From contig JAVZCK010000004.1 in NCBI GenBank assembly GCA_038874435.1, forward strand, positions 62,001 through 126,000: a DNA stretch of 64,000 nucleotides, read 5' to 3'. Every line of letters starts with the position of its first letter. Within the stretch, counting starts at the first letter, position 1. The notes under the pieces were generated by a model. That model was not told where the DNA came from, ran no database searches, and worked only from the letters and a program-made list of their open reading frames with translations. The stretch comes from Thermoplasmata archaeon. Lineage in GTDB: Archaea; Thermoplasmatota; Thermoplasmata; Lutacidiplasmatales; SKW197. Below, one piece after another: positions 1 through 64,000 of the stretch. The position numbers and the translations under genes are program-made.

Positions 1-2
1 CT

Positions 3-1691
3 TCGGGTCCTATGATACTTGTTGCAACAACCTATGCCGTTACGAATGTTCCTAATTTATTTGCCGCATGCACAATTCTCGACTCTTTTATTATTCTAGT
101 TTTTCTCATCTCTGGGTACCTGTTAAGTTCATATCTGTCCAGAAACAAATTGTTATGGGTTCTCCCTCCCTTGTTTATTATTGTTTGTCCCACTTTTGTC
201 CTGGAAACCAATTTTTTTACAGTAGGCTCTAGGTTGCTTGCTGTGATGTTCTTTATGTGTTATTTTCTTTGTTTTTTTTACTTCTTGTTTAAACATAGTT
301 CAAAGAGAAAAAAATTGAAAATATTTTTACTAGCAATTGTGTTTTTTATAGGAGGAATTGCCTCTCACCTTATGGGACTATTTTTTGCATTCTTCCTATT
401 TTTTCCATTTTTACTCACACCTCTGTTTTATAAGCTCTCTGATTTATTAATAAGAAATCTTCATCCAACCTTTCCGAAGATTGTAATCAAATACGGATGG
501 GTGTTTTTTACAAGTGTAATTTTTGTTATACTTGCTCTTGTCTATTTAGGATTGGCACCAGTAAAATTTAGAGAATTTTATGCTTCTGAACAAAGCAGTG
601 TCATTAGTGGTAGAATTCTCGGGCCACTTGCGCAAAATCCCTTTGTTGTAGTATTCCTGGTCTACTTTTCAAAAATCGGGTTTTTTGTCCCTCTTTCAGC
701 ACTAGGCATCTATGCTCTCTTAAAAAGAGGATATAATAAGAGACTCAAAATCTTTTTTATGGTGGCTGTATCCACAATACTTCTTTTTATTTACGAAGCT
801 GGGTATTTTCCATATGTAACAACTATTGTCTTGACATTATTATCACTGATTGGAATAGATTTTATTCTGAGAAATAAAAAGAAGATAAGTATGTTCGTTA
901 TCGCCATTAGTGTATTGTTAATTTCAATGACTTTTTACTTCTACTATTCTATCTTTAATGATGATTATAGAAGTTATTACGCTGCAATGTGTGGAATTTT
1001 TATAGTTATTACTTTTCTACATATATTTCTCTATCGTTTGTGGAAAACTACGAAAGAAATGCGAAAGAGCATCATAAAAGAAAAGGCTACAGTTCTTGCT
1101 CTTTCTTGCCTTCTTGTGTTTTCTGTAGCGTACGGAATTTACAGCCCTAATTTTGATCTAGCAGGTGATGCTGAAGGAAAAAGTATGCGAATGACACCAC
1201 ATTATGCACCTTTGTCCATAGTAGAAATCGCGTACTACTCTAAATTTATTTGCGAGTCAAAGCGTGTTCTTTTTCCTACATATGGGGGGAATACACAATT
1301 TTCTGCGATAACCGGAAAAACATTGTATGCTGAGACCCTCACAGAATCCCCTCTTTTTGTAGAGAGTCTCTCAATTCAACCTGTAGATTCTTACGACTAT
1401 CACAACCCAAAAACCCTTTATATTGGTAAGAGCTCAGACTTTCCAAATATTCAGGCAGGGTTATCTGGACAGGTAGTGATTATGACACTTTACTTTACTC
1501 CTTCTGTTTCTACACTAGATGTAAGAAAAAAATATGATATTAATTATACTGTGGAATTCTTGCCTTATGAGGGGCAGTATGTTTCGTATGGTTTCAAATG
1601 GACCTCCGCAAAATCAATCTTCCTAAAAGAATTGAATGGTAGTTCTTATGTGACATTTATGAACTCTCAGTTTCGGATGTACTATTCATAA
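3..1691 (+). CDS. Multi-pass membrane protein, glycosyltransferase (GT-C)-like, 5' end outside window
   Basis: The frame is open to the window edge, so the first ATG at 12 is not necessarily the start and the gene is treated as 5'-partial. Roughly the first 390 visible residues contain about ten hydrophobic segments separated by short Lys/Arg-rich loops. The last 170 or so residues form a soluble tail beginning near SPNFDLAGDAEG. This layout (many helices then an extracellular C-terminal domain) is that of GT-C-type lipid-linked-sugar transferases and related archaeal envelope proteins. No diagnostic DxD or ExD motif can be seen because the N-terminus is missing. It is convergent with the flippase/Rml gene block on the other strand. 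The DNA is visibly A/T-rich, as is common in surface-glycan loci. The function is inferred from context only. Confidence 0.6.
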   Translation, partial: SGPMILVATTYAVTNVPNLFAACTILDSFIILVFLISGYLLSSYLSRNKLLWVLPPLFIIVCPTFVLETNFFTVGSRLLAVMFFMCYFLCFFYFLFKHSSKRKKLKIFLLAIVFFIGGIASHLMGLFFAFFLFFPFLLTPLFYKLSDLLIRNLHPTFPKIVIKYGWVFFTSVIFVILALVYLGLAPVKFREFYASEQSSVISGRILGPLAQNPFVVVFLVYFSKIGFFVPLSALGIYALLKRGYNKRLKIFFMVAVSTILLFIYEAGYFPYVTTIVLTLLSLIGIDFILRNKKKISMFVIAISVLLISMTFYFYYSIFNDDYRSYYAAMCGIFIVITFLHIFLYRLWKTTKEMRKSIIKEKATVLALSCLLVFSVAYGIYSPNFDLAGDAEGKSMRMTPHYAPLSIVEIAYYSKFICESKRVLFPTYGGNTQFSAITGKTLYAETLTESPLFVESLSIQPVDSYDYHNPKTLYIGKSSDFPNIQAGLSGQVVIMTLYFTPSVSTLDVRKKYDINYTVEFLPYEGQYVSYGFKWTSAKSIFLKELNGSSYVTFMNSQFRMYYS

Positions 1692-2654
1692 TGAGAGCAA
1701 GCCACTCAAAATACCATGCCAGTATGTCGTTAACATTTTCAGTGTGTATCTTAAGTTTTTTGTCCGTATTATTAACTTTAAAAAAAATCGAAATGGAGTG
1801 TAAAAAAACCAGTAAATGATGTATGTAAGCCAGAATCTACAATGTTTTTTTGCAAAAAATACCGAGTTTCGATTATTAAAGAAGAGAATATGAGGTTTCA
1901 TCTCCATCAATGACTTTGTCACTCCTTTATGCCATATACAACTAGCAGGCACATACAATAGATTGTACCCCTGCTTTTTTGCCCTGATACACCAATCACT
2001 CTCCTCCCAGTATGCAAAAAATTTTTCATCAAAGAGTCCAATATGGGCCAGGACAGAAGTACGAATCATCATTGCACATCCTTCAACATAACTGGTTTCA
2101 AATATTTCATCATACTGTCCCGTATCAAAACCTGTTCTTTTTTTAACTTTGCAAGTCCACAGATCTATCTTTGCACCAGCAAATGAAATATAGTCCTTCC
2201 TTCCATGATAGTCATAAGCATACACTTTTGGCCCCACGCATGCAATCTTTTCGTCTGTAAAACTCTCAACCAGAACTTTTATTGTGTCTTTATTTACAAC
2301 AGCATCCGCATTCAACAAGAACACAAACTCATACCCATGCTTCAGTGCAAACTCAAACCCAAGATTGTTGCCGCCAGTGAAACCGAGATTTTTTGGTGAG
2401 AGATAGAAAAGAATTTTTTTTGTGCCTTTCCTCTCCAGTTTCACATCTCCTACATCTTTCATCTCAACTACATCGTAATTTTTCTGTGTGAAGTACTTTC
2501 GCAAAATCTCAACTGAGTTGTCCTTTGAACCATTATCCACAAGAAATATATCCACGCCATGTGGCTCTGTCTCGGAAGCCATTACAGAATCTATCGCTTC
2601 CATCGTATCTTTCGCACAGTTCCAGTTGAGAATGATTGTAAGGACTGATGCCAT
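1686..2654 (-). CDS. Glycosyltransferase family 2 (rhamnosyltransferase-like)
   Basis: About 322 residues. The N-terminus SVLTIILNWN and the nucleotide-binding VDNGSKDNS (about residue 39) are the standard GT-A/GT2 opening. A DxD-like NADA follows at FVFLLNADAVV, and FDEKFFAYWEESDWCIR supplies the acidic pair typical of the family. A hydrophobic aromatic segment near the C-terminus probably touches the membrane. Members of this subgroup transfer rhamnose or other sugars from nucleotide donors during O-antigen-like glycan assembly. I chose ATG 2654 because the family normally starts three residues before IILNWN; ATG 2678 is eight codons upstream, and an open frame continues to 2786, inside the flippase gene. 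It is the last gene of the minus-strand rmlA-rmlD-flippase block, so co-transcription is likely. Confidence 0.85.
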   Translation of the reverse strand: MASVLTIILNWNCAKDTMEAIDSVMASETEPHGVDIFLVDNGSKDNSVEILRKYFTQKNYDVVEMKDVGDVKLERKGTKKILFYLSPKNLGFTGGNNLGFEFALKHGYEFVFLLNADAVVNKDTIKVLVESFTDEKIACVGPKVYAYDYHGRKDYISFAGAKIDLWTCKVKKRTGFDTGQYDEIFETSYVEGCAMMIRTSVLAHIGLFDEKFFAYWEESDWCIRAKKQGYNLLYVPASCIWHKGVTKSLMEMKPHILFFNNRNSVFFAKKHCRFWLTYIIYWFFYTPFRFFLKLIIRTKNLRYTLKMLTTYWHGILSGLLSL

Positions 2655-2695
2655 CAAAACTGGTAAAATATGGTTCATATTTAAAGAGTGTGGTG

Positions 2696-4159
2696 CTATT
2701 TCTTCTTTTTCAATAATGCTAGAACATCTTTTACTTCCTCGATAATTTTTCCTCTGGTTAGTAGGTATATAGAAGTTGCATAACACACTGTAAAGGAGGC
2801 AATTTTTAGGATGAAAATCGTGAAAGAGATTTCACGAGAAAAGAATGTAATAAGTAAAATTGGACAAACTCCTATTATTGATGCTAGAAAAGAAGGAATT
2901 GATGTTTGCAAAACCTCTCTTATGTGAATGCTGATAATTTTATTTACAAAAGAGATTACCCATATAAACATAGGAAAACCAAATATCAGGTAAGTCAGAG
3001 CTACACCAACTGTACCGAAAAGTATGCAAAGGGGACATACAAATATCGCCACGATCAGAAGGCCAACTAAGGTTTGGAGGAAGTTTATTCTTACATTACC
3101 AGTGGAAACAATAATAGCTCCTGCAGGTACCCAAAGAATTGGAAGAATTGCAAATCCTGAGATTATGGTAAGAACTGGTATTGCTCCGTCCCATTTGGAA
3201 GTATTTCCTGCAAGTACAACTCTCACGAAATCAGGAGCGAGAAACATTAAACCGATGCAAACAGGGAACGCAAAGAGCGAAATATACTTGAGAGTAGTTA
3301 GATAACCTTTTCTCAAACGGTCTTTATTTCCTACCACTTTACAGTAGGTGGGAAACAGAACAGCATTCAACACACCACCGATTACGGATGGAATTACAAA
3401 ACCCCATGTCCATGCAACCTCATATGCTCCAAGTGATTCTGTTCCAAATGAATTCCCCACGACAAATTTCCCAATAGAAAGGGTTGCCCAATACATTATC
3501 CCAACAGCCAGCACATACTTCCCAAAGTTCAGCAGTTCCTTTGCCACTTTGACATCAAACACGAATTTTACTTTCCAGGAAACAAAAGAATACAGCACAA
3601 CCACTGTGATCAAGCCACCAGCAAGATTGCCAAAAACCACGCTCCAGTAGGAAAAACCGAGGAAGGCAAGAGCAATAACTAGAATTCCCTTACTCAGTCC
3701 TCCAGAGAGATTGGCAAGCACAATTTTGTTAAATTTCAATTCTCTAGTCAAGCGTACAGTGACCACAAATCCAGCAGATGTGAGGAAAAACTGCAAGCTT
3801 GCAATTCTGATCACATTTGTCAATCTTGGTTCAGCCATGAAATCTGCAACAAAAGGTGCTATGGAAAATACTGTTAGATAAAGCCCAGTTGCAAAAATCA
3901 GACGAAGGGTTGCGCCAGTGTAAAGTTCTTTTTCAATGTTTTCCTTTTGCTTTTGAATAATTGCAGCACTTAAACCAAAATCACCAAGAATCTCACCGAA
4001 TCCAATAAAAACCATTGCCATGCTCACTATTCCATACTCATCTGGAAACAACAACCTTGCCAGAACCAAAGAGGTTATCAGGGAGATGCCATAGCTTACA
4101 ACTCTGAGCAAACTCACCCACAGAATGTTCTTTGCTGTCTTTTCCTTAAGTCCCTGCAT
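2696..4159 (-). CDS. Polysaccharide flippase, Wzx/MATE-like (MOP superfamily)
   Basis: About 487 residues with 12-14 predicted membrane helices. The opening TAKNILWVSLLRVVSYGISL and the segment LARLLFPDEYGIVSMAMV are hallmarks of the polysaccharide biosynthesis/WzxC group. Such proteins move lipid-linked oligosaccharides across the cytoplasmic membrane. The gene overlaps the 3' end of rmlD, and the GT2 gene follows within about 40 bases, so all are probably on one transcript from a promoter before rmlA. ATG 4159 is preferred; an in-frame GTG lies at 4168. Function is confident at family level; the transported substrate is unknown. Confidence 0.88.
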   Translation of the reverse strand: MQGLKEKTAKNILWVSLLRVVSYGISLITSLVLARLLFPDEYGIVSMAMVFIGFGEILGDFGLSAAIIQKQKENIEKELYTGATLRLIFATGLYLTVFSIAPFVADFMAEPRLTNVIRIASLQFFLTSAGFVVTVRLTRELKFNKIVLANLSGGLSKGILVIALAFLGFSYWSVVFGNLAGGLITVVVLYSFVSWKVKFVFDVKVAKELLNFGKYVLAVGIMYWATLSIGKFVVGNSFGTESLGAYEVAWTWGFVIPSVIGGVLNAVLFPTYCKVVGNKDRLRKGYLTTLKYISLFAFPVCIGLMFLAPDFVRVVLAGNTSKWDGAIPVLTIISGFAILPILWVPAGAIIVSTGNVRINFLQTLVGLLIVAIFVCPLCILFGTVGVALTYLIFGFPMFIWVISFVNKIISIHIREVLQTSIPSFLASIIGVCPILLITFFSREISFTIFILKIASFTVCYATSIYLLTRGKIIEEVKDVLALLKKKK

Positions 4160-5012
4160 TGGTCTCACGCATTCTTACCAGCATTTCTCTGGTGGTTGGA
4201 ACCCTCAAAATTTTTTCAAGTTTTTCTGTATTCAAAGAGGAATTGACAGGTCTTTTAGCTGTGAAGTTTAGCTCACTTGAGTGAACATCTTTGACAAGAG
4301 CTTTATCCAACCTAAAAGCATCACAAATTTCATACACAAACTCCAACCTTGAGATTGCATTCCTGCTTCCACAATGGAAAATCCCTCTTACCTGCCTTTC
4401 AATCAATTTTTCTATCACTTCGGCACAAAAATCAACAAGCACAGGTGAGTAAATCAGGTCAGAAGCAATGGTTATCTCCTTCTCATTTCTCAATGACTCA
4501 TGCACCCAAGAGACGAAATTATGTTTTTGCCAGGTTTTTTTCCAGCCAAAGTTTCCACAACAGCGAAGGACACAGCCATTTCCGTAATCCAGGACAAACT
4601 TTTCACCCTCCAATTTGGTCTGCCCATAAACGCTTATCGGGTTAACTGGTTCTTCTTCTCTATAGTTGCCCTTTTCTCCATCAAACACATAATCGGTTGA
4701 GATGTAAACAATGTAGGCATTCCATTTTCTTGCAAAATCAACTGCATTTTTTGTGCCGACAACATTAATCTGATAAGCCAGTTCTGGTTCTTTTTCGCAT
4801 CTGTCAACATTTGTTAAAGCTGCAGTGTGAACAACAACATCCACTCTATTTATTCTCTCAAAATTTTCTTTTCTAGCAACATCTATTTCCACACAACTTC
4901 TATCGGGTATTTTTGATGAGTGACATGCTGGAATCACATTGTAAGTATTGGAAAGTTTAAGGTATGTGGCATAACCTAAAAGCCCTGCAGCACCTGTAAT
5001 TAGGATTTGCAT
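4146..5012 (-). CDS. rmlD: dTDP-4-dehydrorhamnose reductase (RmlD/RfbD)
   Basis: 288 residues, the normal length. It is an extended short-chain dehydrogenase: the NAD(P) glycine motif TGAAGLLG is at residues 6-13, the segment YISTDYVFDGEKGNY is typical of RmlD, and the catalytic Tyr/Lys occur in SVYGQTKLEGE. RmlD reduces dTDP-4-keto-L-rhamnose to dTDP-L-rhamnose, the last step of donor synthesis for surface glycans. It sits one base after rmlA in the same direction. RmlB and RmlC, needed between the two, are not in this window and must be encoded elsewhere if the pathway is complete. Confidence 0.92.
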   Translation of the reverse strand: MQILITGAAGLLGYATYLKLSNTYNVIPACHSSKIPDRSCVEIDVARKENFERINRVDVVVHTAALTNVDRCEKEPELAYQINVVGTKNAVDFARKWNAYIVYISTDYVFDGEKGNYREEEPVNPISVYGQTKLEGEKFVLDYGNGCVLRCCGNFGWKKTWQKHNFVSWVHESLRNEKEITIASDLIYSPVLVDFCAEVIEKLIERQVRGIFHCGSRNAISRLEFVYEICDAFRLDKALVKDVHSSELNFTAKRPVNSSLNTEKLEKILRVPTTREMLVRMRETNAGT

Positions 5013-5013
5013 A

Positions 5014-6084
5014 TCACACCCATATGCTTGAGTTCTCGCCCAATATTAACCTTTGTCCCTTTGGCTTTTTCTCGCCCTTGAAAATCTTTGTGTTGGCACC
5101 AATTAGGGAATCAACAATTCGGCCCTCATAATTTATCTCAGTGTTTGCTAGGATTATAGAAAACTCTATTTCCACACCAGTAATCTTACAGTTATTCCCG
5201 ATTGCAGTGTATGGCCCAATGTAAGCATCTCCTTCTATAATCGTGTTGTCTCCAATTATTGCGGGACCACGGACCCGTGCACCCTTCTTTACAATTGAAT
5301 TTTTCCCTATGGTAACTTTTCCTGTGACTTCTGCACCTTCCTCCACAGTGCCTTCCACTTTTGGCTCAAGATATTCAAGCACTACACGATTTGCTTCAAG
5401 AATGTCTTCTGGCGTTCCTGTGTCCTTCCACCAACCCGTGACTATGTATGCATGAACTGGGAGTTTAGCATCTATTAACATCTGGATTGCATCTGTGATT
5501 TCAAGTTCGTTTCGCCAGGATGGCTTGAGTTTCTTTATCATTTCAAATACTGATTTGCGGAAAAGATAGATACCTATGATAGCTAAATTTGTTGGTGGCT
5601 CCTTGGGTTTTTCAATCACACGAACAATCTCTTTGCGTTCATTGAGCACTGCAATCCCGAATTTTTGTGGATTTGGAACTTCACACAACCCGATTACTGA
5701 TTCCGCACCTGTCTTTTCAAATGCCTGAACCAAGCCGCCAATACCACCAATGAGAAGATTATCTCCGAGATAGACCACAAATGGTTCATCCCCCACAAAC
5801 TCCTCTGTTAAACCAACGGCGTGGGCAATGCCCTTTGGCTCTCCCTGATAAATGTAGGTGATTTTTACACCGTAATTTGACCCATCTCCAAGCAACTCCT
5901 TTACCTTTTCTGGCATATTGTTGCCAAGAATCACAGCAATGTCAGTTATACCTGCGTTTCTCAAGTCTTCAATGCAGTAAACGATGTTCGGCTTGTTCGC
6001 TATGGGAATAAGCTGTTTTGGACCCGTGTGTGTCAATGGTCTCAACCTCGTTCCGGCACCACCAGATAACACAACTCCTTTCAT
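5014..6084 (-). CDS. rmlA: Glucose-1-phosphate thymidylyltransferase, long archaeal form (RmlA-like)
   Basis: About 356 residues. The N-terminal nucleotidyltransferase domain begins MKGVVLSGGAGTRLRPLT, with PKQLIPIANKP just after and GDNLL as the metal/sugar-site segment. The C-terminal 110 residues are hexapeptide (left-handed beta-helix) repeats such as GARVRGPAIIGDNTIIEGDA, which the short bacterial RmlA lacks. The enzyme makes dTDP-glucose from glucose-1-phosphate and dTTP, though long archaeal forms can use other sugars. The frame is open 30 codons upstream, but the conserved start is ATG 6084. The segment TCTTTAAC about 25 bases before it could be the TATA element, giving a nearly leaderless mRNA. 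First gene of a probable rmlA-rmlD-flippase-GT2 transcript. Confidence 0.9.
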   Translation of the reverse strand: MKGVVLSGGAGTRLRPLTHTGPKQLIPIANKPNIVYCIEDLRNAGITDIAVILGNNMPEKVKELLGDGSNYGVKITYIYQGEPKGIAHAVGLTEEFVGDEPFVVYLGDNLLIGGIGGLVQAFEKTGAESVIGLCEVPNPQKFGIAVLNERKEIVRVIEKPKEPPTNLAIIGIYLFRKSVFEMIKKLKPSWRNELEITDAIQMLIDAKLPVHAYIVTGWWKDTGTPEDILEANRVVLEYLEPKVEGTVEEGAEVTGKVTIGKNSIVKKGARVRGPAIIGDNTIIEGDAYIGPYTAIGNNCKITGVEIEFSIILANTEINYEGRIVDSLIGANTKIFKGEKKPKGQRLILGENSSIWV

Positions 6085-6212
6085 AATGATGGAAAAACCA
6101 ACACAATAGTTAAAGATTATGGTTGGCTTGACTGTAGGACAAAATAGATTATCTGGCTTTTTCTCCTCCTTCACCAGCTGGTATCGAATTTTTGTCCTGC
6201 ACCGATATCAAA

Positions 6213-6287
6213 GCATATAAATAACCCCTTTGGTTGTGAAAAATAATAAGAACTTGGCGTATCTCCAATGGTCTGTATTGAAGGTGG
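6213..6287 (+). promoter_or_regulatory. Probable promoter and ribosome-binding site of the asparagine-synthetase-like gene
   Basis: A TATA-like GCATATAAATAA starts near 6213. A GGTGG at 6283-6287 stands six bases before ATG 6294 and decides that start. The spacing implies a 5' leader of about 50 bases, unlike the many apparently leaderless genes in the window. Confidence 0.4.
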
Positions 6288-6293
6288 TAACTA

Positions 6294-7901
6294 ATGGAAA
6301 TGCAGATAATATTGAACTATCAGTATGGATTTCCCTGGTATAAATATAATAATACATATGTAAAGGGATATGTCATAAAAGAAAATAAACTTTGTCGAAA
6401 TCATGATTTTGCCCGTCTAATCGATAGTATAGATACCTTTTCGAAAATTGTTACAGCATTGAAATCCTTTCATGGGATCTTTGTGATAGTGACAAAAAAA
6501 GAGGAAAAAATTTATCTAGCTTCAGACATCACACGAACATTCCCTCTATTCTACACCATTCACAACAACACAGTATACATTTCAGATGATGCTTTTTATC
6601 TCCAGCAATTACTTAATCTAAAATTAGATTCAATATCATCAAATGAGTTTTTAAAGTGTGGTTATGTAACAGGAGATGCTACCTTACTGAAAAACTTAAG
6701 GCAACTTCAAGCAGGAGAGATTATAGAATTAAACTCGAGGAAATTTTTTAGGCGATTTTATCATAATTACACCGTCAAAAACGATGAACTTTCGACCTTA
6801 TCCGAGAAAGAACTACAATCTAATTTGTTAGATATCTTAACAAATGCAATAAGTAGACTTATTATTTTTGCGGCTGGTGCGCCTATTGTTGTTCCACTAA
6901 GTGGTGGGTTTGACTCAAGGCTAATCGTAGCTTTGCTAAAAATTCTTGGTTATAAAAATGTTATCTGCTATACTTACGGAAAAAGAGATAGCTCAGAAGT
7001 CCTTACGGCTCAAAAAGTATCGGAAAAATTGGGATATACATGGCACTTTGTGGAACAGAACGATAAGATAATTCCTAAAAACTATACGCATACTCAATGG
7101 TTTTATGATTTTTATAAATATGGTTTTAATTATGTCTCAACCCTTCACCTTCAGGACTTTTTTGTTTTTAAATTTTTGCATGAAAAAGAGAATATTTCTG
7201 AAAATAGCGTTATAGTGCCCGGACACAGTGGTGATTTCCTAGGAGGTTCACACATACGAAAATTACCGATACCAAAGAGTGTGAGAATGTGTCTTCATAC
7301 GCTTACTGTAAAACACTATGTGTTGAACGGACATGTGCCTATTGCTCCAGCAGTTAAGGAGAAAATATTTTCTTACATAACTAAGTGTGCTGCTCAGGGT
7401 TCTCTTCTCTATTCTATTGACGAGAATTGGAACTTGAAAGAAAGGCAAGCAAAATATATCATCAATTCTAACAGAACTTATGAGTTCTTCGGTTATAGGC
7501 ACGCTATTCCTCTATGGGACATAGATTTGGTAGAGTTCTTCAGAAGGTTACCACTCCATTATAAAGTAAATAAAAACCTATATGCAGACACAATAAAAGA
7601 ATATATTTTCAGACCTTTAGATATTATTTTTGACCAAAAAGCATTTGCAAAAGGATTTAAGTTAAAGTTATATTTCAAAATCGTCAAAGAATTACCGGTG
7701 ACACCGTATTTAAGGTATCTATTTGAGGTAGCCTGCCCATCTATCACAAGAATTCCAATAAAAAATCTTTTCCGTACCGACGAGAACAATTTTGCCTCTG
7801 TGCTGAATCCAATAATTATGGAACTTGGCAAAAGATACTATTTGATTAACACTCCAGGCCATGTAGCAGAATGGTGTTTAGCACACACAGGCATAAGCTG
7901 A
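6294..7901 (+). CDS. Asparagine-synthetase-like protein lacking the N-terminal cysteine
   Basis: 535 residues. Residues 50-160 resemble the class-II glutamine-amidotransferase fold of AsnB (FHGIFVIVTKKEEKIYLASD, then YISDD). The C-terminal half is an asparagine-synthase domain with the ATP pyrophosphatase loop PLSGGFDSR at 201-209 and VICYTYGKRDSSEV downstream. AsnB enzymes need Cys at position 2 to hydrolyse glutamine. Here the protein begins MEMQIILNYQ and has no early cysteine, so glutaminase activity is unlikely. Such variants occur in glycan and natural-product loci and may use free ammonia or another amine to form an amide through an adenylate. It is A/T-rich, faces opposite to its glycan-cluster neighbours, and is probably horizontally mobile. 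Catalytic role not known. Confidence 0.75.
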   Translation: MEMQIILNYQYGFPWYKYNNTYVKGYVIKENKLCRNHDFARLIDSIDTFSKIVTALKSFHGIFVIVTKKEEKIYLASDITRTFPLFYTIHNNTVYISDDAFYLQQLLNLKLDSISSNEFLKCGYVTGDATLLKNLRQLQAGEIIELNSRKFFRRFYHNYTVKNDELSTLSEKELQSNLLDILTNAISRLIIFAAGAPIVVPLSGGFDSRLIVALLKILGYKNVICYTYGKRDSSEVLTAQKVSEKLGYTWHFVEQNDKIIPKNYTHTQWFYDFYKYGFNYVSTLHLQDFFVFKFLHEKENISENSVIVPGHSGDFLGGSHIRKLPIPKSVRMCLHTLTVKHYVLNGHVPIAPAVKEKIFSYITKCAAQGSLLYSIDENWNLKERQAKYIINSNRTYEFFGYRHAIPLWDIDLVEFFRRLPLHYKVNKNLYADTIKEYIFRPLDIIFDQKAFAKGFKLKLYFKIVKELPVTPYLRYLFEVACPSITRIPIKNLFRTDENNFASVLNPIIMELGKRYYLINTPGHVAEWCLAHTGIS

Positions 7902-7923
7902 AAAGCGAGAAATATTATATTTC

Positions 7924-8913
7924 TTATTTTTTTATGTTTTTATAAATTCCATCAATAATGTTTAAAAAGTAATCTTTATGCACCTCTTTCGAAAATTTTT
8001 GAACTATTCTCTCTCTTGCTTTTTTCCCCAAATCACGCTTTGAAAGTGCAAGTTTGATTCCTTTAATAGTACCCTCTACATCGCAATAGTGTACATATAT
8101 TCCTGTATCGCCAACAAGCTCGGGAATTGCACCGCCTTTAGTCACTACTGGTACACACTCACATGCCATCGCCTCAGCTATGGCCATACCAAATCCCTCT
8201 ATTTTACTGAGTTGACAATAGACACTTGCTTTCCTCATCAAATCACGAAGCTCTGTATCCGAAAGGTCATGTAGAATTTTTAGATTTGGGGGAACATTTA
8301 TTTTTTTAAGAAAAGACGGATCTTTTAAGAAACCAACCCAAATAAAATTTAAGTTTGGTAATCTTTTTGCGCATTCAACAAATACATGAAAACCTTTTTT
8401 CTTTAAATATTTTTCCTCAATTGCTCCAACAGAAATTATAAGATTCTCATCTTTTTTGCCATTAGGTGTGAAAAAGGTTACATCTACTGAGTTTGGTCCA
8501 TAACTTAAAAAGTGTTTCTTTGGCGTGACAAATGATAGCATCTCTTTTTCCAAGTATTTACTCACTACTATAACATAATCTGCAAAGATTAAAGCAGGTT
8601 TAGAATAGATTTTAATACGTATCCAGTCGAATGTGTTAAGTTGATGCTCTTTAGCTATATCATACCCGGCTGCAATGACGACTGTCCGACATCTTTTCAA
8701 CTTAGATAAAAGTATCGTAACCAATGCAGACCTTCCTGCAAAATATATGATGCAAAGGTTATTTTGTTTCAAAGTTTTAAGAATTTCTAATATTGATAAA
8801 AATCCTTGAAATTTTATACACTTCACTATATATTTCTGTGAGAGGAAACCTATAACTGTATTTTGAAATCTCAAAAAGGCTCTAGATACAAATACAATTT
8901 CATTTTTCTCCAT
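7924..8913 (-). CDS. Glycosyltransferase family 4 (group 1)
   Basis: 329 residues with the two-domain GT-B layout. The C-terminal domain holds the usual GT4 signature: VGAIEEKYLKKKGFHVFVEC, then KIEGFGMAIAEAMACECVPV (the EX7E motif) and GGAIPELVGDTGIYV. The donor is probably a UDP- or GDP-sugar, and the product a lipid-linked or protein-linked surface glycan. The N-terminal domain is short (about 140 residues) compared with typical GT4 enzymes but appears complete. It is convergent with the asparagine-synthetase-like gene and codirectional with the aminotransferase upstream, with 6 bases between them. Confidence 0.85.
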   Translation of the reverse strand: MEKNEIVFVSRAFLRFQNTVIGFLSQKYIVKCIKFQGFLSILEILKTLKQNNLCIIYFAGRSALVTILLSKLKRCRTVVIAAGYDIAKEHQLNTFDWIRIKIYSKPALIFADYVIVVSKYLEKEMLSFVTPKKHFLSYGPNSVDVTFFTPNGKKDENLIISVGAIEEKYLKKKGFHVFVECAKRLPNLNFIWVGFLKDPSFLKKINVPPNLKILHDLSDTELRDLMRKASVYCQLSKIEGFGMAIAEAMACECVPVVTKGGAIPELVGDTGIYVHYCDVEGTIKGIKLALSKRDLGKKARERIVQKFSKEVHKDYFLNIIDGIYKNIKK

Positions 8914-8919
8914 TTTTCT

Positions 8920-10041
8920 CTACTTCCTCCCCAACTTCTCCATCACCATTGGGAACTTTTCCTTGAAGGCAATGGCGTGTTCCTCGGGCACAGAGAAGGA
9001 AACTCTGATGAAGTTCTGGCCAAAGCGTTTTGAGACATAGGTGCCTGAGCGGACAAAGATTTTGTGTTCGTAAAGCAACTCATTCTGCACAGCATCTGGA
9101 ATTATTCCGGTCTTGCTGATGTCAATCACAAACATGTTGGCTTGCGAAGGATAAACAGGCAGGAACACACCCTCAATCTTATCGCAGGCCTCCTTGATAT
9201 GGGCCTGGTTTCGCCTGCAAACCTCCTTCACCTTTGGGAACCACTCTTTTTTCGTTTGCAGCGCAGCCAGTGCAGCCCTCTGCCCGAGCACATTGATTGA
9301 GAGGTCATTTGTGTTATAAGGCCTGAGTTTGTTCATTAACTCTCTATGAGCCACAAGTGCCCCTGTTCGCATTCCCGCTAACCCACAGTTTTTGGACACA
9401 GAATAAACCACTATGCTCGCCTCAGGTAAAAACTCTGTCGCCAGTGTATGGCTATCTGCAAAGTCCCTGTAAGTGATGTCATGTAACACATACAGCTTAT
9501 TGTCCTTTGCAATCTCACAAATGGCTTTCACTTCATCTCTGGTGTAAGAACTGCCCAGCGGATTCAACGGGTCAATCAACAAAATCATCTCTGTCTTCTT
9601 TGTAATCGCCTCGTTCACCTCATCAATGTTGTATTTCCATGGCGGTCTGTAGATTGGGAAATCCGTGCATCTAGCACCTGACAACTCTATGAACCGATGA
9701 ATTATCAAGTAGCTTGGGTCACTCGTAATTACCACATCACCATGCTTGAGCAAAGCCCTTGTAGTGATGTAAAGCGACTCTGTGCCTCCAGCTGTAAGCA
9801 GGCACTCAAATTCCTGCAAAGGCAGCCCCAAATCTTCAAGAATTGCCTCCCTCAATCCGAAAATTCCATGGGTGTAAGGATAAAAATTGTATTCTTTTTC
9901 CCGCAATGCCTCAATCACAGCTTTCTCAATTGCATCCGTAGTGGGCAAATGGTTCGTATTCTGGCTCATCCAGATTATCTCGTTTCTGTGCTTGTGAGCG
10001 TAAACAAACACATCCTTTATCTCTGGAATGGTAATCACCAC
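8920..10041 (-). CDS. PLP-dependent aminotransferase, class I/II (fold type I)
   Basis: 373 residues. AGGTESL (about 84-90) binds the phosphate of PLP, IDPLNPLG (N160) and LHD (D188) contact the cofactor, and K217 in YSVSKNCGLAGMR is the Schiff-base lysine. The family includes histidinol-phosphate and aspartate/aromatic aminotransferases; the specific amino acid cannot be read from sequence. The first codon is GTG at 10041. An A/T-rich TATA-like stretch about 30 bases upstream and the lack of a Shine-Dalgarno suggest a leaderless mRNA. It lies between the glycan genes and core genes, and may serve either amino-acid metabolism or amino-sugar synthesis. Confidence 0.85.
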   Translation of the reverse strand: MVITIPEIKDVFVYAHKHRNEIIWMSQNTNHLPTTDAIEKAVIEALREKEYNFYPYTHGIFGLREAILEDLGLPLQEFECLLTAGGTESLYITTRALLKHGDVVITSDPSYLIIHRFIELSGARCTDFPIYRPPWKYNIDEVNEAITKKTEMILLIDPLNPLGSSYTRDEVKAICEIAKDNKLYVLHDITYRDFADSHTLATEFLPEASIVVYSVSKNCGLAGMRTGALVAHRELMNKLRPYNTNDLSINVLGQRAALAALQTKKEWFPKVKEVCRRNQAHIKEACDKIEGVFLPVYPSQANMFVIDISKTGIIPDAVQNELLYEHKIFVRSGTYVSKRFGQNFIRVSFSVPEEHAIAFKEKFPMVMEKLGRK

Positions 10042-10070
10042 ATCGCCATAACTTAAAACTCTAAATAAAT

Positions 10071-12110
10071 TTATCGGCCAATTACCACATTTCCTTTCTT
10101 ATTCAGCAGTGCATAAATCTCGTCCTCAATTTTCTCAATTTCTTTGTTAATTTTCTCCTTCAACTGCAAGATTTCATTGAGGCGTTCCTCCTGCTTCCCC
10201 AATGTCTCCACATACTTCAGCCGCATTGCCCCTTCCTTTCCCTCTGTGTGCAATGCCTGAATGTTCTGCCTTATCCTTTCCTGGTCAACAAAGATTCTGT
10301 TGTATTCCTCATCCATTTTTGCAATCCTGTTTCTTCTCTCATTTATGCTCGCCTGTAATTCAATGATACGCTTCATCCATTCGTAGTCCTGTTTTCCAAT
10401 TTTCTTCTCATTCAAATACCATTCCAGGGTATTCAGCGACAGATGCCTTATCTCTTCAGAATAAGAAATTACACGTCTCTGCTTCACCTCAAATTTGGTC
10501 TGGGTCTTACCCTTAACACCGGATTTCCATCTGTAGTAATTCTCAGTTTCTTCTGTTGGCTTCGGTGTGTCCACAAGCTCATACATCGAATTTTTCGGAT
10601 GCTCAATTACCAAATTTATTTCCTCATTGTTTTTGTTTTCAATAGTGTATTCTGTGACAATTTCCTCATAATTCTCTCTCACCAGGTAAACATCCTGGAT
10701 GTACAACCCCTTGAAGACAGTGCTCGTTCGAATGTTTTCTGTAACCACGACACCCATATCAATTGAATATGGAATTTGAATCTCGCCATCTGGCACTGTG
10801 TAGGGTAAAATCGCCTCACCCACATAAGTCCCCTCGTCCACAACTACAACAGGCCCTCTTTCAAGCACAAGCCCTGTGGTGTTTTTGCCACGCATTGTTA
10901 CCATCGGATTTCTCTGGTTTTTCTGGCGGTTATAGACATGCTCCTTTGCCAACCCCAGTTCCGACTGAATTATGGGCACCATCGCACTCTGTCTCCTCTT
11001 AACAGTAATTGGATGCAAAATTTCATATTTGAAAAACTCGCCCAGTTCAATTGTCTGGGTTTTCACAGGTGCACTTGCACCCATCACTGCTGCTGTTGGC
11101 TCGGGCATTGCTTCCCTTGCTCTCGCCCGCTTCCCACCAGAATGAGCCATCACTCTTCTGCTTTCCATGGGCATTGCCTCATATTCGGCACTCGCAGCTG
11201 GTGGTGGCATTTCATAAGTGGCTTCTGCTGCAAAATCTGCCTCTGCAAGCTCTTCCTGCTTCGTCTCCAGCTCAATTGGTCCCTTCACACCTCTTGCCTC
11301 CTCCTTTACCATGGGTCTGAACACATAGGGAGGTGTATAAATATCATAGATGAATGAAATTGGTTTTCCAGCAACCAAACTTACCTTTATATCCTTCAGG
11401 TCTTCATCAAGCACATTATCAATATGCCCCCAGCCAAAAATAAACGCTTTCTCTTTTTCGTGAACCACTCTGTAAGACACACGCCAGGATGGCATCTGAG
11501 CAATGTAACTCACTGCCAGCTCCAGATTCTCTGCATCCACAAAGATTGTCACACCTCTGAGGTTTTTCTTTCGCTCAGAAGTCACTGCCTCCAAGAAAAA
11601 CTCAAGGTCGTCACTTGCCTCTGCATCAAGAATCTTGTAAGAACCAATTTTGCTTGCCTCCACACTTCGCACGCTTCCATCCTCGCAGTAAAGCACCACA
11701 TATTTTCTTTCATCTATGGTGCCCTGCACCATAATTTTCTCGCCTTCATGCTGCGGTTCCTCAGTTCCCATCACCTTACCTCTTACAGTTTCTGTGTTGG
11801 TCTGAATTTCTACGCTGTAACCCTTCAATTGTCTGAAAAGACCTATCAACGCCTCTCGCTCTGGCACTTTCACCGCTTTTTCCTCAATCAACTTTGAGAT
11901 GTCCTCTGGTGTTTCATAAGAAATACTTGATATCTGTCCCTTACCAAAGCAGAACACTGAGAGCGATTTCAGAATATCGTTCATCATCTCTTTTTTGAAG
12001 AAGAGCTTCACTTGCTTCTCTCCCGCAATTTTTCCTCTTCGTTCAAAATACCCCACTCCATGCTTGTAAAGCACAATCCTTGTTACTGGCAACACAACAT
12101 CCATATCCAT
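10071..12110 (-). CDS. DUF4139-like beta/coiled-coil protein, function unknown
   Basis: About 679 residues, no signal peptide and no membrane helix. The N-terminal 250 residues are beta-rich (VTRIVLYKHGVGYFERRG and MPSWRVSYRVV). A Pro/Ala/Glu-rich linker lies near 285-345, then a second beta domain, then a charged coiled coil over the last 130 residues (MKRIIELQASINERRN onward). The beta architecture and the SWRVSYRVV signature match proteins annotated with DUF4139. No catalytic motif is evident; a scaffold or secretion-linked role is possible. I start it at ATG 12110 (a GTG precedes), because TATATATAAT at 12134-12143 lies about 28 bases away, which fits a leaderless transcript. Confidence 0.7.
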   Translation of the reverse strand: MDMDVVLPVTRIVLYKHGVGYFERRGKIAGEKQVKLFFKKEMMNDILKSLSVFCFGKGQISSISYETPEDISKLIEEKAVKVPEREALIGLFRQLKGYSVEIQTNTETVRGKVMGTEEPQHEGEKIMVQGTIDERKYVVLYCEDGSVRSVEASKIGSYKILDAEASDDLEFFLEAVTSERKKNLRGVTIFVDAENLELAVSYIAQMPSWRVSYRVVHEKEKAFIFGWGHIDNVLDEDLKDIKVSLVAGKPISFIYDIYTPPYVFRPMVKEEARGVKGPIELETKQEELAEADFAAEATYEMPPPAASAEYEAMPMESRRVMAHSGGKRARAREAMPEPTAAVMGASAPVKTQTIELGEFFKYEILHPITVKRRQSAMVPIIQSELGLAKEHVYNRQKNQRNPMVTMRGKNTTGLVLERGPVVVVDEGTYVGEAILPYTVPDGEIQIPYSIDMGVVVTENIRTSTVFKGLYIQDVYLVRENYEEIVTEYTIENKNNEEINLVIEHPKNSMYELVDTPKPTEETENYYRWKSGVKGKTQTKFEVKQRRVISYSEEIRHLSLNTLEWYLNEKKIGKQDYEWMKRIIELQASINERRNRIAKMDEEYNRIFVDQERIRQNIQALHTEGKEGAMRLKYVETLGKQEERLNEILQLKEKINKEIEKIEDEIYALLNKKGNVVIGR

Positions 12111-12133
12111 CACTGCTATGGAATAGGAACAAA

Positions 12134-12143
12134 ATTATATATA
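12134..12143 (-). promoter_or_regulatory. TATA box of the DUF4139-like gene
   Basis: TATATATAAT on the minus strand, centred about 28 bases before ATG 12110. Archaeal TATA boxes are centred about 26 bases before the transcription start, so the mRNA would begin at or near the start codon. Confidence 0.55.
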
Positions 12144-12161
12144 GATTTTTATGTTGCTTCA

Positions 12162-13619
12162 TTAAATTGTGCCTGTATCACTCCCAACCATCATCAACAA
12201 TTCCTGAAACTTCTGATAGTGTCGTGCATACAAATCTGCAAATTCTCCTCTTGGCTTCACCCTCTCTATTTCTTCTATCATTGAGTCCGCGGCCCGATTA
12301 ATGCCCTCGTACATTCCCAACGAGGTGAAAGCAATCACTGCCGCCCCCATTCCTGCAGCCTCAGTGCTAGCATGGGTAAGCGACACCGGTCTTCCCACAA
12401 CATCGGCCATTATCTGTCTCCATACTTTGGATCTAGCCCCACTTCCCTCTAAATAAACTTCAGTTGCGAATGCATTGAGGCCATGCATCATTTCAAGGAA
12501 AAATCTAGTAGAGTAAGCAGTTCCCTCCATAATTGCCCTGATCATTGAGTTTCTTTTCAGATTCAAATCTAGATTGTAAAACACTCCCTTACCGTAAAGC
12601 ATCAATGGAATAAACAATACACCCTCAGCACCTGGCTGGGAGCGCTCCGCAAGCACATTCATTACATCGTAAGGATCACGGTTTGCTCTTTTAGCATCTA
12701 GAATCAAATCAGCACAGCAGTTATCTCTGAACCATCTTAAGGAGAGCCCAGTGCCAGGAAGCGAGGCTTCCAAAATCCACTTACCCTCGACTGCATGTGG
12801 GAGCATGTACATTTTTGTGGGTTTATCAAAGTAATCAAACATTGGTTCTGAGACACACACATCTATGTTGAGATTGATGTCCAGCGTAATTTTTGATGTA
12901 GCATCTCTGATGGCTCCAACTCCGACTGCAGCACACTGCATATTGGCACCACCGAGAATCACCGAGATGTTCTCAGGAAGGTCCATATCTCTTGCTGTTT
13001 CCAGGTTCAATGCACCCACGATTGTGCCTGGTGGAAAGATCTCAGGCAGCATTTCTACAGGAATTCCGCACTGGTTGAGCAAACTTTGATCCCATTTCAT
13101 TGACTTTATGTCCATGCCAAGCGCTGGTGCATTTGTAGTATCTATTGCAAACCTTCTGCAGAGCTTGTGGATGATATAAGTGAGTGGGGTTCCAAACTTG
13201 AAAGTGCGATAAAATGCATCCGCAAAGTAGTCCCGCAATAACAAAATTTTGTAGAGTCCATGACGCTGTGGAAACACCTCTCTGAAATGTTCTATGCCCT
13301 GAGAAGTTCTAGTATCAAGCCAGCAGATGCCAGGATAGAGATTCCTTCCAAGTTCATCCATTGGGACGACAACGCCAGGGTCATTCGTCACAGCCACAGC
13401 AATTATCTCAGCATTCTTCCCTGCCATTGCCACCGCTTGCCGCATCGTGTGGACAGCGGACCCATACCAATGCTCTGGATTCTGCTCCATTGCACCTGGA
13501 ACTGGAGAAGTTGTGGGAAATTCATGAATTGCATTTCCAAGAATGTCTCCAGATTCACTTATTACCAGAGACCTTACCTTCGTTTGTCCAACATCAATTA
13601 CGGCCACACACCTTACCAT
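12162..13619 (-). CDS. FGGY-family carbohydrate kinase (xylulokinase-like)
   Basis: 485 residues, the usual FGGY length. The N-terminal ATPase motif is VAVIDVGQTKVRSLVI (sugar kinase/actin/Hsp70 fold). The C-terminal signature region is VYLEGSGARSKVWRQIMADV followed by AGMGAAVIAFTSLG. FGGY kinases phosphorylate pentuloses, glycerol, gluconate or erythritol. The N-terminal half resembles xylulokinase/L-ribulokinase types, but no motif fixes the substrate. The gene stands alone, divergent from the VIT/CCC1-like gene with a 154-base gap between them. No other sugar catabolism genes are next to it. Confidence 0.85.
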   Translation of the reverse strand: MVRCVAVIDVGQTKVRSLVISESGDILGNAIHEFPTTSPVPGAMEQNPEHWYGSAVHTMRQAVAMAGKNAEIIAVAVTNDPGVVVPMDELGRNLYPGICWLDTRTSQGIEHFREVFPQRHGLYKILLLRDYFADAFYRTFKFGTPLTYIIHKLCRRFAIDTTNAPALGMDIKSMKWDQSLLNQCGIPVEMLPEIFPPGTIVGALNLETARDMDLPENISVILGGANMQCAAVGVGAIRDATSKITLDINLNIDVCVSEPMFDYFDKPTKMYMLPHAVEGKWILEASLPGTGLSLRWFRDNCCADLILDAKRANRDPYDVMNVLAERSQPGAEGVLFIPLMLYGKGVFYNLDLNLKRNSMIRAIMEGTAYSTRFFLEMMHGLNAFATEVYLEGSGARSKVWRQIMADVVGRPVSLTHASTEAAGMGAAVIAFTSLGMYEGINRAADSMIEEIERVKPRGEFADLYARHYQKFQELLMMVGSDTGTI

Positions 13620-13741
13620 GCTTCATCACATTCCATTAACTCCATTTGTATGCAGTTATTGGCAGGGAAATATGTTAAAGGTATATATTACTTACTTTTA
13701 GATTGTGCTTGTGCGACATCAAACCCAGCCGACTTGAAAAG

Positions 13742-13750
13742 GTTTTTATT
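13742..13750 (+). promoter_or_regulatory. TATA box of the VIT/CCC1-like gene
   Basis: GTTTTTATT, centred about 28 bases before ATG 13774, with no ribosome-binding site near the start. This fits a leaderless archaeal transcript. Confidence 0.45.
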
Positions 13751-13773
13751 CAAGAACCTAATTCTAGCATGGA

Positions 13774-14328
13774 ATGGATGTAGAAAAATTACTCCAAAAA
13801 ATTCCCGCAAGGTACACTGTATTAGGCACGATAGATGGCGTTGTGGGCAGCCTTGCAACTGTAATGGGTTTAAGTGCAGCTCAGGCCGCATCACAACTTA
13901 TAGTCACCGCGGGCATAAGTGTCGGTGTCGGGCTTGGCATCTCAAATGGGTTCGGCGGTTTCATGGCAGAGCGAACAGTGGAGCAGATGAAATTGAGAAA
14001 ACTAGAAAAAGCAATGCTTCAGAAAAAAGGCACACTAGCAAAAACCAAGCTCGGTAAAGAGGTCTGGAAGAAACTGCTGATTGACACAATTACCCATGGA
14101 GGTTTCTCATTTCTTGGTGCAGTGATACCAGTTATCCCCTTTGTTCTGTTCGCATGCATAACCCTCGGTGCAGTTTTCTCCTTCTTCCTTGGCATTGTCA
14201 CCCTTTTCTTCCTAGGCATGTACTCTGGATACATGACAAAGGAAAACATGCTTCGCTCCGGAATTGCAATGCTGATTGTAGGTATTCTCGTCACAATTAT
14301 TACCAGAGCATTTGAACTCGGGCATTAG
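13774..14328 (+). CDS. VIT1/CCC1-like membrane protein (possible iron/manganese transporter)
   Basis: 184 residues with about five membrane segments. The first helix RYTVLGTIDGVVGSLATVMG followed by VGLGISNGFGGFMAERTVEQ resembles the first two helices of the VIT/CCC1 family, where a conserved D-G pair and G-rich stretches line the metal path. A cytoplasmic charged stretch (about 72-100) then precedes three more helices. Family members store or export Fe2+ or Mn2+. This version is shorter in the metal-binding loop than plant VIT1, so the assignment is at superfamily level. Its 3' end overlaps the convergent gene by four bases. Confidence 0.6.
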   Translation: MDVEKLLQKIPARYTVLGTIDGVVGSLATVMGLSAAQAASQLIVTAGISVGVGLGISNGFGGFMAERTVEQMKLRKLEKAMLQKKGTLAKTKLGKEVWKKLLIDTITHGGFSFLGAVIPVIPFVLFACITLGAVFSFFLGIVTLFFLGMYSGYMTKENMLRSGIAMLIVGILVTIITRAFELGH

Positions 14329-15839
14329 CCCGCTTCCTCACCAGAACCAGAAAACTTCAAAATTTCATTCAATTTCTCCTTGTATTTCTCACCTTTTGAG
14401 GCAAGCAATTCCCCCACATGCCCTGCCAAACTCTTTCCAAGTTCTTTCTCCTCCTTTGTGAACTGCCAGGCATGAGCATCCTCAACGCCAAAATTAACCA
14501 GGAAGGCATAGGCAATTACTTTCATCTTCGTATCTTCCAGTTTCCTTCCAGTGATAGCAGCAATTGCAGTCGCTTTCCCTGCAACCAGAAATTCCACTGC
14601 AATCTCGTGGATGAATTTTGCAAGCTGGGGCAGTTTCCTGAACTCTGGCAAAACGCTCAGAACCTTCGCCCGCTCAAACTCCAGTCTTGCCTTCCGTAAA
14701 ATCTCTGCGGGATTCTTCGCATCCTCTACAAACAGCCGCTCTGCAATCTCAGGACTTGAGACCATCGCAAGAAGTTCTTTTCCAGCTTCATTCCACACTG
14801 CCTCAAGAAATTTGCCAAACGAAACCTCCTTTAGCACCACAGCCCCTTCGACCTTTTCCAGTGCCTTCAACACAATTTTCTTTTCCTCCTCATTTGAGGC
14901 AATCTCGCCTGCAAATTTTTCTGCATCAGATCCAAAGCAATTCTCTCCCGCCACATACACCTTCTTCTCTCTGCCCCTCAACCCTGCCTCAAAACTTTTT
15001 CCATACTCCTGCAGGGTTGCAGCATCGCTTCTTTTTCCCACCTTGTAATTCTTCTCAATTTGCTCGTTATAAAACTGTTTGAGGACGCAGTCCTTACAAT
15101 TGCTATTGCACTCGTAGTGTGGCTCAAACGAGACCCTAAACAACCTGTCAATGTTTCTTCCAAGAATTTTCTCGGTTAATCTGGAAAGCAAGTTTATGTC
15201 CCCGCTTGCACATCTGTTGCAGACCCGCACCTTAAACTCATTGTTTGCCAATCTCACTACGAGGGCTGGGTTTTCATGACCACATGTAAGCATGCCTTCC
15301 TTTTCAACCAGTTTGTATCCAAGTCCTTTCAGAGCCTGTTTTTTGAATGGCTCAGGCATCTTTAACTCTCTGCCCGTGCAATAAACATCGTCCGCAACAA
15401 AGAAGAAGTAGCCCTTTTTCGCAAAGCTAAGGTATGCAAGTGCCTTGCACATTGGCTCATCAAAGTGCTGAACTGCAAGCTGGAGTTCCTTAGGGGCACT
15501 GCCACGCATCGCAAAACTGTAGGTGCCAAATGGTAGTTTTACAGCCGCAAGGACTGCCAGAGAGTCAGAGAAACGAATTGTAAGGAAGCCAGCATACGCT
15601 TTGACAAATTTGTTTCCGAACAACATCTTCCATTTCAGTTTGCTCTTGCTATCGCTCACCGCACTCACTGCCTTCAGCTTCTCCTTCAACCCTGCAAAAA
15701 TGCAGAGCGTGCACTCGTTGCTGCACACAGGCAATAGCTTCTCTGGATGTTCGGCAAGAACCTCTGCATTTTCAAGCAGTTTCTCCCTGCTCATCCTGGA
15801 GGCGGCTTTAATCCCTCTTGCCTTCTTGATTCTTCCCAT
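14325..15839 (-). CDS. Cysteine-motif protein of unknown function
   Basis: About 504 residues, start at ATG 15839 (GRIKKARG); the frame is open 30 codons further, but a TATA-like CTTTTTATCC lies 26 bases before ATG 15839. It has three cysteine clusters: CSNECTLC near residue 40, CNRC near 210, and CNSNCKDC near 240. A CGH also occurs. The pattern suggests zinc or Fe-S sites, and CxxxCxxC is the spacing used by radical-SAM enzymes. However, no SAM-binding GGE motif follows, so I do not call it radical SAM. The C-terminal 200 residues are helical, rich in Glu/Lys/Ala. It shares a 103-base divergent promoter region with the AAA ATPase gene. I do not recognise the family. Confidence 0.6.
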   Translation of the reverse strand: MGRIKKARGIKAASRMSREKLLENAEVLAEHPEKLLPVCSNECTLCIFAGLKEKLKAVSAVSDSKSKLKWKMLFGNKFVKAYAGFLTIRFSDSLAVLAAVKLPFGTYSFAMRGSAPKELQLAVQHFDEPMCKALAYLSFAKKGYFFFVADDVYCTGRELKMPEPFKKQALKGLGYKLVEKEGMLTCGHENPALVVRLANNEFKVRVCNRCASGDINLLSRLTEKILGRNIDRLFRVSFEPHYECNSNCKDCVLKQFYNEQIEKNYKVGKRSDAATLQEYGKSFEAGLRGREKKVYVAGENCFGSDAEKFAGEIASNEEEKKIVLKALEKVEGAVVLKEVSFGKFLEAVWNEAGKELLAMVSSPEIAERLFVEDAKNPAEILRKARLEFERAKVLSVLPEFRKLPQLAKFIHEIAVEFLVAGKATAIAAITGRKLEDTKMKVIAYAFLVNFGVEDAHAWQFTKEEKELGKSLAGHVGELLASKGEKYKEKLNEILKFSGSGEEAG

Positions 15840-15930
15840 TGCCCATACATTGAGAGGGAGGATAAAAAGGTTTATATCGGAAAAACCAGAAACCTTATCT
15901 ACGAGAGAACCATTAATCCAATTGAACACA

Positions 15931-15936
15931 GGAGGT
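15931..15936 (+). promoter_or_regulatory. Ribosome-binding site of the AAA ATPase gene
   Basis: GGAGGT six bases before ATG 15943 is a strong Shine-Dalgarno and fixes the start. This leadered arrangement differs from the leaderless gene on the opposite strand. Confidence 0.6.
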
Positions 15937-15942
15937 TAAATT

Positions 15943-17115
15943 ATGCTATCAAGAATAAAAATCTCTGGATTTCGTTCGCTTGAAGATGTTGATATTGAGC
16001 TTGCACCTCTCACGGTTTTATATGGACCTACTGCAAGTGGGAAATCGAGTTTATTGTATGCCCTAATAGTTTTTAAGAACTTTCTCACAGACCCTGGTAG
16101 GAAAGTAAATAGTTTTATGGATTTAGGTTTTATGCACCTGGGAGAGTTTGGAGATTGTGTGAGTAGAAGGATGAACGCAATTGGGATAAAAGTTTCCACT
16201 AAAACAAAAACATATGGAATCACTCTTCAAGAAACTTCAGCAAGGCTTTTAGTAGAAACACCTCTTGGGAAGATTTCTGGGGAAGTTGAGATTCCCTATT
16301 TTTTGAACAGAAATTTCCAAGCCAAGGTTGAACAGGAGAAAGAAAAATACATCGTAAACTGGAATGGCATCTTTGCGACAGCTTTCGTAGACAAACCTAT
16401 TCCTGTAAGTGATGCTAGAAGCCAAACAATAGGAATAACATTCAGCATATTGCCAGAATACATCAGAACAAAAGTAGATATCGTACCTCACAGAAGGGGT
16501 TTTTTCAAGCCAATATACACTCCAACCAAAGTAAGTTCCATTCCGGTTTCAGAAGATGAAGTTGCTACATTAATCATAAACGAGCCCACTCTCGCCCCAA
16601 AGATAAGCATAGATTTGGAAAAAATTCTCAACAAGGATTTCAGAGTATACACTCCTCCAGGCACTGCAACTGCATTCTTCATCTCTACTGACAAATCTTC
16701 GAAGACACCAGTAAATCTTGTGAATGATGGTTTCGGTGTAAACCAGCTAGTTTATCTCCTCGCTAAACTCCACAGACCTGAAATCGGCACACTCCTAATA
16801 GAAGAGCCAGAGGTGCATCTGCATCCCACGGTTATCCGCTCCCTTGTAAGAACCCTTTGCTCAATAATCAGGGAAGAGGGTAAACAAATAATTCTTACAA
16901 CGCACAGCGAGGTGTTTGTCACTTCGCTTTTGGCTGCAGTGCGAAGAAAGGAGATTGCGCCAACCGACGCAAAATGCTATCTTGTGAGAAAGGAAAAGCA
17001 TGAGAGTGTGTTTGAGGAGCAGAAGATAAATAGTAATGGGCAGATAGAAGGAGGTTTAGCATCGTTCGTTGAAGGGGAACTGGAGGATTTGAAGGAATTT
17101 TTCGGGAAAAAGTGA
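15943..17115 (+). CDS. SMC/RecF-like AAA ATPase (AAA15/AAA21 type)
   Basis: 390 residues. It begins MLSRIKISGFRSLEDVDIEL, the standard ABC/SMC-type opening, with Walker A GPTASGKSS at 28-36. Near residue 286 come LLIEEPEVHLHP (Walker B with signature) and IILTTHSEVFVTSLL (the H-loop). This is the AAA15/AAA21 architecture found in OLD-type and several phage-defence ATPases. A TOPRIM domain, as in OLD nucleases, is absent. The neighbouring PIN-like gene overlaps it by four bases and is the likely effector partner. The ATPase probably senses or acts on nucleic acid; the role is inferred. Confidence 0.85.
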   Translation: MLSRIKISGFRSLEDVDIELAPLTVLYGPTASGKSSLLYALIVFKNFLTDPGRKVNSFMDLGFMHLGEFGDCVSRRMNAIGIKVSTKTKTYGITLQETSARLLVETPLGKISGEVEIPYFLNRNFQAKVEQEKEKYIVNWNGIFATAFVDKPIPVSDARSQTIGITFSILPEYIRTKVDIVPHRRGFFKPIYTPTKVSSIPVSEDEVATLIINEPTLAPKISIDLEKILNKDFRVYTPPGTATAFFISTDKSSKTPVNLVNDGFGVNQLVYLLAKLHRPEIGTLLIEEPEVHLHPTVIRSLVRTLCSIIREEGKQIILTTHSEVFVTSLLAAVRRKEIAPTDAKCYLVRKEKHESVFEEQKINSNGQIEGGLASFVEGELEDLKEFFGKK

Positions 17116-17561
17116 AGCCAATGTCTGAGATTTTCATAATTGACGAATGGCTCTGGGCGGACTTGGATGGCAAGAATGGGGAGAAAAAGCAGCGTGAGAC
17201 ATTCATATTTTTAGAAAAACTATATCTCAAATGTGATAAAATTGCCGTAGCCAGTGGTTCAAAATTTGAGAAAAAGGCCTGGAATTTCTGTAAGGCAGCG
17301 AGTTCATGTCAAGAGAAACGAAAAATTGCAAGATTCTTCGCTGCGGTACTGATGTATAACAGTTCCAAATACCTTCAATATGAGATAGAGCACTCCCCAC
17401 TTGGTATGGATGGAGTAAAAGAAGATGATGCATATCTGGTTAAACTTCATAAAGAGACTGGCGCCAGAATAATTACAACAGACAGAAAGTTGAAGGAAGC
17501 TCTTCAAACCAAGAACATTCCCTGTGAATTGAGAGACGAATTTTTGGCAGCATATCTTTAA
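17112..17561 (+). CDS. PIN-like nuclease-domain protein, partner of the AAA ATPase
   Basis: 149 residues if GTG 17112 is used (overlapping the ATPase stop); ATG 17121 is the alternative. Acidic residues occur at FIIDEWLW near the N-terminus, in the KEDDAYLVKL segment, and in ARIITTDRKLKEAL, a TTD motif typical of the fourth PIN strand. PIN domains are Mg2+-dependent ribonucleases, often VapC-type toxins. The tight coupling to an AAA15/21-type ATPase suggests a two-component defence or RNA-surveillance module. No antitoxin with a DNA-binding fold is adjacent. The domain call is by eye. Confidence 0.6.
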   Translation: MKPMSEIFIIDEWLWADLDGKNGEKKQRETFIFLEKLYLKCDKIAVASGSKFEKKAWNFCKAASSCQEKRKIARFFAAVLMYNSSKYLQYEIEHSPLGMDGVKEDDAYLVKLHKETGARIITTDRKLKEALQTKNIPCELRDEFLAAYL

Positions 17562-17564
17562 ATT

Positions 17565-18482
17565 TTATTCCACTGCCGCACCCCTGTTCCTCGCCCTTGT
17601 GGTAAACCAGAGGGTTTTGCCATCCTTTCTCTTAAGCTTCTCCAGGGCCTTCTCAGCCTCCTGCTGGCTTGGAAAGAGCCCATATACAGTGGGTCCCCAG
17701 GAGCTTTGCCCAGAGCCAGCAGCACCACAATCCTCAATCAGCTTTACTGCATTCTGCGAAAGTCCAGAAAAAACACCACCCTGGACTTCAGCAAACACAC
17801 TTCCCGTAAGTTCCTGCACTTTGGATAGGGCTTTTCCGAACCTCCAGATGTCCTTTTCCATCAGAGCAGGTACCATTTCGAGCAGAACTTGTTCGCAAAT
17901 TTCTGATGTAGTGAGTTCGCTCGCCACGAGGCCCTCCATGAATTTTATCTCATGTTCCTCACTCATCCCCTTTCCCTGTGGGATGCCCACCACAAACACC
18001 CATTCTTCAGGAAATTTCAAACAAATAGAATGATGCTTTTGCCCAGTATCTATGACAAAGCCGCCTTGCTGGAATGCATTCAAACCTATGCCTGTATATT
18101 TTCCAAGCCCAAGGAGGGCAGCAATCTCACGAGTTTCAGCTTTCAATTCATAAAGGGAGAGAATTGCGTTGGCAACAGTGAGTGCACACTGAGTTCTTCC
18201 ACCGAGCCCGACATGAAGTGGATAGCATTCCTGCACCTCCAGATGCACTTTTTCCTTAATTCCAAACTGCCCACAAACCATTTCAGCCACCCAATGTACA
18301 TAATCCAGATACTCTGCACTCTCTAGATTGCCTGTGATTTCAAGAGCATGGGCGAACCTTGCGAGCACCTTAAATTTTGGCCTTTCAACTGCCACACCGA
18401 TTGCCCCATACCTCTTCTTTGTAGACATGTCAATTACGCCGAAGTGCAATCTGGCGGATGTCTGCACTGTAATGGTTTTCAT
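17565..18482 (-). CDS. Beta-ribofuranosylaminobenzene 5'-phosphate synthase family protein
   Basis: About 305 residues; start ATG 18482 gives MKTITVQTSARLHFGVIDMS, the family opening. The GHMP-like nucleotide loop is PLHVGLGGRTQCALTVANAI, and GKYTGIGLNAFQQGGFVIDTG matches beta-RFAP synthases. That enzyme condenses phosphoribosyl pyrophosphate with p-aminobenzoate or 4-hydroxybenzoate, the first committed step to methanopterin-type C1 carriers. If correct, the organism makes a tetrahydromethanopterin-like cofactor. Homologues of related function occur within the GHMP superfamily, so the exact substrate is inferred. It is divergent from the ATP synthase operon across a 50-base gap. Confidence 0.8.
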   Translation of the reverse strand: MKTITVQTSARLHFGVIDMSTKKRYGAIGVAVERPKFKVLARFAHALEITGNLESAEYLDYVHWVAEMVCGQFGIKEKVHLEVQECYPLHVGLGGRTQCALTVANAILSLYELKAETREIAALLGLGKYTGIGLNAFQQGGFVIDTGQKHHSICLKFPEEWVFVVGIPQGKGMSEEHEIKFMEGLVASELTTSEICEQVLLEMVPALMEKDIWRFGKALSKVQELTGSVFAEVQGGVFSGLSQNAVKLIEDCGAAGSGQSSWGPTVYGLFPSQQEAEKALEKLKRKDGKTLWFTTRARNRGAAVE

Positions 18483-18505
18483 CGCATTGACTGAAAGCGA
18501 AATTC

Positions 18506-18513
18506 TATATAAA
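18506..18513 (+). promoter_or_regulatory. TATA box of the ATP synthase operon
   Basis: TATATAAA centred about 24 bases before ATG 18533, in the 50-base gap to the divergent beta-RFAP synthase gene. The spacing puts the transcript start at or next to the ATG, so the operon mRNA appears leaderless; no Shine-Dalgarno precedes ATG 18533. Confidence 0.6.
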
Positions 18514-18532
18514 AGAAGTGTATTTGGAATTG

Positions 18533-18889
18533 ATGACAGACGCCAAATTACAGCCAGTACATAAAGAGAAGGCACTTGCGGAAATAAGAAAAAAAGAGGC
18601 ATGGGCAAAGAGTTTTTTGGTTAAGGCAAGGGATGAATCTAAGAAATACATTCTTTCTGCAGTGGCAAGGTCTGAAGAGATAAAGAAAAGAGGAGAAGCA
18701 GAAATCAGAGCGGAAATCCAGCGGTTAAGAGAAGAGAAAGCTAGAAAGCTTGCCTCTGAAATTTCAAAAATAGAGGCGGAGGCAGAAAAAAAAGTCGTGC
18801 TGCTCCAGCAGAGGGCAAAGGAAAGGATGGAACACACGGTGAATTTTGTAATAACTGCAATTCTGGAGGAACTGGATGCTCGCTCCTGA
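18533..18889 (+). CDS. atpH: A-type ATP synthase subunit H (peripheral stalk)
   Basis: 118 residues, almost entirely charged coiled coil (Glu, Lys, Arg, Ala; EAEAEKKVVLLQQRAKERM). This is the AhaH/subunit H pattern, which pairs with subunit E to form the peripheral stalks. First gene of the operon H-I-K-E-C-F-A-B. I take ATG 18533; an upstream in-frame GTG at 18518 is less likely given the TATA at 18506. The 3' end overlaps atpI. Assignment rests on coiled-coil composition plus position. Confidence 0.8.
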   Translation: MTDAKLQPVHKEKALAEIRKKEAWAKSFLVKARDESKKYILSAVARSEEIKKRGEAEIRAEIQRLREEKARKLASEISKIEAEAEKKVVLLQQRAKERMEHTVNFVITAILEELDARS

Positions 18890-20822
18890 AAAGATGGTGG
18901 AAGTGGTACTCACAGGGCCAAAGGAAAAAGCTCAGAGTTACATCGATGAACTTCATGAATTGACAGTGTTGCATATTCGTGATCCAAGCCTTTCTGATAA
19001 TTTTTTGAAACCAGGGCTGCCAGAATCTGAGGCGGGAAAACATTCTGACTTACTCTTAAAGCTTAGAATAATTCAGGAACGGGTTAAGCTTGAGGCAGAA
19101 AAAGTAGGTGAAAAAAAATCCGAAGCTGAGCTTCAAAAAAATCTGGAAAAGATAGAGAGTGTGATTCATGGCACAGGAATAAGCTTGCTTGAAAACACAG
19201 AACGAAGGCAGAAAATTGAAAACGAGATAAAACGTCTCACTGAAGAACGAGAGACAATAGAAAAAATTGCCAAACTCGGGCTAGAACTCGGGGACTTGCT
19301 TCCCTACGAAAATCTAAATGTTACAATGGGCTTCTATGAGGAAGACATAGTAGGGCTGAGCAGGGAGCGGAATCTGAAAGCAAAGATATATGTAAACCCG
19401 AAAGAAAAGGTCTGTGCGCTTATCTATCCGAAAGAGACCGAAACAACAGCAAAGGAAGTGCTCACAGCAGTGCATTTCAGAGAAATCAAATTTCAGGAGT
19501 TGCTTGAACACGCAAACCAATTAGGAAAGAGTTTCACAACATTCAATGAACTTCTATCTGTCTATTCTGAAAGAATTGCCCAACTGACTAAGGAGCGTGA
19601 GGAAATCAACCAGAGAATCAGCAATGCCCTGAAAAGATACAAAGAAACACTGCTTGCCACTGGTGAATTTCTCACAATAAAAGTTGCAAAGGAAGAACTG
19701 CCTCAAAGAATGCTCATTGGCGAAATCTCATTTGTGCTTCAGGGCTGGGTGCCGATTTCTGAACTTAACAAACTCAAGAGAGTTTCAGAGAAACATGATG
19801 TAAGTGTTATAGTGGTGGAAAGTGAGGATGAAAAACCAACGAAACTTGCAAATCCAAAGCCAGCAAAGAGTTTTGAACTGCTTACAAGAATGTATTCGCT
19901 GCCAAAAAGTGAGGAAATAGACCCCACAACCTTGCTCTGGGTTACCTTCCCCCTCTTCTTCGGGTTAATCATAGGGGATATTGGCTATGGAATAATGCTC
20001 TGTCTCCTTGCTCTTTACCTCAGAAACCACAAAATAGTTGACATAGGCGGGAGACAGGTGGGCAATGTCCTCCTTTATGCAGGAATAAGCACAATAATCT
20101 TTGGCTTTATTTTCGGTGAGATTTTTGGCCTGCCATTTACAAGCCATGGTGAGCATTCCCATGCCTCCCTCGCCCAGCTCTTTGGCATTGAACTCGGTTA
20201 TTCGGGTCTCCTAAACAAATTCCTAGACATAAATTTCCTGATTAACACCACAATTATTGCAGGTTACATCCATCTCATTTTCGCCTTTGGTCTGGGCATG
20301 TACACAGAATACAACCACAATAACTACAAGCACATAGTGGGAAAGGCGGGCTGGATTGTGGTGCTCACCGCTGTTTTCATTCTCCTCATGCGACTTTTTG
20401 CTAAAATTCCCTTACCAGTTCCCACACTTCCGCTCGTAATTACCATTGGTGCAGTGGGTATGGTCTTCGTGGTTGCGGGTGAAGGTTTTATCTCAGCAAT
20501 GGAGGCACTGAGCGTTTTCTCCAATCTTCTTTCTTACATTCGTCTTTTTGCTGTGGGACTTGCAAAGGCAGGGATTGCAGTGGCTGTGAATGCCCTAATT
20601 CTACCTGCGTTTTCCACGCCTTACGGTGCTCTTGCAGTTGTTGCCTTCTTTGTTATTCATTTTCTCCTTCTCTTGTTAGGTGTGCTCTCTGCCGGCTTGC
20701 ATTCTATCAGGTTGCACTATGTGGAGTTCTTCACAAAGTTTTATGAAGGGGGTGGATTTACTTACTCTCCATTTGGCTACAGAAGAATTTACACGAAAAA
20801 AGGTGGTGAAAATGGCAGTTGA
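18876..20822 (+). CDS. atpI: A-type ATP synthase subunit I (a subunit)
   Basis: 648 residues. The N-terminal 330 residues are soluble with long coiled coils (LEKIESVIHGTGISLLENTE). The C-terminal half has about seven or eight membrane helices, with the conserved WVTFPLFFGLIIGDIGYGI and, near the end, SNLLSYIRLFAVGLAKAGIA. The Arg in SYIRLFAVGLA is the essential residue facing the proteolipid ring. Subunit I forms the ion half-channels and anchors the peripheral stalks. It overlaps both atpH (14 bases) and atpK (11 bases). Confidence 0.95.
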   Translation: MLAPEKMVEVVLTGPKEKAQSYIDELHELTVLHIRDPSLSDNFLKPGLPESEAGKHSDLLLKLRIIQERVKLEAEKVGEKKSEAELQKNLEKIESVIHGTGISLLENTERRQKIENEIKRLTEERETIEKIAKLGLELGDLLPYENLNVTMGFYEEDIVGLSRERNLKAKIYVNPKEKVCALIYPKETETTAKEVLTAVHFREIKFQELLEHANQLGKSFTTFNELLSVYSERIAQLTKEREEINQRISNALKRYKETLLATGEFLTIKVAKEELPQRMLIGEISFVLQGWVPISELNKLKRVSEKHDVSVIVVESEDEKPTKLANPKPAKSFELLTRMYSLPKSEEIDPTTLLWVTFPLFFGLIIGDIGYGIMLCLLALYLRNHKIVDIGGRQVGNVLLYAGISTIIFGFIFGEIFGLPFTSHGEHSHASLAQLFGIELGYSGLLNKFLDINFLINTTIIAGYIHLIFAFGLGMYTEYNHNNYKHIVGKAGWIVVLTAVFILLMRLFAKIPLPVPTLPLVITIGAVGMVFVVAGEGFISAMEALSVFSNLLSYIRLFAVGLAKAGIAVAVNALILPAFSTPYGALAVVAFFVIHFLLLLLGVLSAGLHSIRLHYVEFFTKFYEGGGFTYSPFGYRRIYTKKGGENGS

Positions 20823-21030
20823 AGGTTTGGCTGCAATAGGTGCAGGGATTGCAATAGGACTTGCCGCTCTGGGTGCAGGGATTGCGGAAAAAGACATAGG
20901 GGCTGCTGCAATTGGGGCAATTGCAGAGAATCCGAAACTTTTCGGAAGAGCACTGGCTCTAATAGTTATTCCAGAAACACTGGTAATCTTCGCCCTGATT
21001 GTGGCTTTCAAAGCTCTTGGCATGTTCTAA
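20812..21030 (+). CDS. atpK: A-type ATP synthase proteolipid subunit K (c subunit)
   Basis: 72 residues, one two-helix hairpin: a Gly/Ala-rich first helix (AAIGAGIAIGLAALGAGIAE) and a second helix with IPETLVIFALIVAF. The Glu in PET is the ion carrier. ATG 20812 is fixed by AGGTGGTGA at 20801-20809, and the gene overlaps the end of atpI. The first helix has no Gln at the usual Na+-ligand site, which hints at H+ coupling, but this is only an inference. Confidence 0.93.
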   Translation: MAVEGLAAIGAGIAIGLAALGAGIAEKDIGAAAIGAIAENPKLFGRALALIVIPETLVIFALIVAFKALGMF

Positions 21031-21042
21031 GGGAGTTAGCAT

Positions 21043-21609
21043 ATGCCCGATGATGTGCTTGCCCAAACAACGAAGAAAATTGAGAGCGAAGCTAAAAAGA
21101 AAGCAGAGGAAATCTTAGCCAATGCGAAGGCAGAGGCAAGGAACATTCTGACGAAAACGAATGCAGAGATTGAGAAAGCAAAGAAAGAGAAGATTGCACT
21201 AGAGAAGGAAAAGCTTGAGTTCGAATTAAAACAGGAAATTCACTCTGCAGAGAACGCTGCCAGAAAAAAAGAACTTCAGACGAAGAGGCAAATAATTGAT
21301 GCTGTAAAAGAGGAAACTCTGGCTAAGCTTAGAGCAATGGAACGGGAAAAGAAGCGAGAGTTGCTTGGAAAGATGCTCAGAATTGCGAAGAAGCAGATTC
21401 CAGATGGCTTTGTGTATACAAATGCTGAGGATGCAGAGATTGTCAAAGCGTTTGCAGTGTATCCATTTAAACAAACAATAAACTGTGTGGGAGGTATTCT
21501 CGTAGAGGAAAAGAGCGGTGAGCGTGTCCTTGACCTGCGGTATGAGACATTGGTTGAACGAATTTTCAGCGAAAGAGGCGAGGAGCTCTGGAAAATGTTG
21601 TTTGAGTAG
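21043..21609 (+). CDS. atpE: A-type ATP synthase subunit E (peripheral stalk)
   Basis: 188 residues, N-terminal two thirds a Lys/Glu/Ala coiled coil (ESEAKKKAEEILANAKAEAR), then a small globular C-terminal domain ending in LVERIFSERGEELWKMLF. The C-terminal motif (GGILVEEKSGERVLDLRYE) is characteristic of subunit E, which contacts the catalytic head. It is followed directly by atpC with no gap. Confidence 0.92.
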   Translation: MPDDVLAQTTKKIESEAKKKAEEILANAKAEARNILTKTNAEIEKAKKEKIALEKEKLEFELKQEIHSAENAARKKELQTKRQIIDAVKEETLAKLRAMEREKKRELLGKMLRIAKKQIPDGFVYTNAEDAEIVKAFAVYPFKQTINCVGGILVEEKSGERVLDLRYETLVERIFSERGEELWKMLFE

Positions 21610-22671
21610 ATGAACATGGGGCTAAACAATACCAGTGGTGACAATTTTCCCTACCTCTGCACCCGTGTAAAAGTCAAGAGTTTGAAACTTTATAGCCTGC
21701 AAGAAATTCAGCGCATGCTGGATATGGATGTCAGAGAGATTCTCCGATTCTTGCATGAGGGAGTTTACAGAGAGGATGTGGAGGAGGGCTCAATAAAGTT
21801 TCGATTTTCCACAAGCGATGTGATTGAGTATGCACTCAACCGCAATCTAGGGAGAGCTTACACCGAAATCTACGGCTATGCATTAGGCGGTGCAAAAACA
21901 AGAATGGGAATCTTTCTTGAAAACCTAGATATCTGGAATTTCAAGACATTTTTGAGAGGACTCCACAGCCAAACACCGAAGGAGGAAGTGCTGAAGCACA
22001 TTCTCAACGGAGGCAAGTATTCAGAGAGCTTCTGGGAGAAAGCACAGGGTGCTGAAGACATAGCACACTACTTCGCAAAAACCGAATTTGGTAAGCTCAT
22101 CACTGAATATTTAGAAGAGAAAAATCTGGCAAGAGTTGAGGATAAAATCGACAGGGATTACTACATCCGTCTTGAGAAGTTTGTGAAATCTTACCAGGAA
22201 ACACGAGCCGACAGAGTTTTTCTTGAGTTTGTGCAGAAGGAAATTGATTTGCGAAATCTTGCAACAGCAATGAAAATAATGTTTTACAGGCAGGGCAGCG
22301 AGGAAGTTAGCATTGCCTCCGGTGACATTTTTATTCCGGGTGGGTGGTCAATAAAATACCAGAAGTTCAAGGGCCTTTGCGAATCTAAGGATGCGACTGA
22401 GTTTCTCTCACAAACATCTACGCTGTGGTTTGGAACTGAGATTAACAGAATCATCAGTGAATGTGAGCATTGCTCTGGCCAGATAAAGCGGCTTGAGCAT
22501 TACCTTACAAAGATTGCGAAAAGTTTTGCGGTCATTTACCCAATCTCGATTTTGCCAGTGATTTCTTATCTTTTGAGAAAGCGGATAGAGGTGGAGCAAA
22601 TAAGAATAATTGCTCGTGGGAAGGCACACGAGCTTCCAAGAAATGAGATTCTGGGAATGTTGGGGTGGTGA
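21610..22671 (+). CDS. atpC: A-type ATP synthase subunit C (d-like, central stalk socket)
   Basis: 353 residues, all-helical with the three-part repeat structure of archaeal subunit C. It links the rotor shaft to the proteolipid ring. Typical features are the EFVQKEIDLRNLATAMKIMF region and YLLRKRIEVEQIRIIARGKA near the end. The start codon follows the atpE stop immediately; ATG 21616 is a possible alternative. The first 15 residues before LCTRVKVKSLKLY look non-conserved. Confidence 0.9.
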   Translation: MNMGLNNTSGDNFPYLCTRVKVKSLKLYSLQEIQRMLDMDVREILRFLHEGVYREDVEEGSIKFRFSTSDVIEYALNRNLGRAYTEIYGYALGGAKTRMGIFLENLDIWNFKTFLRGLHSQTPKEEVLKHILNGGKYSESFWEKAQGAEDIAHYFAKTEFGKLITEYLEEKNLARVEDKIDRDYYIRLEKFVKSYQETRADRVFLEFVQKEIDLRNLATAMKIMFYRQGSEEVSIASGDIFIPGGWSIKYQKFKGLCESKDATEFLSQTSTLWFGTEINRIISECEHCSGQIKRLEHYLTKIAKSFAVIYPISILPVISYLLRKRIEVEQIRIIARGKAHELPRNEILGMLGW

Positions 22672-22672
22672 A

Positions 22673-22996
22673 ATGGCTGATGGCGAGGATATTGTGGTTG
22701 TTGGTTCTTCTGAATTCATTACTGGTTTTCGTCTTGCAGGTGTGCGTTCCACAATTGTGGTGGACCGAAGCACAATTGAGGAGGTGCTTCTTTCCCTGCT
22801 GCAGGAGAAAAGAGCAGGGATTCTTGTGCTCCATGACGATGATGTGCGAAGATTGCCTGCTGAACTGCGCACAAAACTCTGGCAGTCGGTAAAGCCCGTG
22901 GTTGTTGCAATAGGAAGTGAACCGGAAAGGGACTTACGAGATAAGATTAAACGGACGCTTGGAGTTGACCTCTACAAAGAGGAGGAGAAAAAATGA
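22673..22996 (+). CDS. atpF: A-type ATP synthase subunit F (central stalk)
   Basis: 107 residues with the alternating beta-alpha pattern [18 protein letters not shown] and [13 protein letters not shown] that is typical of subunit F, a Rossmann-like regulatory part of the rotor. ATG 22673 follows the atpC stop by one base and is preceded by GGGGTGGTG. It overlaps atpA by four bases. Confidence 0.92.
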
Positions 22997-24732
22997 ATGG
23001 CGAAGTTTATAGGGTGGCAGGGCCTGTGGTAACTGCTATAGGCTTGCCTGCAAAAATGTATGATTTGGTCTTTGTGGGTAATGAGCATTTGATGGGTGAA
23101 GTGATTAGGATAGAAGGGGAAAAGGTGGTCATTCAGGTTTACGAGGATACTGCAGGAGTTAGGCCTGGTGAACCAGTTGAGAACACAGGGAATCCCCTGA
23201 TGATTGAGCTTGGACCTGGCTTGCTGAGGCAGATTTACGATGGGATTCAACGTCCACTTCCCGCGCTCAGCAAAAAGATGGGTGACTTCATTAAAAGAGG
23301 GATTATGGAACCAGGGCTGGATAGAACCGCAAAATGGCATTTTGTGCCGCTTGTAAAACCAGGGGATGTGGTAAAGCCAGGTAGCAAAATCGGTTATGTG
23401 CAGGAAACAAAGTTTAACAAAACCTACATACTTGTCCCGCCAGAGATGCAGGGAAAGGTTAAGGAGATTAAAGAGTGCGAAGCGACTGTTGAAGATGTGG
23501 TCTGCACCCTTGATTCTGGTGTCGAGCTGAAAATGATGCAGAAATGGGCAGTGCGGTTCCCACGCCCCTTTAGCGAAAAACTGATGCCAGACATTCCACT
23601 TATTACTGGACAAAGAATCTTTGATTTCCTGTTTCCAGTTGCGAAAGGAGGCACTGCGGCAATTCCGGGCCCATTTGGATCGGGCAAAACCGTTTCCCAG
23701 CATCAGCTTGCAAAATGGAGTGATGCAGACGTTGTGGTCTATGTGGGCTGTGGAGAACGAGGCAACGAGATGACTGAAGTTCTGGAAGAATTTCCGGAGC
23801 TTAAGGACCCGAGGACAGGGGCTCCGTTGATGGAAAGAACAGTTCTCATTGCCAACACGAGCAACATGCCAGTTGCAGCAAGAGAAGCGAGTGTTTACAC
23901 TGGAATCACAATTGCAGAGTACTTCAGGGACATGGGGTATGCAGTTGCATTGATGGCTGACTCAACCTCGAGATGGGCTGAGGCAATGAGAGAAATCTCT
24001 TCAAGGCTTGAGGAAATGCCTGGCGAGGAGGGCTATCCAGCTTACCTTTCTGCAAGGTTGAGTGCGTTCTATGAAAGAGCAGGGAGAGTTCGCACACTGG
24101 CTGGTGAAGAGGGCTCAATTTCAGTCATTGGTGCGGTCTCACCACCTGGAGGCGACTTCTCAGAACCAGTAACTCAAAATACTTTGAGAATTGTGAAGGT
24201 TTTCTGGGCATTGGATGCAAAGCTTGCAGCAAGAAGGCATTTCCCAGCAATAAACTGGCTTACAAGCTACTCTCTTTACACATCTTACCTTGATGACTGG
24301 TTCAGGAAAAATGTCAATGAGGACTGGGTAGAACTGAGGCATGAAGCAATGGCAGTGCTCCAGAAAGAGGCGGAACTTGAGGAGATTGTGCAACTCGTGG
24401 GTAGCGATTCCCTGCCTCCGTCTGAGCAAATTACGCTGTTTACTGGCAGATTAATCCGTGAAATTTTCCTTCAACAAAATGCCTACCATGATGTGGATTC
24501 CTTCTGTCCGCTCAAAAACCAGTACCTGCTTCTGAAAACAATTCTCTGGGTCGATGCCGCCTGCAGAGAGACGCTAAAGAAAGGTGTCAATGTGCGAAGA
24601 ATTGTGGAGATAAGAAGCGTTGAGGAACTTGCAAGGGCAAGATTTGAAACAGAGTTTGAGAAAGCCATTGAAAATGCAAAAGCTGCAATCACAAAGGAAC
24701 TAGAGGGGTTGACAAAGGAGGTGCGAAGATGA
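22993..24732 (+). CDS. atpA: A-type ATP synthase catalytic subunit A
   Basis: 579 residues, the usual length with no intein. The P-loop [11 protein letters not shown] lies near residues 225-235. The catalytic Glu is in [15 protein letters not shown], and [20 protein letters not shown] and [12 protein letters not shown] are further signatures. The non-homologous insert seen in A-type enzymes is present. It hydrolyses or makes ATP in the A3B3 head at the cytoplasmic face. Confidence 0.98.
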
Positions 24733-26117
24733 GTTTGGTTGGTTATCGCACGATAGAAGGGATTGCAGGACCACTTGTATTCGTGAAAAAGACACATCCA
24801 GTTGCTTACGGCGAACTCGTTAAAATAGAAACTGCTGATGGTGAAATTAAACGAGGTCAGGTGCTGGATACATCCAAGGGACTTGTTGTGGTGCAAGTTT
24901 TTGAAAGCACCACAGGGCTTGACAGGAGAAGCACTGTAACTTTCCTTGGTGAAACTCTGAAAATCCCTGTTAGTGATGAAGTCCTTGGAAGAATTTTTTC
25001 TGGTTCAGGCGAGGCAATTGATGGGGGTCCAGCAATAATGCGGAAGGAACGCTGGGACATCACTGGGAGTGCAATCAATCCCTATGCGAGGGATGCTCCG
25101 AGAGAGTTTATCCAGACAGGAATTTCCACAATTGATGGCACCAATACACTTGTGAGAGGGCAAAAACTCCCTATTTTTTCTGGCTCAGGATTGCCGCACA
25201 ACGACATTGCTCTCCAGATTGCGAGACAGGCAAAGGTGCGAAAGGAGGGCGAGGAATTTGGTGTTGTGTTTGCTGCAATGGGGATTACAAACGAGGAGGC
25301 AAAGTATTTCATCAAGGACTTTGAACGCACAGGGGCTCTGGGGAGAAGCGTGGTCTTTCTTAACCTAGCTGATGACCCTGCAATTGAACGGTTGATTACT
25401 CCAAGAATTGCATTGACCACTGCAGAGTATCTGGCGTTTGAAAAAGACATGCACATGCTTGTTATTCTCACAGACATGACAAATTATGCAGAGGCACTGC
25501 GTGAAATCGGGGCTGCAAGAGAGGAGGTGCCAGGAAGACGCGGTTATCCTGGTTACATGTACACTGACTTAGCCACAATCTATGAGAGAGCAGGAAGAAT
25601 AAAGGGAAGGAAGGGCTCAATCACACAGATTCCAATTTTGACGATGCCGGGAGATGATAAGACACATCCAATTCCAGATTTAACTGGTTATATTACAGAA
25701 GGGCAGATTTTTGTGTCGAGGGAATTGCACAGGAAGGGAATTTATCCGCCGATAGATATTCTGCCAAGCCTTTCAAGATTGATGAACCAGGGAATTGGTG
25801 TGGGTTCGACAAGGGAAGACCACAGGGCACTCTCAAACCAACTTTATGCCCTTTACGCAGAAGGCAGAGATTTGCGTGGTCTTGTAGCGATAGTTGGTGA
25901 AGAGGCATTGTCCGACAGAGATAGAAAGATTCTTGAGTTTGCAGAGGCATTTGAGCAGAGGTTCGTTGCTCAGGGCAGGTATGAGGACAGGCCCATAGAG
26001 AAGACACTTGAGATTGGCTGGGAATTGCTTTCAATGGTGCCAGCAAGCTATCTCACAAGGGTGGATAAGAAATACATTGAAAAGTATTATAAGGAAAAGA
26101 ATGTGCATACAAGTTAA
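24729..26117 (+). CDS. atpB: A-type ATP synthase regulatory subunit B
   Basis: 462 residues. It lacks the P-loop at the position corresponding to subunit A (it reads [20 protein letters not shown], the standard B-subunit form). Signatures such as [20 protein letters not shown] and [20 protein letters not shown] are clear. Overlaps atpA by four bases. No subunit D gene follows: the next reading frames are on the opposite strand. Confidence 0.98.
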
Positions 26118-26132
26118 ATGAGAAAGGAAAAT

Positions 26133-26924
26133 CTATGTTAGTTTCGTTTTTCTCCAGTGTGTGAAAATTGTAAATAGCGAGGTTCCAATTACTATAAGGA
26201 TGCCTATGACTACAACTGATAATATGGTCTGGTTCTGGCTCTGTTTCACTCCAATACCTGCAAGTGCCCATATGATTACGAGCGCATATGCTATGTCTTT
26301 TCTTGTTATCAGAACGGCTACTGTAATTGCTAGAGCGACTGCCAATGTTAAGATTGCCCAGGATTCTGGGCCAATCCCAAAACCATTCCAGCCAACCGAA
26401 ACGAGTGTTGCGGAGACATTAGCAATCGTTGCGACAGTGATCCAGCCCAGATAAACACTAAAGGGCACATGAAATGGCAGCATTTTCCGAAATGGAATAT
26501 TTGATTTTCCGATTTCTATTCGAATATAAATCATGATTAATGTAGCGAGAATTAGGAACATAATCACTACTGATAATACCAGATACTCAAATTGCCAGAT
26601 AATAAGCCAGAAAACATTCAACATTGTGTTGGCTATAAAAAGATACCCAATCTTTTCTCGGATTTCCTTAGCTAGTTGGGTTGGTAGTGCCTGGTAAACC
26701 AGAAAGATCGCGAGTAAGATGTAGATTATCCCCCAGATTGAGAAAACATAACCAGCGGGGGTTATCAGCGTCGGATTTGCATCTTAAATTTGTGCAGTAG
26801 TCTTACCGCCTATAATTTTAGTACTTCCCGCTAGTATGTTCACAACCAGCATAATAGCAAAGCAAATAATATTCAGCCATTTTAAAAGATTAGGATCTGC
26901 AAATTTTTCCAATTTTTTCCACAT
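26133..26924 (-). pseudogene. TspO/MBR-like membrane protein gene interrupted by one in-frame stop
   Basis: Read from ATG 26924, the frame gives 46 residues (MWKKLEKFADPNLLKW... GGKTTAQI), a TAA at 26784-26786, and then continues without shift through DANPTLITPAGYVFSIWGII to the stop at 26133. The whole, 263 codons with the stop at 47, matches the layout of TspO/MBR-like tryptophan-rich proteins: a helix with a GxTT segment, TPAGYVFSIWG, LPFHVPFSVYLGWITVATIAN, and GWNGFGIGPESW. The downstream ORF of 163 residues from Met 26624 would lack the first two helices. Either the gene is a recent pseudogene, the stop is read through, or the base is an assembly error. Convergent with the ATP synthase operon. 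Confidence 0.75.
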
Positions 26925-27075
26925 ACTATGGATGATGCTTGTTTCTTATTTAAACTTGGTGATAAGGGCATGCCAAAGCAGAGAAATGAGCGAAAGTCAT
27001 GTTTTAGCAATTCTCAATTATGGGTTGTTAGTTGAGCGAATGCGCGGATTAAATATGCAGGAAGGCAGAATAAAT

Positions 27076-27094
27076 TATGGTGATATACACCATA
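27076..27094. other. Short perfect inverted repeat after the membrane-protein gene
   Basis: TATGGTG and CACCATA, separated by five bases, form a 7-bp stem four bases beyond the stop of the minus-strand gene ending at 27099. It may help terminate that transcript or bind a dimeric regulator. It is not followed by a strong T-run on the minus strand, so a terminator call is weak. Confidence 0.3.
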
Positions 27095-27098
27095 TTTA

Positions 27099-28112
27099 CT
27101 ATTTTACCCACTTTGATGCTCTTCTTTCCCACCAGTCAATTGCCTTATGCATCCCTCCTTCTATGGCGGCAATATTCATTCCAAAATGTCTAGCACTTAT
27201 TACTTGACGCATTGCAGTTTCATCAATCGTAATAGGCACTCTTGTGGTTCCATAGTATTTCAGCAATGGGCTTCCTTCTGCTCTCAGATTTTCTAAGTAG
27301 ACCAATGAGTAGTAGACATTTGTTACTAAACTTGCAATCAGAGCGATCCCAACAATAGTAGTTAGTGCAAAAATGATCAGCACAATGATAATTCCAAGCC
27401 ATACGACCTCACCTACTACCGATGAAAGCAAGAATCCGAGACCTATTATTCCAAAGATCCCAATGAAAAGGACAGCAACAGCCACATAACCTATCACATC
27501 TGATATAATTATCCCGAACAAAGCAGGGACTACATTCTTACGCACAAGGGAGACACTTCTCTTAAGTGCCTTTGCCATTGGCATCTCTTCGATTACGATA
27601 GCACATACCGTGAATACTGTGAGAAACTGGTAGACCTTGGCAATTATATTAATAGCGACCTTACCTGCAAGCTGAACCCCTATGGAAGCTTTTCCTAATG
27701 CTTGAGTGGCAACTGCAAGAGCGCCTGTAAACAAGGTAGTAAGTAATGCAAATTTGAACAGGGCACCCCAATTCCCCTTGAGATTGTCTAATAGTCCCTC
27801 TTCTCTTCCGATTTCTGATGCATATACTGCAGCCACAATCATTCCCTGGTAAACATAAATTACGAGATATGAGAAGAGCCATAAGAGAAAGAGGTCCACA
27901 ATTACAGTGGCAATTAGCATATGGAAGGCGATGTCGGTAGGGTTTCTTATAACCCAGAGAATTTCTAAGATGGTTCCAAGCACGAGTGGAAGGATTAACA
28001 GAAGCCACAAACCTGCAGCTAACAGAGGAATTTTGAAGATTTTTGGGTGCGCTTTCACATATTTCCAGGCCTCCCTGAAATAATGCCAAGATATCTTCCA
28101 ACTCTCGAACAT
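27099..28112 (-). CDS. Multi-pass membrane protein, DUF6159-like, function unknown
   Basis: 337 residues with about six hydrophobic helices: two at 30-95, two around 120-180, and two at 205-265. It opens with a soluble amphipathic stretch MFESWKISWHYFREAWKYVK and ends with a soluble tail of about 65 residues that includes KYYGTTRVPITIDETAMRQV. That helical arrangement and the internal PMAKALKRSVSLVRKN segment resemble proteins annotated as DUF6159 or related glycerophosphoryl-diester membrane domains; I am not certain of the family. No catalytic residues can be proposed. It is a single gene facing the interrupted TspO-like gene. Confidence 0.55.
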   Translation of the reverse strand: MFESWKISWHYFREAWKYVKAHPKIFKIPLLAAGLWLLLILPLVLGTILEILWVIRNPTDIAFHMLIATVIVDLFLLWLFSYLVIYVYQGMIVAAVYASEIGREEGLLDNLKGNWGALFKFALLTTLFTGALAVATQALGKASIGVQLAGKVAINIIAKVYQFLTVFTVCAIVIEEMPMAKALKRSVSLVRKNVVPALFGIIISDVIGYVAVAVLFIGIFGIIGLGFLLSSVVGEVVWLGIIIVLIIFALTTIVGIALIASLVTNVYYSLVYLENLRAEGSPLLKYYGTTRVPITIDETAMRQVISARHFGMNIAAIEGGMHKAIDWWERRASKWVK

Positions 28113-28173
28113 GATTTCTTTTATGAGAAAGGAAGATTTAAGATTTTTTGTTTTGTTTCTGGAATGAGTTTAA

Positions 28174-28533
28174 GACGAGCAACTGGAATAGAAAACCAAG
28201 GTTGCGAGTAAGACGGGCAAAACAGAATAGAACGGGCCCGTCGGGACGAGCAACTGGGAAACAAAACCAAGGTTGCGAGTAAGACGGGCAAAACAGAATA
28301 GAACGGGCCCGTCGGGACGAGCAACTGGGAAACAAAACCAAGGTTGCGAGTAAGACGGGCTAAAACAGAATAGAACGGGCCCGTCGGGACGAGCAACTGG
28401 GAAACAAAACTAAGGTTGCGAGTAAGACGGGCTAAAACAGAATAGAACGGGCCCGTCGGGACGAGCAACTGGGAAACAAAACCAAGGTTGCGAGTAAGAC
28501 GGGCTAAAACAGAATAGAACGGGCCCGTCGGGA
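28174..28533 (-). repeat. Five tandem repeats of 71-72 bp built on the tRNA-Arg 3' end
   Basis: GGGCCCGTCGGGA recurs at 28234, 28305, 28377, 28449 and 28521, spaced 71, 72, 72 and 72 bases. Between them lies a nearly identical core (ACGAGCAACTGGGAAACAAA, then GGTTGCGAGTAAGACGGGC). The copy farthest from the tRNA is the most divergent. On the minus strand each unit starts with the last 14 bases of the tRNA (T-stem 3' side, acceptor strand and discriminator) and then a T-rich TTCTATTCTGTTTT, so each looks like a duplicated tRNA end plus its 3' flank. ACGGGCCCGT is a 10-base palindrome, and GACGGGC/GCCCGTC can form a 7-bp stem. The array fills the gap between the tRNA and the membrane-protein gene; I see no protein gene in it. 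Confidence 0.9.
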
Positions 28534-28594
28534 TTTGAACCCGAGACCCCTGGCTTAGAAGGCCAGTGCTATATCCTGTCTAAGCTACGAGCCC
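28520..28594 (-). tRNA. tRNA-Arg (anticodon TCT)
   Basis: 75 bases, no intron. The acceptor GGGCTCG pairs with CGGGCCC (one G-U pair) with discriminator G. The anticodon stem CTGGC/GCCAG encloses the loop CTTCTAA, giving TCT for AGA codons. The T-arm TCGGG-TTCAAAT-CCCGA is perfect. CCA is not encoded. The bases from the T-stem to the discriminator recur in every downstream repeat unit. Confidence 0.95.
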
Positions 28595-28622
28595 TTTGCA
28601 GAGTGCCCAAATCATAGATTGG

Positions 28623-28629
28623 ATTTAAA
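28623..28629 (-). promoter_or_regulatory. TATA box of tRNA-Arg
   Basis: TTTAAAT on the minus strand, centred about 32 bases before the tRNA 5' end, as expected for an archaeal tRNA promoter. Confidence 0.5.
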
Positions 28630-28687
28630 CTTTATCGCAGTTGAACTCGAGATTTTTGCATGGGTCTTCAACAAAACCTTCGATGAT

Positions 28688-28701
28688 TTAGGTAATCCTA
28701 A
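28688..28701. promoter_or_regulatory. Perfect dyad TTAGG-TAAT-CCTAA, probable DtxR-type operator
   Basis: The inverted repeat closely resembles the TTAGG/CCTAA half-sites of DtxR/IdeR boxes. It sits directly before the TATA-like CTTAAATA (about 28704) and 30 bases before the start of the DtxR-like gene, where a bound repressor would block the preinitiation complex. This suggests iron- or manganese-dependent autoregulation of the dtxR-feoB pair. Confidence 0.6.
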
Positions 28702-28730
28702 CTCTTAAATAGGCGCTTCCTTATTCAGAA

Positions 28731-29384
28731 ATGATGATAGAAAAGACGGAAAGAGAAGAAGAATATCTAGAGGAAATTCGAAGAGCTGAGGAAGACGGTA
28801 GAGAATGCACTACCACATCCATTGCTAAAAAACTCAAAATTTCTCCAGCATCTGTTTCAGAGATGCTAAAAAAGCTGAAGACAAAGGGTTACATTGAATA
28901 CTCTCCTTATGGAAATGTACAACTTACTGACTATGGGAGAGATGTTGGAAAGCAAGTGCTAGATAAACATAGGATTGCTGAGGAGTTTCTCATGATGCTT
29001 GGCATAGATGAACCAGAGATACACGATGAGGCCTGCAAACTAGAGCATGCACTTTCGGAAAAGGTCTTTGTTGCCCTTTCGGAATTCCTAAAAAATGCCG
29101 AGAAAATTGCAACCCTAGATGAATTGGAAGAAGGGGAGACAGGTGTCATCGTGAGGATTGATACGGATGTCATTTGTAAAGGTAAGGGTCATGGTAAGGG
29201 CTATGGATGTGCATGGGGTGCTCTAAAACGTCTTTCTGATTTGGGATTCACACCGAAAGCAGAGGTAAAGGTAAAAAGAAAGGCACCTTTCTCTGGTCCG
29301 ATTGAAGTAGAGATCCGTGGCACTTCTGTGTGCATAAGTAAGAATTATGCACGAGGAATCATTGTTAGAAAGAGAGAGGCGTGA
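28731..29384 (+). CDS. DtxR/IdeR-type metal-dependent repressor with FeoA/SH3-like C-terminus
   Basis: 217 residues. The winged helix is at about 8-65 (TTTSIAKKLKISPASVSEML then KGYIEYSPYGNVQLTDYG). The dimerisation and metal region follows (HRIAEEFLMMLGIDEPEIHDEACKLEH, with family His/Glu/Cys ligands). The last 80 residues are an FeoA-like SH3 domain (ETGVIVRID, LGFTPKAEVKVKRKAP). Between its strands lies an unusual loop CKGKGHGKGYGC that looks able to bind metal. Such proteins repress iron uptake genes when Fe2+ or Mn2+ is bound. The gene overlaps none but is one base from feoB, with a DtxR-like dyad in front of it. ATG 28731 or 28734 are equivalent starts. Confidence 0.9.
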   Translation: MMIEKTEREEEYLEEIRRAEEDGRECTTTSIAKKLKISPASVSEMLKKLKTKGYIEYSPYGNVQLTDYGRDVGKQVLDKHRIAEEFLMMLGIDEPEIHDEACKLEHALSEKVFVALSEFLKNAEKIATLDELEEGETGVIVRIDTDVICKGKGHGKGYGCAWGALKRLSDLGFTPKAEVKVKRKAPFSGPIEVEIRGTSVCISKNYARGIIVRKREA

Positions 29385-29385
29385 A

Positions 29386-31311
29386 ATGCTCTCCTTTGCA
29401 TTAGTAGGAAATGCAAATGTGGGTAAGAGCGTAATTTTTAATGCTCTCACTGGTTTGGATCAGCATGTTGGAAACTGGCCAGGAAAAACTGTAGAACTTT
29501 TTTCTGGAAAACTTCATTATGCTGGAAGGGAAATTGAGATTGTTGATTTGCCAGGAATTTACTCGTTTGACACATATTCAATGGAAGAAGAGGTCACAAG
29601 AGAGTACATAATTACTCAAAGGCCAGATGTTGTTATAAATGTGATTGATGCCTCAGCTCTCGAGCGAAATCTCTACTTCACTCTTCAGGTTCTGGAACTC
29701 ACGCCAAATGTGGTTGTTGTACTTAATCAAATGGATGTAGCAGAGAAAAAAGGAATGCAGATTGATGTTAAAAAGCTCTCTAGCATTCTAGGAGTTCCAG
29801 TAGTGCCAGCGGTAGCCATTCGGGGTAGTGGGATTGTGGAGACAATCAAAACCGCGATAAATATTGCCGAAAAGCCACAACAAGTGAGGAAGGAATTTAA
29901 GTTTGGACATGAAGTGGAGAAACGGATTAAGAAGCTGGCTTTGCTTTTGGAGAGATACAATCTTCCCTATCCACCAAGGTTTATGGCCACAAGATTGCTT
30001 GAGAAAGATGCTCAAATGCGAAAGCTTGCCGCAAAATTGGATAAAAATATAGTTGTTGCTGCTGACATCTTAGCAAATGAGATTGCAGAACTCCATCATG
30101 AACCCAGTGAGACAGTGATTTCTGCAGAGCGATATGCGGTTTGCACTGAAGTTGTGAGGAAGGTTGTGAGATGGAAAGGAGTAAAACGCAAGGGAATTGA
30201 ACTCATAGACTACATTACTACCCACAGAATCTATGGGTATCTTGTTCTAATGATTGTGGTTGGTGGAATTTTTGTTTTTGTGTTTTACATTGGGTCATTG
30301 ATCGCAGAAGGAATGGACGCATTTTTTGGATGGCTTGGTGGTGCATACTTTGCCTATTTCGGTGAGAATAGTGGCACGAAAATTATCTGGAATGGCTTCG
30401 TCACAGGTGGAATTGGTGGTGCTCTAAGCGTTGTAATACCATTTGTGCTTCCATTCTACATTTTACTTGCGATTTTGGAACAGAGCGGTTATTTAGCTAG
30501 AGCAGCATTTCTCATGGATTCCTTGATGCACCGTATTGGGTTGCATGGCAAGGCCTTCATTCCATTGATTCTTGGCTATGGATGTAATGTTCCCGCGTGT
30601 GTTGGGTGTAGAATCATGGAGACTGAGCGTGAAAGGACTCTCGCTGCTTTTCTGAGCACGCTTGTGCCCTGTTCAGCAAGAACTGTTGTGATTCTTGGTG
30701 TTGTGGGGATGTTTCTGGGAATTCACTGGGCGCTTGCACTCTATGCTCTAAACATTCTTGTGATTTTAGGGATTGGCAAAATGGCGTCTATGTATATGCC
30801 AGGCACTGGCACGGGCTTGATAATGGAAATACCTGACTTTAGACTTCCTCAACCCGTGGTAGTAGTAAAACAAACATGGTTTCGTGTGAAGGATTTTTTG
30901 GTCATTGCAATGCCGATTATAATCTTAGGTAGTGTTGGGATTGTGCTTATGGATGAGTTCGGTGTTCTCGCTCATGTGAATGTGTTTCTTGCTCCGCTCA
31001 TTGTTTTTTGGCTTGGACTTCCTGCAGTAGTTGGTTTCACGCTCATTTTTGGTGTTTTGAGGAAGGAGTTAACTGTAGTGATGTTGGCTGCATTTATTGG
31101 CACTACGAATTTTGCTGCAGTTCTTTCCCCGCTGCAAATGCTGGTGTTCACTATTGTTGTGATGTTTTATGTCCCTTGTGTTGCCACAATCGCAGCCCTT
31201 GTAAAGGAACTTGGATGGAAAAAGGCAGCAGCAATAACCTTGTTTGAAATTGGATTTGCACTTATGATTGGTGGCGTTGTTTATAGGATCGGGTTGCTAG
31301 CTGGAATGTAG
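29386..31311 (+). CDS. feoB: Ferrous iron transporter FeoB
   Basis: About 641 residues. The N-terminal G domain has G1 GNANVGKSV, G3 DLPGIYS and G4 NQMD, followed by the helical GDI region. The membrane part has two gate motifs: ILGYGCNVPACVGCRIM, and LVPCSARTVVILGVVGMF further on. It imports Fe2+ across the cytoplasmic membrane. ATG 29386 gives the conserved MLSFALVGNANVGK; the upstream in-frame ATG 29347 lies inside the regulator gene. One base after the DtxR-like gene, so co-transcribed and probably repressed by it. A separate FeoA gene is absent; the regulator's C-terminal domain could be its equivalent. Confidence 0.96.
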   Translation: MLSFALVGNANVGKSVIFNALTGLDQHVGNWPGKTVELFSGKLHYAGREIEIVDLPGIYSFDTYSMEEEVTREYIITQRPDVVINVIDASALERNLYFTLQVLELTPNVVVVLNQMDVAEKKGMQIDVKKLSSILGVPVVPAVAIRGSGIVETIKTAINIAEKPQQVRKEFKFGHEVEKRIKKLALLLERYNLPYPPRFMATRLLEKDAQMRKLAAKLDKNIVVAADILANEIAELHHEPSETVISAERYAVCTEVVRKVVRWKGVKRKGIELIDYITTHRIYGYLVLMIVVGGIFVFVFYIGSLIAEGMDAFFGWLGGAYFAYFGENSGTKIIWNGFVTGGIGGALSVVIPFVLPFYILLAILEQSGYLARAAFLMDSLMHRIGLHGKAFIPLILGYGCNVPACVGCRIMETERERTLAAFLSTLVPCSARTVVILGVVGMFLGIHWALALYALNILVILGIGKMASMYMPGTGTGLIMEIPDFRLPQPVVVVKQTWFRVKDFLVIAMPIIILGSVGIVLMDEFGVLAHVNVFLAPLIVFWLGLPAVVGFTLIFGVLRKELTVVMLAAFIGTTNFAAVLSPLQMLVFTIVVMFYVPCVATIAALVKELGWKKAAAITLFEIGFALMIGGVVYRIGLLAGM

Positions 31312-31774
31312 TGAAGGGTTTTGGAAGAGCCAATCTGGGGCACAGTATTTTACAATGGGTGTAATCTATATGTTGATATCAGTTATTTACATCAATTGAG
31401 GTTAAGTTTAGATACCTATTGTGATGGCTTGGTAGATTTGGGAGACCCTGATAGCGACAATGTGCTACCACTTCACATCGTGAACAACAAGAAGCCAGAT
31501 AGAACAGATCACGAGGTTTGTCGAGAGAAGAAAAGAATCAGTGGACCTTATGGCGTCTGTGGGTGATCAACATGCCCATAAGGCCCAAATTAGTCAATGG
31601 AAAAGTAGTAAGATGAAAAGAACGAAAGAAATTGGTTTAAACTCGCAGATTTCAAATCTACGGATGAGTTACTCTTTCCTGAGGTGTTCAGGAGGTCCCT
31701 AGGGTCCCTAGATAATACATCTCATTATCGTTCACAAAAAACCTTAATACCACCCTGCTCATTGTGCAGTTGCT
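31312..31774. other. 463-base region without a confident gene; possible gene debris
   Basis: Three short open stretches in different frames lie here on the plus strand: 81 residues from 31321, a short MPIRPKLVNGKVVR at about 31571, and WFKLADFKSTDELLFPEVF at about 31630-31690. The last phrase is faintly like the N-terminus of archaeal Lon proteases (FxSTxEIxxP) but the following Walker region is missing. A tandem duplication GGTCCCTAGGGTCCCTAG lies near 31696. No ribosome-binding site supports any of these as a gene. I read it as decayed sequence plus the MCM promoter. Confidence 0.35.
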
Positions 31775-33892
31775 ATGAATATGCAAATTGATGATCAGAC
31801 AGTCCGCTCTCTCTGGCGTGAGTTTTTTGAAACTTACAACTACCTCCCCAAAATGGCAGAAATAGCTCACAAATACCCCGAGAAGCGCTCGCTCTTCGTT
31901 GATGAGAAGGAACTTCACGAATTCAGCCCAGAGTTCCTAGATGTAATTTTAAACGCCCCACTTGAAGTGCTTGAAATAGGGAAAGAAGTGATGCTTGAAA
32001 TGATGCCAGCACCTGAAGAAGAAATTGACACTAAAAAACTCTGGATACGGATTATTCCAACTCATCGCCAGCCAATTCCAATAAGGGACATAAGAGAGAC
32101 CTCCCTCTATAGGTTTATCACAGTTGAAGGTTTGCTGAGGAGAGTTACTGAAGTCAGACCTAGAATTATCGTTGCTGCATTCAGGTGCAAAAATTGTGGG
32201 GCATTAATCAAGGTGCGACAGGAAACAGGGGACCTTATGAAGCCTGTTTCCTGTGACCAGAAGCAGGGGGGTTGCGGCAAACTTGCACATCAAACCGATT
32301 TTGTTCTTCGACCTGAGGAATCTGAATTTATCGACCAGCAAAAAATTGAAATTCAGGAAAGTCCAGAGACAATGCCAAGAGGTGGAGTCCAGCCCCAGCG
32401 ATTGATGGGATACATTGAGGATGACCTCTGTGGACAGATTTTCCCAGGAGATAGAGTTCAACTAAGTGGCGTTCTCCTCGCTATTCAGAAACTTAAAGGC
32501 AAAACCACGGAATTTGAAATTACGCTTAATGTAAACAACCTCAGGAAACTCAGCAAGGAATACTCAGAGGTGGAACTCACAAAAGAGGAAATTGAAGAGA
32601 TAGAGAATGCTGCAAAGGATCCAAATATTTTCAATAACATCGTCCGCTCCATAGCACCCACAATTGCAGGTATGGAGGACGCAAAGAGAGCGATTGCACT
32701 CCAGCTTGTTGGTGGCGTGCCCAAAACTCTCGAGGATGGAGTGAGACGAAAAGGTGATATTCACATCTTACTTGTCGGTGACCCTGGCACCGCGAAGTCC
32801 CAGATACTCACATTTGTTGCTAGAATTGTGCCTAGAGGTATTTATGCAGTTGGGAAGTCCACTTCTGCTTCTGGTCTCACTGCCGCAGCGGTGAAAGATG
32901 AGTTCGGAGAGGGTCGCTGGACATTGGAGGCTGGTGCACTTGTCCTGGCAGATACAGGCATTGCTTGTATCGACGAATTAGATAAGATGTCTAAGGAAGA
33001 TAGGAGCGCAATGCACGAGGCACTTGAACAGCAAACAGTTACAGTTTCTAAAGCAGGAATTTACGCAACTCTCAACACCAGATGTCCTGTTCTAGCTGCT
33101 GCCAACCCAAAAGAAGGCAGGTTTAATCCTAATCGCCTTTTCTTCAGTCAGATTGATTTGCCAGAAACCCTTATTTCGAGATTTGACATTGTGATTCCTG
33201 TTTTGGATAGGCCCGATGCAGAGAGGGATGGAGATATTGCAACCCATATTTTGAAAGCACATCTACATGGAGAGGTTTTGGCTCTTGAAAGCGAAGGAAG
33301 AAAACCGGAAATAGAAGACACTGGTAGGGATTTACAGCCACCATTTCCCATGGATTTCCTGAAGAAGTATATTTCATATGCGAGAAAATGCATCCCAGTG
33401 CTGTCCGATAAGGCAAGAGAGATTATCCAGAGAAAATATGTAGAAATTAGAACAATGTACGAGAATGAAGCAGAGGAAGTGGTGCCAATCACACCAAGAC
33501 AATTGGAAGCAATGATTCGACTTTCAGAGGCCGCTGCAAAACTCCGTTTGAGCAAGGAAGTAACAGAAGATGATGCAAACCTTGCAGTGGAGATTTTCAT
33601 GAAATGCTACAGAATGGTGGCTACAGACCAAGCAACTAATAAGTTGGATGTAGACCTACTCACCACTGGAATTCCAAAGTCAAAGAGGGATGCTATTGCA
33701 ACAGTGCGAGACATAATAATAGAACTTGAGGCGGAAAACAAGGAGAATGGTGCATCGAAAGAGGATGTAATTACACTTGCACAGGAACGAGGAATTGATG
33801 AATCTAGCGTAGATGAAATAATTGATAAGTTGAAAAAGAATGGAGAGATTTATGAGCCGAAAGAAGGATACTACAAGCGAATCAGGGACTGA
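31775..33892 (+). CDS. mcm: Replicative DNA helicase MCM
   Basis: 705 residues, no intein. The N-terminal domain is followed by a zinc-binding set (FRCKNCGALI ... CDQKQGGCGK, about 136-173) and an OB-fold. The AAA+ core has Walker A GDPGTAKSQIL, Walker B CIDELDKM and the arginine finger in ETLISRFDIV. The C-terminus is a winged helix (SVDEIIDKLKKNGEIYEP). MCM forms the hexameric 3'-5' replicative helicase. It heads the run MCM-DUF424-NMD3-YjbQ and beyond. ATG 31775 and ATG 31781 are both possible starts. Confidence 0.98.
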   Translation: MNMQIDDQTVRSLWREFFETYNYLPKMAEIAHKYPEKRSLFVDEKELHEFSPEFLDVILNAPLEVLEIGKEVMLEMMPAPEEEIDTKKLWIRIIPTHRQPIPIRDIRETSLYRFITVEGLLRRVTEVRPRIIVAAFRCKNCGALIKVRQETGDLMKPVSCDQKQGGCGKLAHQTDFVLRPEESEFIDQQKIEIQESPETMPRGGVQPQRLMGYIEDDLCGQIFPGDRVQLSGVLLAIQKLKGKTTEFEITLNVNNLRKLSKEYSEVELTKEEIEEIENAAKDPNIFNNIVRSIAPTIAGMEDAKRAIALQLVGGVPKTLEDGVRRKGDIHILLVGDPGTAKSQILTFVARIVPRGIYAVGKSTSASGLTAAAVKDEFGEGRWTLEAGALVLADTGIACIDELDKMSKEDRSAMHEALEQQTVTVSKAGIYATLNTRCPVLAAANPKEGRFNPNRLFFSQIDLPETLISRFDIVIPVLDRPDAERDGDIATHILKAHLHGEVLALESEGRKPEIEDTGRDLQPPFPMDFLKKYISYARKCIPVLSDKAREIIQRKYVEIRTMYENEAEEVVPITPRQLEAMIRLSEAAAKLRLSKEVTEDDANLAVEIFMKCYRMVATDQATNKLDVDLLTTGIPKSKRDAIATVRDIIIELEAENKENGASKEDVITLAQERGIDESSVDEIIDKLKKNGEIYEPKEGYYKRIRD

Positions 33893-34190
33893 GTCGAAGA
33901 TATGGTTGAAGGTTCATCGAAGAGGTGCAGAGATTCTTGTTGCAGCATGTGATGTGTGCCTTGTTGGAGAACATCTGAAGGATGAGCGTTTTTCAGTTCA
34001 CATTAGTCCTGAATTTTACAAAGGAGAACTTGTGAACGATGAAACATTTGTGGTCTATATGAGAACAGCTACAATCGCTAACCTGTTCGGAAAGCACACA
34101 GTGGCCCTTGCAATAAGAGCTGGATTTGTGGAGAAGGAGAATGTTATAAAAATTGCGGGCGTTCCTCATGCGCAGATGGTGGTGATGTGA
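33852..34190 (+). CDS. DUF424 family protein
   Basis: About 112 residues from ATG 33852, inside the 3' end of mcm. The conserved block is KVHRRGAEILVAACDVCLVGEHL, a FYKGELV segment, then TATIANLFGKHTVALAIRAG and IAGVPHAQMVV, which is the DUF424 signature. A TTG at 33906, after the mcm stop, would start the protein exactly at the conserved block (LKVHRRGAE) and is a serious alternative. DUF424 is a small archaeal domain of unknown function commonly found beside NMD3 or translation genes. NMD3 begins at the base after its stop. Confidence 0.85.
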   Translation: MSRKKDTTSESGTESKIWLKVHRRGAEILVAACDVCLVGEHLKDERFSVHISPEFYKGELVNDETFVVYMRTATIANLFGKHTVALAIRAGFVEKENVIKIAGVPHAQMVVM

Positions 34191-35228
34191 GTGCTCTGTC
34201 CGAAATGTGGAATGACAGTTTCGCAACTTCATTCTGGTCTTTGCCTTCATTGTCTTATTCGTGAGAAAAAGCCAGTTTCTTTGCCAGAAAAAATTGAGAT
34301 GCTTGTTTGTGGGGATTGTGGGGCGTTGTATGTTGGAAAACATTGGGAAAAATTTGAGAGTGAGGAAGATGCACTTAAAAAATTGATTTACCAGGAAATT
34401 GTGTGCAAGCCAGGGTTCAAATGCACTGCAGTTGAGTTTGAATGCAAGGAAATTGACCGTGATGTGCTTTCGTGTGCGGTGAAGTTAAGTTTGGAGCATG
34501 AAGGCGAACTTCAGTCAGGCAATCGCCAGATTACGGTTTTTTGCAGAAAAAATCTATGTCCAGATTGCTCAAGAGTGCATGGTCATGGATTTTCGGCCAT
34601 AATTCAGATAAGAAGGAAGGGAAGAGAGATAGAAGCAAGAATTCTGGAGGAAATGGAGGCAGTCGTTGAAGGAAGCCAGAATGGAAAAAGGCAGGTTGTG
34701 AAGCGAGAAAATGTGGAGAATGGCATCGACATTTACATTGTGGACAACAGTTATGCCCGAGCTGTCTGTGAAGAGTTGAAACGGCGTTTTGGCGTTAAAG
34801 TAAAGGTGTCTCCAAGGTTGCACACGAGAAAGGAGGGAAGGGATGTTTATCGTGTTACTTATCTCCTTGAATTTGAGAGGTTTGAGGAAGGAGACCTTAT
34901 TTATTACGAGGGGGAGCTTTACACAATTGCACCAGCAAAGGCAGGTAAACTTCTGTTGAAAAGCCAGAATGGAAAAGAAAGAGAGGTCATGATAGAGCAT
35001 CTGAAAAATGTGGAGATAATAGAATTCAGGATGTTGGAAGAGGTGAAGGTGGTTTACCGCGATGAAAGAGAAATCACTGTGATGGATGAGAAAACAATGA
35101 AACTGGAGAGATTCGGGAACCTAGATTATCCAGCAGATGCAGAGACGGTCTGGGTGTTGAAGAGAGAAGATAATATTTACCTGGTTCCATTTAGGAGTGT
35201 AAAGAAGATGAGAGGTGATCCAAGATGA
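34191..35228 (+). CDS. nmd3: NMD3-related ribosome biogenesis protein
   Basis: 345 residues with GTG start at 34191. N-terminal paired zinc motifs CPKCG, CLHC, CGDCG and a later CPDC match the zinc region of NMD3. The rest carries [11 protein letters not shown]-like and [20 protein letters not shown] segments typical of archaeal NMD3. In eukaryotes NMD3 is the export adaptor of the large ribosomal subunit; the archaeal protein lacks the export signal and is presumed to act in large-subunit maturation. Overlaps the YjbQ gene by four bases. Confidence 0.9.
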
Positions 35229-35638
35229 AAGCCCACACAGAGTATCTCTGGTTTCACACAAAAAACAAGCGAGAATACATTAACATTACAGAGCAAGTTG
35301 AGGAGATTGTGCGAAAGTCAGGAATAAAGGAGGGATTTGCACTGGTTTCTGCGATGCACATCACAGCTGGCGTTTACATCAACGATGCAGAAAGTGGATT
35401 GATAAAAGACATAGATGAGTGGGTTGAGAAGCTTGCGCCGTTTAGACATGATTACAGGCATCATAGAACCGGTGAGACAAACGGTGATGCCCATCTCAAG
35501 AGCTTGCTCATAGGCCATGAAGTGATTGTGCCAATTACTAATGGGGAGTTAGATTTTGGACCCTGGCAGCAGATTTACTATGCAGAATTTGATGGTCAAA
35601 GAGATAAGCGTGTGATTGTGAAGGTAATAGGTGTTTAA
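35225..35638 (+). CDS. YjbQ/UPF0047 family protein
   Basis: 137 residues, complete. The family motifs [35 protein letters not shown], and [20 protein letters not shown] are all present. Conserved His residues form a probable metal site. Bacterial YjbQ has weak thiamine-phosphate synthase activity in vitro; the physiological role is uncertain. Overlaps NMD3 by four bases and the next gene by eight. Confidence 0.92.
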
Positions 35639-36503
35639 AGTGAAAATAAACAGAAGCGTGGCTGTAATTCTTGCCTTTGCGTTCTTTGTGTGCGCTTGTG
35701 GAATGCTTGGCTACGCCGTGCTCAACCTCTCGCTTCAGGATGAAATGCTTCCACCAGATGCCCCGCAGAGAAATGAGACGGTAAGTCCCCAGGCACCTGC
35801 AATAAACATGAATGTTTGCCTCTTAATCTACTGGCTCTTCCTAGGGTTTGGTATCGTGGGAATTTTCTATCTGGTTGCGATGCGCAGGGGAAGAGAGGTG
35901 ATGCATGCCTTCTTTGGTGCGTTGCTGGCTGTACTTATCCTCATAGGTATTCTTTATGTGATGGCTGTGAACAATACGCAGGAAAACACTGGTGAAAATA
36001 TCACATCGAATTCAACAGGGACACCAGGAAACACACCATTGCCAAAGACCTCAACAACACCACCGCTTATCTCAATGCTTCTTGTGGCAGGGATGTTTGT
36101 GCTCATTGCTGTTATTATTGTTACTCTTCTTTTTTCCTATCTTTCTTCGAGGACAGGGAGAGGAACTGGGAAGGTAGAGCCATTTAATCTGGATTTCGCA
36201 AAGGCGATTGATGAAGGAATTGCGTTGTTTGAAACAGGGGTTTCTGCGAGAGATGCAATCATAAGATGCTACAGAAGAATGACTGAACTTCTGGCTGCAC
36301 ATGGTGTAAAAGATGCCCTTTACCTAACTCCAAGGGAATTTAAGGAGGAAGTCCATGCAAAAATGGGCTTTGAAAGTAAAAATCTGGATGCGTTGGTGGA
36401 GCTTTTTGAGACAGCAAGGTATAGCAGTCATCCAATTGGAGAGGCAGAAAGGGAGCAGGCTCTGGGGGCATTGAAAGGGCTTAGGAAGGAGGTGGAAGGT
36501 TGA
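35631..36503 (+). CDS. Membrane protein with C-terminal DUF4129 domain
   Basis: 290 residues with GTG start (a second GTG lies nine bases downstream). Four hydrophobic segments at about 8-30, 62-80, 88-112 and 145-168 alternate with extracellular Pro/Asn/Thr-rich loops ([20 protein letters not shown]). The cytoplasmic tail from [20 protein letters not shown] to [20 protein letters not shown] is a standard DUF4129. Such proteins normally lie with MoxR-type ATPases, DUF58 proteins and transglutaminase-like proteins. Here those partners are missing and the cluster is truncated to this gene plus one small membrane protein. Confidence 0.8.
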
Positions 36504-36961
36504 AGGAGCACAAACTCCTCACTGTGATTTTCTTCATTGCCATTTTCTTCGGTGTGCTCTCACCATTCGTGTATTATGCACAATACAGCGGGATTGTTCA
36601 GCTTGGTTTTATTGCATTCACAGCCCTTATTGGCGTGTTTCTAGTTTATTACTACGGTTTCCATACTTCTAGTGAGGAGCGAGAGGAGGCAAGAAGAAGC
36701 GAGCGTTGGGAAAGGTTTGACAAGACCGCAGAGCGGGCATTGCAGGGCTACACATTGAGCCAGAATATTCTAAAAGACAGCGTGCTTGAGGCCTACATGC
36801 GGCTTTACAGTGTGAAGGAGCCAAAACAGCTGCGGGGCTTTGTGGATGATGACATTCTGAAATTTCTGATGCGCAAGCCAGAGAAGATTCGGATAAAAAG
36901 GAGCGGTGAAGAGTTCTACCAGATGATGATGAGGGTGTTCAGAGAGGAGGGTGTAGAATGA
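36500..36961 (+). CDS. Two-helix membrane protein accompanying DUF4129 protein
   Basis: 153 residues starting with TTG 36500, which overlaps the stop of the preceding gene. Two membrane helices at about 7-27 and 32-52 are followed by a charged cytoplasmic tail of 100 residues (SEEREEARRSERWERFDKTA). I do not recognise the family; it has the position and size of the small helical protein that often follows DUF4129 genes. It overlaps the DNA methyltransferase gene by four bases (ATGA), so the two are translationally coupled. Confidence 0.7.
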   Translation: MKEHKLLTVIFFIAIFFGVLSPFVYYAQYSGIVQLGFIAFTALIGVFLVYYYGFHTSSEEREEARRSERWERFDKTAERALQGYTLSQNILKDSVLEAYMRLYSVKEPKQLRGFVDDDILKFLMRKPEKIRIKRSGEEFYQMMMRVFREEGVE

Positions 36962-38259
36962 GCGTTACTAGGAAGAAAGATATATGTGATCAAGTATATT
37001 CGAATCTGATGCCAAACAGTGATGTAATTGTGGATAAACCTATTAGGGGATTTCTATTCTTCTGCACAAACAGGAGCGAGGAAGAATGTTTCTCTAGAAT
37101 GTTGTTTGGAACAGAAAAGCAGTATGGTCCTGTGGTTATAAGAATCAGAAAAGACGACCTCCTGTTTTTGATTAACATAGATATGGATGCTCTCTATGGC
37201 GTTTTCAAAGCTGCCTCTGATGGAGGTTTCAAACTATTTCCAGAAGCATGGGGTGGCAAATACCCATACCAGGTGAAAATTGAACAAATAGGAAAAATAA
37301 TTAAATTGAAAGATGCAAATAAAATACTAAAAAATTTTGAAATAAGAAGAAATACACCGCTATTTGGCAAAAAGCTGTTAAAATTCCTTGATTTGTTTGC
37401 ATCTAAATCCCCACTACTGGAAGACATAGAGAGCTGGGATGCTCAGACAACGAAACTTATTCTAAGGGAGAGATCGCGGGTAAAAGAAAGGATGGATATC
37501 CAAGACATTGAAGATGAGATTCCACTCCTTGAAAGCACCACATTCTGGGATTTTCCAAAGCAGAGCTATGGTCTTACACCAAAAGGGAACAATAAGTACC
37601 CTGGTGTTACTCCGGCACTGATTATCTACAATTTGATATGGAGGTATACAGAACCTGGAGACCTTATAGTAGACCCAATGGCTGGAAGTGGCACAACTCT
37701 GGATGTGTGTAACGAGGAAAAGCGGAGATGCATCTGCTATGACATTGCCCCCACAAGACCAGAAATAATTCAAAACGATGCGAGAAAAATTCCTCTGGAA
37801 GACAATTCAGTTGACATGGTGTTTATTGATTCACCCTACGGAGACAACATTAGATACAATGAGCATCCTGACTGCATAGGCAAAATTTCTTGTGAAACCG
37901 CAGAATTTTACGATGAACTTGAAAAAGTGATTAAAGAGTGCTATCGCATATTGAAACCTGGTAAAGTTCTTGGCTGGCTGATAGGAGACCAGTGGGTCAA
38001 GAAGAAGTTTACACCAGTTGGTTTTCTGATATATGAACGTCTTTGCAAATACTTTGAGCCAGTTGACATAATTTGTGTGGCAAGGAGAGGACAAGCATCG
38101 CACACGGATGTGTGGCATAACAGAGCAAGACGATTCAATTTCTTTCTGAGGGGATTTAAGTATCTGATAATAGTAAGGAAGCAAGGGGTGGAGAAAAGCA
38201 AAATTGCCAAGTCTAGAAAAATAACATGGACATTTTATGAAAGAGGAAAATTATCATAG
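36958..38259 (+). CDS. DNA methyltransferase with N-terminal DCD-like domain
   Basis: 433 residues. Residues 30-147 read as a DCD-like (PUA/EVE-superfamily) domain: RGFLFFCTNRSEEECFSRML, FG, then LLFLINIDMDALYGVFKAAS, and EAWGGKYPYQVKIEQ. This is the succession of conserved positions known from plant DCD proteins. Residues 215-430 are an amino-methyltransferase: SAM motif I DPMAGSGTT (239-247) and the catalytic DSPYGDN (291-297), a variant of (D/N/S)PP(Y/F), in the order I then IV. It probably methylates adenine N6 or cytosine N4 in the recognition site of the neighbouring endonuclease. The DCD-like part may recognise DNA or a modified base. The ATG overlaps the stop of a membrane protein gene, which is unusual for a modification gene. 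Confidence 0.8.
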   Translation: MSVTRKKDICDQVYSNLMPNSDVIVDKPIRGFLFFCTNRSEEECFSRMLFGTEKQYGPVVIRIRKDDLLFLINIDMDALYGVFKAASDGGFKLFPEAWGGKYPYQVKIEQIGKIIKLKDANKILKNFEIRRNTPLFGKKLLKFLDLFASKSPLLEDIESWDAQTTKLILRERSRVKERMDIQDIEDEIPLLESTTFWDFPKQSYGLTPKGNNKYPGVTPALIIYNLIWRYTEPGDLIVDPMAGSGTTLDVCNEEKRRCICYDIAPTRPEIIQNDARKIPLEDNSVDMVFIDSPYGDNIRYNEHPDCIGKISCETAEFYDELEKVIKECYRILKPGKVLGWLIGDQWVKKKFTPVGFLIYERLCKYFEPVDIICVARRGQASHTDVWHNRARRFNFFLRGFKYLIIVRKQGVEKSKIAKSRKITWTFYERGKLS

Positions 38260-38270
38260 GAGGAGTTAAG

Positions 38271-38966
38271 ATGAAATTTGAGGACTTATTAACACTGTAT
38301 GAAGGAATGAGACAAAAGTACGGTAATGAGACATACAAGCACATCTCAGAATTGTTCTCATTAGCAAAAGAAATGCATAAAAACGACTGGAAAAGAAGTC
38401 CGACGCCACAGGGTGATCATGAACAATCTTGGCGTGCATTCAAAGGAAAAAACTTTGAGAAACTGATAATGTATGTTATTAAGAAAGAAGTTGAAGGACT
38501 TGGGTTGAAAGTGGTTGAGGGAAACATTTTAGAAAGAACCACATCAATCAATCTCTCGAAAGAGCTTAGCCTGGTAAAAAGAAATCTACTTATAGATTAT
38601 GGAGAGTTTGGTGCCCATTTGCCAGATGTGGATATAGTAATTTATCATCCTGTTTCTCTCCGACCACTTGCAGTAATTTCGACTAAGATCACTCTGAGAG
38701 AGAGGATTGCTCAAACTGGATACTGGAAATTAAAGCTGATGCAGGATGAAGTTACAAGACATATTAAGGTATTTTTCATTACTCCAGATGAAGATGGCAC
38801 ATTAAAGGCGAAGAAGCCCACAAAGAAGGGACGTGCAATTGTTGAGGTAGATACAGATGGAAGCTATGTAATGAGTGAAGAAAAAATAGAAGAAAGTGAT
38901 AAAGTAAAGATGTTTGACAAATTTATTGAGGACTTAAAAAAATTGGTGGAAAAAGGTTCTATTTAA
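38271..38966 (+). CDS. Type II restriction endonuclease, BsaWI-like
   Basis: 231 residues, preceded by AGGAGGAG. Near 112-150 it has GAHLPDVDIVIYHPVSLRPL followed by AVISTKITLRERIAQTGYWK. The P118-D119 and S137-T-K139 pair with downstream E144 fits the catalytic layout of the CCGG-type PD-(D/E)xK enzymes, in which Ser replaces the usual acidic residue before x-Lys. The phrase STKITLRERIAQT is shared with BsaWI-like enzymes. It probably cuts a CCGG-containing site. It follows the methyltransferase gene by 11 bases and is convergent with cdc48. Specificity cannot be read from sequence. Confidence 0.75.
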   Translation: MKFEDLLTLYEGMRQKYGNETYKHISELFSLAKEMHKNDWKRSPTPQGDHEQSWRAFKGKNFEKLIMYVIKKEVEGLGLKVVEGNILERTTSINLSKELSLVKRNLLIDYGEFGAHLPDVDIVIYHPVSLRPLAVISTKITLRERIAQTGYWKLKLMQDEVTRHIKVFFITPDEDGTLKAKKPTKKGRAIVEVDTDGSYVMSEEKIEESDKVKMFDKFIEDLKKLVEKGSI

Positions 38967-38977
38967 ATGGTTTTATT

Positions 38978-41170
38978 TTACTCTCTTTTCCTGAAGTTCT
39001 CGCACATTCTGGTGTAGCGTTCCACCTCCTGTTTTGAGAGCGGTTTCACCTGTTTCAACGCCTCCTCAAAGTGCTTCATTTTCACTTTAACATCCTTCAG
39101 TTTTGCCTCATCCACCTTGCCATTGTTCTCGTTGAGATACTCTCTCATCGCAAGATAGCTGGCTTTCTGTACTACCGCAGCAAGGTCTGCACCATTGTAA
39201 TTCTCAGTCATCTCCACAATTTTCTCAAGTTTGACATCATCCGCAAGTGGCATGTTCTTTGTATGAATCCTAAGGATACTGAGCCGCTCATCTTTGCCAG
39301 GCATCGGCACATACACCAATCTATCAAATCTTCCAGGGCGGAGAATCGCAGGGTCAATTATGTCTGGGCGATTCGTTGCTGCAATCACCACCACATTGTG
39401 CAATTCCTCAATTCCATCAAGCTCTGAGAGCATCTGGCTTATAACTCTCTCTGTGACATGGGAATCGCAACTCTGGCCTCGCACTGGCACGATTGCATCA
39501 ATCTCATCAAAGAAGATGATGCATGGCGCAGCTGTCTTTGCCTTCCTGAAGGTTTCCCGCACCGCTTTTTCGCTCTCGCCCACCCATTTTGAGAGGAACT
39601 CTGGGCCCTTCACAGAGATAAAGTTTGCCTCGCTTTCAGTGGCAACTGCCTTTGCAAGCAAGGTCTTGCCAGTGCCTGGTGGTCCGTAAAGCAGAATGCC
39701 TTTTGGCGGTTTTGTGTTGAAATGTTTGAACAAGGTAGGATACTTCAGTGGCCATTCCACTGCTTCCTTCAATTCTTCCTTCTGGGCATCAAGCCCTCCA
39801 ATGTCATCCCAATGTACATTCGGGCGTTCAATCAGCACCTCCCGCAATGTAGATGGTTCCATCTCTCTGAATGCGGCAATGAAATCCTCTTTCGTAACTT
39901 TGATTGTGTTCAGTGTCTGCACTGGGATTTTTTCGCTCTCCATATCAATGTTTGGCAGTATTCTCCTCAGCGCTTTCATTCCTGCTTCCTTCACGAGTGC
40001 AGCAAGGTCTGCGCCAGAGTAGCCATGGGTTAGGTCTGCAAGTGCAGAGAGGTCCACATCTTCTGAGAGTGGCATTCCCCTTGTGTGAATCTGCAGAATT
40101 TCAAGCCGTGCATCCCTATTAGGAATTCCAAGTTCAATCTCTCTATCGAATCTACCAGGTCTTCTCAGTGCTGGGTCAAGGGCATTGGGCCTGTTTGTAG
40201 CACCTATTACCACTACTCTGCCCCTGCTCTTCAGCCCATCCATCAAGGCAAGCAACTGGGCAACAACTCTGGTTTCCACCTCACCTTTGATGTCATCCCT
40301 CTTTGGAGCAATTGAGTCAATTTCGTCGATGAAAATTATTGATGGTGCGTTTTCCTCTGCCTCTTTGAAAATCTCTCTCAAATTTTCCTCGCTCTGGCCA
40401 TAGAACTTGCTCATAATTTCAGGACCGCTGATTGAGTAGAAGTTGGCGTTGGTTTCGTTAGCAACTGCTTTTGCAAGCAATGTCTTGCCAGTGCCTGGAG
40501 GACCATGGAGCAGCACACCTTTTGGTGCCTCTATACCCAAACGGTCAAAGAGTTCTGGGTGGCGAAGTGGGAGCTCTATCATCTCCCTTACTTTCTTAAT
40601 TTCTTCCTTGAGCCCACCTATGTCTTCGTAGCTAACCCTGCTCACTCCTACCTCTTTTTCCTTCGCAATTTTCTCGCTTACCTCTACTTCTGTGCTTCCG
40701 TTTATCATCACCACATCTGTGGAAGGAGAATAGGAAGTGACAATGAGCGTGACCTTTCTACCCATGAGGTTAAGTTCAACAGCATCGCCCTTGGTGAGCA
40801 CTCTCCCTTCCAGTATCTGGGATAGATACTCAGCACCGAAGATTCTTATCGGTTCAGTGGGAGAGAAAACCACTTTAGAGGCCTTTTTCACCTCTGTCTT
40901 CTTCACACTAACTTTGTCATCTATTCCTGCACCAGCATTCTTTCTTGTGATTCCATCCATTCGAATTGTTCCTGTACCTTCATCCTCGGGATAGCTAGGC
41001 CAGACAATGGCTGCAGTTTTCTTTGTGCCCTCGATTATTACTACATCACCTGGCTCAAGTCCGTTGTTTTCCATGTATTCTGTGTCAATTCTGACGATAC
41101 CTCTACCAGCATCCCGCGCAGTCGCTTCAATTACCTTTAAATAATTTTTTTCAGGTGTTTTTACCGACAT
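38978..41170 (-). CDS. cdc48: CDC48/VAT AAA+ unfoldase
   Basis: 730 residues: an N-terminal double-psi barrel plus four-stranded domain (about 1-180), then two AAA+ rings. D1 has [14 protein letters not shown] and [13 protein letters not shown]2 has [14 protein letters not shown] and [12 protein letters not shown], each with the second-region-of-homology RPGRFD. VAT unfolds proteins for the proteasome. The start at 41170 is fixed by AGGAGGTGG at 41176-41184. The C-terminus is not rich in hydrophobic-tyrosine (no obvious HbYX motif), ending in [10 protein letters not shown]. It lies directly downstream of hsp20 on the same strand, consistent with a protein-quality-control pair. Confidence 0.97.
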
Positions 41171-41175
41171 TTATA

Positions 41176-41184
41176 CCACCTCCT
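41176..41184 (-). promoter_or_regulatory. Ribosome-binding site of cdc48
   Basis: AGGAGGTGG five bases before ATG 41170; a strong Shine-Dalgarno that fixes the start. Confidence 0.65.
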
Positions 41185-41227
41185 GACAAAAACAAAGGTA
41201 TAACAAAAAGGAGAGAAGGAAAAGTGT

Positions 41228-41746
41228 TTACTCAATGTTCACCTTTACCTTCTTTTTCTCAGTGGGGTTTTTCTTTGGCAGGATGATTTCAAGGACACCA
41301 TTGTTCAGTTTTGATGTAGCTTTATCAGGAACAATATCCTCTGGTAGCTCAATGCATCTGTAGAATTTTCTGTAGCTGCGTTCCCTGTGAACCACATTGC
41401 CCTCTGTGCTCTCGGTTTCTGTGCCCGTCTCTGAAGAAATTTCTAGAGTATTCCCTGAAATTGAGACATCAATCTTGTCCTTCGTTGCGCCAGGCATTTC
41501 TGCAATTACCTTGAATTCTTTGCCTGTGTCAATCATGTCCACAAATGGAGCTCTTATTTCTGGTTCTCTCATTTCTTTTCTGAATGTGAATGGTGACCTG
41601 AATGCCATCTCAAAGAAAGCGCGTTCGAAGTTTCTCATTGCTCTCTCGAATTCTTCAAATGGGTCGTAGAAGTCCCTGCCCACAATGTCTGCATCCTTCT
41701 TTCGAATTTCAATTTTGTTTTCATCATCTTTCTTTCTTCCAAACAT
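41228..41746 (-). CDS. Small heat-shock protein (Hsp20/alpha-crystallin)
   Basis: About 172 residues. The alpha-crystallin domain spans about 65-165 with the signature FKVIAEMPGATKDKIDVSIS and the closing strand KLNNGVLEIILPKK; the C-terminal tail lacks a clear IxI motif (KKKVKVNIE). An ATP-independent holdase. ATG 41746 is fixed by GGAGGTGA at 41752-41759; the upstream ATG 41761 is less suitable. A TATA at 41808-41816 indicates a leader of about 40 bases. Just upstream of cdc48. Confidence 0.93.
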   Translation of the reverse strand: MFGRKKDDENKIEIRKKDADIVGRDFYDPFEEFERAMRNFERAFFEMAFRSPFTFRKEMREPEIRAPFVDMIDTGKEFKVIAEMPGATKDKIDVSISGNTLEISSETGTETESTEGNVVHRERSYRKFYRCIELPEDIVPDKATSKLNNGVLEIILPKKNPTEKKKVKVNIE

Positions 41747-41751
41747 GTGTA

Positions 41752-41816
41752 TCACCTCCAAGTTGTTAACCTTTGTTTGTCATCATAAAAGAGTATGTAA
41801 GCACTACTATATAAAT
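41752..41816 (-). promoter_or_regulatory. Promoter and ribosome-binding site of hsp20
   Basis: TATA-like ATTTATATA at 41808-41816, and GGAGGTGA at 41752-41759 on the minus strand. No clear inverted repeat for a heat-shock repressor is visible between them. Confidence 0.5.
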
Positions 41817-41871
41817 CTTTTGCATTAGTTTCAATGTATATAAAGTTAAGTGGTCAAAAGAAGCACATTTG

Positions 41872-42762
41872 TTATGGATTACCAGGGTTTTTTGCCTTAT
41901 TAAGAATCAAAAATCGTTTTTCCAGATTTGCCTTTACCACATCCTCTGGCATACCCGCAGTTCTCTCCTTTCTTGATAACGCATAAATTAGTTTTTCCAC
42001 ACCTACAAATGTGGGTTCTTTGAGTGTGAGGTTTGCCTCTTTGAATGCCTCTCTCAGCAAATCCATTGCTTGGCTCTCGTTTCCAAAACTTGTTGTGAAG
42101 TCCACCATAATTGCATCAAGGGCACCGTAGAGTGTGCTGGTGTCAACTTCCATTGCCTCAATTGAACGAAGCAATGAGTCGATTATGAAACTTCTGGCAT
42201 CCCTTTTTTCCTCGTCTTCCAGCAGCATCAGAAATGCTACCATGTGCTTGAACCCGACCTCTACATTATCACCAGTTTTAGCACTGGTAAGAAATGCATT
42301 TTTGAGCTTTCCTCCCGCTCCAGAGTGCAGATTTTCATTTGCGATTTTCTGGAGGTCTGCAAAATCAAATTTCCTCTCTGTTATCAGGTCTGCCTTGTTT
42401 GCAAAGAAGATGAGTGGAATTTCTCCAGTAACCTTTTTAAGTGATGGAAGCCAGTATTCCTCCAAGCTGTCAAGTGTTTCCTTTCTTGTGATATCACACA
42501 CCATTATCGCACCCTCAACCCCCTTAAAAGCATTGAAGTGCACACCCCTGTATTCCTTCTGACCCAGAATGTCCCAGATTATGAGATTAACAGAAACTCT
42601 GTCCTCAATTGTTTCCACCACTACCTCCTTCTTCGAAACCCTTGTCCCAATTGTCTGAATGTAACTTTCATCAAACGCATTGTGCACATACCTTGCAATC
42701 AAGCTGGTTTTCCCCACTGCTCCATCACCAAGCAACGCAATTTTCTTCACCAATCTCTTCAT
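41872..42762 (-). CDS. Ras-like small GTPase with C-terminal extension
   Basis: About 296 residues. The N-terminal 175 are a complete Ras-superfamily G domain: G1 LLGDGAVGKTSLIARYV, switch with YIQTIGTRVSKKEV, G3 WDILGQKEYR, and G4 FANKADL. The C-terminal 120 residues form a helical extension (RSFIIDSLLRSIEAMEVDTS) not seen in small GTPases. Archaeal Ras-like proteins may regulate membrane or cytoskeletal processes with roadblock-domain GAPs such as the insertion in the ATPase-TPR protein 3 kb away; that link is speculative. ATG 42762 is preferred to GTG 42780, since a TATA-like TTTTAAT lies about 30 bases from the ATG. Confidence 0.88.
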   Translation of the reverse strand: MKRLVKKIALLGDGAVGKTSLIARYVHNAFDESYIQTIGTRVSKKEVVVETIEDRVSVNLIIWDILGQKEYRGVHFNAFKGVEGAIMVCDITRKETLDSLEEYWLPSLKKVTGEIPLIFFANKADLITERKFDFADLQKIANENLHSGAGGKLKNAFLTSAKTGDNVEVGFKHMVAFLMLLEDEEKRDARSFIIDSLLRSIEAMEVDTSTLYGALDAIMVDFTTSFGNESQAMDLLREAFKEANLTLKEPTFVGVEKLIYALSRKERTAGMPEDVVKANLEKRFLILNKAKNPGNP

Positions 42763-42809
42763 GTTAGGTATATCGCTCACAGAGATTAAAAGGTTGTGAT
42801 TGGCACTAT

Positions 42810-43559
42810 CTAAATGAACGCAACCTCATGCAGATGTCTGGAAAGGAGGGATGCAATTGTTTCATACAGCCCTTCAGTGGAAATTTTCGGCTTTAGATAG
42901 AGGTCTTCTTTTGTTATCAACATTGCGCATGCCTCACAGCCAGAGTAAAAACTAAATGCATAGAGAGATGGGATATAAAAGGAAATTACATTTACATTGT
43001 TTGTTCGTAGATATTTGACATCGTTTTCAAGGATGAGATACGGGGTGTCCACAGACCCAGCTTTTGCCTCGCCAGCTTTAATTTCCTCCATCTCTAGGAT
43101 AGCTCTCAAAAATTTGTGGATACGGTAACTAGCATTGATTTCCTTTCTTCCACCTGTGTAACGATAGGAGGCCCCATCTAGACAAGCCGCACTTCCCACA
43201 AGGAAAATTTTGCCTATGCCTGTACCTATTCCTATTCCCTCAAAAACACCAATGAACATTTTGGCTCCAAGATGTCTAAGTACCTCGATTTCTGTGAGAA
43301 AAGCATGGGCCGGAGGCAGAGCCATGACTATTGACACATCAATTCCAGGCAGATTCGCAAAATAAAGCTGGGCTTCTGCATCATAGAGCCAGTCAGGACT
43401 TCGCTGGGCGTTCAATCCCTCGACAAGCAGTTGATGGAATTTGCGGTTTTCAGTGAGCACAACCACCGGCTTCACGCCCACATCCTCTGCTCTGAGTCGT
43501 TTTTCCTTCAGATATCCAAGCACAAGCTCATCAATTTTCCTTAACGAAGGATTGTACAT
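42810..43559 (-). CDS. Nucleoside phosphorylase-like protein (PNP/UDP superfamily)
   Basis: 249 residues. The fold signals are VKPVVVLTE at the start, EVLRHLGAKMFIGVFEGIGI in the middle, and IFLVGSAACLDGASYRYT, the place where phosphorylases bind phosphate and nucleoside. The ending YETIASLLSRHLHEVAF is typical of a C-terminal helix. Sequence is well diverged from characterised uridine or purine nucleoside phosphorylases, so substrate is unknown. A TATA-like element about 28 bases before ATG 43559 suggests a leaderless mRNA. Codirectional with the GTPase 48 bases downstream. Confidence 0.6.
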   Translation of the reverse strand: MYNPSLRKIDELVLGYLKEKRLRAEDVGVKPVVVLTENRKFHQLLVEGLNAQRSPDWLYDAEAQLYFANLPGIDVSIVMALPPAHAFLTEIEVLRHLGAKMFIGVFEGIGIGTGIGKIFLVGSAACLDGASYRYTGGRKEINASYRIHKFLRAILEMEEIKAGEAKAGSVDTPYLILENDVKYLRTNNVNVISFYIPSLYAFSFYSGCEACAMLITKEDLYLKPKISTEGLYETIASLLSRHLHEVAFI

Positions 43560-43673
43560 TTATGCCTTGATTGGCTCATTGCTATAAAAATTTACGGTGT
43601 GTCCCTGTTGGTTGGGATAAATTAGATAGCTCCTTGACCAATTTTCAAAATAAGGTATCAGCAACTTTATGCT

Positions 43674-46600
43674 CTACACTTTTTCAATCTCTTTCTTTAC
43701 TCGCTCTATCCATGCTCTGTTTTCAATTTTCTCAAAGAAAGTCAGCGTCTCCATGAGTAACTCTTTTTCATTTTTAACCTTCCCTAACTCGAACAGGATT
43801 TTGTAATACTCGATATCCAATCTGCCCACTGTTTCATACATGTCAATTGCCTTCTTTAGCTCGAGCTCTGCCTCTGCGATTTTTCCCTCACTTGCAAGGA
43901 GTATGCCAGATACAGACAAAAACTCCGCATCAATAGGTTTCGCAGCAAGTTCCACTACAAATTTCTTTGCCTCCCTAAGCATCTCATTTGCAGATTCAAA
44001 ATTTCCCATACCCACATAACACCTAGCGATCCCCAACAAACTCTTGCAAATCTCAGATTTGTCTTTAACTTCCTTCGCAATTTCAAGGGCTTTTTGCAGT
44101 GCCTCCAAACCTTTGTGAAACTCACCTAATTCATAATGAATCATACCTATGTTGAAGTAGTTTATACTCATGCCCCAAACATCTCCAATCTTCTTCCGTA
44201 ATTCTAAACTTTTATTATATAACTCAAGTGCCTTTTCGTAATGTCCTCTCATGTAGTAAATACTCCCAGCGTTGTTGTAGCTCATCGCAATGCCCCAAAC
44301 ATCTCCAATTTTTTCCTTCACCTCCAAACTTTTTTTGTGGAACTCTAATGCCTTTTCAAGCTCACCACTTTCGCCGTAAGCAATGGCAATGTTGTTATAT
44401 CCTGCCGAGATGCCACGCACATCGCCTATCTTTTCAACTAATTCCAAACTTTTTTTGTGGAATTCTAATGCTTTTTCATTCTCTCCTTTCTCATGGTAAA
44501 CAATAGCAATGTTGTTATAGCTTCCTGCTATTCCTCTTAAATCACTTATTTTCTCACGAATTCTCAGAGCATCAGTGAACAATTGAAGGGCCTTGTCATA
44601 CTCTCCCAGATACAAATAGCATGTGCCCATTCTGTGGATAACATTACCCAACTCTTTTTCTACTCTCGCTTTCTTAAACACTTGCTCGGCTTTTTCTTGG
44701 GCTTCGATTGCGCTTTTATAGTCTCCTTTCCGCTCGTAGATGAGCCCTTTTGCACTCCATACTCTTGCCAATTCAAGTTCAGATTTGGTCGTTTCGGAAA
44801 GCACTTGCTCTGCTTGCTCCGCCTCTACAATCGCATTTTCATAATCTCCCTTCTGGATATAAATTTCACATCTCTTTCTATAACTTTTTCCTGCCTCTAA
44901 TGGCTTTTCTGTGATGAGGGCAGAGATTCGAATTTTAAGAATTTCCAGGGCCTCATCATATCTTCCAGTTAGCTCTAGTACCTCTGCAATTTCACCTAGA
45001 ACCTGCAGTTTTAGTTCTTTGTAGCCCTCTTCTTCTTTCATTGCCTCTAGCACCGCTTTGTAAAACCTGATGCTTTCTTCATTTGCGAATCTCTTCTTTG
45101 CAAGTTTCCCAGCGGACAAGCCATATTCAATAACTTTATCACTGCGCATTGCCTTTGAGTAATGATAAACAACATCCGCTAAAACATCAGCATTCCCAGC
45201 TTTGTAATTTTCTTCAAGGATTTGGCCTGCAATCTCATGGTAGATTTTTCTTAACTCATCCGCCATTTCTGCATAAAGCACTTCTCTTATCTTTCCATGC
45301 TCAAATTTGTATTTTGATTTCAATGCTCTGATTAGTTTGTGTGCCCGTTCAACGCTCACAAGCATTTTTACAACCTGGATATAAGGGAGCTCAGTTAGTT
45401 TTGCAACCATTTGGGATGTGAATTCCTCACCCAGAATACTTGCTGCATCTAGGAGATCTCGTTCTTCTTTCGCTAATCTCTCAATTCTCCTCAAAACAAT
45501 CTCGTAAACTTTTTTTGGAATTTGCAATGTGTCCAGATGGTAGTGCCACTTTCCGCCCTCTAAATACAACTGCTTTTCTTCATACAGGTTCTTCAGAATC
45601 TCCACAACAAAGAAGGTGTTGCCCTCTGTCTCCCTGTAAATTTTTTCTGTAAACTCCTGAGCAATCTCAGTGCCAAGCACACTGCAAATCAGGGCATGGC
45701 ATACTTCCTTGTCCAGCCGCTTTAACTCAACCTTTTCAAGTAACTCCTCTTTTTCCATCTTCTCCATTGCCTCAACGAGGGGGTGCCTCTTTTCATCATG
45801 CTTCGCTACAATCTCCTCAATTCTGTAAGTGCCAACAATAAGAACCGCATTTTTTCTTGTGTTCCTGGCTATGTAATGCAACATCGCTAAACTTGAGGGG
45901 TCGCTCCATTGCAAATCGTCTATGAAAATCAGCACTGGCTTCTGCTCTGCCTTTCTTTGCAAACCCCTTGTAACATTCTCGAACAAATTTGCCTGTCTTA
46001 TTTTTGCATCCTCCTCTGCATAATCGACGCCTTCGTATTTTCCTCTTAAAAAGAGGGTTTTGAGCTTGTCCTCAATTGCAGCAATTTGAGAGGCCTCTAT
46101 CGTCTCAAGCCCTCCACATAACTCCTTTTCAATATCTTCCAGAATTTCCCGCAGGTCAGAAATCAGATATTCATTTTCTCTCCCAGTGGTAACTGCCACA
46201 AGGTTCAGCAACTTGCCAGGTACATTCGTGATGAAAAAATTTCCATAACCCATGTGGCCAATTTGCTCAGTCACCTCTCTTGCCTGCATCTGGGCAATTG
46301 AGTCCTTCACAAAGGTTTCCACTGCTGTCACCATGCCCATAAAAATGTCAGAGTCCGTTGTCTCCTTCCGCTCATACTTTGCAATTATTATTCCACCTTT
46401 TTTCACACAATAAATTCCCTCTATTTTCGGTGGCTTTGTTTCAGTAAGCAGATGTTCCAATTCTGCGTCTTTCAGAATCTCAGAAATGGGTGTGTAAGGA
46501 GCTAAGGACTCAAGAAAGCACTGGCTCCTGAAAACCTGAAATCCAGCTTGTTCTGCAATTCCAATCAATTCCTCAACGAGCCGTGTCTTTCCAACACCAC

Positions 46601-46721
46601 TCTCTCCTCCGATAAAAACGGTCAAGCCAGCTCTTCGTTCTACCTTTTCCAATTTTCCTTTGAGAAACGCAAGTTCTTTTTCCCTTGCTACGAATTCTGG
46701 AGGAATGTGAAGTGAAGACAT
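43674..46721 (-). CDS. Large AAA ATPase-TPR protein with longin/roadblock-like insertion
   Basis: About 1015 residues. Order: Walker A GGESGVGKTRL (38-48); an insertion at about 100-205 (IEGIYCVKKGGIIIAKYERK, DIFMGMVTAVETFVKD, LLNLVAVTTGRENEYLISDL) with the beta-strand and helix pattern of roadblock/longin sensor domains; Walker B VLIFIDDLQWSD (265-276); a helical AAA/MalT-type region; and about twelve TPRs, several nearly identical (YNNIAIVYHEKGENEKALEF). The ATPase class (STAND-like, DUF2791/MalT) binds signals and partner proteins. No DNA-binding domain is visible, so the output is unknown. A TATA-like element 26 bases before ATG 46721 supports that start over 46784. Confidence 0.8.
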   Translation of the reverse strand: MSSLHIPPEFVAREKELAFLKGKLEKVERRAGLTVFIGGESGVGKTRLVEELIGIAEQAGFQVFRSQCFLESLAPYTPISEILKDAELEHLLTETKPPKIEGIYCVKKGGIIIAKYERKETTDSDIFMGMVTAVETFVKDSIAQMQAREVTEQIGHMGYGNFFITNVPGKLLNLVAVTTGRENEYLISDLREILEDIEKELCGGLETIEASQIAAIEDKLKTLFLRGKYEGVDYAEEDAKIRQANLFENVTRGLQRKAEQKPVLIFIDDLQWSDPSSLAMLHYIARNTRKNAVLIVGTYRIEEIVAKHDEKRHPLVEAMEKMEKEELLEKVELKRLDKEVCHALICSVLGTEIAQEFTEKIYRETEGNTFFVVEILKNLYEEKQLYLEGGKWHYHLDTLQIPKKVYEIVLRRIERLAKEERDLLDAASILGEEFTSQMVAKLTELPYIQVVKMLVSVERAHKLIRALKSKYKFEHGKIREVLYAEMADELRKIYHEIAGQILEENYKAGNADVLADVVYHYSKAMRSDKVIEYGLSAGKLAKKRFANEESIRFYKAVLEAMKEEEGYKELKLQVLGEIAEVLELTGRYDEALEILKIRISALITEKPLEAGKSYRKRCEIYIQKGDYENAIVEAEQAEQVLSETTKSELELARVWSAKGLIYERKGDYKSAIEAQEKAEQVFKKARVEKELGNVIHRMGTCYLYLGEYDKALQLFTDALRIREKISDLRGIAGSYNNIAIVYHEKGENEKALEFHKKSLELVEKIGDVRGISAGYNNIAIAYGESGELEKALEFHKKSLEVKEKIGDVWGIAMSYNNAGSIYYMRGHYEKALELYNKSLELRKKIGDVWGMSINYFNIGMIHYELGEFHKGLEALQKALEIAKEVKDKSEICKSLLGIARCYVGMGNFESANEMLREAKKFVVELAAKPIDAEFLSVSGILLASEGKIAEAELELKKAIDMYETVGRLDIEYYKILFELGKVKNEKELLMETLTFFEKIENRAWIERVKKEIEKV

Positions 46722-46792
46722 CTGTGGAGTGTAGACGAATTGGATATTTATCAATTTGGTTAAGGACTGCCGGGGAGTAATCAAAGCATGTT

Positions 46793-47059
46793 ATGAATGT
46801 AAGAACCAAAATTAGGAGGTCTGTAAAAACCATTTTATACAATCACGAATTTTACTGTTGGATGATTGAGGAAGGGGACATACTGCTCAAGGCAATGCTC
46901 TTCATCGCCTTTCTCGGAGGCATATTTATTTGCTCTGCGGTTGTGCTCAGCATTCTCTACTATTCAGACCCAACAATCAGGTTCATCAGCTTGGCCATGG
47001 GGATTGTAGGTGCTGGCCTTCTCATAACGCCATTTACCCGTATGAGGGTCCCTGTCTGA
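46793..47059 (+). CDS. Small two-helix membrane protein
   Basis: 88 residues, with hydrophobic segments at about 31-55 and 62-78 after an N-terminal basic stretch (MNVRTKIRRSVKT). It fills the gap between the divergent ATPase-TPR gene and the convergent PmbA gene. I know no homologue. The clear helix pattern and fit in the gap argue that it is a real gene, but it could be chance. No strong ribosome-binding site precedes it. Confidence 0.45.
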   Translation: MNVRTKIRRSVKTILYNHEFYCWMIEEGDILLKAMLFIAFLGGIFICSAVVLSILYYSDPTIRFISLAMGIVGAGLLITPFTRMRVPV

Positions 47060-47060
47060 C

Positions 47061-48428
47061 TCAGGAACCAGTTATTTGGGCGTTTGGAATAAGAATGCTA
47101 GGCATTGCGAAGTTTGTAGGTGTGAATGTCCCATAACAATTTTTTCTTTCCTTAGAAATCACAATTCCTCTGTTCAGATATTCAGCAATGTTCCCGCTTA
47201 ACATTCCTTGCTTCCTTGGTTTCAGTTCTCCATTCACATATTCAAATACAATCGGGATATTCACTGCGAAATTTCCTGTGATTGGGTTAGCGGTATGGGC
47301 TCCGAGTACTGCATATACTACGAGACATGGCGAGAAATCTTTAAGAATTGCCTCATAGGGCGCCTGTTCTGCTTCGATTACAAAATTTCTGAAATTTGGG
47401 GATGGCACAGATTTGAAAGTTCTACCAGCAGAGAGCCGCATTGAGCGGATTCCATTCCCGGTGGTTTTCAAATTGAATTCTGCAGCTGTGTAGGCATCAA
47501 ATATAAAATTCTTTAGTATCCCAGCTTCAATCAATGTAGTTTTTCTAGAGGGCGTACCTTCATCATCAAAAGGAGCGGTCCCTAAACTGTTCTCAAGCAA
47601 GCCATCATCCACAATGTTGAGATGTTCATCAAGTACTTTCTCATTCAACTTGCCAGCAAAAAGGCTTTCGCCCCTCATTGCATGTTGTCCCTGTAGCATT
47701 CCTAGGAGTGTGCTTTCGATTACACTCCTAGCTGCAGTAGGCACGAGCAGGACATTTTTCTTTCCACCCTCTAATTTTTCAGGGTTTCTACCTTCAAAAG
47801 CAAGTTTGGCTGCGCTTCGCCCGAGTTCACCAAAATCAAAGTCTAGATCAGGTGATTCTATTTCTTCAAATCCAACAGAGACACTATCTGGAGTAGGTAA
47901 TGCAGTGGCTATTGAGATTCCACATGCAGAACGGATATACTCTGCACAAAGACCAGATGTGTTCATAATCACGGTTTTCTCGGTTCCATAACCGAAGTGT
48001 CCCTCACAAACAAAAATTTCCTTGTTGACAGATTTTACAGCGTCTAGCATTGTCTGGATGTGTTCAGTTGCCTCATCTGAAGAAAGATCTGCAATCTTTT
48101 TGCTCAATTTTACATCTACTGCTGGAAAATTCTTCTCAGAAGGGAAAGCGAAATTTTTCAGAGTTTTGCTTGGTTTAGCTGATTTTATGGCTTCTCTGAA
48201 ACATCTTTCTAGTTCCCTTTGAGTTTTGCCAGTTGTAAAACCGAAGCCGATCTTTCCATCGGCTAGAACGCGGATACCTGTGCCTGCAATTTCCGATGTA
48301 TCCATGGAATGAATCTTATGAAAATCAATGTTCAGAGTGCTTAGTTTTGTCTCCTGGTAAAAAATTTCAACTTCAATTTCCTTTTTCTTCCCCATATTCA
48401 AAACTTTCTCAAAATCCATGTTTTTCAA
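47061..48428 (-). CDS. pmbA: PmbA/TldE-like modulator of DNA gyrase family protein
   Basis: 455 residues. It belongs to the TldD/PmbA family and is the partner lacking the HExxxH motif; the family segments LARDGKIGFGFTTGK, FDDEGTPSRKTTLIEAG and NFVIEAEQ are present. In bacteria TldD and TldE form a heterodimeric metalloprotease that trims unfolded or modified peptides such as microcins. Its start overlaps the stop of tldD by four bases. Confidence 0.9.
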   Translation of the reverse strand: MKNMDFEKVLNMGKKKEIEVEIFYQETKLSTLNIDFHKIHSMDTSEIAGTGIRVLADGKIGFGFTTGKTQRELERCFREAIKSAKPSKTLKNFAFPSEKNFPAVDVKLSKKIADLSSDEATEHIQTMLDAVKSVNKEIFVCEGHFGYGTEKTVIMNTSGLCAEYIRSACGISIATALPTPDSVSVGFEEIESPDLDFDFGELGRSAAKLAFEGRNPEKLEGGKKNVLLVPTAARSVIESTLLGMLQGQHAMRGESLFAGKLNEKVLDEHLNIVDDGLLENSLGTAPFDDEGTPSRKTTLIEAGILKNFIFDAYTAAEFNLKTTGNGIRSMRLSAGRTFKSVPSPNFRNFVIEAEQAPYEAILKDFSPCLVVYAVLGAHTANPITGNFAVNIPIVFEYVNGELKPRKQGMLSGNIAEYLNRGIVISKERKNCYGTFTPTNFAMPSILIPNAQITGS

Positions 48429-49789
48429 CCTCCACCAACCCTTACATCCCTTATCCTGATGTGTGGACCTCCATCACTCACAGGTACCCACTGCCCTTTA
48501 CCACAATTTCCAGGATGCCCTAGCATAAGGTCTTTTCCCACTGCATCTATCTGATGGAAAATTGAAAGAATATCACTTGCCAGGGAAAGGTCTTTCAGTG
48601 GTTTTGTTAGTTCTCCATTTTCAATGAGAAATCCTTCTTGAGCTGAGAATTGGAATGTCCCTTTTGTTGTGTCCACCTGTCCTCCTCTCGAACCCTTTGC
48701 ATAGACACCAAATTTCACATCCTTTACCATCTCTTCAAATCCGAAATCTCCTTTTTCAATGAATGTGTTACTCATCCGCACAAGTGGAGGCACAGCGTAG
48801 GATTCTGCTCTTGCACTTCCATTTTTCTCCATTCCTAGAAATGTAGAGGTTTCTAACGAGTGAAGATAGCTTTTGAGAATTCCCTTCTCTACGAGAACTT
48901 TTCTGCAGGTTTTAGTGCCTTCATCATCGTAAGGGAAACTGCCGTTCTCATTTGGGAGTGTTGGATCATCCACGATGGTAACAAGTTCATTCCCAATTCT
49001 TGTATTAATTTTTCCAGCAAGGCAGGAGCCTCCAGCAATCACTGCATCTGCTTCACAAGCATGGCCAAGGGCTTCATGGGCAAACACACCAGATAGCTCT
49101 GGATCTGCAATTACGGTAAAAACACCACTTGGTGCGCTCTGGGCATTGAGCTGTCTTTCTGCAGATGCACAGGTCTTCTTTAACTCCTCCTCTGGTGAAT
49201 ATTTTTCAAATATTTCTAGACCACCAGTGCCTCCAACACTTCCTGTGACACTCGCAATCTTACCTTCAGCCCCAGCCACGACCTGGATTCGCATGGCGGT
49301 TCTTGGCACTGCAGTCATTATTCTTGCACCATTTATATTGTAAAACTCTGTTTCAATCGTTGATTCGCTGTATGTAAGTGAGAGGTTCTTTACCTTCTTG
49401 TAATCTTTAGCCAGCTCCCTCAATTCTTTCATGTAATCTATCTTTTCCTCGATTGATACTGAGTCATGGGGTTTCTTTCCCTTCCACAACACTTTCCCTT
49501 TCTCTGTGTTTACATTTTCAAACCGGATAGTCTTTCCTTTTAAACTCTTGGAGATTCTGTAGGCCTCTTCAAGACATTGTTGGGCACTTCTTTTAGAACC
49601 ATCGGTACTTGAAGCAAAACCAATAGCACCATTGGATAGAACTCGAATCCCGATTCCATGGTCTAACCCGCTAACGCATCTTGTTATTTCATCGTTCTTC
49701 ATTTCAATGTAAAGCGTTTTGATTCTAACATTTCTTAAATCCGCATAGGTTACATCAGGGCTAGCATACCGATGGAGAAAATACTCCAT
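48425..49789 (-). CDS. tldD: TldD metalloprotease
   Basis: 454 residues. The zinc site is HEALGHACEAD (HExxxH), within the typical FAHEALGHACEADAVIAGGS. The C-terminal signature FPYDDEGTKTCRKVLVEKG and GSRGGQVDTTKGTFQFSAQE are conserved. It is the catalytic half of the TldD/TldE peptidase. In archaea its substrates are not known. Upstream of pmbA, overlapping it; divergent from the glutaredoxin gene. Confidence 0.95.
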   Translation of the reverse strand: MEYFLHRYASPDVTYADLRNVRIKTLYIEMKNDEITRCVSGLDHGIGIRVLSNGAIGFASSTDGSKRSAQQCLEEAYRISKSLKGKTIRFENVNTEKGKVLWKGKKPHDSVSIEEKIDYMKELRELAKDYKKVKNLSLTYSESTIETEFYNINGARIMTAVPRTAMRIQVVAGAEGKIASVTGSVGGTGGLEIFEKYSPEEELKKTCASAERQLNAQSAPSGVFTVIADPELSGVFAHEALGHACEADAVIAGGSCLAGKINTRIGNELVTIVDDPTLPNENGSFPYDDEGTKTCRKVLVEKGILKSYLHSLETSTFLGMEKNGSARAESYAVPPLVRMSNTFIEKGDFGFEEMVKDVKFGVYAKGSRGGQVDTTKGTFQFSAQEGFLIENGELTKPLKDLSLASDILSIFHQIDAVGKDLMLGHPGNCGKGQWVPVSDGGPHIRIRDVRVGGG

Positions 49790-49846
49790 ATTTACACCCG
49801 CGAGGAGAGAGGGATAACCCTATTTTACCTTGTCGGTGGGGGAAAA

Positions 49847-49856
49847 GATATATACC
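49847..49856 (+). promoter_or_regulatory. TATA box of the glutaredoxin operon
   Basis: GATATATACC centred about 33 bases before ATG 49885, predicting a 5' leader of only a few bases. Confidence 0.5.
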
Positions 49857-49884
49857 CTTACTTCTTTTCTATCTTGTGATAATT

Positions 49885-50166
49885 ATGGGTTTCACCAAAG
49901 TCCCGGGAAAAAATTGCGGCAAAGTGTTGATTTATGCATTAAGCACCTGTGGATGGTGCAAAAAAACAAAGCAGTTTTTGAAAGATAACGGCGTGGAATA
50001 CTCATATGTAGATGTTGACCTCCTACAGGGAGAGGAGCGGGAGAAAGTTGTTCGGGAAGTTGAAAAATGGAATCCATCCCTCTCATTTCCTACCATCGTG
50101 ATAAACGATGCTGCCTGCATTGTGGGCTTTGATGAAAAAAAGTTGAGGGAGCAACTGAAGATATGA
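49885..50166 (+). CDS. Glutaredoxin-like thiol-disulfide protein
   Basis: 93 residues from ATG 49885 (GTG 49876 gives 96). The active site is [13 protein letters not shown] (CxxC), with SFPTIVIND (cis-Pro) and the glutaredoxin ending. It is the smallest of three codirectional genes and overlaps the ferredoxin:thioredoxin reductase gene by four bases. It is a likely electron acceptor of that reductase, so reducing equivalents could flow from ferredoxin through FTR to this protein. Confidence 0.93.
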
Positions 50167-50651
50167 CAGAAATCACGGATGCGGAAGTAGAAAAGCTTTA
50201 CAGTAAACTTAAAAAGGAGGCAGAGGAATCAGGTTATTTTCTCAATCCTGATATCGAATTTACGAAAGGACTTGTGAGAAGTTTGCTTATAAACGAACAA
50301 CGCTATGGATACTGGGCGTGTCCATGCCGGCTTGCTGCAGGCATCAAAGAGAAAGACCTAGACATTATCTGCCCCTGCGATTATAGAGATGCAGACCTCA
50401 ACGAATTCGGCACATGTTATTGTGCGCTTTATGTGAGTGAGGAAGTAGCAAAAGGAAAAAAACAGGTCTCATCTATACCTGAACGCAGAAACCAGAAAAA
50501 ACTGGTTGAACAGAATACGCCCTTGTTGGGTAATCTAAAATACCCTGTGTGGCGTTGTAAAGTGTGTGGTTATCTCTGTGCCCGAGACCAACCGCCATTA
50601 GTATGCCCAATCTGCAAGGCGAAGCAGGAAAGATTTGAGAGGATGATATGA
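50163..50651 (+). CDS. Ferredoxin:thioredoxin reductase catalytic chain fused to a rubredoxin-like domain
   Basis: 162 residues. Residues 1-100 are the FTR catalytic (beta) chain: [20 protein letters not shown] and GTCYCALYV provide the four cluster cysteines and the redox disulfide. Residues 127-160 are a rubredoxin/rubrerythrin-like metal ribbon (WRCKVCGYL and [12 protein letters not shown]). FTR reduces thioredoxin or glutaredoxin-like disulfides with ferredoxin electrons. The plant variable (alpha) chain is absent here, as in archaeal and bacterial relatives. The fused rubredoxin may feed electrons to or from the cluster. Confidence 0.92.
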
Positions 50652-51214
50652 TGGAAGGTACATGCAGAGCATCAATTTTCCAGACAAACATTGCATACCT
50701 GAAGAAAAAGAAGGGAATTGAAGGACTGCGATTTCTGGATAATTACATGCAAAAACAGGGTTTAAAACTCACAACTGTTCAGATTGAGGAGATGAAGCCT
50801 TCCGAGCATGTTCCGTTATCCTCACGGGTGGTATTTCTGGAGGGCTGTCTTGCCCTTTTCGAGAACGACATCGAAAAGCTCAAGGCAATGGGCAGGGAAG
50901 CCCCATCTGCTTCGCTTATTCTGAAACTTTTTATAAAGTACTTTGTGGGTCCTAACTCCGCAATCAATCAAGCACCGCCTCTCTGGAGGGAACATTATTC
51001 TATTGGTACTCTCAAAGTGATTAAAAACGAAAAAGGAATTGGTGTGCTTGTGTTGGAGGATTTTAATGTATCTAAGATAATGTGTAATTATCTGTGTGGT
51101 TATTTTGAAGGTGTGGGGATCTTGTGCAGGGCAAAAAACACAGTTTGTAAAGAAACCAAGTGTGTGCATGAGGGAGCAGAACATTGCGAGTTTGAGATAA
51201 CCTGGGATGCGTAA
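50648..51214 (+). CDS. V4R/DUF2378-like sensor protein
   Basis: 188 residues; overlaps the FTR gene by four bases. The C-terminal segment [20 protein letters not shown], followed by [15 protein letters not shown], is the V4R-type pattern (GxxC-EF end) shared with DUF2378 and heme NO-binding-like proteins. Several cysteines in this stretch (C-x3-C, C-x4-C, C-x8-C) could be a redox or metal sensor. The role is probably ligand or redox sensing in the same operon as the glutaredoxin and FTR. Confidence 0.65.
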
Positions 51215-51221
51215 AAAAAAT

Positions 51222-52055
51222 TTACAGACACTGAACGAAGTATATCTCCACTTCCTCAACTTTCTCAAAACCCACACGAGTGTACAAAGCAACTGCACGA
51301 GTGTTATCTGCTCTGACAGATAATGAAATGTTGCTGACCCCATTTGCAGATGCCCATGCCTTTGCTCCCTCTATCAATTTTCTCCCGTAGCCTTTTCCCT
51401 GCAGCTCTTTCTTTACTGCAATAATCGGTATGTATGCTTTTGTACTATCATTTGGATAAAGGAGTAAGAGCACACAGCCACAAAGTAATGCACCCTCAAA
51501 GCACCCGAGAAATACACTGTCTTTATTACCAAGAGCGTCTTGCAATGTCCTTTCAACCAGCTCTCTTTCATGAGCATCATCAAATGCTTCTATAATTATC
51601 TGGATTACTGGTTTCAGTTCTGGTGGTGCTAGGACTCTCACATTACTTGGCATCGAAAAAGAATGGGAGATATGGAGTGACATCCGATAATATTTCCCTT
51701 CATAACTAAAATTGTTCTCCAGAAGTAATTTTCTTGTATCTTCCTCACATGGAGCAAGCCAACAGCACAGCTTTTTTATCCCATGTGCACACGCATACTC
51801 CTTCAATTTTTCAAGCAAGATTGAGATGCAATCTTTGTGGTCCTGTAGATACCTCAGAATAACATAATGCCTGTCAAACTGCATCAAAAAGGCAGAGCCA
51901 ACGATTTTTTCATTTTCTAGAGCGAGAACATGCGAATCCTTGAGATAATTCTCTGATTTGAGATAAATAGGGAGTGTTTGGAGTGCGTCACCTGATGCTA
52001 CCCAGAAAGCCTCCAGTTGCTTAAGCCATTTATCCTCAAATTGCAGGGTTTCCAT
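51222..52055 (-). CDS. GNAT-family N-acetyltransferase
   Basis: 277 residues. The C-terminal 130 residues carry the GNAT acetyl-CoA motif AVKKELQGKGYGRKLIEGAK, and the ending NTRAVALYTRVGFEKVEEVE. The N-terminal half looks like a degenerate second GNAT domain (ALENEKIVGSAFLMQFD), a common duplication. Substrate unknown. Its start overlaps the stop of the small zinc protein gene by one base (TAATG). Confidence 0.85.
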   Translation of the reverse strand: METLQFEDKWLKQLEAFWVASGDALQTLPIYLKSENYLKDSHVLALENEKIVGSAFLMQFDRHYVILRYLQDHKDCISILLEKLKEYACAHGIKKLCCWLAPCEEDTRKLLLENNFSYEGKYYRMSLHISHSFSMPSNVRVLAPPELKPVIQIIIEAFDDAHERELVERTLQDALGNKDSVFLGCFEGALLCGCVLLLLYPNDSTKAYIPIIAVKKELQGKGYGRKLIEGAKAWASANGVSNISLSVRADNTRAVALYTRVGFEKVEEVEIYFVQCL

Positions 52056-52270
52056 TACCAGCCAAGCCTTTCCAGTTCTCTTTCTTCCTTTGTTTCTTTT
52101 TTGAATTTTCTGTAGTGGTCTTTGCAGATCCTAAGAGAACCTTTCTTTCGCTCTAGCCCTGAATAAACTTTTGAAAGCTTAGCAGCGGAGACAGAACGCT
52201 CTGCCTGATTTTTGCATCCTTCTATCTGGCATTTCTCTTTTTCTTCTGCTTTGTGCTTCATCTCTGGCAT
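52055..52270 (-). CDS. Small cysteine/histidine zinc protein
   Basis: 71 residues. It has a C-x4-C (CQIEGC) near the start and C-x2-H (CKDH) near 48-51, a minimal zinc-finger arrangement, with the rest rich in Lys and Glu. Ends WERLGW-like (RELERLGW). Position between cPGS and GNAT genes with tight spacing supports expression. It is probably a small nucleic acid- or protein-binding adaptor; no family is recognised. Confidence 0.6.
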   Translation of the reverse strand: MPEMKHKAEEKEKCQIEGCKNQAERSVSAAKLSKVYSGLERKKGSLRICKDHYRKFKKETKEERELERLGW

Positions 52271-52272
52271 GT

Positions 52273-53592
52273 TTACAACCTCAGATAGGTTTTTATCATG
52301 TCTTCAAGGTTGGGTCTTCCAATCTCATCTAGTTCATATCTCACTCTGATAATCGGCTTGTTTACTTTCATCACTCTTTCCAAATTTATCGGTGTTCCTG
52401 ACACCACTAAGTCACAGGGAATTTTGTTTATTGTTTCCTGAAGTTCCTGTATCTGGGTTTTCCCATAGCCCATAGCTGGCAGCAGATTTTTCAGATGTGG
52501 GTATTTCTTGAAGGTCTTCTTTATGGAACCTACGGCATAGGGTTCAGGATCCACTATCTCTTTTGCCCCAAACCTTTTCGCAGCAATTGTGCCCGCTCCA
52601 TACTTCATCTCACCATGGGTAAGTGTGGGCCCATCTTCCACCACAAGCACTGACTTGCCCCTTATCATTTCCGGGTAGTCTGTGGAAATTGGGGAGCCCG
52701 CCTCAATTATGTCCGCATCTGGATTCATTTCTCTTATGCTTGCCTTGACCGCCTCCACATTATCTGGGCTTGCAGTATCCACCTTGTTTATAATCACGAC
52801 ATCTGCCATTCGGAGGTTTGCCTCGCCAGGATGATATTTTGCTTCATGCCCGGGTCTGTGTGGGTCTGCGACCACAATGTGTAGGTCAGGTTTGTAGAAC
52901 GGAATGTCATTATTTCCACCATCCCACAACAACACATCACATTCCTTCTCCGCCTGCCTCAGAATTTTCTCGTAGTCAACGCCTGCATACACCACAATTC
53001 CATTGTCAATGTGTGGCTCGTATTCCTCTCTTTCCTCAATAGTGCACTTGTGTTTATCCAAATCCTCATAGCTTGCAAACCTTTGAACCGCCTGCTCCTT
53101 CAAGTCACCATATGGCATTGGATGTCTGACAACAACTACTTTTTTTCCCATCTGCTGGAGAATTTTTGCAACTCTCCTGGTTGTCTGGCTCTTACCAGCT
53201 CCAGTGCGAACCGCACACACTGCAATAACTGGCACCGCTGCCTTCAGCATCGTTATTTTTGGAGGTATCAATCTGAAACCAGCACCATTTGCCATGGCAA
53301 TGGAGGCACGATGCATTACATACTCATGCGAAACATCGCTGTAAGAAAAGACCACTTCATCCACTCCTTTTTCTTTTATCAATTTGGGAAGATTTTCCTC
53401 TCCATAGATTGGGATTCCATCAGGGTAAAGCTTGCCCGCAAGTTCTGCTGGGTATTTTCTTCCTTCAATATCTGGTATCTGAGTGGCTGTAAACGCGACA
53501 ACCTCGTATTCCTCATTGTCTCTAAAGTAGGTGTTAAAGTCGTGAAAGTCCCTGCCAGCAGCACCCATTATTACCACTTTCTTCCTGACCAT
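52273..53592 (-). CDS. Cyclic 2,3-diphosphoglycerate synthetase-family protein
   Basis: About 439 residues. N-terminal Rossmann-like VVIMGAAGRDFHDFNTYFRD and P-loop AVCAVRTGAGKSQTTRRVAK match archaeal cPGS, which closes 2,3-diphosphoglycerate into its cyclic thermoprotectant. Other family members are putative GTPases with no known substrate, so I state family rather than reaction. DGGNNDIPFYKPDLHIVVAD and MADVVIINKVDTA are strong family segments. ATG 53592 is fixed by GAGGTGG a few bases before; the GTG at 53601 overlaps that motif and is unlikely. Followed by the small zinc protein gene after two bases. Confidence 0.85.
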   Translation of the reverse strand: MVRKKVVIMGAAGRDFHDFNTYFRDNEEYEVVAFTATQIPDIEGRKYPAELAGKLYPDGIPIYGEENLPKLIKEKGVDEVVFSYSDVSHEYVMHRASIAMANGAGFRLIPPKITMLKAAVPVIAVCAVRTGAGKSQTTRRVAKILQQMGKKVVVVRHPMPYGDLKEQAVQRFASYEDLDKHKCTIEEREEYEPHIDNGIVVYAGVDYEKILRQAEKECDVLLWDGGNNDIPFYKPDLHIVVADPHRPGHEAKYHPGEANLRMADVVIINKVDTASPDNVEAVKASIREMNPDADIIEAGSPISTDYPEMIRGKSVLVVEDGPTLTHGEMKYGAGTIAAKRFGAKEIVDPEPYAVGSIKKTFKKYPHLKNLLPAMGYGKTQIQELQETINKIPCDLVVSGTPINLERVMKVNKPIIRVRYELDEIGRPNLEDMIKTYLRL

Positions 53593-53637
53593 GATTACCA
53601 CCTCTGAAATTCTGTTGGCTGATAAAGTTGGGGGTAT

Positions 53638-56600
53638 TTACAGTTTTCTCAGTTTTCGGCTGCATTTCCTCTGAAGAATGATGCATCCTAGTAGTATCAG
53701 AATTAACATCCATGGTAAGAGACCCGTTTGCTCCTCAACTACCACATACCAGTCAGTTTTTTTATCTGAATCCACAGGTGCATCCATTATCACGGTGCGG
53801 TTTATTCCAATCTGGGTAAGTGGGTCAAATCCAGTTAGATTTACTGGTCCATTGCTCCACTCATTCTGACTTGCAGCATGATTTCCACAGGATGGTGGCT
53901 CCCCGCCATTTCCGTCTGTCCAGTTGACAAAATCAATTATTCCATTCGGAGAAATGCCAGAAATGCTCGATGTGGAATCATTTAAAAACAGGAAATCTCC
54001 AGAGTTGTTTACTAGCTGGAAGAAGTATGCAGGGAGGGTTACCGTAATCTTAGCCCCTGGTGCCAGGTAAATTGGAGTCGAAAAGGAATTCGCTGAAGTA
54101 TTCAGGTAGATTTCAGAGAAGGTAACTGGAAAACTATCGTTGTTTGCCAGTACCACTGAATGATTCGCTACTCCAAGCGGAAAAGGATTGAAGACCACAC
54201 TTGAAATCAGAAGTTTTGGTTTTGAATAGAGTAAGCTGACGCCATACACCGTGGGCGAATTCATCTGGATGGATGTGCTCAATGTAATGTTATACTGGAA
54301 AAATCTGGCAAATGGATAGTTTGCAGTGTTCAATGCAAAGGTTTCACTCAACGGCCCAGTGCCTCCGCTCATCGTGCCATTCACATCCTGCCAGGCATGC
54401 CATGTTGCATCTGGCAATGATGTGTTACCCCACCTTACCCTCAGGACGAGCTGTGTGCCAGACCAGTGTGTGTCCCTTGTCCATGTTATTGAACGCCAGA
54501 GCGAAATTCTACCCGCATCTAGCACTTGAGATACATAGTAACCAGAGAGAGCATAACTCAAATTGGATGTGAAAGTTGTTCTAGGATTGGGTGGAGTGCT
54601 AGATGTTGGCTTGGTTATGTTGCCTGCGGTTCCATTTGCACCGTTGTTGTTTAGAGAGGAGGGTGCCCCCACTGAACCTAGACCTCCTGCACCGCCAGAA
54701 ACATCAAATTTTGCCCCGCTATTTTCACTGTAGGCATTGTCAGCATAAATCCAGATTGCACCTCCACCTCCTCCTCCACCGCCACCCGCTTCATCATCTG
54801 TGCCCGCATCGTGTGAGTCCTCTCCTGCATTTCCGCCCTTCCCACCAGAGGCATTTAATTCTGCATTAGCACCAATTGTGACATTGCAGCCCTGAATCAT
54901 TATGCAGCCGCCTGAGCCTCCGCCACCACCACCTCCAGGTCTGTCCCCACTGACTCCATCTCCACCATTTGTCCCGTTCGTAATTATTCTTCCATTAATA
55001 TGAATGTTCCAAGCGTTTAGCAGGATAGCACCGCCCCCAGAACCGCCATCACCTCCTGCAGCACTGCCTCCACCTTGTCCTCCACTGCCTCCTCCACCGC
55101 CGGAGCCAGGTTTCAGCACGTCGATAGAAGCATAGGCAGAACCTCCTGTTCCTGGTGTGCCTCCTCCTAAACCCCCGTCTTTGGCACCTTGCCCTCCTGT
55201 GCCTCCATTCCCAGCAAAGGCACCACCCCCGCCTCCATTACCTCCATAATTGTTGGTATTTATCAAACCACCCCCTCCACCTCCACCATCTGCGTTGGGG
55301 GGTGTGCTGCCACCCGGTCCTGTGCCATCATTCCCGTCCTGTCCAGAAGTCCCATCGCCACCATCTGCAGCACCTGGGAGTCCTCCCTTACCACCTTTTC
55401 CTGCAAGATAGATTGTGCCTCCTGCCTCAATCTCAATTACCTCAGCATAGATTCTTATCACAGTCAGATAACCGCTTGCAGTAATGTTTCCTGTGCTTGT
55501 AATCTTGAGATGTCTGAAGTAGTATGTGCCATTCCAGTATACCGTACCACTTACGGTAAGATTACCATCCAGCGGTGCTGGTACACCAGGACCGCCATAC
55601 TGAACTGTATTATTTTCCAGCCGTAACGCACCTTTTGTGGTTGCGGTGTAGCGGTCGTTCACAAGCACTACCTTGTTATAACTGCCAGTGAACTCATTCA
55701 GGAGAGAAGAGCCATAACTTCCATCACCTCCAACTCTTGTCTGGACCATGCCAACGAGGTAGGATAACTCACATGCATCTTTCTCTCCCAACCAATTTGT
55801 CATCTCAAAGTAGAATTTTGTGTCGTTGGTTAGGCCTTGCAACGCAGTTCCCGAAACACTGAACTCTATTTTCCCATCGCTCAAACCATGAGCAATGTTT
55901 GGATTCTGGATTTCCTCTGCCTTAACACCATTCTCCCACTTCCATGCCTTTGCACTGATTACCTGCCCATTCCTCCCTTGTAACTCAATCAAATAACCAT
56001 GGGAAATCATTGCTGGATTGAAGGTGTTGATTGTAGAGTTCAGCAAGTCAATGTAAACTCTTGCCACATCCATGCCCAGATTTTCCTTCAATACAACTGG
56101 GCCTACAGGACCCTCCTGTGGTCTAGCACCAAGCACAGGAATTTCGCAGCCAGCCAGCATTGTGCCATCTACTGCCATGTAGAAGTAGGCATTGCTTGCA
56201 ATTGCACTGGCATACTCTCGCAAATCAATGTTTTTACCAGCATCACCAGGCACATCTACACCTTTCTGCACACCCTGCCAGTCACCAAATGCACCATCTA
56301 TAACAATCCCAGAAGGCAGAGAACCAAAGTATGCCTTGCCACCATTGCCCACAATTCTGTAGGGCACATTTGTGTCCACGCTGGAAACTGCAAATGTATA
56401 GGCAATGCCATCACTCAGGCTCTTTGCCTTGCATCTCACAGTAAGTTCTTCGTTCACTCCCAAATCTTTCTTCGGCAAATCCAGATTTGCATTCTCCACG
56501 CTCAAACTCTCCACATGCACCGCCTTGCCCTTTGCAATCAATCTCAGCTCAAGCACATCCTCATTTGCATTCACCACATCACTGCCGATAAAATTCTGGT

Positions 56601-57741
56601 AAACCACCAAACTTCCTTCTGTTTTTCCCACTAGGGCCATGCCCCGCTTCTCTGCATAAGCACTGCTCTCGTAGTGTCGCATCAACACCAAACTCACTGG
56701 GTTTTTCAAGCCAGCAATTTTGGCATAGCCCTCAACAATGTTTGTGCTCTTTTCAACTCTTACCTCGCCAGCATTCTCCCAAGCACTGTAATTCAATTCT
56801 GGCTTTGAGGAAGCACTCTGTTCAATGAATCTTGAGGCAACGGCAGAGCGGATTTCACCCGAATAACCAGCAACTTCAATTTTCGCATCAGCACCCAAAT
56901 TCTCTATTCTGTAGCCAGTGTTGGCATTTGCATCTGTATCCACAAAAATTATCAAAGCATCGTAGCCATTGTTGGCACCGTTGAACAAACTGCCAGATAC
57001 TTTAGCATAGAAGTAAACTCTATCGTTTTCATAGTAAACACTGTATTCGTCCAGGTTTATATCTGGGTTTGAAGAGGCATCAGTGTCTGTATAACTCGCA
57101 ATACCTTTCCAGTCATCAAGATTTCCATCAACCTTTATTTTCCCTGATGGCTGAAGGGCATACCATATGACAAAAAGAGAGGAAAGCAGAAGAATTACAA
57201 CAACACCATATGCAAGTCCTGTCTGGACTTTGCTTCTCCCCACTGGCTTAGGAATTGGCTTGATTTTCTGTTCCTCTTTTCTATCCTTAACCCTCACCTT
57301 CTTTTCAATTACAGTAACATTCTTGTCCTCCTCACTTTTTTCACTTCGTGTCTCTTCCTCCTTTTTAAATGCTTCCTCCAATTCCTTTTCAATTTCCTGC
57401 AATTCCTTTTCCAGCTCAATGCCAGTATCCTTCAGGCTGTTCATCTTTTCCCCTTCTTCTTCATCTTCCTTCTCCTGTTGCTCCTTCTCCTCTTTGTTTT
57501 CTCCATTCCCAGCTATCTTCTTGCTACCGTTTACCTCTATGTATTTTTTTATTCTAATTGCTGTATTGAGTTCCAACCCACCAACCTTCGCAAGCTCAGA
57601 AAGCTTTGCTTTTCTTAAATCCTCCATCGTTCTGTACCCAGCTTTCAGCAGGGATTCTATTTCTCTCTCCGTGATTCCAGGGATTTTCTGGAATTCCGCT
57701 CTTGCATTTTCCTCTGCTTTATCCATCACACTCATGCTCAT
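53638..57741 (-). CDS. Very large Gly-rich surface protein with cytoplasmic HhH-like N-terminus
   Basis: About 1367 residues. Order: a helix-hairpin-helix-like start (PGITEREIESLLKAGYRTME, about 20-75); a highly charged Glu/Lys segment (80-165); one membrane helix near 178-198 (GVVVILLLSSLFVIWYALQ); beta domains of DOMON/CBM9 type (KVDGNLDDWKGIASYTDTDA, and a second near VIDGAFGDWQGV); a very Gly-rich region (about 775-1035); a C-terminal lamin-tail-like beta domain (LLISSVVFNPFPLGVANHSV); and a final membrane helix with a basic tail. It is probably an extracellular adhesive or sheath protein anchored at both ends. The TATA (TTATTTATT near 57778) stands just outside the adjoining IS element. 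A GTG at 57744 precedes ATG 57741. Confidence 0.75.
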   Translation of the reverse strand: MSMSVMDKAEENARAEFQKIPGITEREIESLLKAGYRTMEDLRKAKLSELAKVGGLELNTAIRIKKYIEVNGSKKIAGNGENKEEKEQQEKEDEEEGEKMNSLKDTGIELEKELQEIEKELEEAFKKEEETRSEKSEEDKNVTVIEKKVRVKDRKEEQKIKPIPKPVGRSKVQTGLAYGVVVILLLSSLFVIWYALQPSGKIKVDGNLDDWKGIASYTDTDASSNPDINLDEYSVYYENDRVYFYAKVSGSLFNGANNGYDALIIFVDTDANANTGYRIENLGADAKIEVAGYSGEIRSAVASRFIEQSASSKPELNYSAWENAGEVRVEKSTNIVEGYAKIAGLKNPVSLVLMRHYESSAYAEKRGMALVGKTEGSLVVYQNFIGSDVVNANEDVLELRLIAKGKAVHVESLSVENANLDLPKKDLGVNEELTVRCKAKSLSDGIAYTFAVSSVDTNVPYRIVGNGGKAYFGSLPSGIVIDGAFGDWQGVQKGVDVPGDAGKNIDLREYASAIASNAYFYMAVDGTMLAGCEIPVLGARPQEGPVGPVVLKENLGMDVARVYIDLLNSTINTFNPAMISHGYLIELQGRNGQVISAKAWKWENGVKAEEIQNPNIAHGLSDGKIEFSVSGTALQGLTNDTKFYFEMTNWLGEKDACELSYLVGMVQTRVGGDGSYGSSLLNEFTGSYNKVVLVNDRYTATTKGALRLENNTVQYGGPGVPAPLDGNLTVSGTVYWNGTYYFRHLKITSTGNITASGYLTVIRIYAEVIEIEAGGTIYLAGKGGKGGLPGAADGGDGTSGQDGNDGTGPGGSTPPNADGGGGGGGLINTNNYGGNGGGGGAFAGNGGTGGQGAKDGGLGGGTPGTGGSAYASIDVLKPGSGGGGGSGGQGGGSAAGGDGGSGGGAILLNAWNIHINGRIITNGTNGGDGVSGDRPGGGGGGGSGGCIMIQGCNVTIGANAELNASGGKGGNAGEDSHDAGTDDEAGGGGGGGGGAIWIYADNAYSENSGAKFDVSGGAGGLGSVGAPSSLNNNGANGTAGNITKPTSSTPPNPRTTFTSNLSYALSGYYVSQVLDAGRISLWRSITWTRDTHWSGTQLVLRVRWGNTSLPDATWHAWQDVNGTMSGGTGPLSETFALNTANYPFARFFQYNITLSTSIQMNSPTVYGVSLLYSKPKLLISSVVFNPFPLGVANHSVVLANNDSFPVTFSEIYLNTSANSFSTPIYLAPGAKITVTLPAYFFQLVNNSGDFLFLNDSTSSISGISPNGIIDFVNWTDGNGGEPPSCGNHAASQNEWSNGPVNLTGFDPLTQIGINRTVIMDAPVDSDKKTDWYVVVEEQTGLLPWMLILILLGCIILQRKCSRKLRKL

Positions 57742-57797
57742 CACTTCTTGCTTCCACTACAAAATCACTTGGCAATAAATAAGGGTTTCGTTTCCCA

Positions 57798-58938
57798 GCA
57801 TGTTGCCCTAAAATTCATCTGGTTCAATTTGGATATAATTCCAAAGGAGAATTCTGCCCATCAATTCAATATTCTGACTGTGTCTCTTTTTTGAACGCAC
57901 CACTCTTCCAAATATGTTTTTTATTGCAGAAAATATGCCCTCAATCACTACTCTCTCACAGTACACTTTCTGAAACTCCTTTGGATTCTGCCTTTGGAAT
58001 TCCACAAGTAATGGCCAATCTCTTTCTCCTTTCTTCTTCGCACTGTGATTGGATTTTACTTTAATAAATGCTCTTGCTCCTAAATTTCGTATGGCTCTAA
58101 TGAGATAGCGTGCAGCATAGCCTGCATCTCCGATTGCGTTTTTAATCTGGAAGCCATATTTCTTCATACTTCCTTTGAGCTTCTGAAGCATACGCTCACA
58201 AATCTTTGGGTCTCCTTTCCACCCTTTACTTACTTTTCCTATTAGAATCAAATTTCGTTCTCTGTCTAGCACAACATGGACTTTTAGAAATTTTCTTTTC
58301 TCTGTTTTTGAACCGTTTCTTGAAACTCTCCAGCACCTATATTGAATTGTTGAGTGGCCCGTTGAATCAAATATTATTGTCAGATGGAGACCTGATAGAA
58401 CCTTTTGACATTCTATAATCATATCTTCAAGATATCTTTCTGGGATGTCTATGATGTGTTCCTGTATTGTGTTAGCATCTGGTACTACTGGTAGAAGCGA
58501 TTTTTTATTCTTGCAAAGGAAACGAAGAAAACTCTCGGTATCCATGTAAGAAAGGTCAAGAAGCAGCTTGATAAGAATGCAAATCAAGATTACCTTTGGG
58601 GGTATAGGAGGTCTTCCTACTGTACCTGGTGGTTTCACAGGATAGGGATTTTCTCGCTTCTCTAGGCGTAGTTTGATGTTAAAGATTACCCTCTCAAACT
58701 TAAATGCTCTCATTTTCTTGTACTTTGTCCAGTACCCTGCACACAATCTCTTATATCTCCTGCCCGAATATTTGCTTCTCTTTCTACTCATATCTGTCCC
58801 TTCTGGCCTGAGTGGAAGTCGTTCTCAAACTCCCTTCCCTTCGGCCAGTAGGGACATATTTTTTCCCTATTTTTGTTTTTCTGCAATCTTCCAGAATATA
58901 CCGAAAGTTCTCTGCCAGCATATTTTGCGGGCAACACG
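57798..58938 (-). mobile_element. Complete insertion sequence, IS5-like DDE type
   Basis: The transposase gene is bracketed by imperfect 11-base ends, GCATGTTGCCC at 57798 and, reversed, CCGTGTTGCCC ending at 58938 (TGTTGCCC core identical). The 8-base GTTTCCCA occurs at 57790-57797 and 58939-58946, immediately outside, and is read as the target duplication. The element, about 1.14 kb, lies between the two-pilin block and the large surface protein gene. It is intact and may be recent. Confidence 0.75.
57808..58791 (-). CDS. IS5-like DDE transposase
   Basis: 327 residues. Catalytic residues: D in LTIIFDSTGHS, D in AIGDAGYAA, and E in VVIEGIFSAIKNIFGR, in the order and spacing of the IS5/IS1182 group. 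The N-terminus has a Lys/Arg-rich DNA-binding segment (KRSKYSGRRYKRL). The stop codon lies within the left inverted repeat. A single uninterrupted frame suggests that the element is active or recently so. Confidence 0.92.
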   Translation of the reverse strand: MSRKRSKYSGRRYKRLCAGYWTKYKKMRAFKFERVIFNIKLRLEKRENPYPVKPPGTVGRPPIPPKVILICILIKLLLDLSYMDTESFLRFLCKNKKSLLPVVPDANTIQEHIIDIPERYLEDMIIECQKVLSGLHLTIIFDSTGHSTIQYRCWRVSRNGSKTEKRKFLKVHVVLDRERNLILIGKVSKGWKGDPKICERMLQKLKGSMKKYGFQIKNAIGDAGYAARYLIRAIRNLGARAFIKVKSNHSAKKKGERDWPLLVEFQRQNPKEFQKVYCERVVIEGIFSAIKNIFGRVVRSKKRHSQNIELMGRILLWNYIQIEPDEF

Positions 58939-58952
58939 GTTTCCCAAAAAAT

Positions 58953-59426
58953 TCACATTATGGTGCAGGTGCTGAGTGCAAAACCAGTCCCAGAAATCTG
59001 CACAGTATCTCCCTTTGCCATCAAAGGATTTTTCTGGATGAGAATTAGCATTCCTGAAGTATAAAAAGAGACCAGGACACTATTCCAACCATTACCACTG
59101 GAGTAGTTTCCACAAAGATTCCCTGCAGCACTATACAATGTGGCATTAATGGCAAGAGGGGTGCCATTCACAGCCGAAATTACAACAATATTGCTCCCAT
59201 TTATTCTTGCTTCCGCAGGTGCAGAAACAATCTCTACACTCAAATTTCCATCATTTCGCAGTGTCGCTCGCAGCCCCATTGGTGTTGTCTGGCTCGTGGT
59301 TGGGAGAGACATGGAACCCGCAAGAAAGAAATAAAGGGTGGCACTCAGAACCACGGTAATAATAACCAATAGAACCGTGGCAATAACAGGCGAAACCCCC
59401 TTCCTTAATTTCAAAAACTTAGACAT
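58953..59426 (-). CDS. Archaeal type IV pilin/archaellin-like protein, paralogue 1
   Basis: 157 residues. Class III signal peptide: basic MSKFLKLRKG, then GVSPVIATVLLVIITVVLSA. The K-G-V-S-P block is the prepilin peptidase site and the archaeal type IV pilin N-terminal domain. The C-terminal beta part ends MAKGDTVQISGTGFALSTCT, sharing QISGTGF with paralogue 2. Its stop lies 14 bases from the IS, so it appears uninterrupted. Confidence 0.88.
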   Translation of the reverse strand: MSKFLKLRKGVSPVIATVLLVIITVVLSATLYFFLAGSMSLPTTSQTTPMGLRATLRNDGNLSVEIVSAPAEARINGSNIVVISAVNGTPLAINATLYSAAGNLCGNYSSGNGWNSVLVSFYTSGMLILIQKNPLMAKGDTVQISGTGFALSTCTIM

Positions 59427-59456
59427 AAAAAATTGAAGGAAAAAAGTTTTTTGTCT
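59427..59456 (-). terminator. Possible T-rich terminator between the two pilin genes
   Basis: The minus-strand sequence after the paralogue 2 stop contains ACTTTTTT and AATTTTTT within 30 bases, resembling the oligo-T terminators of archaea. It may lower expression of the downstream pilin. Weak evidence. Confidence 0.3.
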
Positions 59457-59933
59457 CTACGATACTATGGTAGATGTACTCGTGCTGAAGCCAGTGCCCG
59501 AAATCTGGACTTTGTCACCAACACTCAGATAGTTTGCGCCTGAGAGCACAACTCTGATTGTAAACCCTGGTGCCCAGTTTCTACCAGTTGGTGATGTGAT
59601 AGCTGCACCTGCTGCTGCGCTTCCCACCGATGTTCCTCCCGCATCATATACAGTGACTGCACCTGACACGAGGAGACCACTTGAGGCATTCACTATAACC
59701 ACATTTGTGCCGTTGAGCGGTGCATTTGCTGGTGCACTATTCACCGTTATCGTTACTGTTTGTCCGTTTACATATTTCGCATAGAGTCCCAGGGGTGCAC
59801 TCACTGTTCCGGGTCCTGACATCATGCCCATCACCATCACATAGAGCACGGCCGCTAGCACCACTGTAATTGCAACCATGAGGATAGTTGCAATCACAGG
59901 AGAAACTCCTTTCTTGTTTTTCCATACTTTCAT
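59457..59933 (-). CDS. Archaeal type IV pilin/archaellin-like protein, paralogue 2
   Basis: 158 residues from ATG 59933, preceded by GGGAGG. Signal MKVWKNKKGVSPVIATILMV and the hydrophobic N-terminal helix are characteristic of archaeal type IV pilins. The tail KVQISGTGFSTSTSTIVS is nearly that of paralogue 1. The two probably assemble in the same or alternative pili. A T-rich stretch between the two genes may end the first transcript. Confidence 0.9.
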   Translation of the reverse strand: MKVWKNKKGVSPVIATILMVAITVVLAAVLYVMVMGMMSGPGTVSAPLGLYAKYVNGQTVTITVNSAPANAPLNGTNVVIVNASSGLLVSGAVTVYDAGGTSVGSAAAGAAITSPTGRNWAPGFTIRVVLSGANYLSVGDKVQISGTGFSTSTSTIVS

Positions 59934-60026
59934 GTTTTCGTCCTCCCGTAGGCATCTGCCTACAGTAAGAGGCAATGGAGTTTCGGTTTATAAACTTAAC
60001 CTATGTTCATTCGCAAAATGACGATT

Positions 60027-60563
60027 TTAAATTCGGCGTTTGTGCAATTCACTTAGAACAACAGCCAGCACTGCACCTGCACTCAATTTTGTGCTGTCAA
60101 TGTAGATATCGTAAAACTCTTGCTTTGTGTAATCATAGCCATAAATTTCTGCATACCGTTTTGCCTCGCTCTTCTCTCTGACCAACATCTCCTCCATCAC
60201 TTTCACAACATCCTGTCCTTCCCTACCTGCAATTCTCCTCGCTCTCTCCTCCGCACTCGCTGTGACATAAATTCTGATCGCTTGGATTCCATTGACCTTG
60301 GCAAGCACACCAGCAAGCCGTGCATCAAACACAGTATCCTTTGCTCGCTGCATCTCCTCTACGAGCAGCGCATCCAGTGCTCTGTCTATCTCCCAGTTCT
60401 TCTCTGCTAATCTTCCGAACTCTTCCAAAGTAAGCCCTCTCTCTGCAGCCTCCCTCCTGAAAATTTCGCCAGCATAAAAATATCTGTAACCGAGTTTCTC
60501 GGCCAATGCCTTTGCAAGCGTGCTTTTTCCACTACCAGGTGGGCCACTCACTGTAATTATCAT
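60027..60563 (-). CDS. cmk: Archaeal cytidylate kinase
   Basis: 178 residues. P-loop GPPGSGKSTLAKALAEKL at 7-24; GEIFRREAAERG is the CMP-binding region; RARRIAGREGQDV forms the lid. It phosphorylates CMP and dCMP. The arrangement secY, insertase, cmk is characteristic of euryarchaeal ribosomal operons. Overlaps the insertase gene by four bases. Confidence 0.95.
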   Translation of the reverse strand: MIITVSGPPGSGKSTLAKALAEKLGYRYFYAGEIFRREAAERGLTLEEFGRLAEKNWEIDRALDALLVEEMQRAKDTVFDARLAGVLAKVNGIQAIRIYVTASAEERARRIAGREGQDVVKVMEEMLVREKSEAKRYAEIYGYDYTKQEFYDIYIDSTKLSAGAVLAVVLSELHKRRI

Positions 60564-61198
60564 GCTCCTGCCTTTGCCAGAAACTTTTTAAACCGATAAT
60601 GCTTGATTATTCGCCCGAATACGGTGCTGAACGGAATTGCAAGCAGGGAATAAAGCAAAATCCAATGAGGCAAGACAGTTGCATCAAGCAACGACACATT
60701 GTAGGCCCAGGGTACAGAAATGTATTTGTCCACAACCTCCTCATAAACAAAAAACGAAACCCAGGCAAAGGTCACAATTATGAAAAACATTGTAAATGCC
60801 ATCATTTTCAACTGTCCCTTCATGTTCTCATAGTTCATCTCCATGATTTTCGGCTGGATTTCCTGGAGCTTCTTCATCTTTGATGTATTGTTTGAGCGAA
60901 ATGCCTCTCTGAATGCCTTATTGTATGCCTCCATGTACTTCTGGAACCTCGCCATTTTTACCCAGTCCATGTATTTCTCACGGATAAGGGTGGTAAAAAG
61001 GGTAAGTAGAACGCCAACAAAAAACAAGCTAAGCACAGGATATTTTCCACCAAACCCCACAATTGGATAAAGCACAAGTCCGACAAGCATTCCAAAACCA
61101 TTTCGCATTTCTGGATCTATAAAAATCATTATAGTAAGCATCACCATGAAAATAAGAAAAAACTGAGAAAAATTGAAGAGAGGTTTCTGTTCCGCCAT
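60560..61198 (-). CDS. DUF106/EMC3-TMCO1-like membrane insertase
   Basis: 212 residues. Three helices: one or two at 10-60, and a pair near the C-terminus around 135-200, with a cytosolic coiled coil (KAFREAFRSNNTSKMKKLQEIQPKIME) between. The ME(N)YENMKGQLKM segment and this topology match the archaeal Ylp1/DUF106 members of the YidC/Oxa1/EMC3 superfamily. It works with SecY to insert membrane proteins. Two bases from the secY stop. Confidence 0.9.
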   Translation of the reverse strand: MAEQKPLFNFSQFFLIFMVMLTIMIFIDPEMRNGFGMLVGLVLYPIVGFGGKYPVLSLFFVGVLLTLFTTLIREKYMDWVKMARFQKYMEAYNKAFREAFRSNNTSKMKKLQEIQPKIMEMNYENMKGQLKMMAFTMFFIIVTFAWVSFFVYEEVVDKYISVPWAYNVSLLDATVLPHWILLYSLLAIPFSTVFGRIIKHYRFKKFLAKAGA

Positions 61199-61200
61199 TA

Positions 61201-62964
61201 CTACTCACCGAAGAACCCTCTGAGCAACGGATGCATTTCCATCAACTGCTCTCTTGCCATTGCCTCGTAGAGGTTTATCATTATACCCACTGTCAGCAGC
61301 ACACCAGTTCCAGATGCATTACCCACAGTCCCTATCATATCCGCAGTCGCAGCTAAAGCACCTACCGCTGCACCGCTGAAGACAGTCACATATGGAATGT
61401 AACGGTCAAGCACTCTCTCGAGTATTCGTGGGTCTCTTCTGAAGCCTGGGATTTGCATCCCCTGCCTTTCTATCTGCTCAGCAACTGCCTTGGAATTCAT
61501 GTTCGTTGTTTCAATCCAGAATTTAGCGAAGAAGATTGAGCCAATCACCATTGCACTGAAGAATACCACCACATGGGCAAGCACCTGCCAATATGTATGA
61601 CCTCTCATGTACGCCTCGTACCTCTGCGGATTAAATAGAGGCAAGAGCCACTCATGGAGTCCGTTAACCGTAGATAAGTAGTATGCCCCTCCTGAAATTG
61701 CGGTTGATTGTGAGATACCGAGTTGTTCCGCCTGCTCTGGCGTCGGATAGGCGCCAATCCACCACTGATGCCCAATGTAGGGAATTTGGCTGAGTGTTGG
61801 ATGACTCCAGAGGAGCATTGAGAACATAGCGATGTTGGCAAGTAACGCAGACATCAGAATAACTGGTATGTTTGAAGCATACATCAACCTGATTGGATAT
61901 CTTCCCCTTGCACCTCTTGCTCTTCCGTGCGCTAGCGGTAATTCTAACCTTGTGGATTCCACATATGCGACAATGAAAAAGATTATTATCGTGCCTATTA
62001 ATGCAATCACTGGGTTTGGATGCGCTAGAAAGATTTGTTCGAAACCACCATTTGCCAGTTCCCCTGCACTCATGTTTTGAAGCATGTAAATTGTCTTTGG
62101 AATTGTCCCAGCTGGTGGATTTGAGAGAGAGAGAGATTGGGTAGTGTTCACAGGTAACCAGTTTAATGAACCTGTAAATATTGCCTGTGCTACACCTGCA
62201 GCGATGAATAAACTAATTCCGCTGCCTATGCCCCACTTTGAGACAACTTCGTCCATCAAAAACACAAGATAACTACCTATCACAAGTTGAATCACTATGA
62301 TTGCCTGCGCGAGTGTCTGTCCGTTACCTGCCGACCATCCGTTTAGCGCTTCCACAAGACCATGAGAAGGTGTCAAATACCCGTAAACTTGGGGTATTGC
62401 CTCTACAAAAATCATTGCAATGACGATGAGCTTTTGTGTAGATTGATAGACAGCCTTATCCTCACTTTTAGAAAGGTCAAGGGAGATTATCTTTGCACCC
62501 GTGAAGAGCTGCATAATAATTGAGCCGGTGACTATAGGGCCTATGCCAAGATGCATCAGAGACCCCTGGGCACCTGCCATAATTACACGCCAGGAGGCAA
62601 AAAGGTCAATGGTTTTTTTCTGGTCCAGCCCAAATAGCATCACATTTGTCATCACAAAATAAAGAATTAGAATTATCGCTACCCACATCATCTTTTTCTT
62701 GAAAACCACATGTCCCTCTGGTTTTTTCACAGCGGGTAGCCGGTCTGTAATTACCTTCAATCCGTAAAGCTTGCTTTTCTCACCTGCATACGACCATCCT
62801 AGAAACACAAACGTCCAGAGAAAACCCATAAGGATGCCGAAAAAGACCAAAGCAAGTGTTTCTGGGTGCAATGCATAGTAATAAATTACCATCGAAAGCA
62901 CGAAGAACAACACACAAGGCACAGCGACATTGTAATTTCTCGGGACTTTCTCCTCTTCTGCCAT
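61201..62964 (-). CDS. secY: Preprotein translocase subunit SecY
   Basis: 587 residues, longer than the usual 430-490. Ten membrane helices are recognisable, with QGSLMHLGIGPIVTGSIIMQ at the plug and pore and KWGIGSGISLFIAAGVAQAI in the middle. The excess is mainly an extracytoplasmic insertion around 400-470 (YIGHQWWIGAYPTPEQAEQL) between late helices. It forms the protein-conducting channel. Lies downstream of uL15 and upstream of the insertase, as in most archaea; an adenylate kinase gene often found here is missing. Confidence 0.96.
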   Translation of the reverse strand: MAEEEKVPRNYNVAVPCVLFFVLSMVIYYYALHPETLALVFFGILMGFLWTFVFLGWSYAGEKSKLYGLKVITDRLPAVKKPEGHVVFKKKMMWVAIILILYFVMTNVMLFGLDQKKTIDLFASWRVIMAGAQGSLMHLGIGPIVTGSIIMQLFTGAKIISLDLSKSEDKAVYQSTQKLIVIAMIFVEAIPQVYGYLTPSHGLVEALNGWSAGNGQTLAQAIIVIQLVIGSYLVFLMDEVVSKWGIGSGISLFIAAGVAQAIFTGSLNWLPVNTTQSLSLSNPPAGTIPKTIYMLQNMSAGELANGGFEQIFLAHPNPVIALIGTIIIFFIVAYVESTRLELPLAHGRARGARGRYPIRLMYASNIPVILMSALLANIAMFSMLLWSHPTLSQIPYIGHQWWIGAYPTPEQAEQLGISQSTAISGGAYYLSTVNGLHEWLLPLFNPQRYEAYMRGHTYWQVLAHVVVFFSAMVIGSIFFAKFWIETTNMNSKAVAEQIERQGMQIPGFRRDPRILERVLDRYIPYVTVFSGAAVGALAATADMIGTVGNASGTGVLLTVGIMINLYEAMAREQLMEMHPLLRGFFGE

Positions 62965-62975
62965 TCCTTACACCT

Positions 62976-63398
62976 CTACTGCTGCACCTCGCCACCTACG
63001 GCCTGCAATTTCTCAAGTGCTTGCTTGGAGCAGGAGTCCACAATAACTCGCAATTTCTTTGTGATTCTGCCTTTCCCGAGCAGTTTGTTAATGCCGAGTG
63101 CTCTCAGGTCTGCAATGTACATCCCATTCTCTTCCTTGATTTTACCTTCTGCGACCCATCCATCAAAGTTTTCTTCGATTTCTTGAAGGTTGATTGTCCT
63201 GAGCTCTTCCTTTGTCTCTGGTGGTCGCTTGAACCCATGTCTTCCAAAATGGAATGGGCGATATTTGTTCATAGCCATGAATTTGTGCTTATGTAGACCG
63301 GCATTTCCTTTGCCTCCTCTAATCCCAGCACCTCTTCCTGATTTGTAGCCCCTGCCATGGGTCCTATGACCTCTGAATTTGTAGGTTCGGCTTGGCAT
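62976..63398 (-). CDS. rpl15: Large ribosomal subunit protein uL15
   Basis: 140 residues. The N-terminus MPSRTYKFRGHRTHGRGYKS and the GKGNAGLHKHKFMA stretch are the archaeal uL15 pattern. Binds 23S rRNA late in large-subunit assembly. It is between uL30 and secY, with 11 bases to secY. Confidence 0.97.
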   Translation of the reverse strand: MPSRTYKFRGHRTHGRGYKSGRGAGIRGGKGNAGLHKHKFMAMNKYRPFHFGRHGFKRPPETKEELRTINLQEIEENFDGWVAEGKIKEENGMYIADLRALGINKLLGKGRITKKLRVIVDSCSKQALEKLQAVGGEVQQ

Positions 63399-63400
63399 AT

Positions 63401-63901
63401 CTATTCCTCCTTCTTTCCTTTCTTCTTGACATCCACAGCGAGCATCTTCTCAATTAACTTCTCAATTTCCTTGCCTCTGTATCCAAGGGCGCCGCCATCT
63501 CTTACAATCCTCTTAACTGACCTATATCCGCCTACTGGTGGATTCAGGCGAAACAATGGTTTTACGGCTCTAAGTTGTTCATATACAAACTCGCCGTTAA
63601 TCACTGCCTGAGCGAGTGCATAGATTGACTGATACTTTGTGTTAGCTCTCACATACTCATCAGTTATTTTCCTGTTGCCCTCAATTCTGCCCTTGATTAA
63701 AATCATTTTTGCGAGGGTTTCTGGCCCGATTTCACCCCAAGTGACATAATCCTTCACTTTCTGGAGCATTCCAAGGTATGCAGGTGTGTTAGGAACAATA
63801 ACGCAATGATTTGCCCTTGTGAGATGGAGCATTCTGAGTGTGTCCTTTATGTCTCTGTTGGTTTTGCAAACGCCCTTTACCCTTATCACGGCGTACAGCA
63901 T
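63401..63901 (-). CDS. rpl30: Large ribosomal subunit protein uL30
   Basis: 166 residues, the long archaeal form. The signature LYAVIRVKGVCKTNRDIKDT followed by LRMLHLTRANHCVIVP is diagnostic. The start codon overlaps the last base of the uS5 stop, and the gene is followed two bases later by uL15, in the conserved spc order uS5-uL30-uL15-SecY. Confidence 0.97.
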   Translation of the reverse strand: MLYAVIRVKGVCKTNRDIKDTLRMLHLTRANHCVIVPNTPAYLGMLQKVKDYVTWGEIGPETLAKMILIKGRIEGNRKITDEYVRANTKYQSIYALAQAVINGEFVYEQLRAVKPLFRLNPPVGGYRSVKRIVRDGGALGYRGKEIEKLIEKMLAVDVKKKGKKEE

Positions 63902-64000
63902 TATTCTCGCCTCCTTGTCTTACTTTTCTCTTCTTTCTGGGCTTTCTCTTCGAGTTCTTCCTTTATGGTAGTGTAGCCGACAGCACCACTCACTATCTTC
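63901..64000 (-). CDS. rps5: Small ribosomal subunit protein uS5, C-terminal fragment at window edge
   Basis: Only the last 32 residues and stop are visible: KIVSGAVGYTTIKEELEEKA, then a charged tail ending KTRRRE. The sequence matches the C-terminus of archaeal uS5 by content and by position before uL30. The gene continues beyond the window. The stop TAA overlaps the uL30 start by one base. Confidence 0.8.
   Translation of the reverse strand, partial: KIVSGAVGYTTIKEELEEKAQKEEKSKTRRRE

What the first reader, a model, noticed from the sequence alone, without database searches (positions are those of the whole stretch)
28174..28594. Five tandem 72-bp repeats each carrying the 3' end of tRNA-Arg
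Every unit begins, on the tRNA strand, with the last 14 bases of the tRNA (T-stem strand, acceptor strand, discriminator) followed by the same T-rich flank. The copy farthest from the tRNA is most diverged. Such arrays could be residual attachment sites of integrative elements, products of repeated excision and insertion, or a run of short structured RNAs released after the tRNA. Each unit also has a 10-base palindrome and can form stems.
Basis: seen in the sequence. Interest (0 to 1): 0.68.

Follow-up and report, generated by a model that had tools for sequence, protein, structure and literature searches.

The report
Tandem repeats copied from a tRNA tail
Behind an arginine tRNA gene of a little-known archaeon, a 72-base stretch that includes the last 14 bases of the tRNA has been duplicated into a short tandem array; it looks like an ordinary DNA duplication that then served as a spot where two arginine tRNA genes recombined and exchanged neighbours, much as seen downstream of a tyrosine tRNA pair in E. 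coli.

Summary
In detail: 28174-28533 holds five units (71, 71, 72, 72, 72 bp) directly downstream of tRNA-Arg(UCU). The tRNA's last 14 bases recur four more times. The distal unit is the most diverged.

The host is a Thermoplasmata archaeon. The same unit occurs once more in the genome (1.6 copies), behind tRNA-Arg(CCG). The only congener held (JAOAJK01, SKW197) has half a unit behind tRNA-Arg(UCU). It is absent from 59 same-order genomes outside the genus, and the matching pattern finds nothing else in 84,980 species genomes.

No integrase lies nearby; each genome has one tyrosine recombinase gene, elsewhere. No RNA family other than the tRNA matches.

Synteny shows the two tRNA-Arg genes exchanged downstream neighbours between the species, with the junction at the shared tRNA tail/half-unit. 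The best reading is a microhomology-bounded tandem duplication, then homologous recombination between the two tRNA-Arg genes. Function as RNA is unproven.

E. coli K-12 tyrTV (3.1 x 178 bp, each unit beginning with the last 19 nt of tRNA-Tyr) is an exact architectural precedent. One oddity: the repeated 14 nt equal the 3' exon of a T-loop intron found in sister and relative tRNA-Arg genes.

The parts
28520..28594 (-). tRNA-Arg, anticodon TCT, intronless
   Evidence: ARAGORN; Rfam RF00005, 65 bits
28621..28633 (-). putative TATA region of the tRNA gene (AAAGTTTAAATCC), about 27-39 nt upstream of the tRNA 5' end, conserved in the congener
   Evidence: Seen in sequence; promoter role inferred
28460..28531 (-). 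repeat unit 1 (72 bp, nearest the tRNA; overlaps the tRNA's own tail, 28520-28533)
28388..28459 (-). repeat unit 2 (72 bp; one base change)
28316..28387 (-). repeat unit 3 (72 bp, identical to unit 1)
28245..28315 (-). repeat unit 4 (71 bp, one base shorter)
28174..28244 (-). repeat unit 5 (71 bp, farthest, 94% to the query), running into unique sequence TTAAACTC
28448..28461 (-). extra copy 1 of the tRNA 3' 14 nt (TCCCGACGGGCCCG)
   Evidence: offset +58
28376..28389 (-). extra copy 2 of the tRNA 3' 14 nt
   Evidence: offset +130
28304..28317 (-). extra copy 3 of the tRNA 3' 14 nt
   Evidence: offset +202
28233..28246 (-). extra copy 4 of the tRNA 3' 14 nt
   Evidence: offset +273
27099..28112 (-). 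337-aa membrane protein gene downstream of the array, same direction as the tRNA; a truncated relative lies directly behind tRNA-Arg(CCG) in the congener
   Evidence: ORF, sub-cut-off match to GPDPase_memb, congener fragment

Best explanation
It is a short minisatellite made by tandem duplication of a 72-bp segment that runs from the T-arm of tRNA-Arg into its 3' flank. The duplication joint reads ...GTTGCTCG|TC|CCGACGG. The distal unit continues ...GTTGCTCG|TC|TTAAAC and the tRNA reads ...CAAA|TC|CCGACGG, so the joint needs only a 2-bp TC microhomology; further copies follow by unequal exchange or slippage. The 14-bp tRNA tail plus a conserved 33-bp half unit then gave homology between tRNA-Arg(UCU) and tRNA-Arg(CCG). 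Recombination there exchanged their downstream neighbours between the two sister species and left 1.6 units behind tRNA-Arg(CCG). Shown: repeat structure, second locus, half unit in the congener, exchanged flanks with the junction at the tail. Inferred: order of events, homologous recombination as the agent, and lack of a selected function. If transcribed as tRNA trailer, the units would add T-rich stretches and hairpins, perhaps helping termination; this is untested.
For: Array and joint sequences. Second locus C31:6973-7088, tRNA-Arg(CCG) - first half - second half - tail - first half - MFS. Congener G001 has UCU - half unit - MFS, and CCG followed directly by the truncated 337-aa gene and ATP synthase. 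Block map C22 versus C4/C31 puts the change at the tRNA tail. Half-unit position 3 is A in C31 and G001 but C in all C4 units, as expected if the MFS-side half unit is orthologous. Only the two tRNA-Arg genes of G000, and no tRNA of G001, have downstream tail copies within 700 bp (33 and 35 tRNAs). Flank changes are common at tRNA genes between these genomes: 14 of 29 usable orthologous tRNAs against 11 of 80 random points. E. coli tyrTV shows the same architecture.
Against: The upstream flank of tRNA-Arg(UCU) also differs between species, so more than one rearrangement is needed. The unit starts at the position of a T-loop splice site, which duplication explains only as coincidence. An 18-bp core (GCCCGTCTTACTCgCAAC) is 94-100% conserved at three loci while its neighbourhood diverges, which could mean selection. 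Only two genomes of the family are held.
Confidence: 0.72

Rival explanations
1. The array is a run of short structured RNAs transcribed as the tRNA trailer and released by processing, analogous to RttR of E. coli or other tRNA trailer RNAs; each unit is a 54-nt hairpin closed by GCCCGTC/GACGGGC with an 18-nt U-rich linker.
For: Unit folds better than shuffles (z -4.0). Tail strand GACGGGC is complementary to GCCCGTC in all loci. Array lies in sense direction after the tRNA. 18-bp core conserved in the congener.
Against: The hairpin's 3' arm is missing in G001 and in the last C31 unit, and the C31 hairpin is weaker (z -2.0). The fold is stronger on the strand opposite the tRNA (z -6.3). Only the tRNA matches Rfam. 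No expression data.
Confidence: 0.13
2. The tails are remnants of attachment sites of integrative elements that entered the tRNA 3' end repeatedly.
For: The tRNA 3' end is a classical target, and the tails match the tRNA exactly.
Against: Only 58 bp between tails, no cargo genes. One PF00589 recombinase gene per genome, on another contig. No exact core in IMG/VR. Flanking genes are iron regulation, FeoB, MCM and ATP synthase.
Confidence: 0.04
3. The array began at RNA level: the 3' exon plus trailer released by splicing of a T-loop-intron tRNA-Arg was circularised, copied in tandem and recombined into the locus, which also removed the intron from tRNA-Arg(UCU).
For: The repeated 14 nt equal the 3' exon of tRNA-Arg(CCG) here (intron fold z -5.0) and the exon position in tRNA-Arg(UCU) of many same-order relatives. 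UCU lacks the intron in this genus.
Against: No bulge-helix-bulge can form at unit tails by inspection. tRNA-Arg(CCG) keeps its intron although it also carries the array. E. coli has the same kind of array with no introns. The 2-bp microhomology makes the boundary uncertain by two bases.
Confidence: 0.04
4. Assembly artefact: copy number inflated or units misjoined.
For: Draft assembly in 43 contigs; units 1 and 3 are identical.
Against: Units carry distinguishing variants. An independent contig (C31) has the unit joined to another tRNA, and another MAG has half of it.
Confidence: 0.04

Closest known systems
E. coli tyrTV distal repeats (RttR/RtT RNA region, Rfam RF00391)
   Same: Directly downstream of a tRNA gene; tandem units each beginning with the exact 3' end of that tRNA (19 nt of tRNA-Tyr, 178-bp unit, 3.1 copies).
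   Different: Archaeal, 72-bp unit, tail of 14 nt without CCA, no sequence or RtT homology, no conserved small ORF; shared between two isoacceptor tRNA genes with exchanged flanks.
tRNA-targeted integrative elements (attL/attR direct repeats)
   Same: Exact copies of a tRNA 3' end downstream of the gene.
   Different: No integrase, no cargo, 58-bp spacing, five-fold tandem.
Homologous exchange between paralogous tRNA genes and archaeal tRNA intron transposition (from own knowledge, Thermoproteales)
   Same: Two tRNA-Arg genes share 3' segments; the T-loop intron sits in CCG here and in UCU in most relatives examined.
   Different: Here the exchange also involves a tandem array and swapped downstream genes.

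Membership tests
tyrT-type tRNA-tail tandem repeats | tandem units directly behind a tRNA gene, each starting with its exact 3' end | tested here: met
   E. coli comparison
RtT RNA family (RF00391) | sequence and structure match to the RtT covariance model | tested here: not met
   no match in this genome, match in the E. coli control
tyrT-type tRNA-tail tandem repeats | small basic protein gene (tpr-like) in the repeats (seen in E. coli, not essential to the kind) | tested here: not met
   A 115-aa frame runs through the array because 72 is a multiple of 3, but it has no Pfam match and its frame shifts at the 71-bp units
tyrT-type tRNA-tail tandem repeats | discrete RNA released from the tRNA transcript | not testable with these tools
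   needs RNA data
integrative element attachment sites | integrase gene at or near the site | tested here: not met
   single PF00589 gene, on contig C1
integrative element attachment sites | tRNA 3' end duplicated as direct repeat | tested here: met
integrative element attachment sites | cargo between the repeats | tested here: not met
   58 bp only
known structured RNA family | match to an Rfam model | tested here: not met
   only the tRNA matches

The most novel reading that the evidence does not exclude
The array records an RNA-level event: 3' exon plus trailer of a T-loop-intron tRNA-Arg was circularised by the tRNA splicing machinery, copied in tandem into DNA and recombined into the gene, creating the array and removing the intron of tRNA-Arg(UCU) in one step.
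Probability: 0.04. Interest if true: 0.75.

Novelty: new member of a known kind. Interest (0 to 1): 0.33.

Why it matters
It adds an archaeal case to a pattern seen in E. coli, tRNA tails multiplied in tandem behind the gene, and gives a clear example of two isoacceptor tRNA genes exchanging 3' neighbours. Together with flank changes at about half of the orthologous tRNA genes in this genus, it supports tRNA 3' ends as recombination joints without needing an integrase.

Tried and rejected
Simple excision of the 78-kb segment between the two tRNA-Arg genes (direct repeats in the congener): rejected, because the region upstream of tRNA-Arg(UCU) in this genome lies inside that segment in the congener. 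Integrase-driven array: rejected. Viral origin: no exact core match in IMG/VR. Trans-splicing to repeated 3' exons: rejected by inspection, the four bases needed for the central helix (GGAA/TGAA) are absent before the unit tails. Other tail pairs in 400 class genomes (G305, G177) have no tRNA nearby. Outgroup polarity from the 337-aa gene failed: no relative outside the genus in 39 genomes. Literature searches on tyrT/rttR, tRNA rearrangement breakpoints and T-loop intron transposition returned nothing directly relevant in the open library.

Full report
Observation. The window lies in G000 contig C4 (62001-126000) of a 2.16-Mb draft archaeal genome. The only congener held, G001, matches JAOAJK01 'Thermoplasmata archaeon SKW197'. 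The array at 28174-28533 is real and far beyond chance: TRF score 678, five units, 97% matches. It sits directly behind tRNA-Arg(TCT) at 28520-28594 on the minus strand. The last 14 nt of the tRNA recur at +58, +130, +202 and +273.

Copies elsewhere. The 72-bp unit is found once more in the genome, at C31:6973-7088, directly behind tRNA-Arg(CCG), in the order tail - first half - second half - tail - first half - MFS gene. In the congener, tRNA-Arg(TCT) is followed by one half unit and then by the orthologous MFS gene (88% identity). Its tRNA-Arg(CCG) is followed at once by a truncated relative of the 337-aa gene and by ATP synthase. No match to the unit occurs in 59 same-order genomes outside the genus. 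The pattern tail plus core finds only the congener in 84,980 species genomes (the tool may leave out the window's own genome). No viral contig holds the exact core.

Exchange. Mapping G001 contig C22 on G000 C4 and C31 shows that the block ending in tRNA-Arg(CCG) is the same in both species, while what follows is swapped: MFS in one, 337-aa gene and ATP synthase in the other. The change lies at the tRNA tail. The upstream side of tRNA-Arg(TCT) also differs, so at least one further rearrangement occurred and a simple excision of the intervening 78 kb is excluded. In half-unit position 3, C31 and G001 share A while all C4 units have C, consistent with an orthologous MFS-side half unit.

Wider pattern. 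Among 30 orthologous tRNA pairs, 15 keep both 600-bp flanks. Leaving out one pair cut by a contig end, 14 of 29 have a changed flank. Random points on one contig pair show 11 of 80 changed (Fisher p = 3e-4). The control points are 500 bp apart and come from a single contig, so the figure is rough. tRNA genes are thus frequent rearrangement joints here, and the arginine pair is one case.

Origin of the array. By inspection, the joint between units (GCTCG-TC-CCGACGG) can arise from the distal end (GCTCG-TC-TTAAAC) and the tRNA (CAAA-TC-CCGACGG) with two bases of microhomology. That is an ordinary tandem duplication whose one end fell in the T-arm.

Integrase and RNA readings. Each genome has one PF00589 gene, of about 300 aa, on another contig; it may be the chromosomal Xer recombinase (inference). 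Only the tRNA matches Rfam. The unit folds with z -4.0 on the tRNA strand and -6.3 on the other strand; the C31 unit only reaches -2.0, and the congener lacks the second half altogether. A conserved hairpin RNA is therefore not supported, though the 18-bp core is well conserved.

Precedent. In E. coli K-12 the tyrTV tRNA genes are followed by 3.1 repeats of 178 bp, each starting with the exact last 19 nt of tRNA-Tyr, with RttR RNA and tpr annotated inside. RF00391 does not match this archaeon. The architecture is the same kind; the sequence is unrelated.

Splice-site coincidence. tRNA-Arg(CCG) here and in the congener carries a T-loop insert of about 32-33 nt that folds into an 11-bp hairpin (z -5.0). 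By inspection it fits a relaxed bulge-helix-bulge, giving the 3' exon TCCCGACGGGCCCG. In many same-order relatives tRNA-Arg(TCT), not CCG, has an intron at that place, while CCG is mostly intronless (some genomes of one genus do have an intron in CCG). The 14 nt that start every unit are exactly this exon, within the two bases of joint ambiguity. I count this as coincidence or as a trace of past exchange between the two genes; an RNA-templated origin is possible but unlikely.

Noticed in passing
L008, about 4078-4184 (G000:C31:about 7077-7183, minus strand): tRNA-Arg(CCG) with a T-loop intron of about 32 nt, missed by ARAGORN; the same intron position is used in tRNA-Arg(TCT) of most same-order relatives examined, while TCT is intronless in this genus.
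   Followed up: partly
G000 versus G001, 30 orthologous tRNA genes: About half of the orthologous tRNA genes have a changed flank within 600 bp, against about 14% of random points: tRNA genes look like rearrangement joints in this genus.
   Followed up: partly
L052, L053, L066, L067 and G000:C5:84395 (tRNA trailers in G000/G001): Several other tRNA genes are followed by a different shared motif, roughly AACCCTTTT...AAGCGTTcACGG; the words tested do not occur in the window itself; perhaps an interspersed palindromic repeat.
   Followed up: no
44271-44522: 2.1 copies of a 120-bp tandem repeat (73% match) inside a 1036-aa ORF (43674-46784, minus); looks like tetratricopeptide-type repeats of the protein, ordinary.
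   Followed up: no
G001:C22:133967-134182 (L074): The congener has only a C-terminal remnant of the 337-aa membrane protein, starting almost directly behind tRNA-Arg(CCG), as if the exchange truncated the gene.
   Followed up: partly

Follow-up and report, generated by a model that had tools for sequence, protein, structure and literature searches.

The window analysed here, a stretch of 64,000 nt from a Thermoplasmata archaeon, contains a pair of adjacent genes that probably encode a two-gene type II restriction-modification (R-M) system, consisting of a methyltransferase (M) with an N-terminal DCD domain and a restriction endonuclease (R). We propose, with a probability of about 0.6, that the DCD of M is an accessory reader of modified bases and not a target-recognition domain (TRD). 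The evidence comprises computed assignments to domain and enzyme families, a predicted fold, the absence of the DCD from sister systems, and the selective constraint on this domain in genomes without a detectable nuclease. The features of the locus are listed in Table 1.

Table 1. Features of the M-R locus, with positions in the window
Feature	Position	Strand	Basis
M, DCD-fused N6/N4-type DNA methyltransferase, 433 aa	36958..38259	+	ORF list, Pfam
DCD domain, M residues 31-119, predicted PUA/EVE/YTH-like fold	37048..37314	+	PF10539, AlphaFold, Foldseek
Variable linker, M residues 121-187	37318..37518	+	pLDDT; dN/dS in close relatives
Methyltransferase core, M residues 188-408	37519..38181	+	PF01555; invariant alignment residues
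R, BsaWI-type CCGG-family restriction endonuclease, 231 aa	38271..38966	+	PF18643; BsaWI 4zsf by profile
R-E-R, R residues 143-145, putative CCGG-recognition motif	38697..38705	+	alignment mapped to BsaWI residues (PMC4652773)
R 3′ end, persisting as scar in same-genus genome G254	38930..38966	+	locus comparison

Gene layout, methyltransferase core, and nuclease

Both genes are located where a preliminary description of the sequence had placed them, as two adjacent open reading frames on the + strand with 11 bases between them. The ATG of M and the stop codon of the preceding gene overlap within the four bases ATGA, and downstream of the pair lies a convergent gene for a Cdc48-type ATPase. The methyltransferase is the sole component that is recognized by NCBIfam, PHROGs, and PADLOC. 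Outside the DCD, two stretches of M match PF01555 (N6_N4_Mtase; 1.8e-24), so that the proposed fusion of a DCD to a DNA methyltransferase holds. The SAM motif I (DPMAGSGTT, residues 239-247) lies ahead of motif IV (DSPY, residues 291-294), which has the catalytic form (D/N/S)xP(Y/F/W), and both are nearly invariant among 23 relatives. The second half of the linker was modelled with low confidence, and the pLDDT is <50 at residues 156-216.

R matches PF18643 (RE_BsaWI) with E=1.4e-32, and a profile of the R family retrieves BsaWI (PDB 4zsf) from the PDB with E=2e-5. The residues in use in BsaWI, i.e. E92, D145, K165, and R169-D170-R171 (PMC4652773), correspond in the alignment to E63, D119, K139, and R143-E144-R145 of R. 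D119, K139, R143, E144, R145, and Q52 are invariant in 20 R proteins, and E63 is nearly so. R-E-R starts 4 residues past the catalytic K139, as in the K-x3-RER of the CCGG family, and it is present in every R ORF that spans this region. Because these family residues are kept, recognition of a CCGG core by R is likely, as had been suggested for a CCGG-type endonuclease beside M. The exact site may differ from that of BsaWI and its outer bases are uncertain: K85 of BsaWI, which reads the outer base pair, aligns to A56 of R and the lysine is not conserved, so that a W-CCGG-W site is not to be assumed. In the CCGG family, the second acidic residue after R-D-R is D or E, or Q in Kpn2I (PMC6344858). 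It is D175 in BsaWI, whereas R has no conserved D/E at this spacing and an invariant Q148 nearby.

The observed/expected ratio of CCGG is 0.54 in the host (464 kb) and 0.69 in a cassette-free genome of the same genus (400 kb), relative to which CCGG-containing words show no specific avoidance in the host. GATC, CGCG, and TCGA are shifted more than CCGG, and avoidance of CCGG or WCCGGW was therefore not used as evidence for the target. As a separate observation, ACGT and GATC are strongly under-represented in the host (observed/expected ~0.2 in the window plus 400 kb of other host sequence), and ACGT is under-represented in the same-genus genome as well (0.08).

The DCD domain and its predicted fold

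Residues 31-119 of M match the Pfam model PF10539 (Dev_Cell_Death) with E=1e-20 and 74 bits (cut-off 27.8), a strength far above chance expectation, which bears out the earlier assignment of the N-terminus of M to the DCD family. Each of the 23 full-length relatives has the match. The domain is rare in the phylum, with matches in 4 of 293 sampled genomes, three of which exceed the cut-off. The conserved residues are C36, T37, E41, E43, C44, F50, Y56, G66-D67, N73, W98, Y102, and Q105-V106.

An AlphaFold model of the isolated domain has a pLDDT of 93.7 and a pTM of 0.87, and its elements follow the order strand-helix-strand-helix-strands. In a Foldseek comparison with solved structures, YTH domains rank on top (Mmi1, YTHDF2, Pho92; TM ~0.7), and further matches are the EVE proteins PH1033 and MJECL36 and the EVE-HNH endonuclease VcaM4I, with E values for these groups of 1e-5 to 1e-3. 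YTH domains are m6A readers, and in VcaM4I a pocket receives the flipped-out 5mC or 5hmC (PMC7897488). As the closest solved structures are modified-base readers, the DCD model has the fold of such readers, and from this fold we infer that the DCD of M would read a modified base. The spacing T37-x3-E41 equals that of T11-x3-E15 in VcaM4I, which contact the flipped cytosine; this likeness in sequence spacing is a lead only.

The predicted structure and its matches to YTH, EVE, and VcaM4I agree with the PUA-like, EVE-related fold that had been postulated for the domain. At the profile level, the postulated relationship to the DCD model was recovered and that to EVE was not, since no significant alignment of the DCD with slow EVE profiles was obtained by hhalign, both profiles being perhaps shallow. 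Searches of the PDB by the DCD sequence alone gave no significant match. An EVE match (2p5d, E=1.1) is too weak to count by itself, and enterotoxin matches to the N-terminal region of M (E 0.08-0.2) were regarded as chance.

A different function would be the binding of an RNA or a protein partner and the regulation of M, which has a precedent in proposals for the DCD proteins of eukaryotes. YTH domains, the closest structures, are mostly RNA readers, and full-length M is most similar in fold to Trm11 tRNA methyltransferases, owing to the catalytic domain. However, the genomic partner in many unrelated lineages is a DNA restriction enzyme, and we regard this function as highly improbable.

Related loci with and without the DCD

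Scanning the GTDB species genomes yielded 43 loci of four main kinds. In kind A, a DCD-M is followed by R (the window, L002-L006, L008-L013, L021, and L031; some R genes are disrupted or truncated at contig ends). In kind B, a DCD-less M of 262-281 aa adjoins R (L023, L025-L028, L030, L037, and L043). Kind C has the order M2 (a second methyltransferase), R, and a DCD-less M of 222-238 aa (L032-L036 and L038-L041, from CPR and Ignavibacteria). In kind D, a DCD-M has no adjoining R (L007, L014-L018, L019, L024, and L029) or is accompanied by R fragments (L020). The adjacency of M and R (the window, L002-L006, L008-L011, L021, L023, L025-L028, L030, L032-L041, L043, and others) is kept across many unrelated lineages. 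In some CPR and Ignavibacteria loci of kind C, a small ORF lies between R and M (e.g. L039:4748-4993, L036:4760-4993).

The loci of kinds B and C bear on a rival role of the DCD, that of an ordinary TRD or a domain of general DNA affinity, which would confer site specificity or binding strength on a small methyltransferase that otherwise lacks a TRD. M has no other obvious TRD, its core comprises ~220 residues, and PUA-fold domains bind nucleic acid. However, the DCD-less Ms (222-281 aa) keep the whole core, and their partner R are mostly 65-71% identical to the R of the window. DCD-less twins from Chloroflexota, e.g. L025 and L043, have 64-66% identity in the M core and 70-71% in R (66% and 71%, respectively, for L025). 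A DCD was found nowhere in the genomes with a DCD-less M (0 of 18, including drafts, in which genes may be missed), whereas the positive control scored. A phage also uses a DCD-less M, 58% identical to M; its gene (L159:149-937) lies on a contig of a tailed phage that also has genes for a terminase and a portal protein. No R follows it in the downstream sequence covered, and the phage protein possibly serves self-protection against an R of such kind. The twins, the lack of a DCD in their genomes, and the phage copy thus make a TRD role of the DCD unlikely, with the specificity of R in the twins assumed to be equal from the identity values. The top structural matches of the DCD, which are modified-base readers, also argue against this role, and we consider it quite improbable. 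The option of the preliminary description that the DCD sets the target choice is disfavoured by the existence of the same M-R pair without any DCD in the genome.

DCD-Ms are also paired with a second R subfamily that is just 31-39% identical to the R of the window, so that the DCD and R vary independently. The methyltransferase tree requires at least two changes of the DCD, and a loss of the DCD is suggested by DCD-less copies from DPANN, which nest, moderately supported, among the DCD-bearing sequences. M2 was rejected as a regular partner in the window, because the best full-length match to M2 in the own genome is 27% identical. In two Nitrososphaera genomes, R lies beside an M2 with a TSPPY motif (L094:1399-3188, L095:125-1920) and the DCD-M is encoded elsewhere, which is a split version of the three-part arrangement.

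Loci of kind D are informative about the role of the DCD apart from R. In 8 of the 10 genomes, all drafts in which R could be missed, R was not found, and in the other two (G302 and G303) an M2 adjoins R at a separate locus. For pairs of R-less soil Nitrososphaera (L015, L016, and L017), dN/dS values are 0.10-0.14 for the DCD, 0.06-0.08 for the methyltransferase, and 0.53-0.70 for the linker. The DCD is thus under purifying selection in Nitrososphaera without a detectable R. Its retention where no nuclease was found places its function with the methyltransferase, i.e. the DCD serves the METHYLTRANSFERASE, with the proviso that R could be missed in draft genomes.

These results also bear on a published prediction. 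Bell, Wolf and Koonin (2020) predicted recognition of modified bases for the DCD (PMC7641849). In their model, foreign or pre-modified DNA is recognized through its modified bases by the DCD, and a further methylation by M averts or alters cutting by R. The model was put forward for the same architecture (PMC7641849), and it fits the EVE/YTH-like fold of the DCD as well as the reading of modified DNA by EVE-HNH and YTH-McrB enzymes. However, DCD-M is under purifying selection where no R was found, so that protection from R is not the reason for its retention, and R of the same family also accompanies the DCD-less twins. We regard this model as unlikely.

In the same-genus genome G254, the same flanks enclose 111 bp (L050:1386-1498), and this gap ends in ~37 bp that match the 3′ end of R, including the stop codon. 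The presence of this R end rules out G254 as an ancestral empty site; most likely, the ancestor had the cassette and G254 lost it by deletion. The scattered distribution fits horizontal transfer. Broken copies include a split R (L012:6234-6927), a split M (L031:4980-6139), R fragments (L020:1546-1819), and a remnant with only the DCD (L046:1408-1848), and the system decays often.

Proposed mechanism and comparison with known systems

For the cutting at CCGG, the methylated base, the ligand of the DCD, and the tethering of M, we propose the following mechanism. Unmethylated DNA would be cut by R at a site with a CCGG core, and the host copies of this site would be methylated by M. The DCD, as an accessory PUA-fold reader, would bind a modified base and tether or direct M. 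Its likeliest ligand would be a mark of self DNA, e.g. a parental-strand base methylated by M or a partner methyltransferase. If the DCD reads a self mark, as we tentatively propose, M would re-methylate replicated self DNA in preference to methylating incoming DNA for the first time. Because the DCD is retained without R, its simplest role would be to hold M on DNA that is already marked, most plausibly newly replicated self DNA. A more specific form appears doubtful at present: M would be a maintenance-type enzyme whose DCD recognizes the modified base that M or its partner had put on the parental strand.

By joining a reader to its writer, an R-M system would have a simple means of giving preference to self DNA that is marked. 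If maintenance reading were true, the system would be a prokaryotic counterpart of the animal pair of an SRA reader and a maintenance methylase; self DNA would stay protected and unmarked invaders would be exposed to R. Highly similar R-M pairs that either have or lack the DCD, together with the nuclease-free copies, are natural controls that make the function of the DCD directly testable, and a swap or a deletion of the DCD would test the 2020 prediction of modified-base reading. In the literature searched, we found no experimental study of a DCD in a restriction context and no ligand shown for any DCD domain.

Plant DCD proteins and M belong to a common domain family, given the strong match to PF10539, and we know of no methyltransferase or nuclease partner of the plant proteins. 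R shares with BsaWI and other CCGG-family type II endonucleases the PF18643 domain, the PD...K-x3-R(E/D)R signature, and the N/Q and E helix residues, and it is shorter than BsaWI (231 versus 272 aa). VcaM4I (EVE-HNH) and the YTH-domain McrB resemble M in that a PUA-fold reader is fused to a defence enzyme. In these two cases, the reader is part of a modification-dependent cutter, whereas the DCD is part of the writer of an R-M pair.

The preliminary description knew of no published system of this architecture, yet the same architecture was described by Bell, Wolf and Koonin (2020), who characterized the prokaryotic DCD as EVE-like and often fused to Rossmann methyltransferases, usually followed by a gene for a PD-(D/E)XK nuclease (PMC7641849). 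Their systems, mostly from archaea and thermophilic bacteria, equal that of the window in fusion and gene order (PMC7641849). BsaWI is not named in their text (PMC7641849), and the assignment of the nuclease to the BsaWI/CCGG family is made here. The architecture of a DCD-methyltransferase with a nuclease is thus already known; the DCD-less twins, the R-less copies, and the phage copy are added here, and the pairs with and without the DCD are new.
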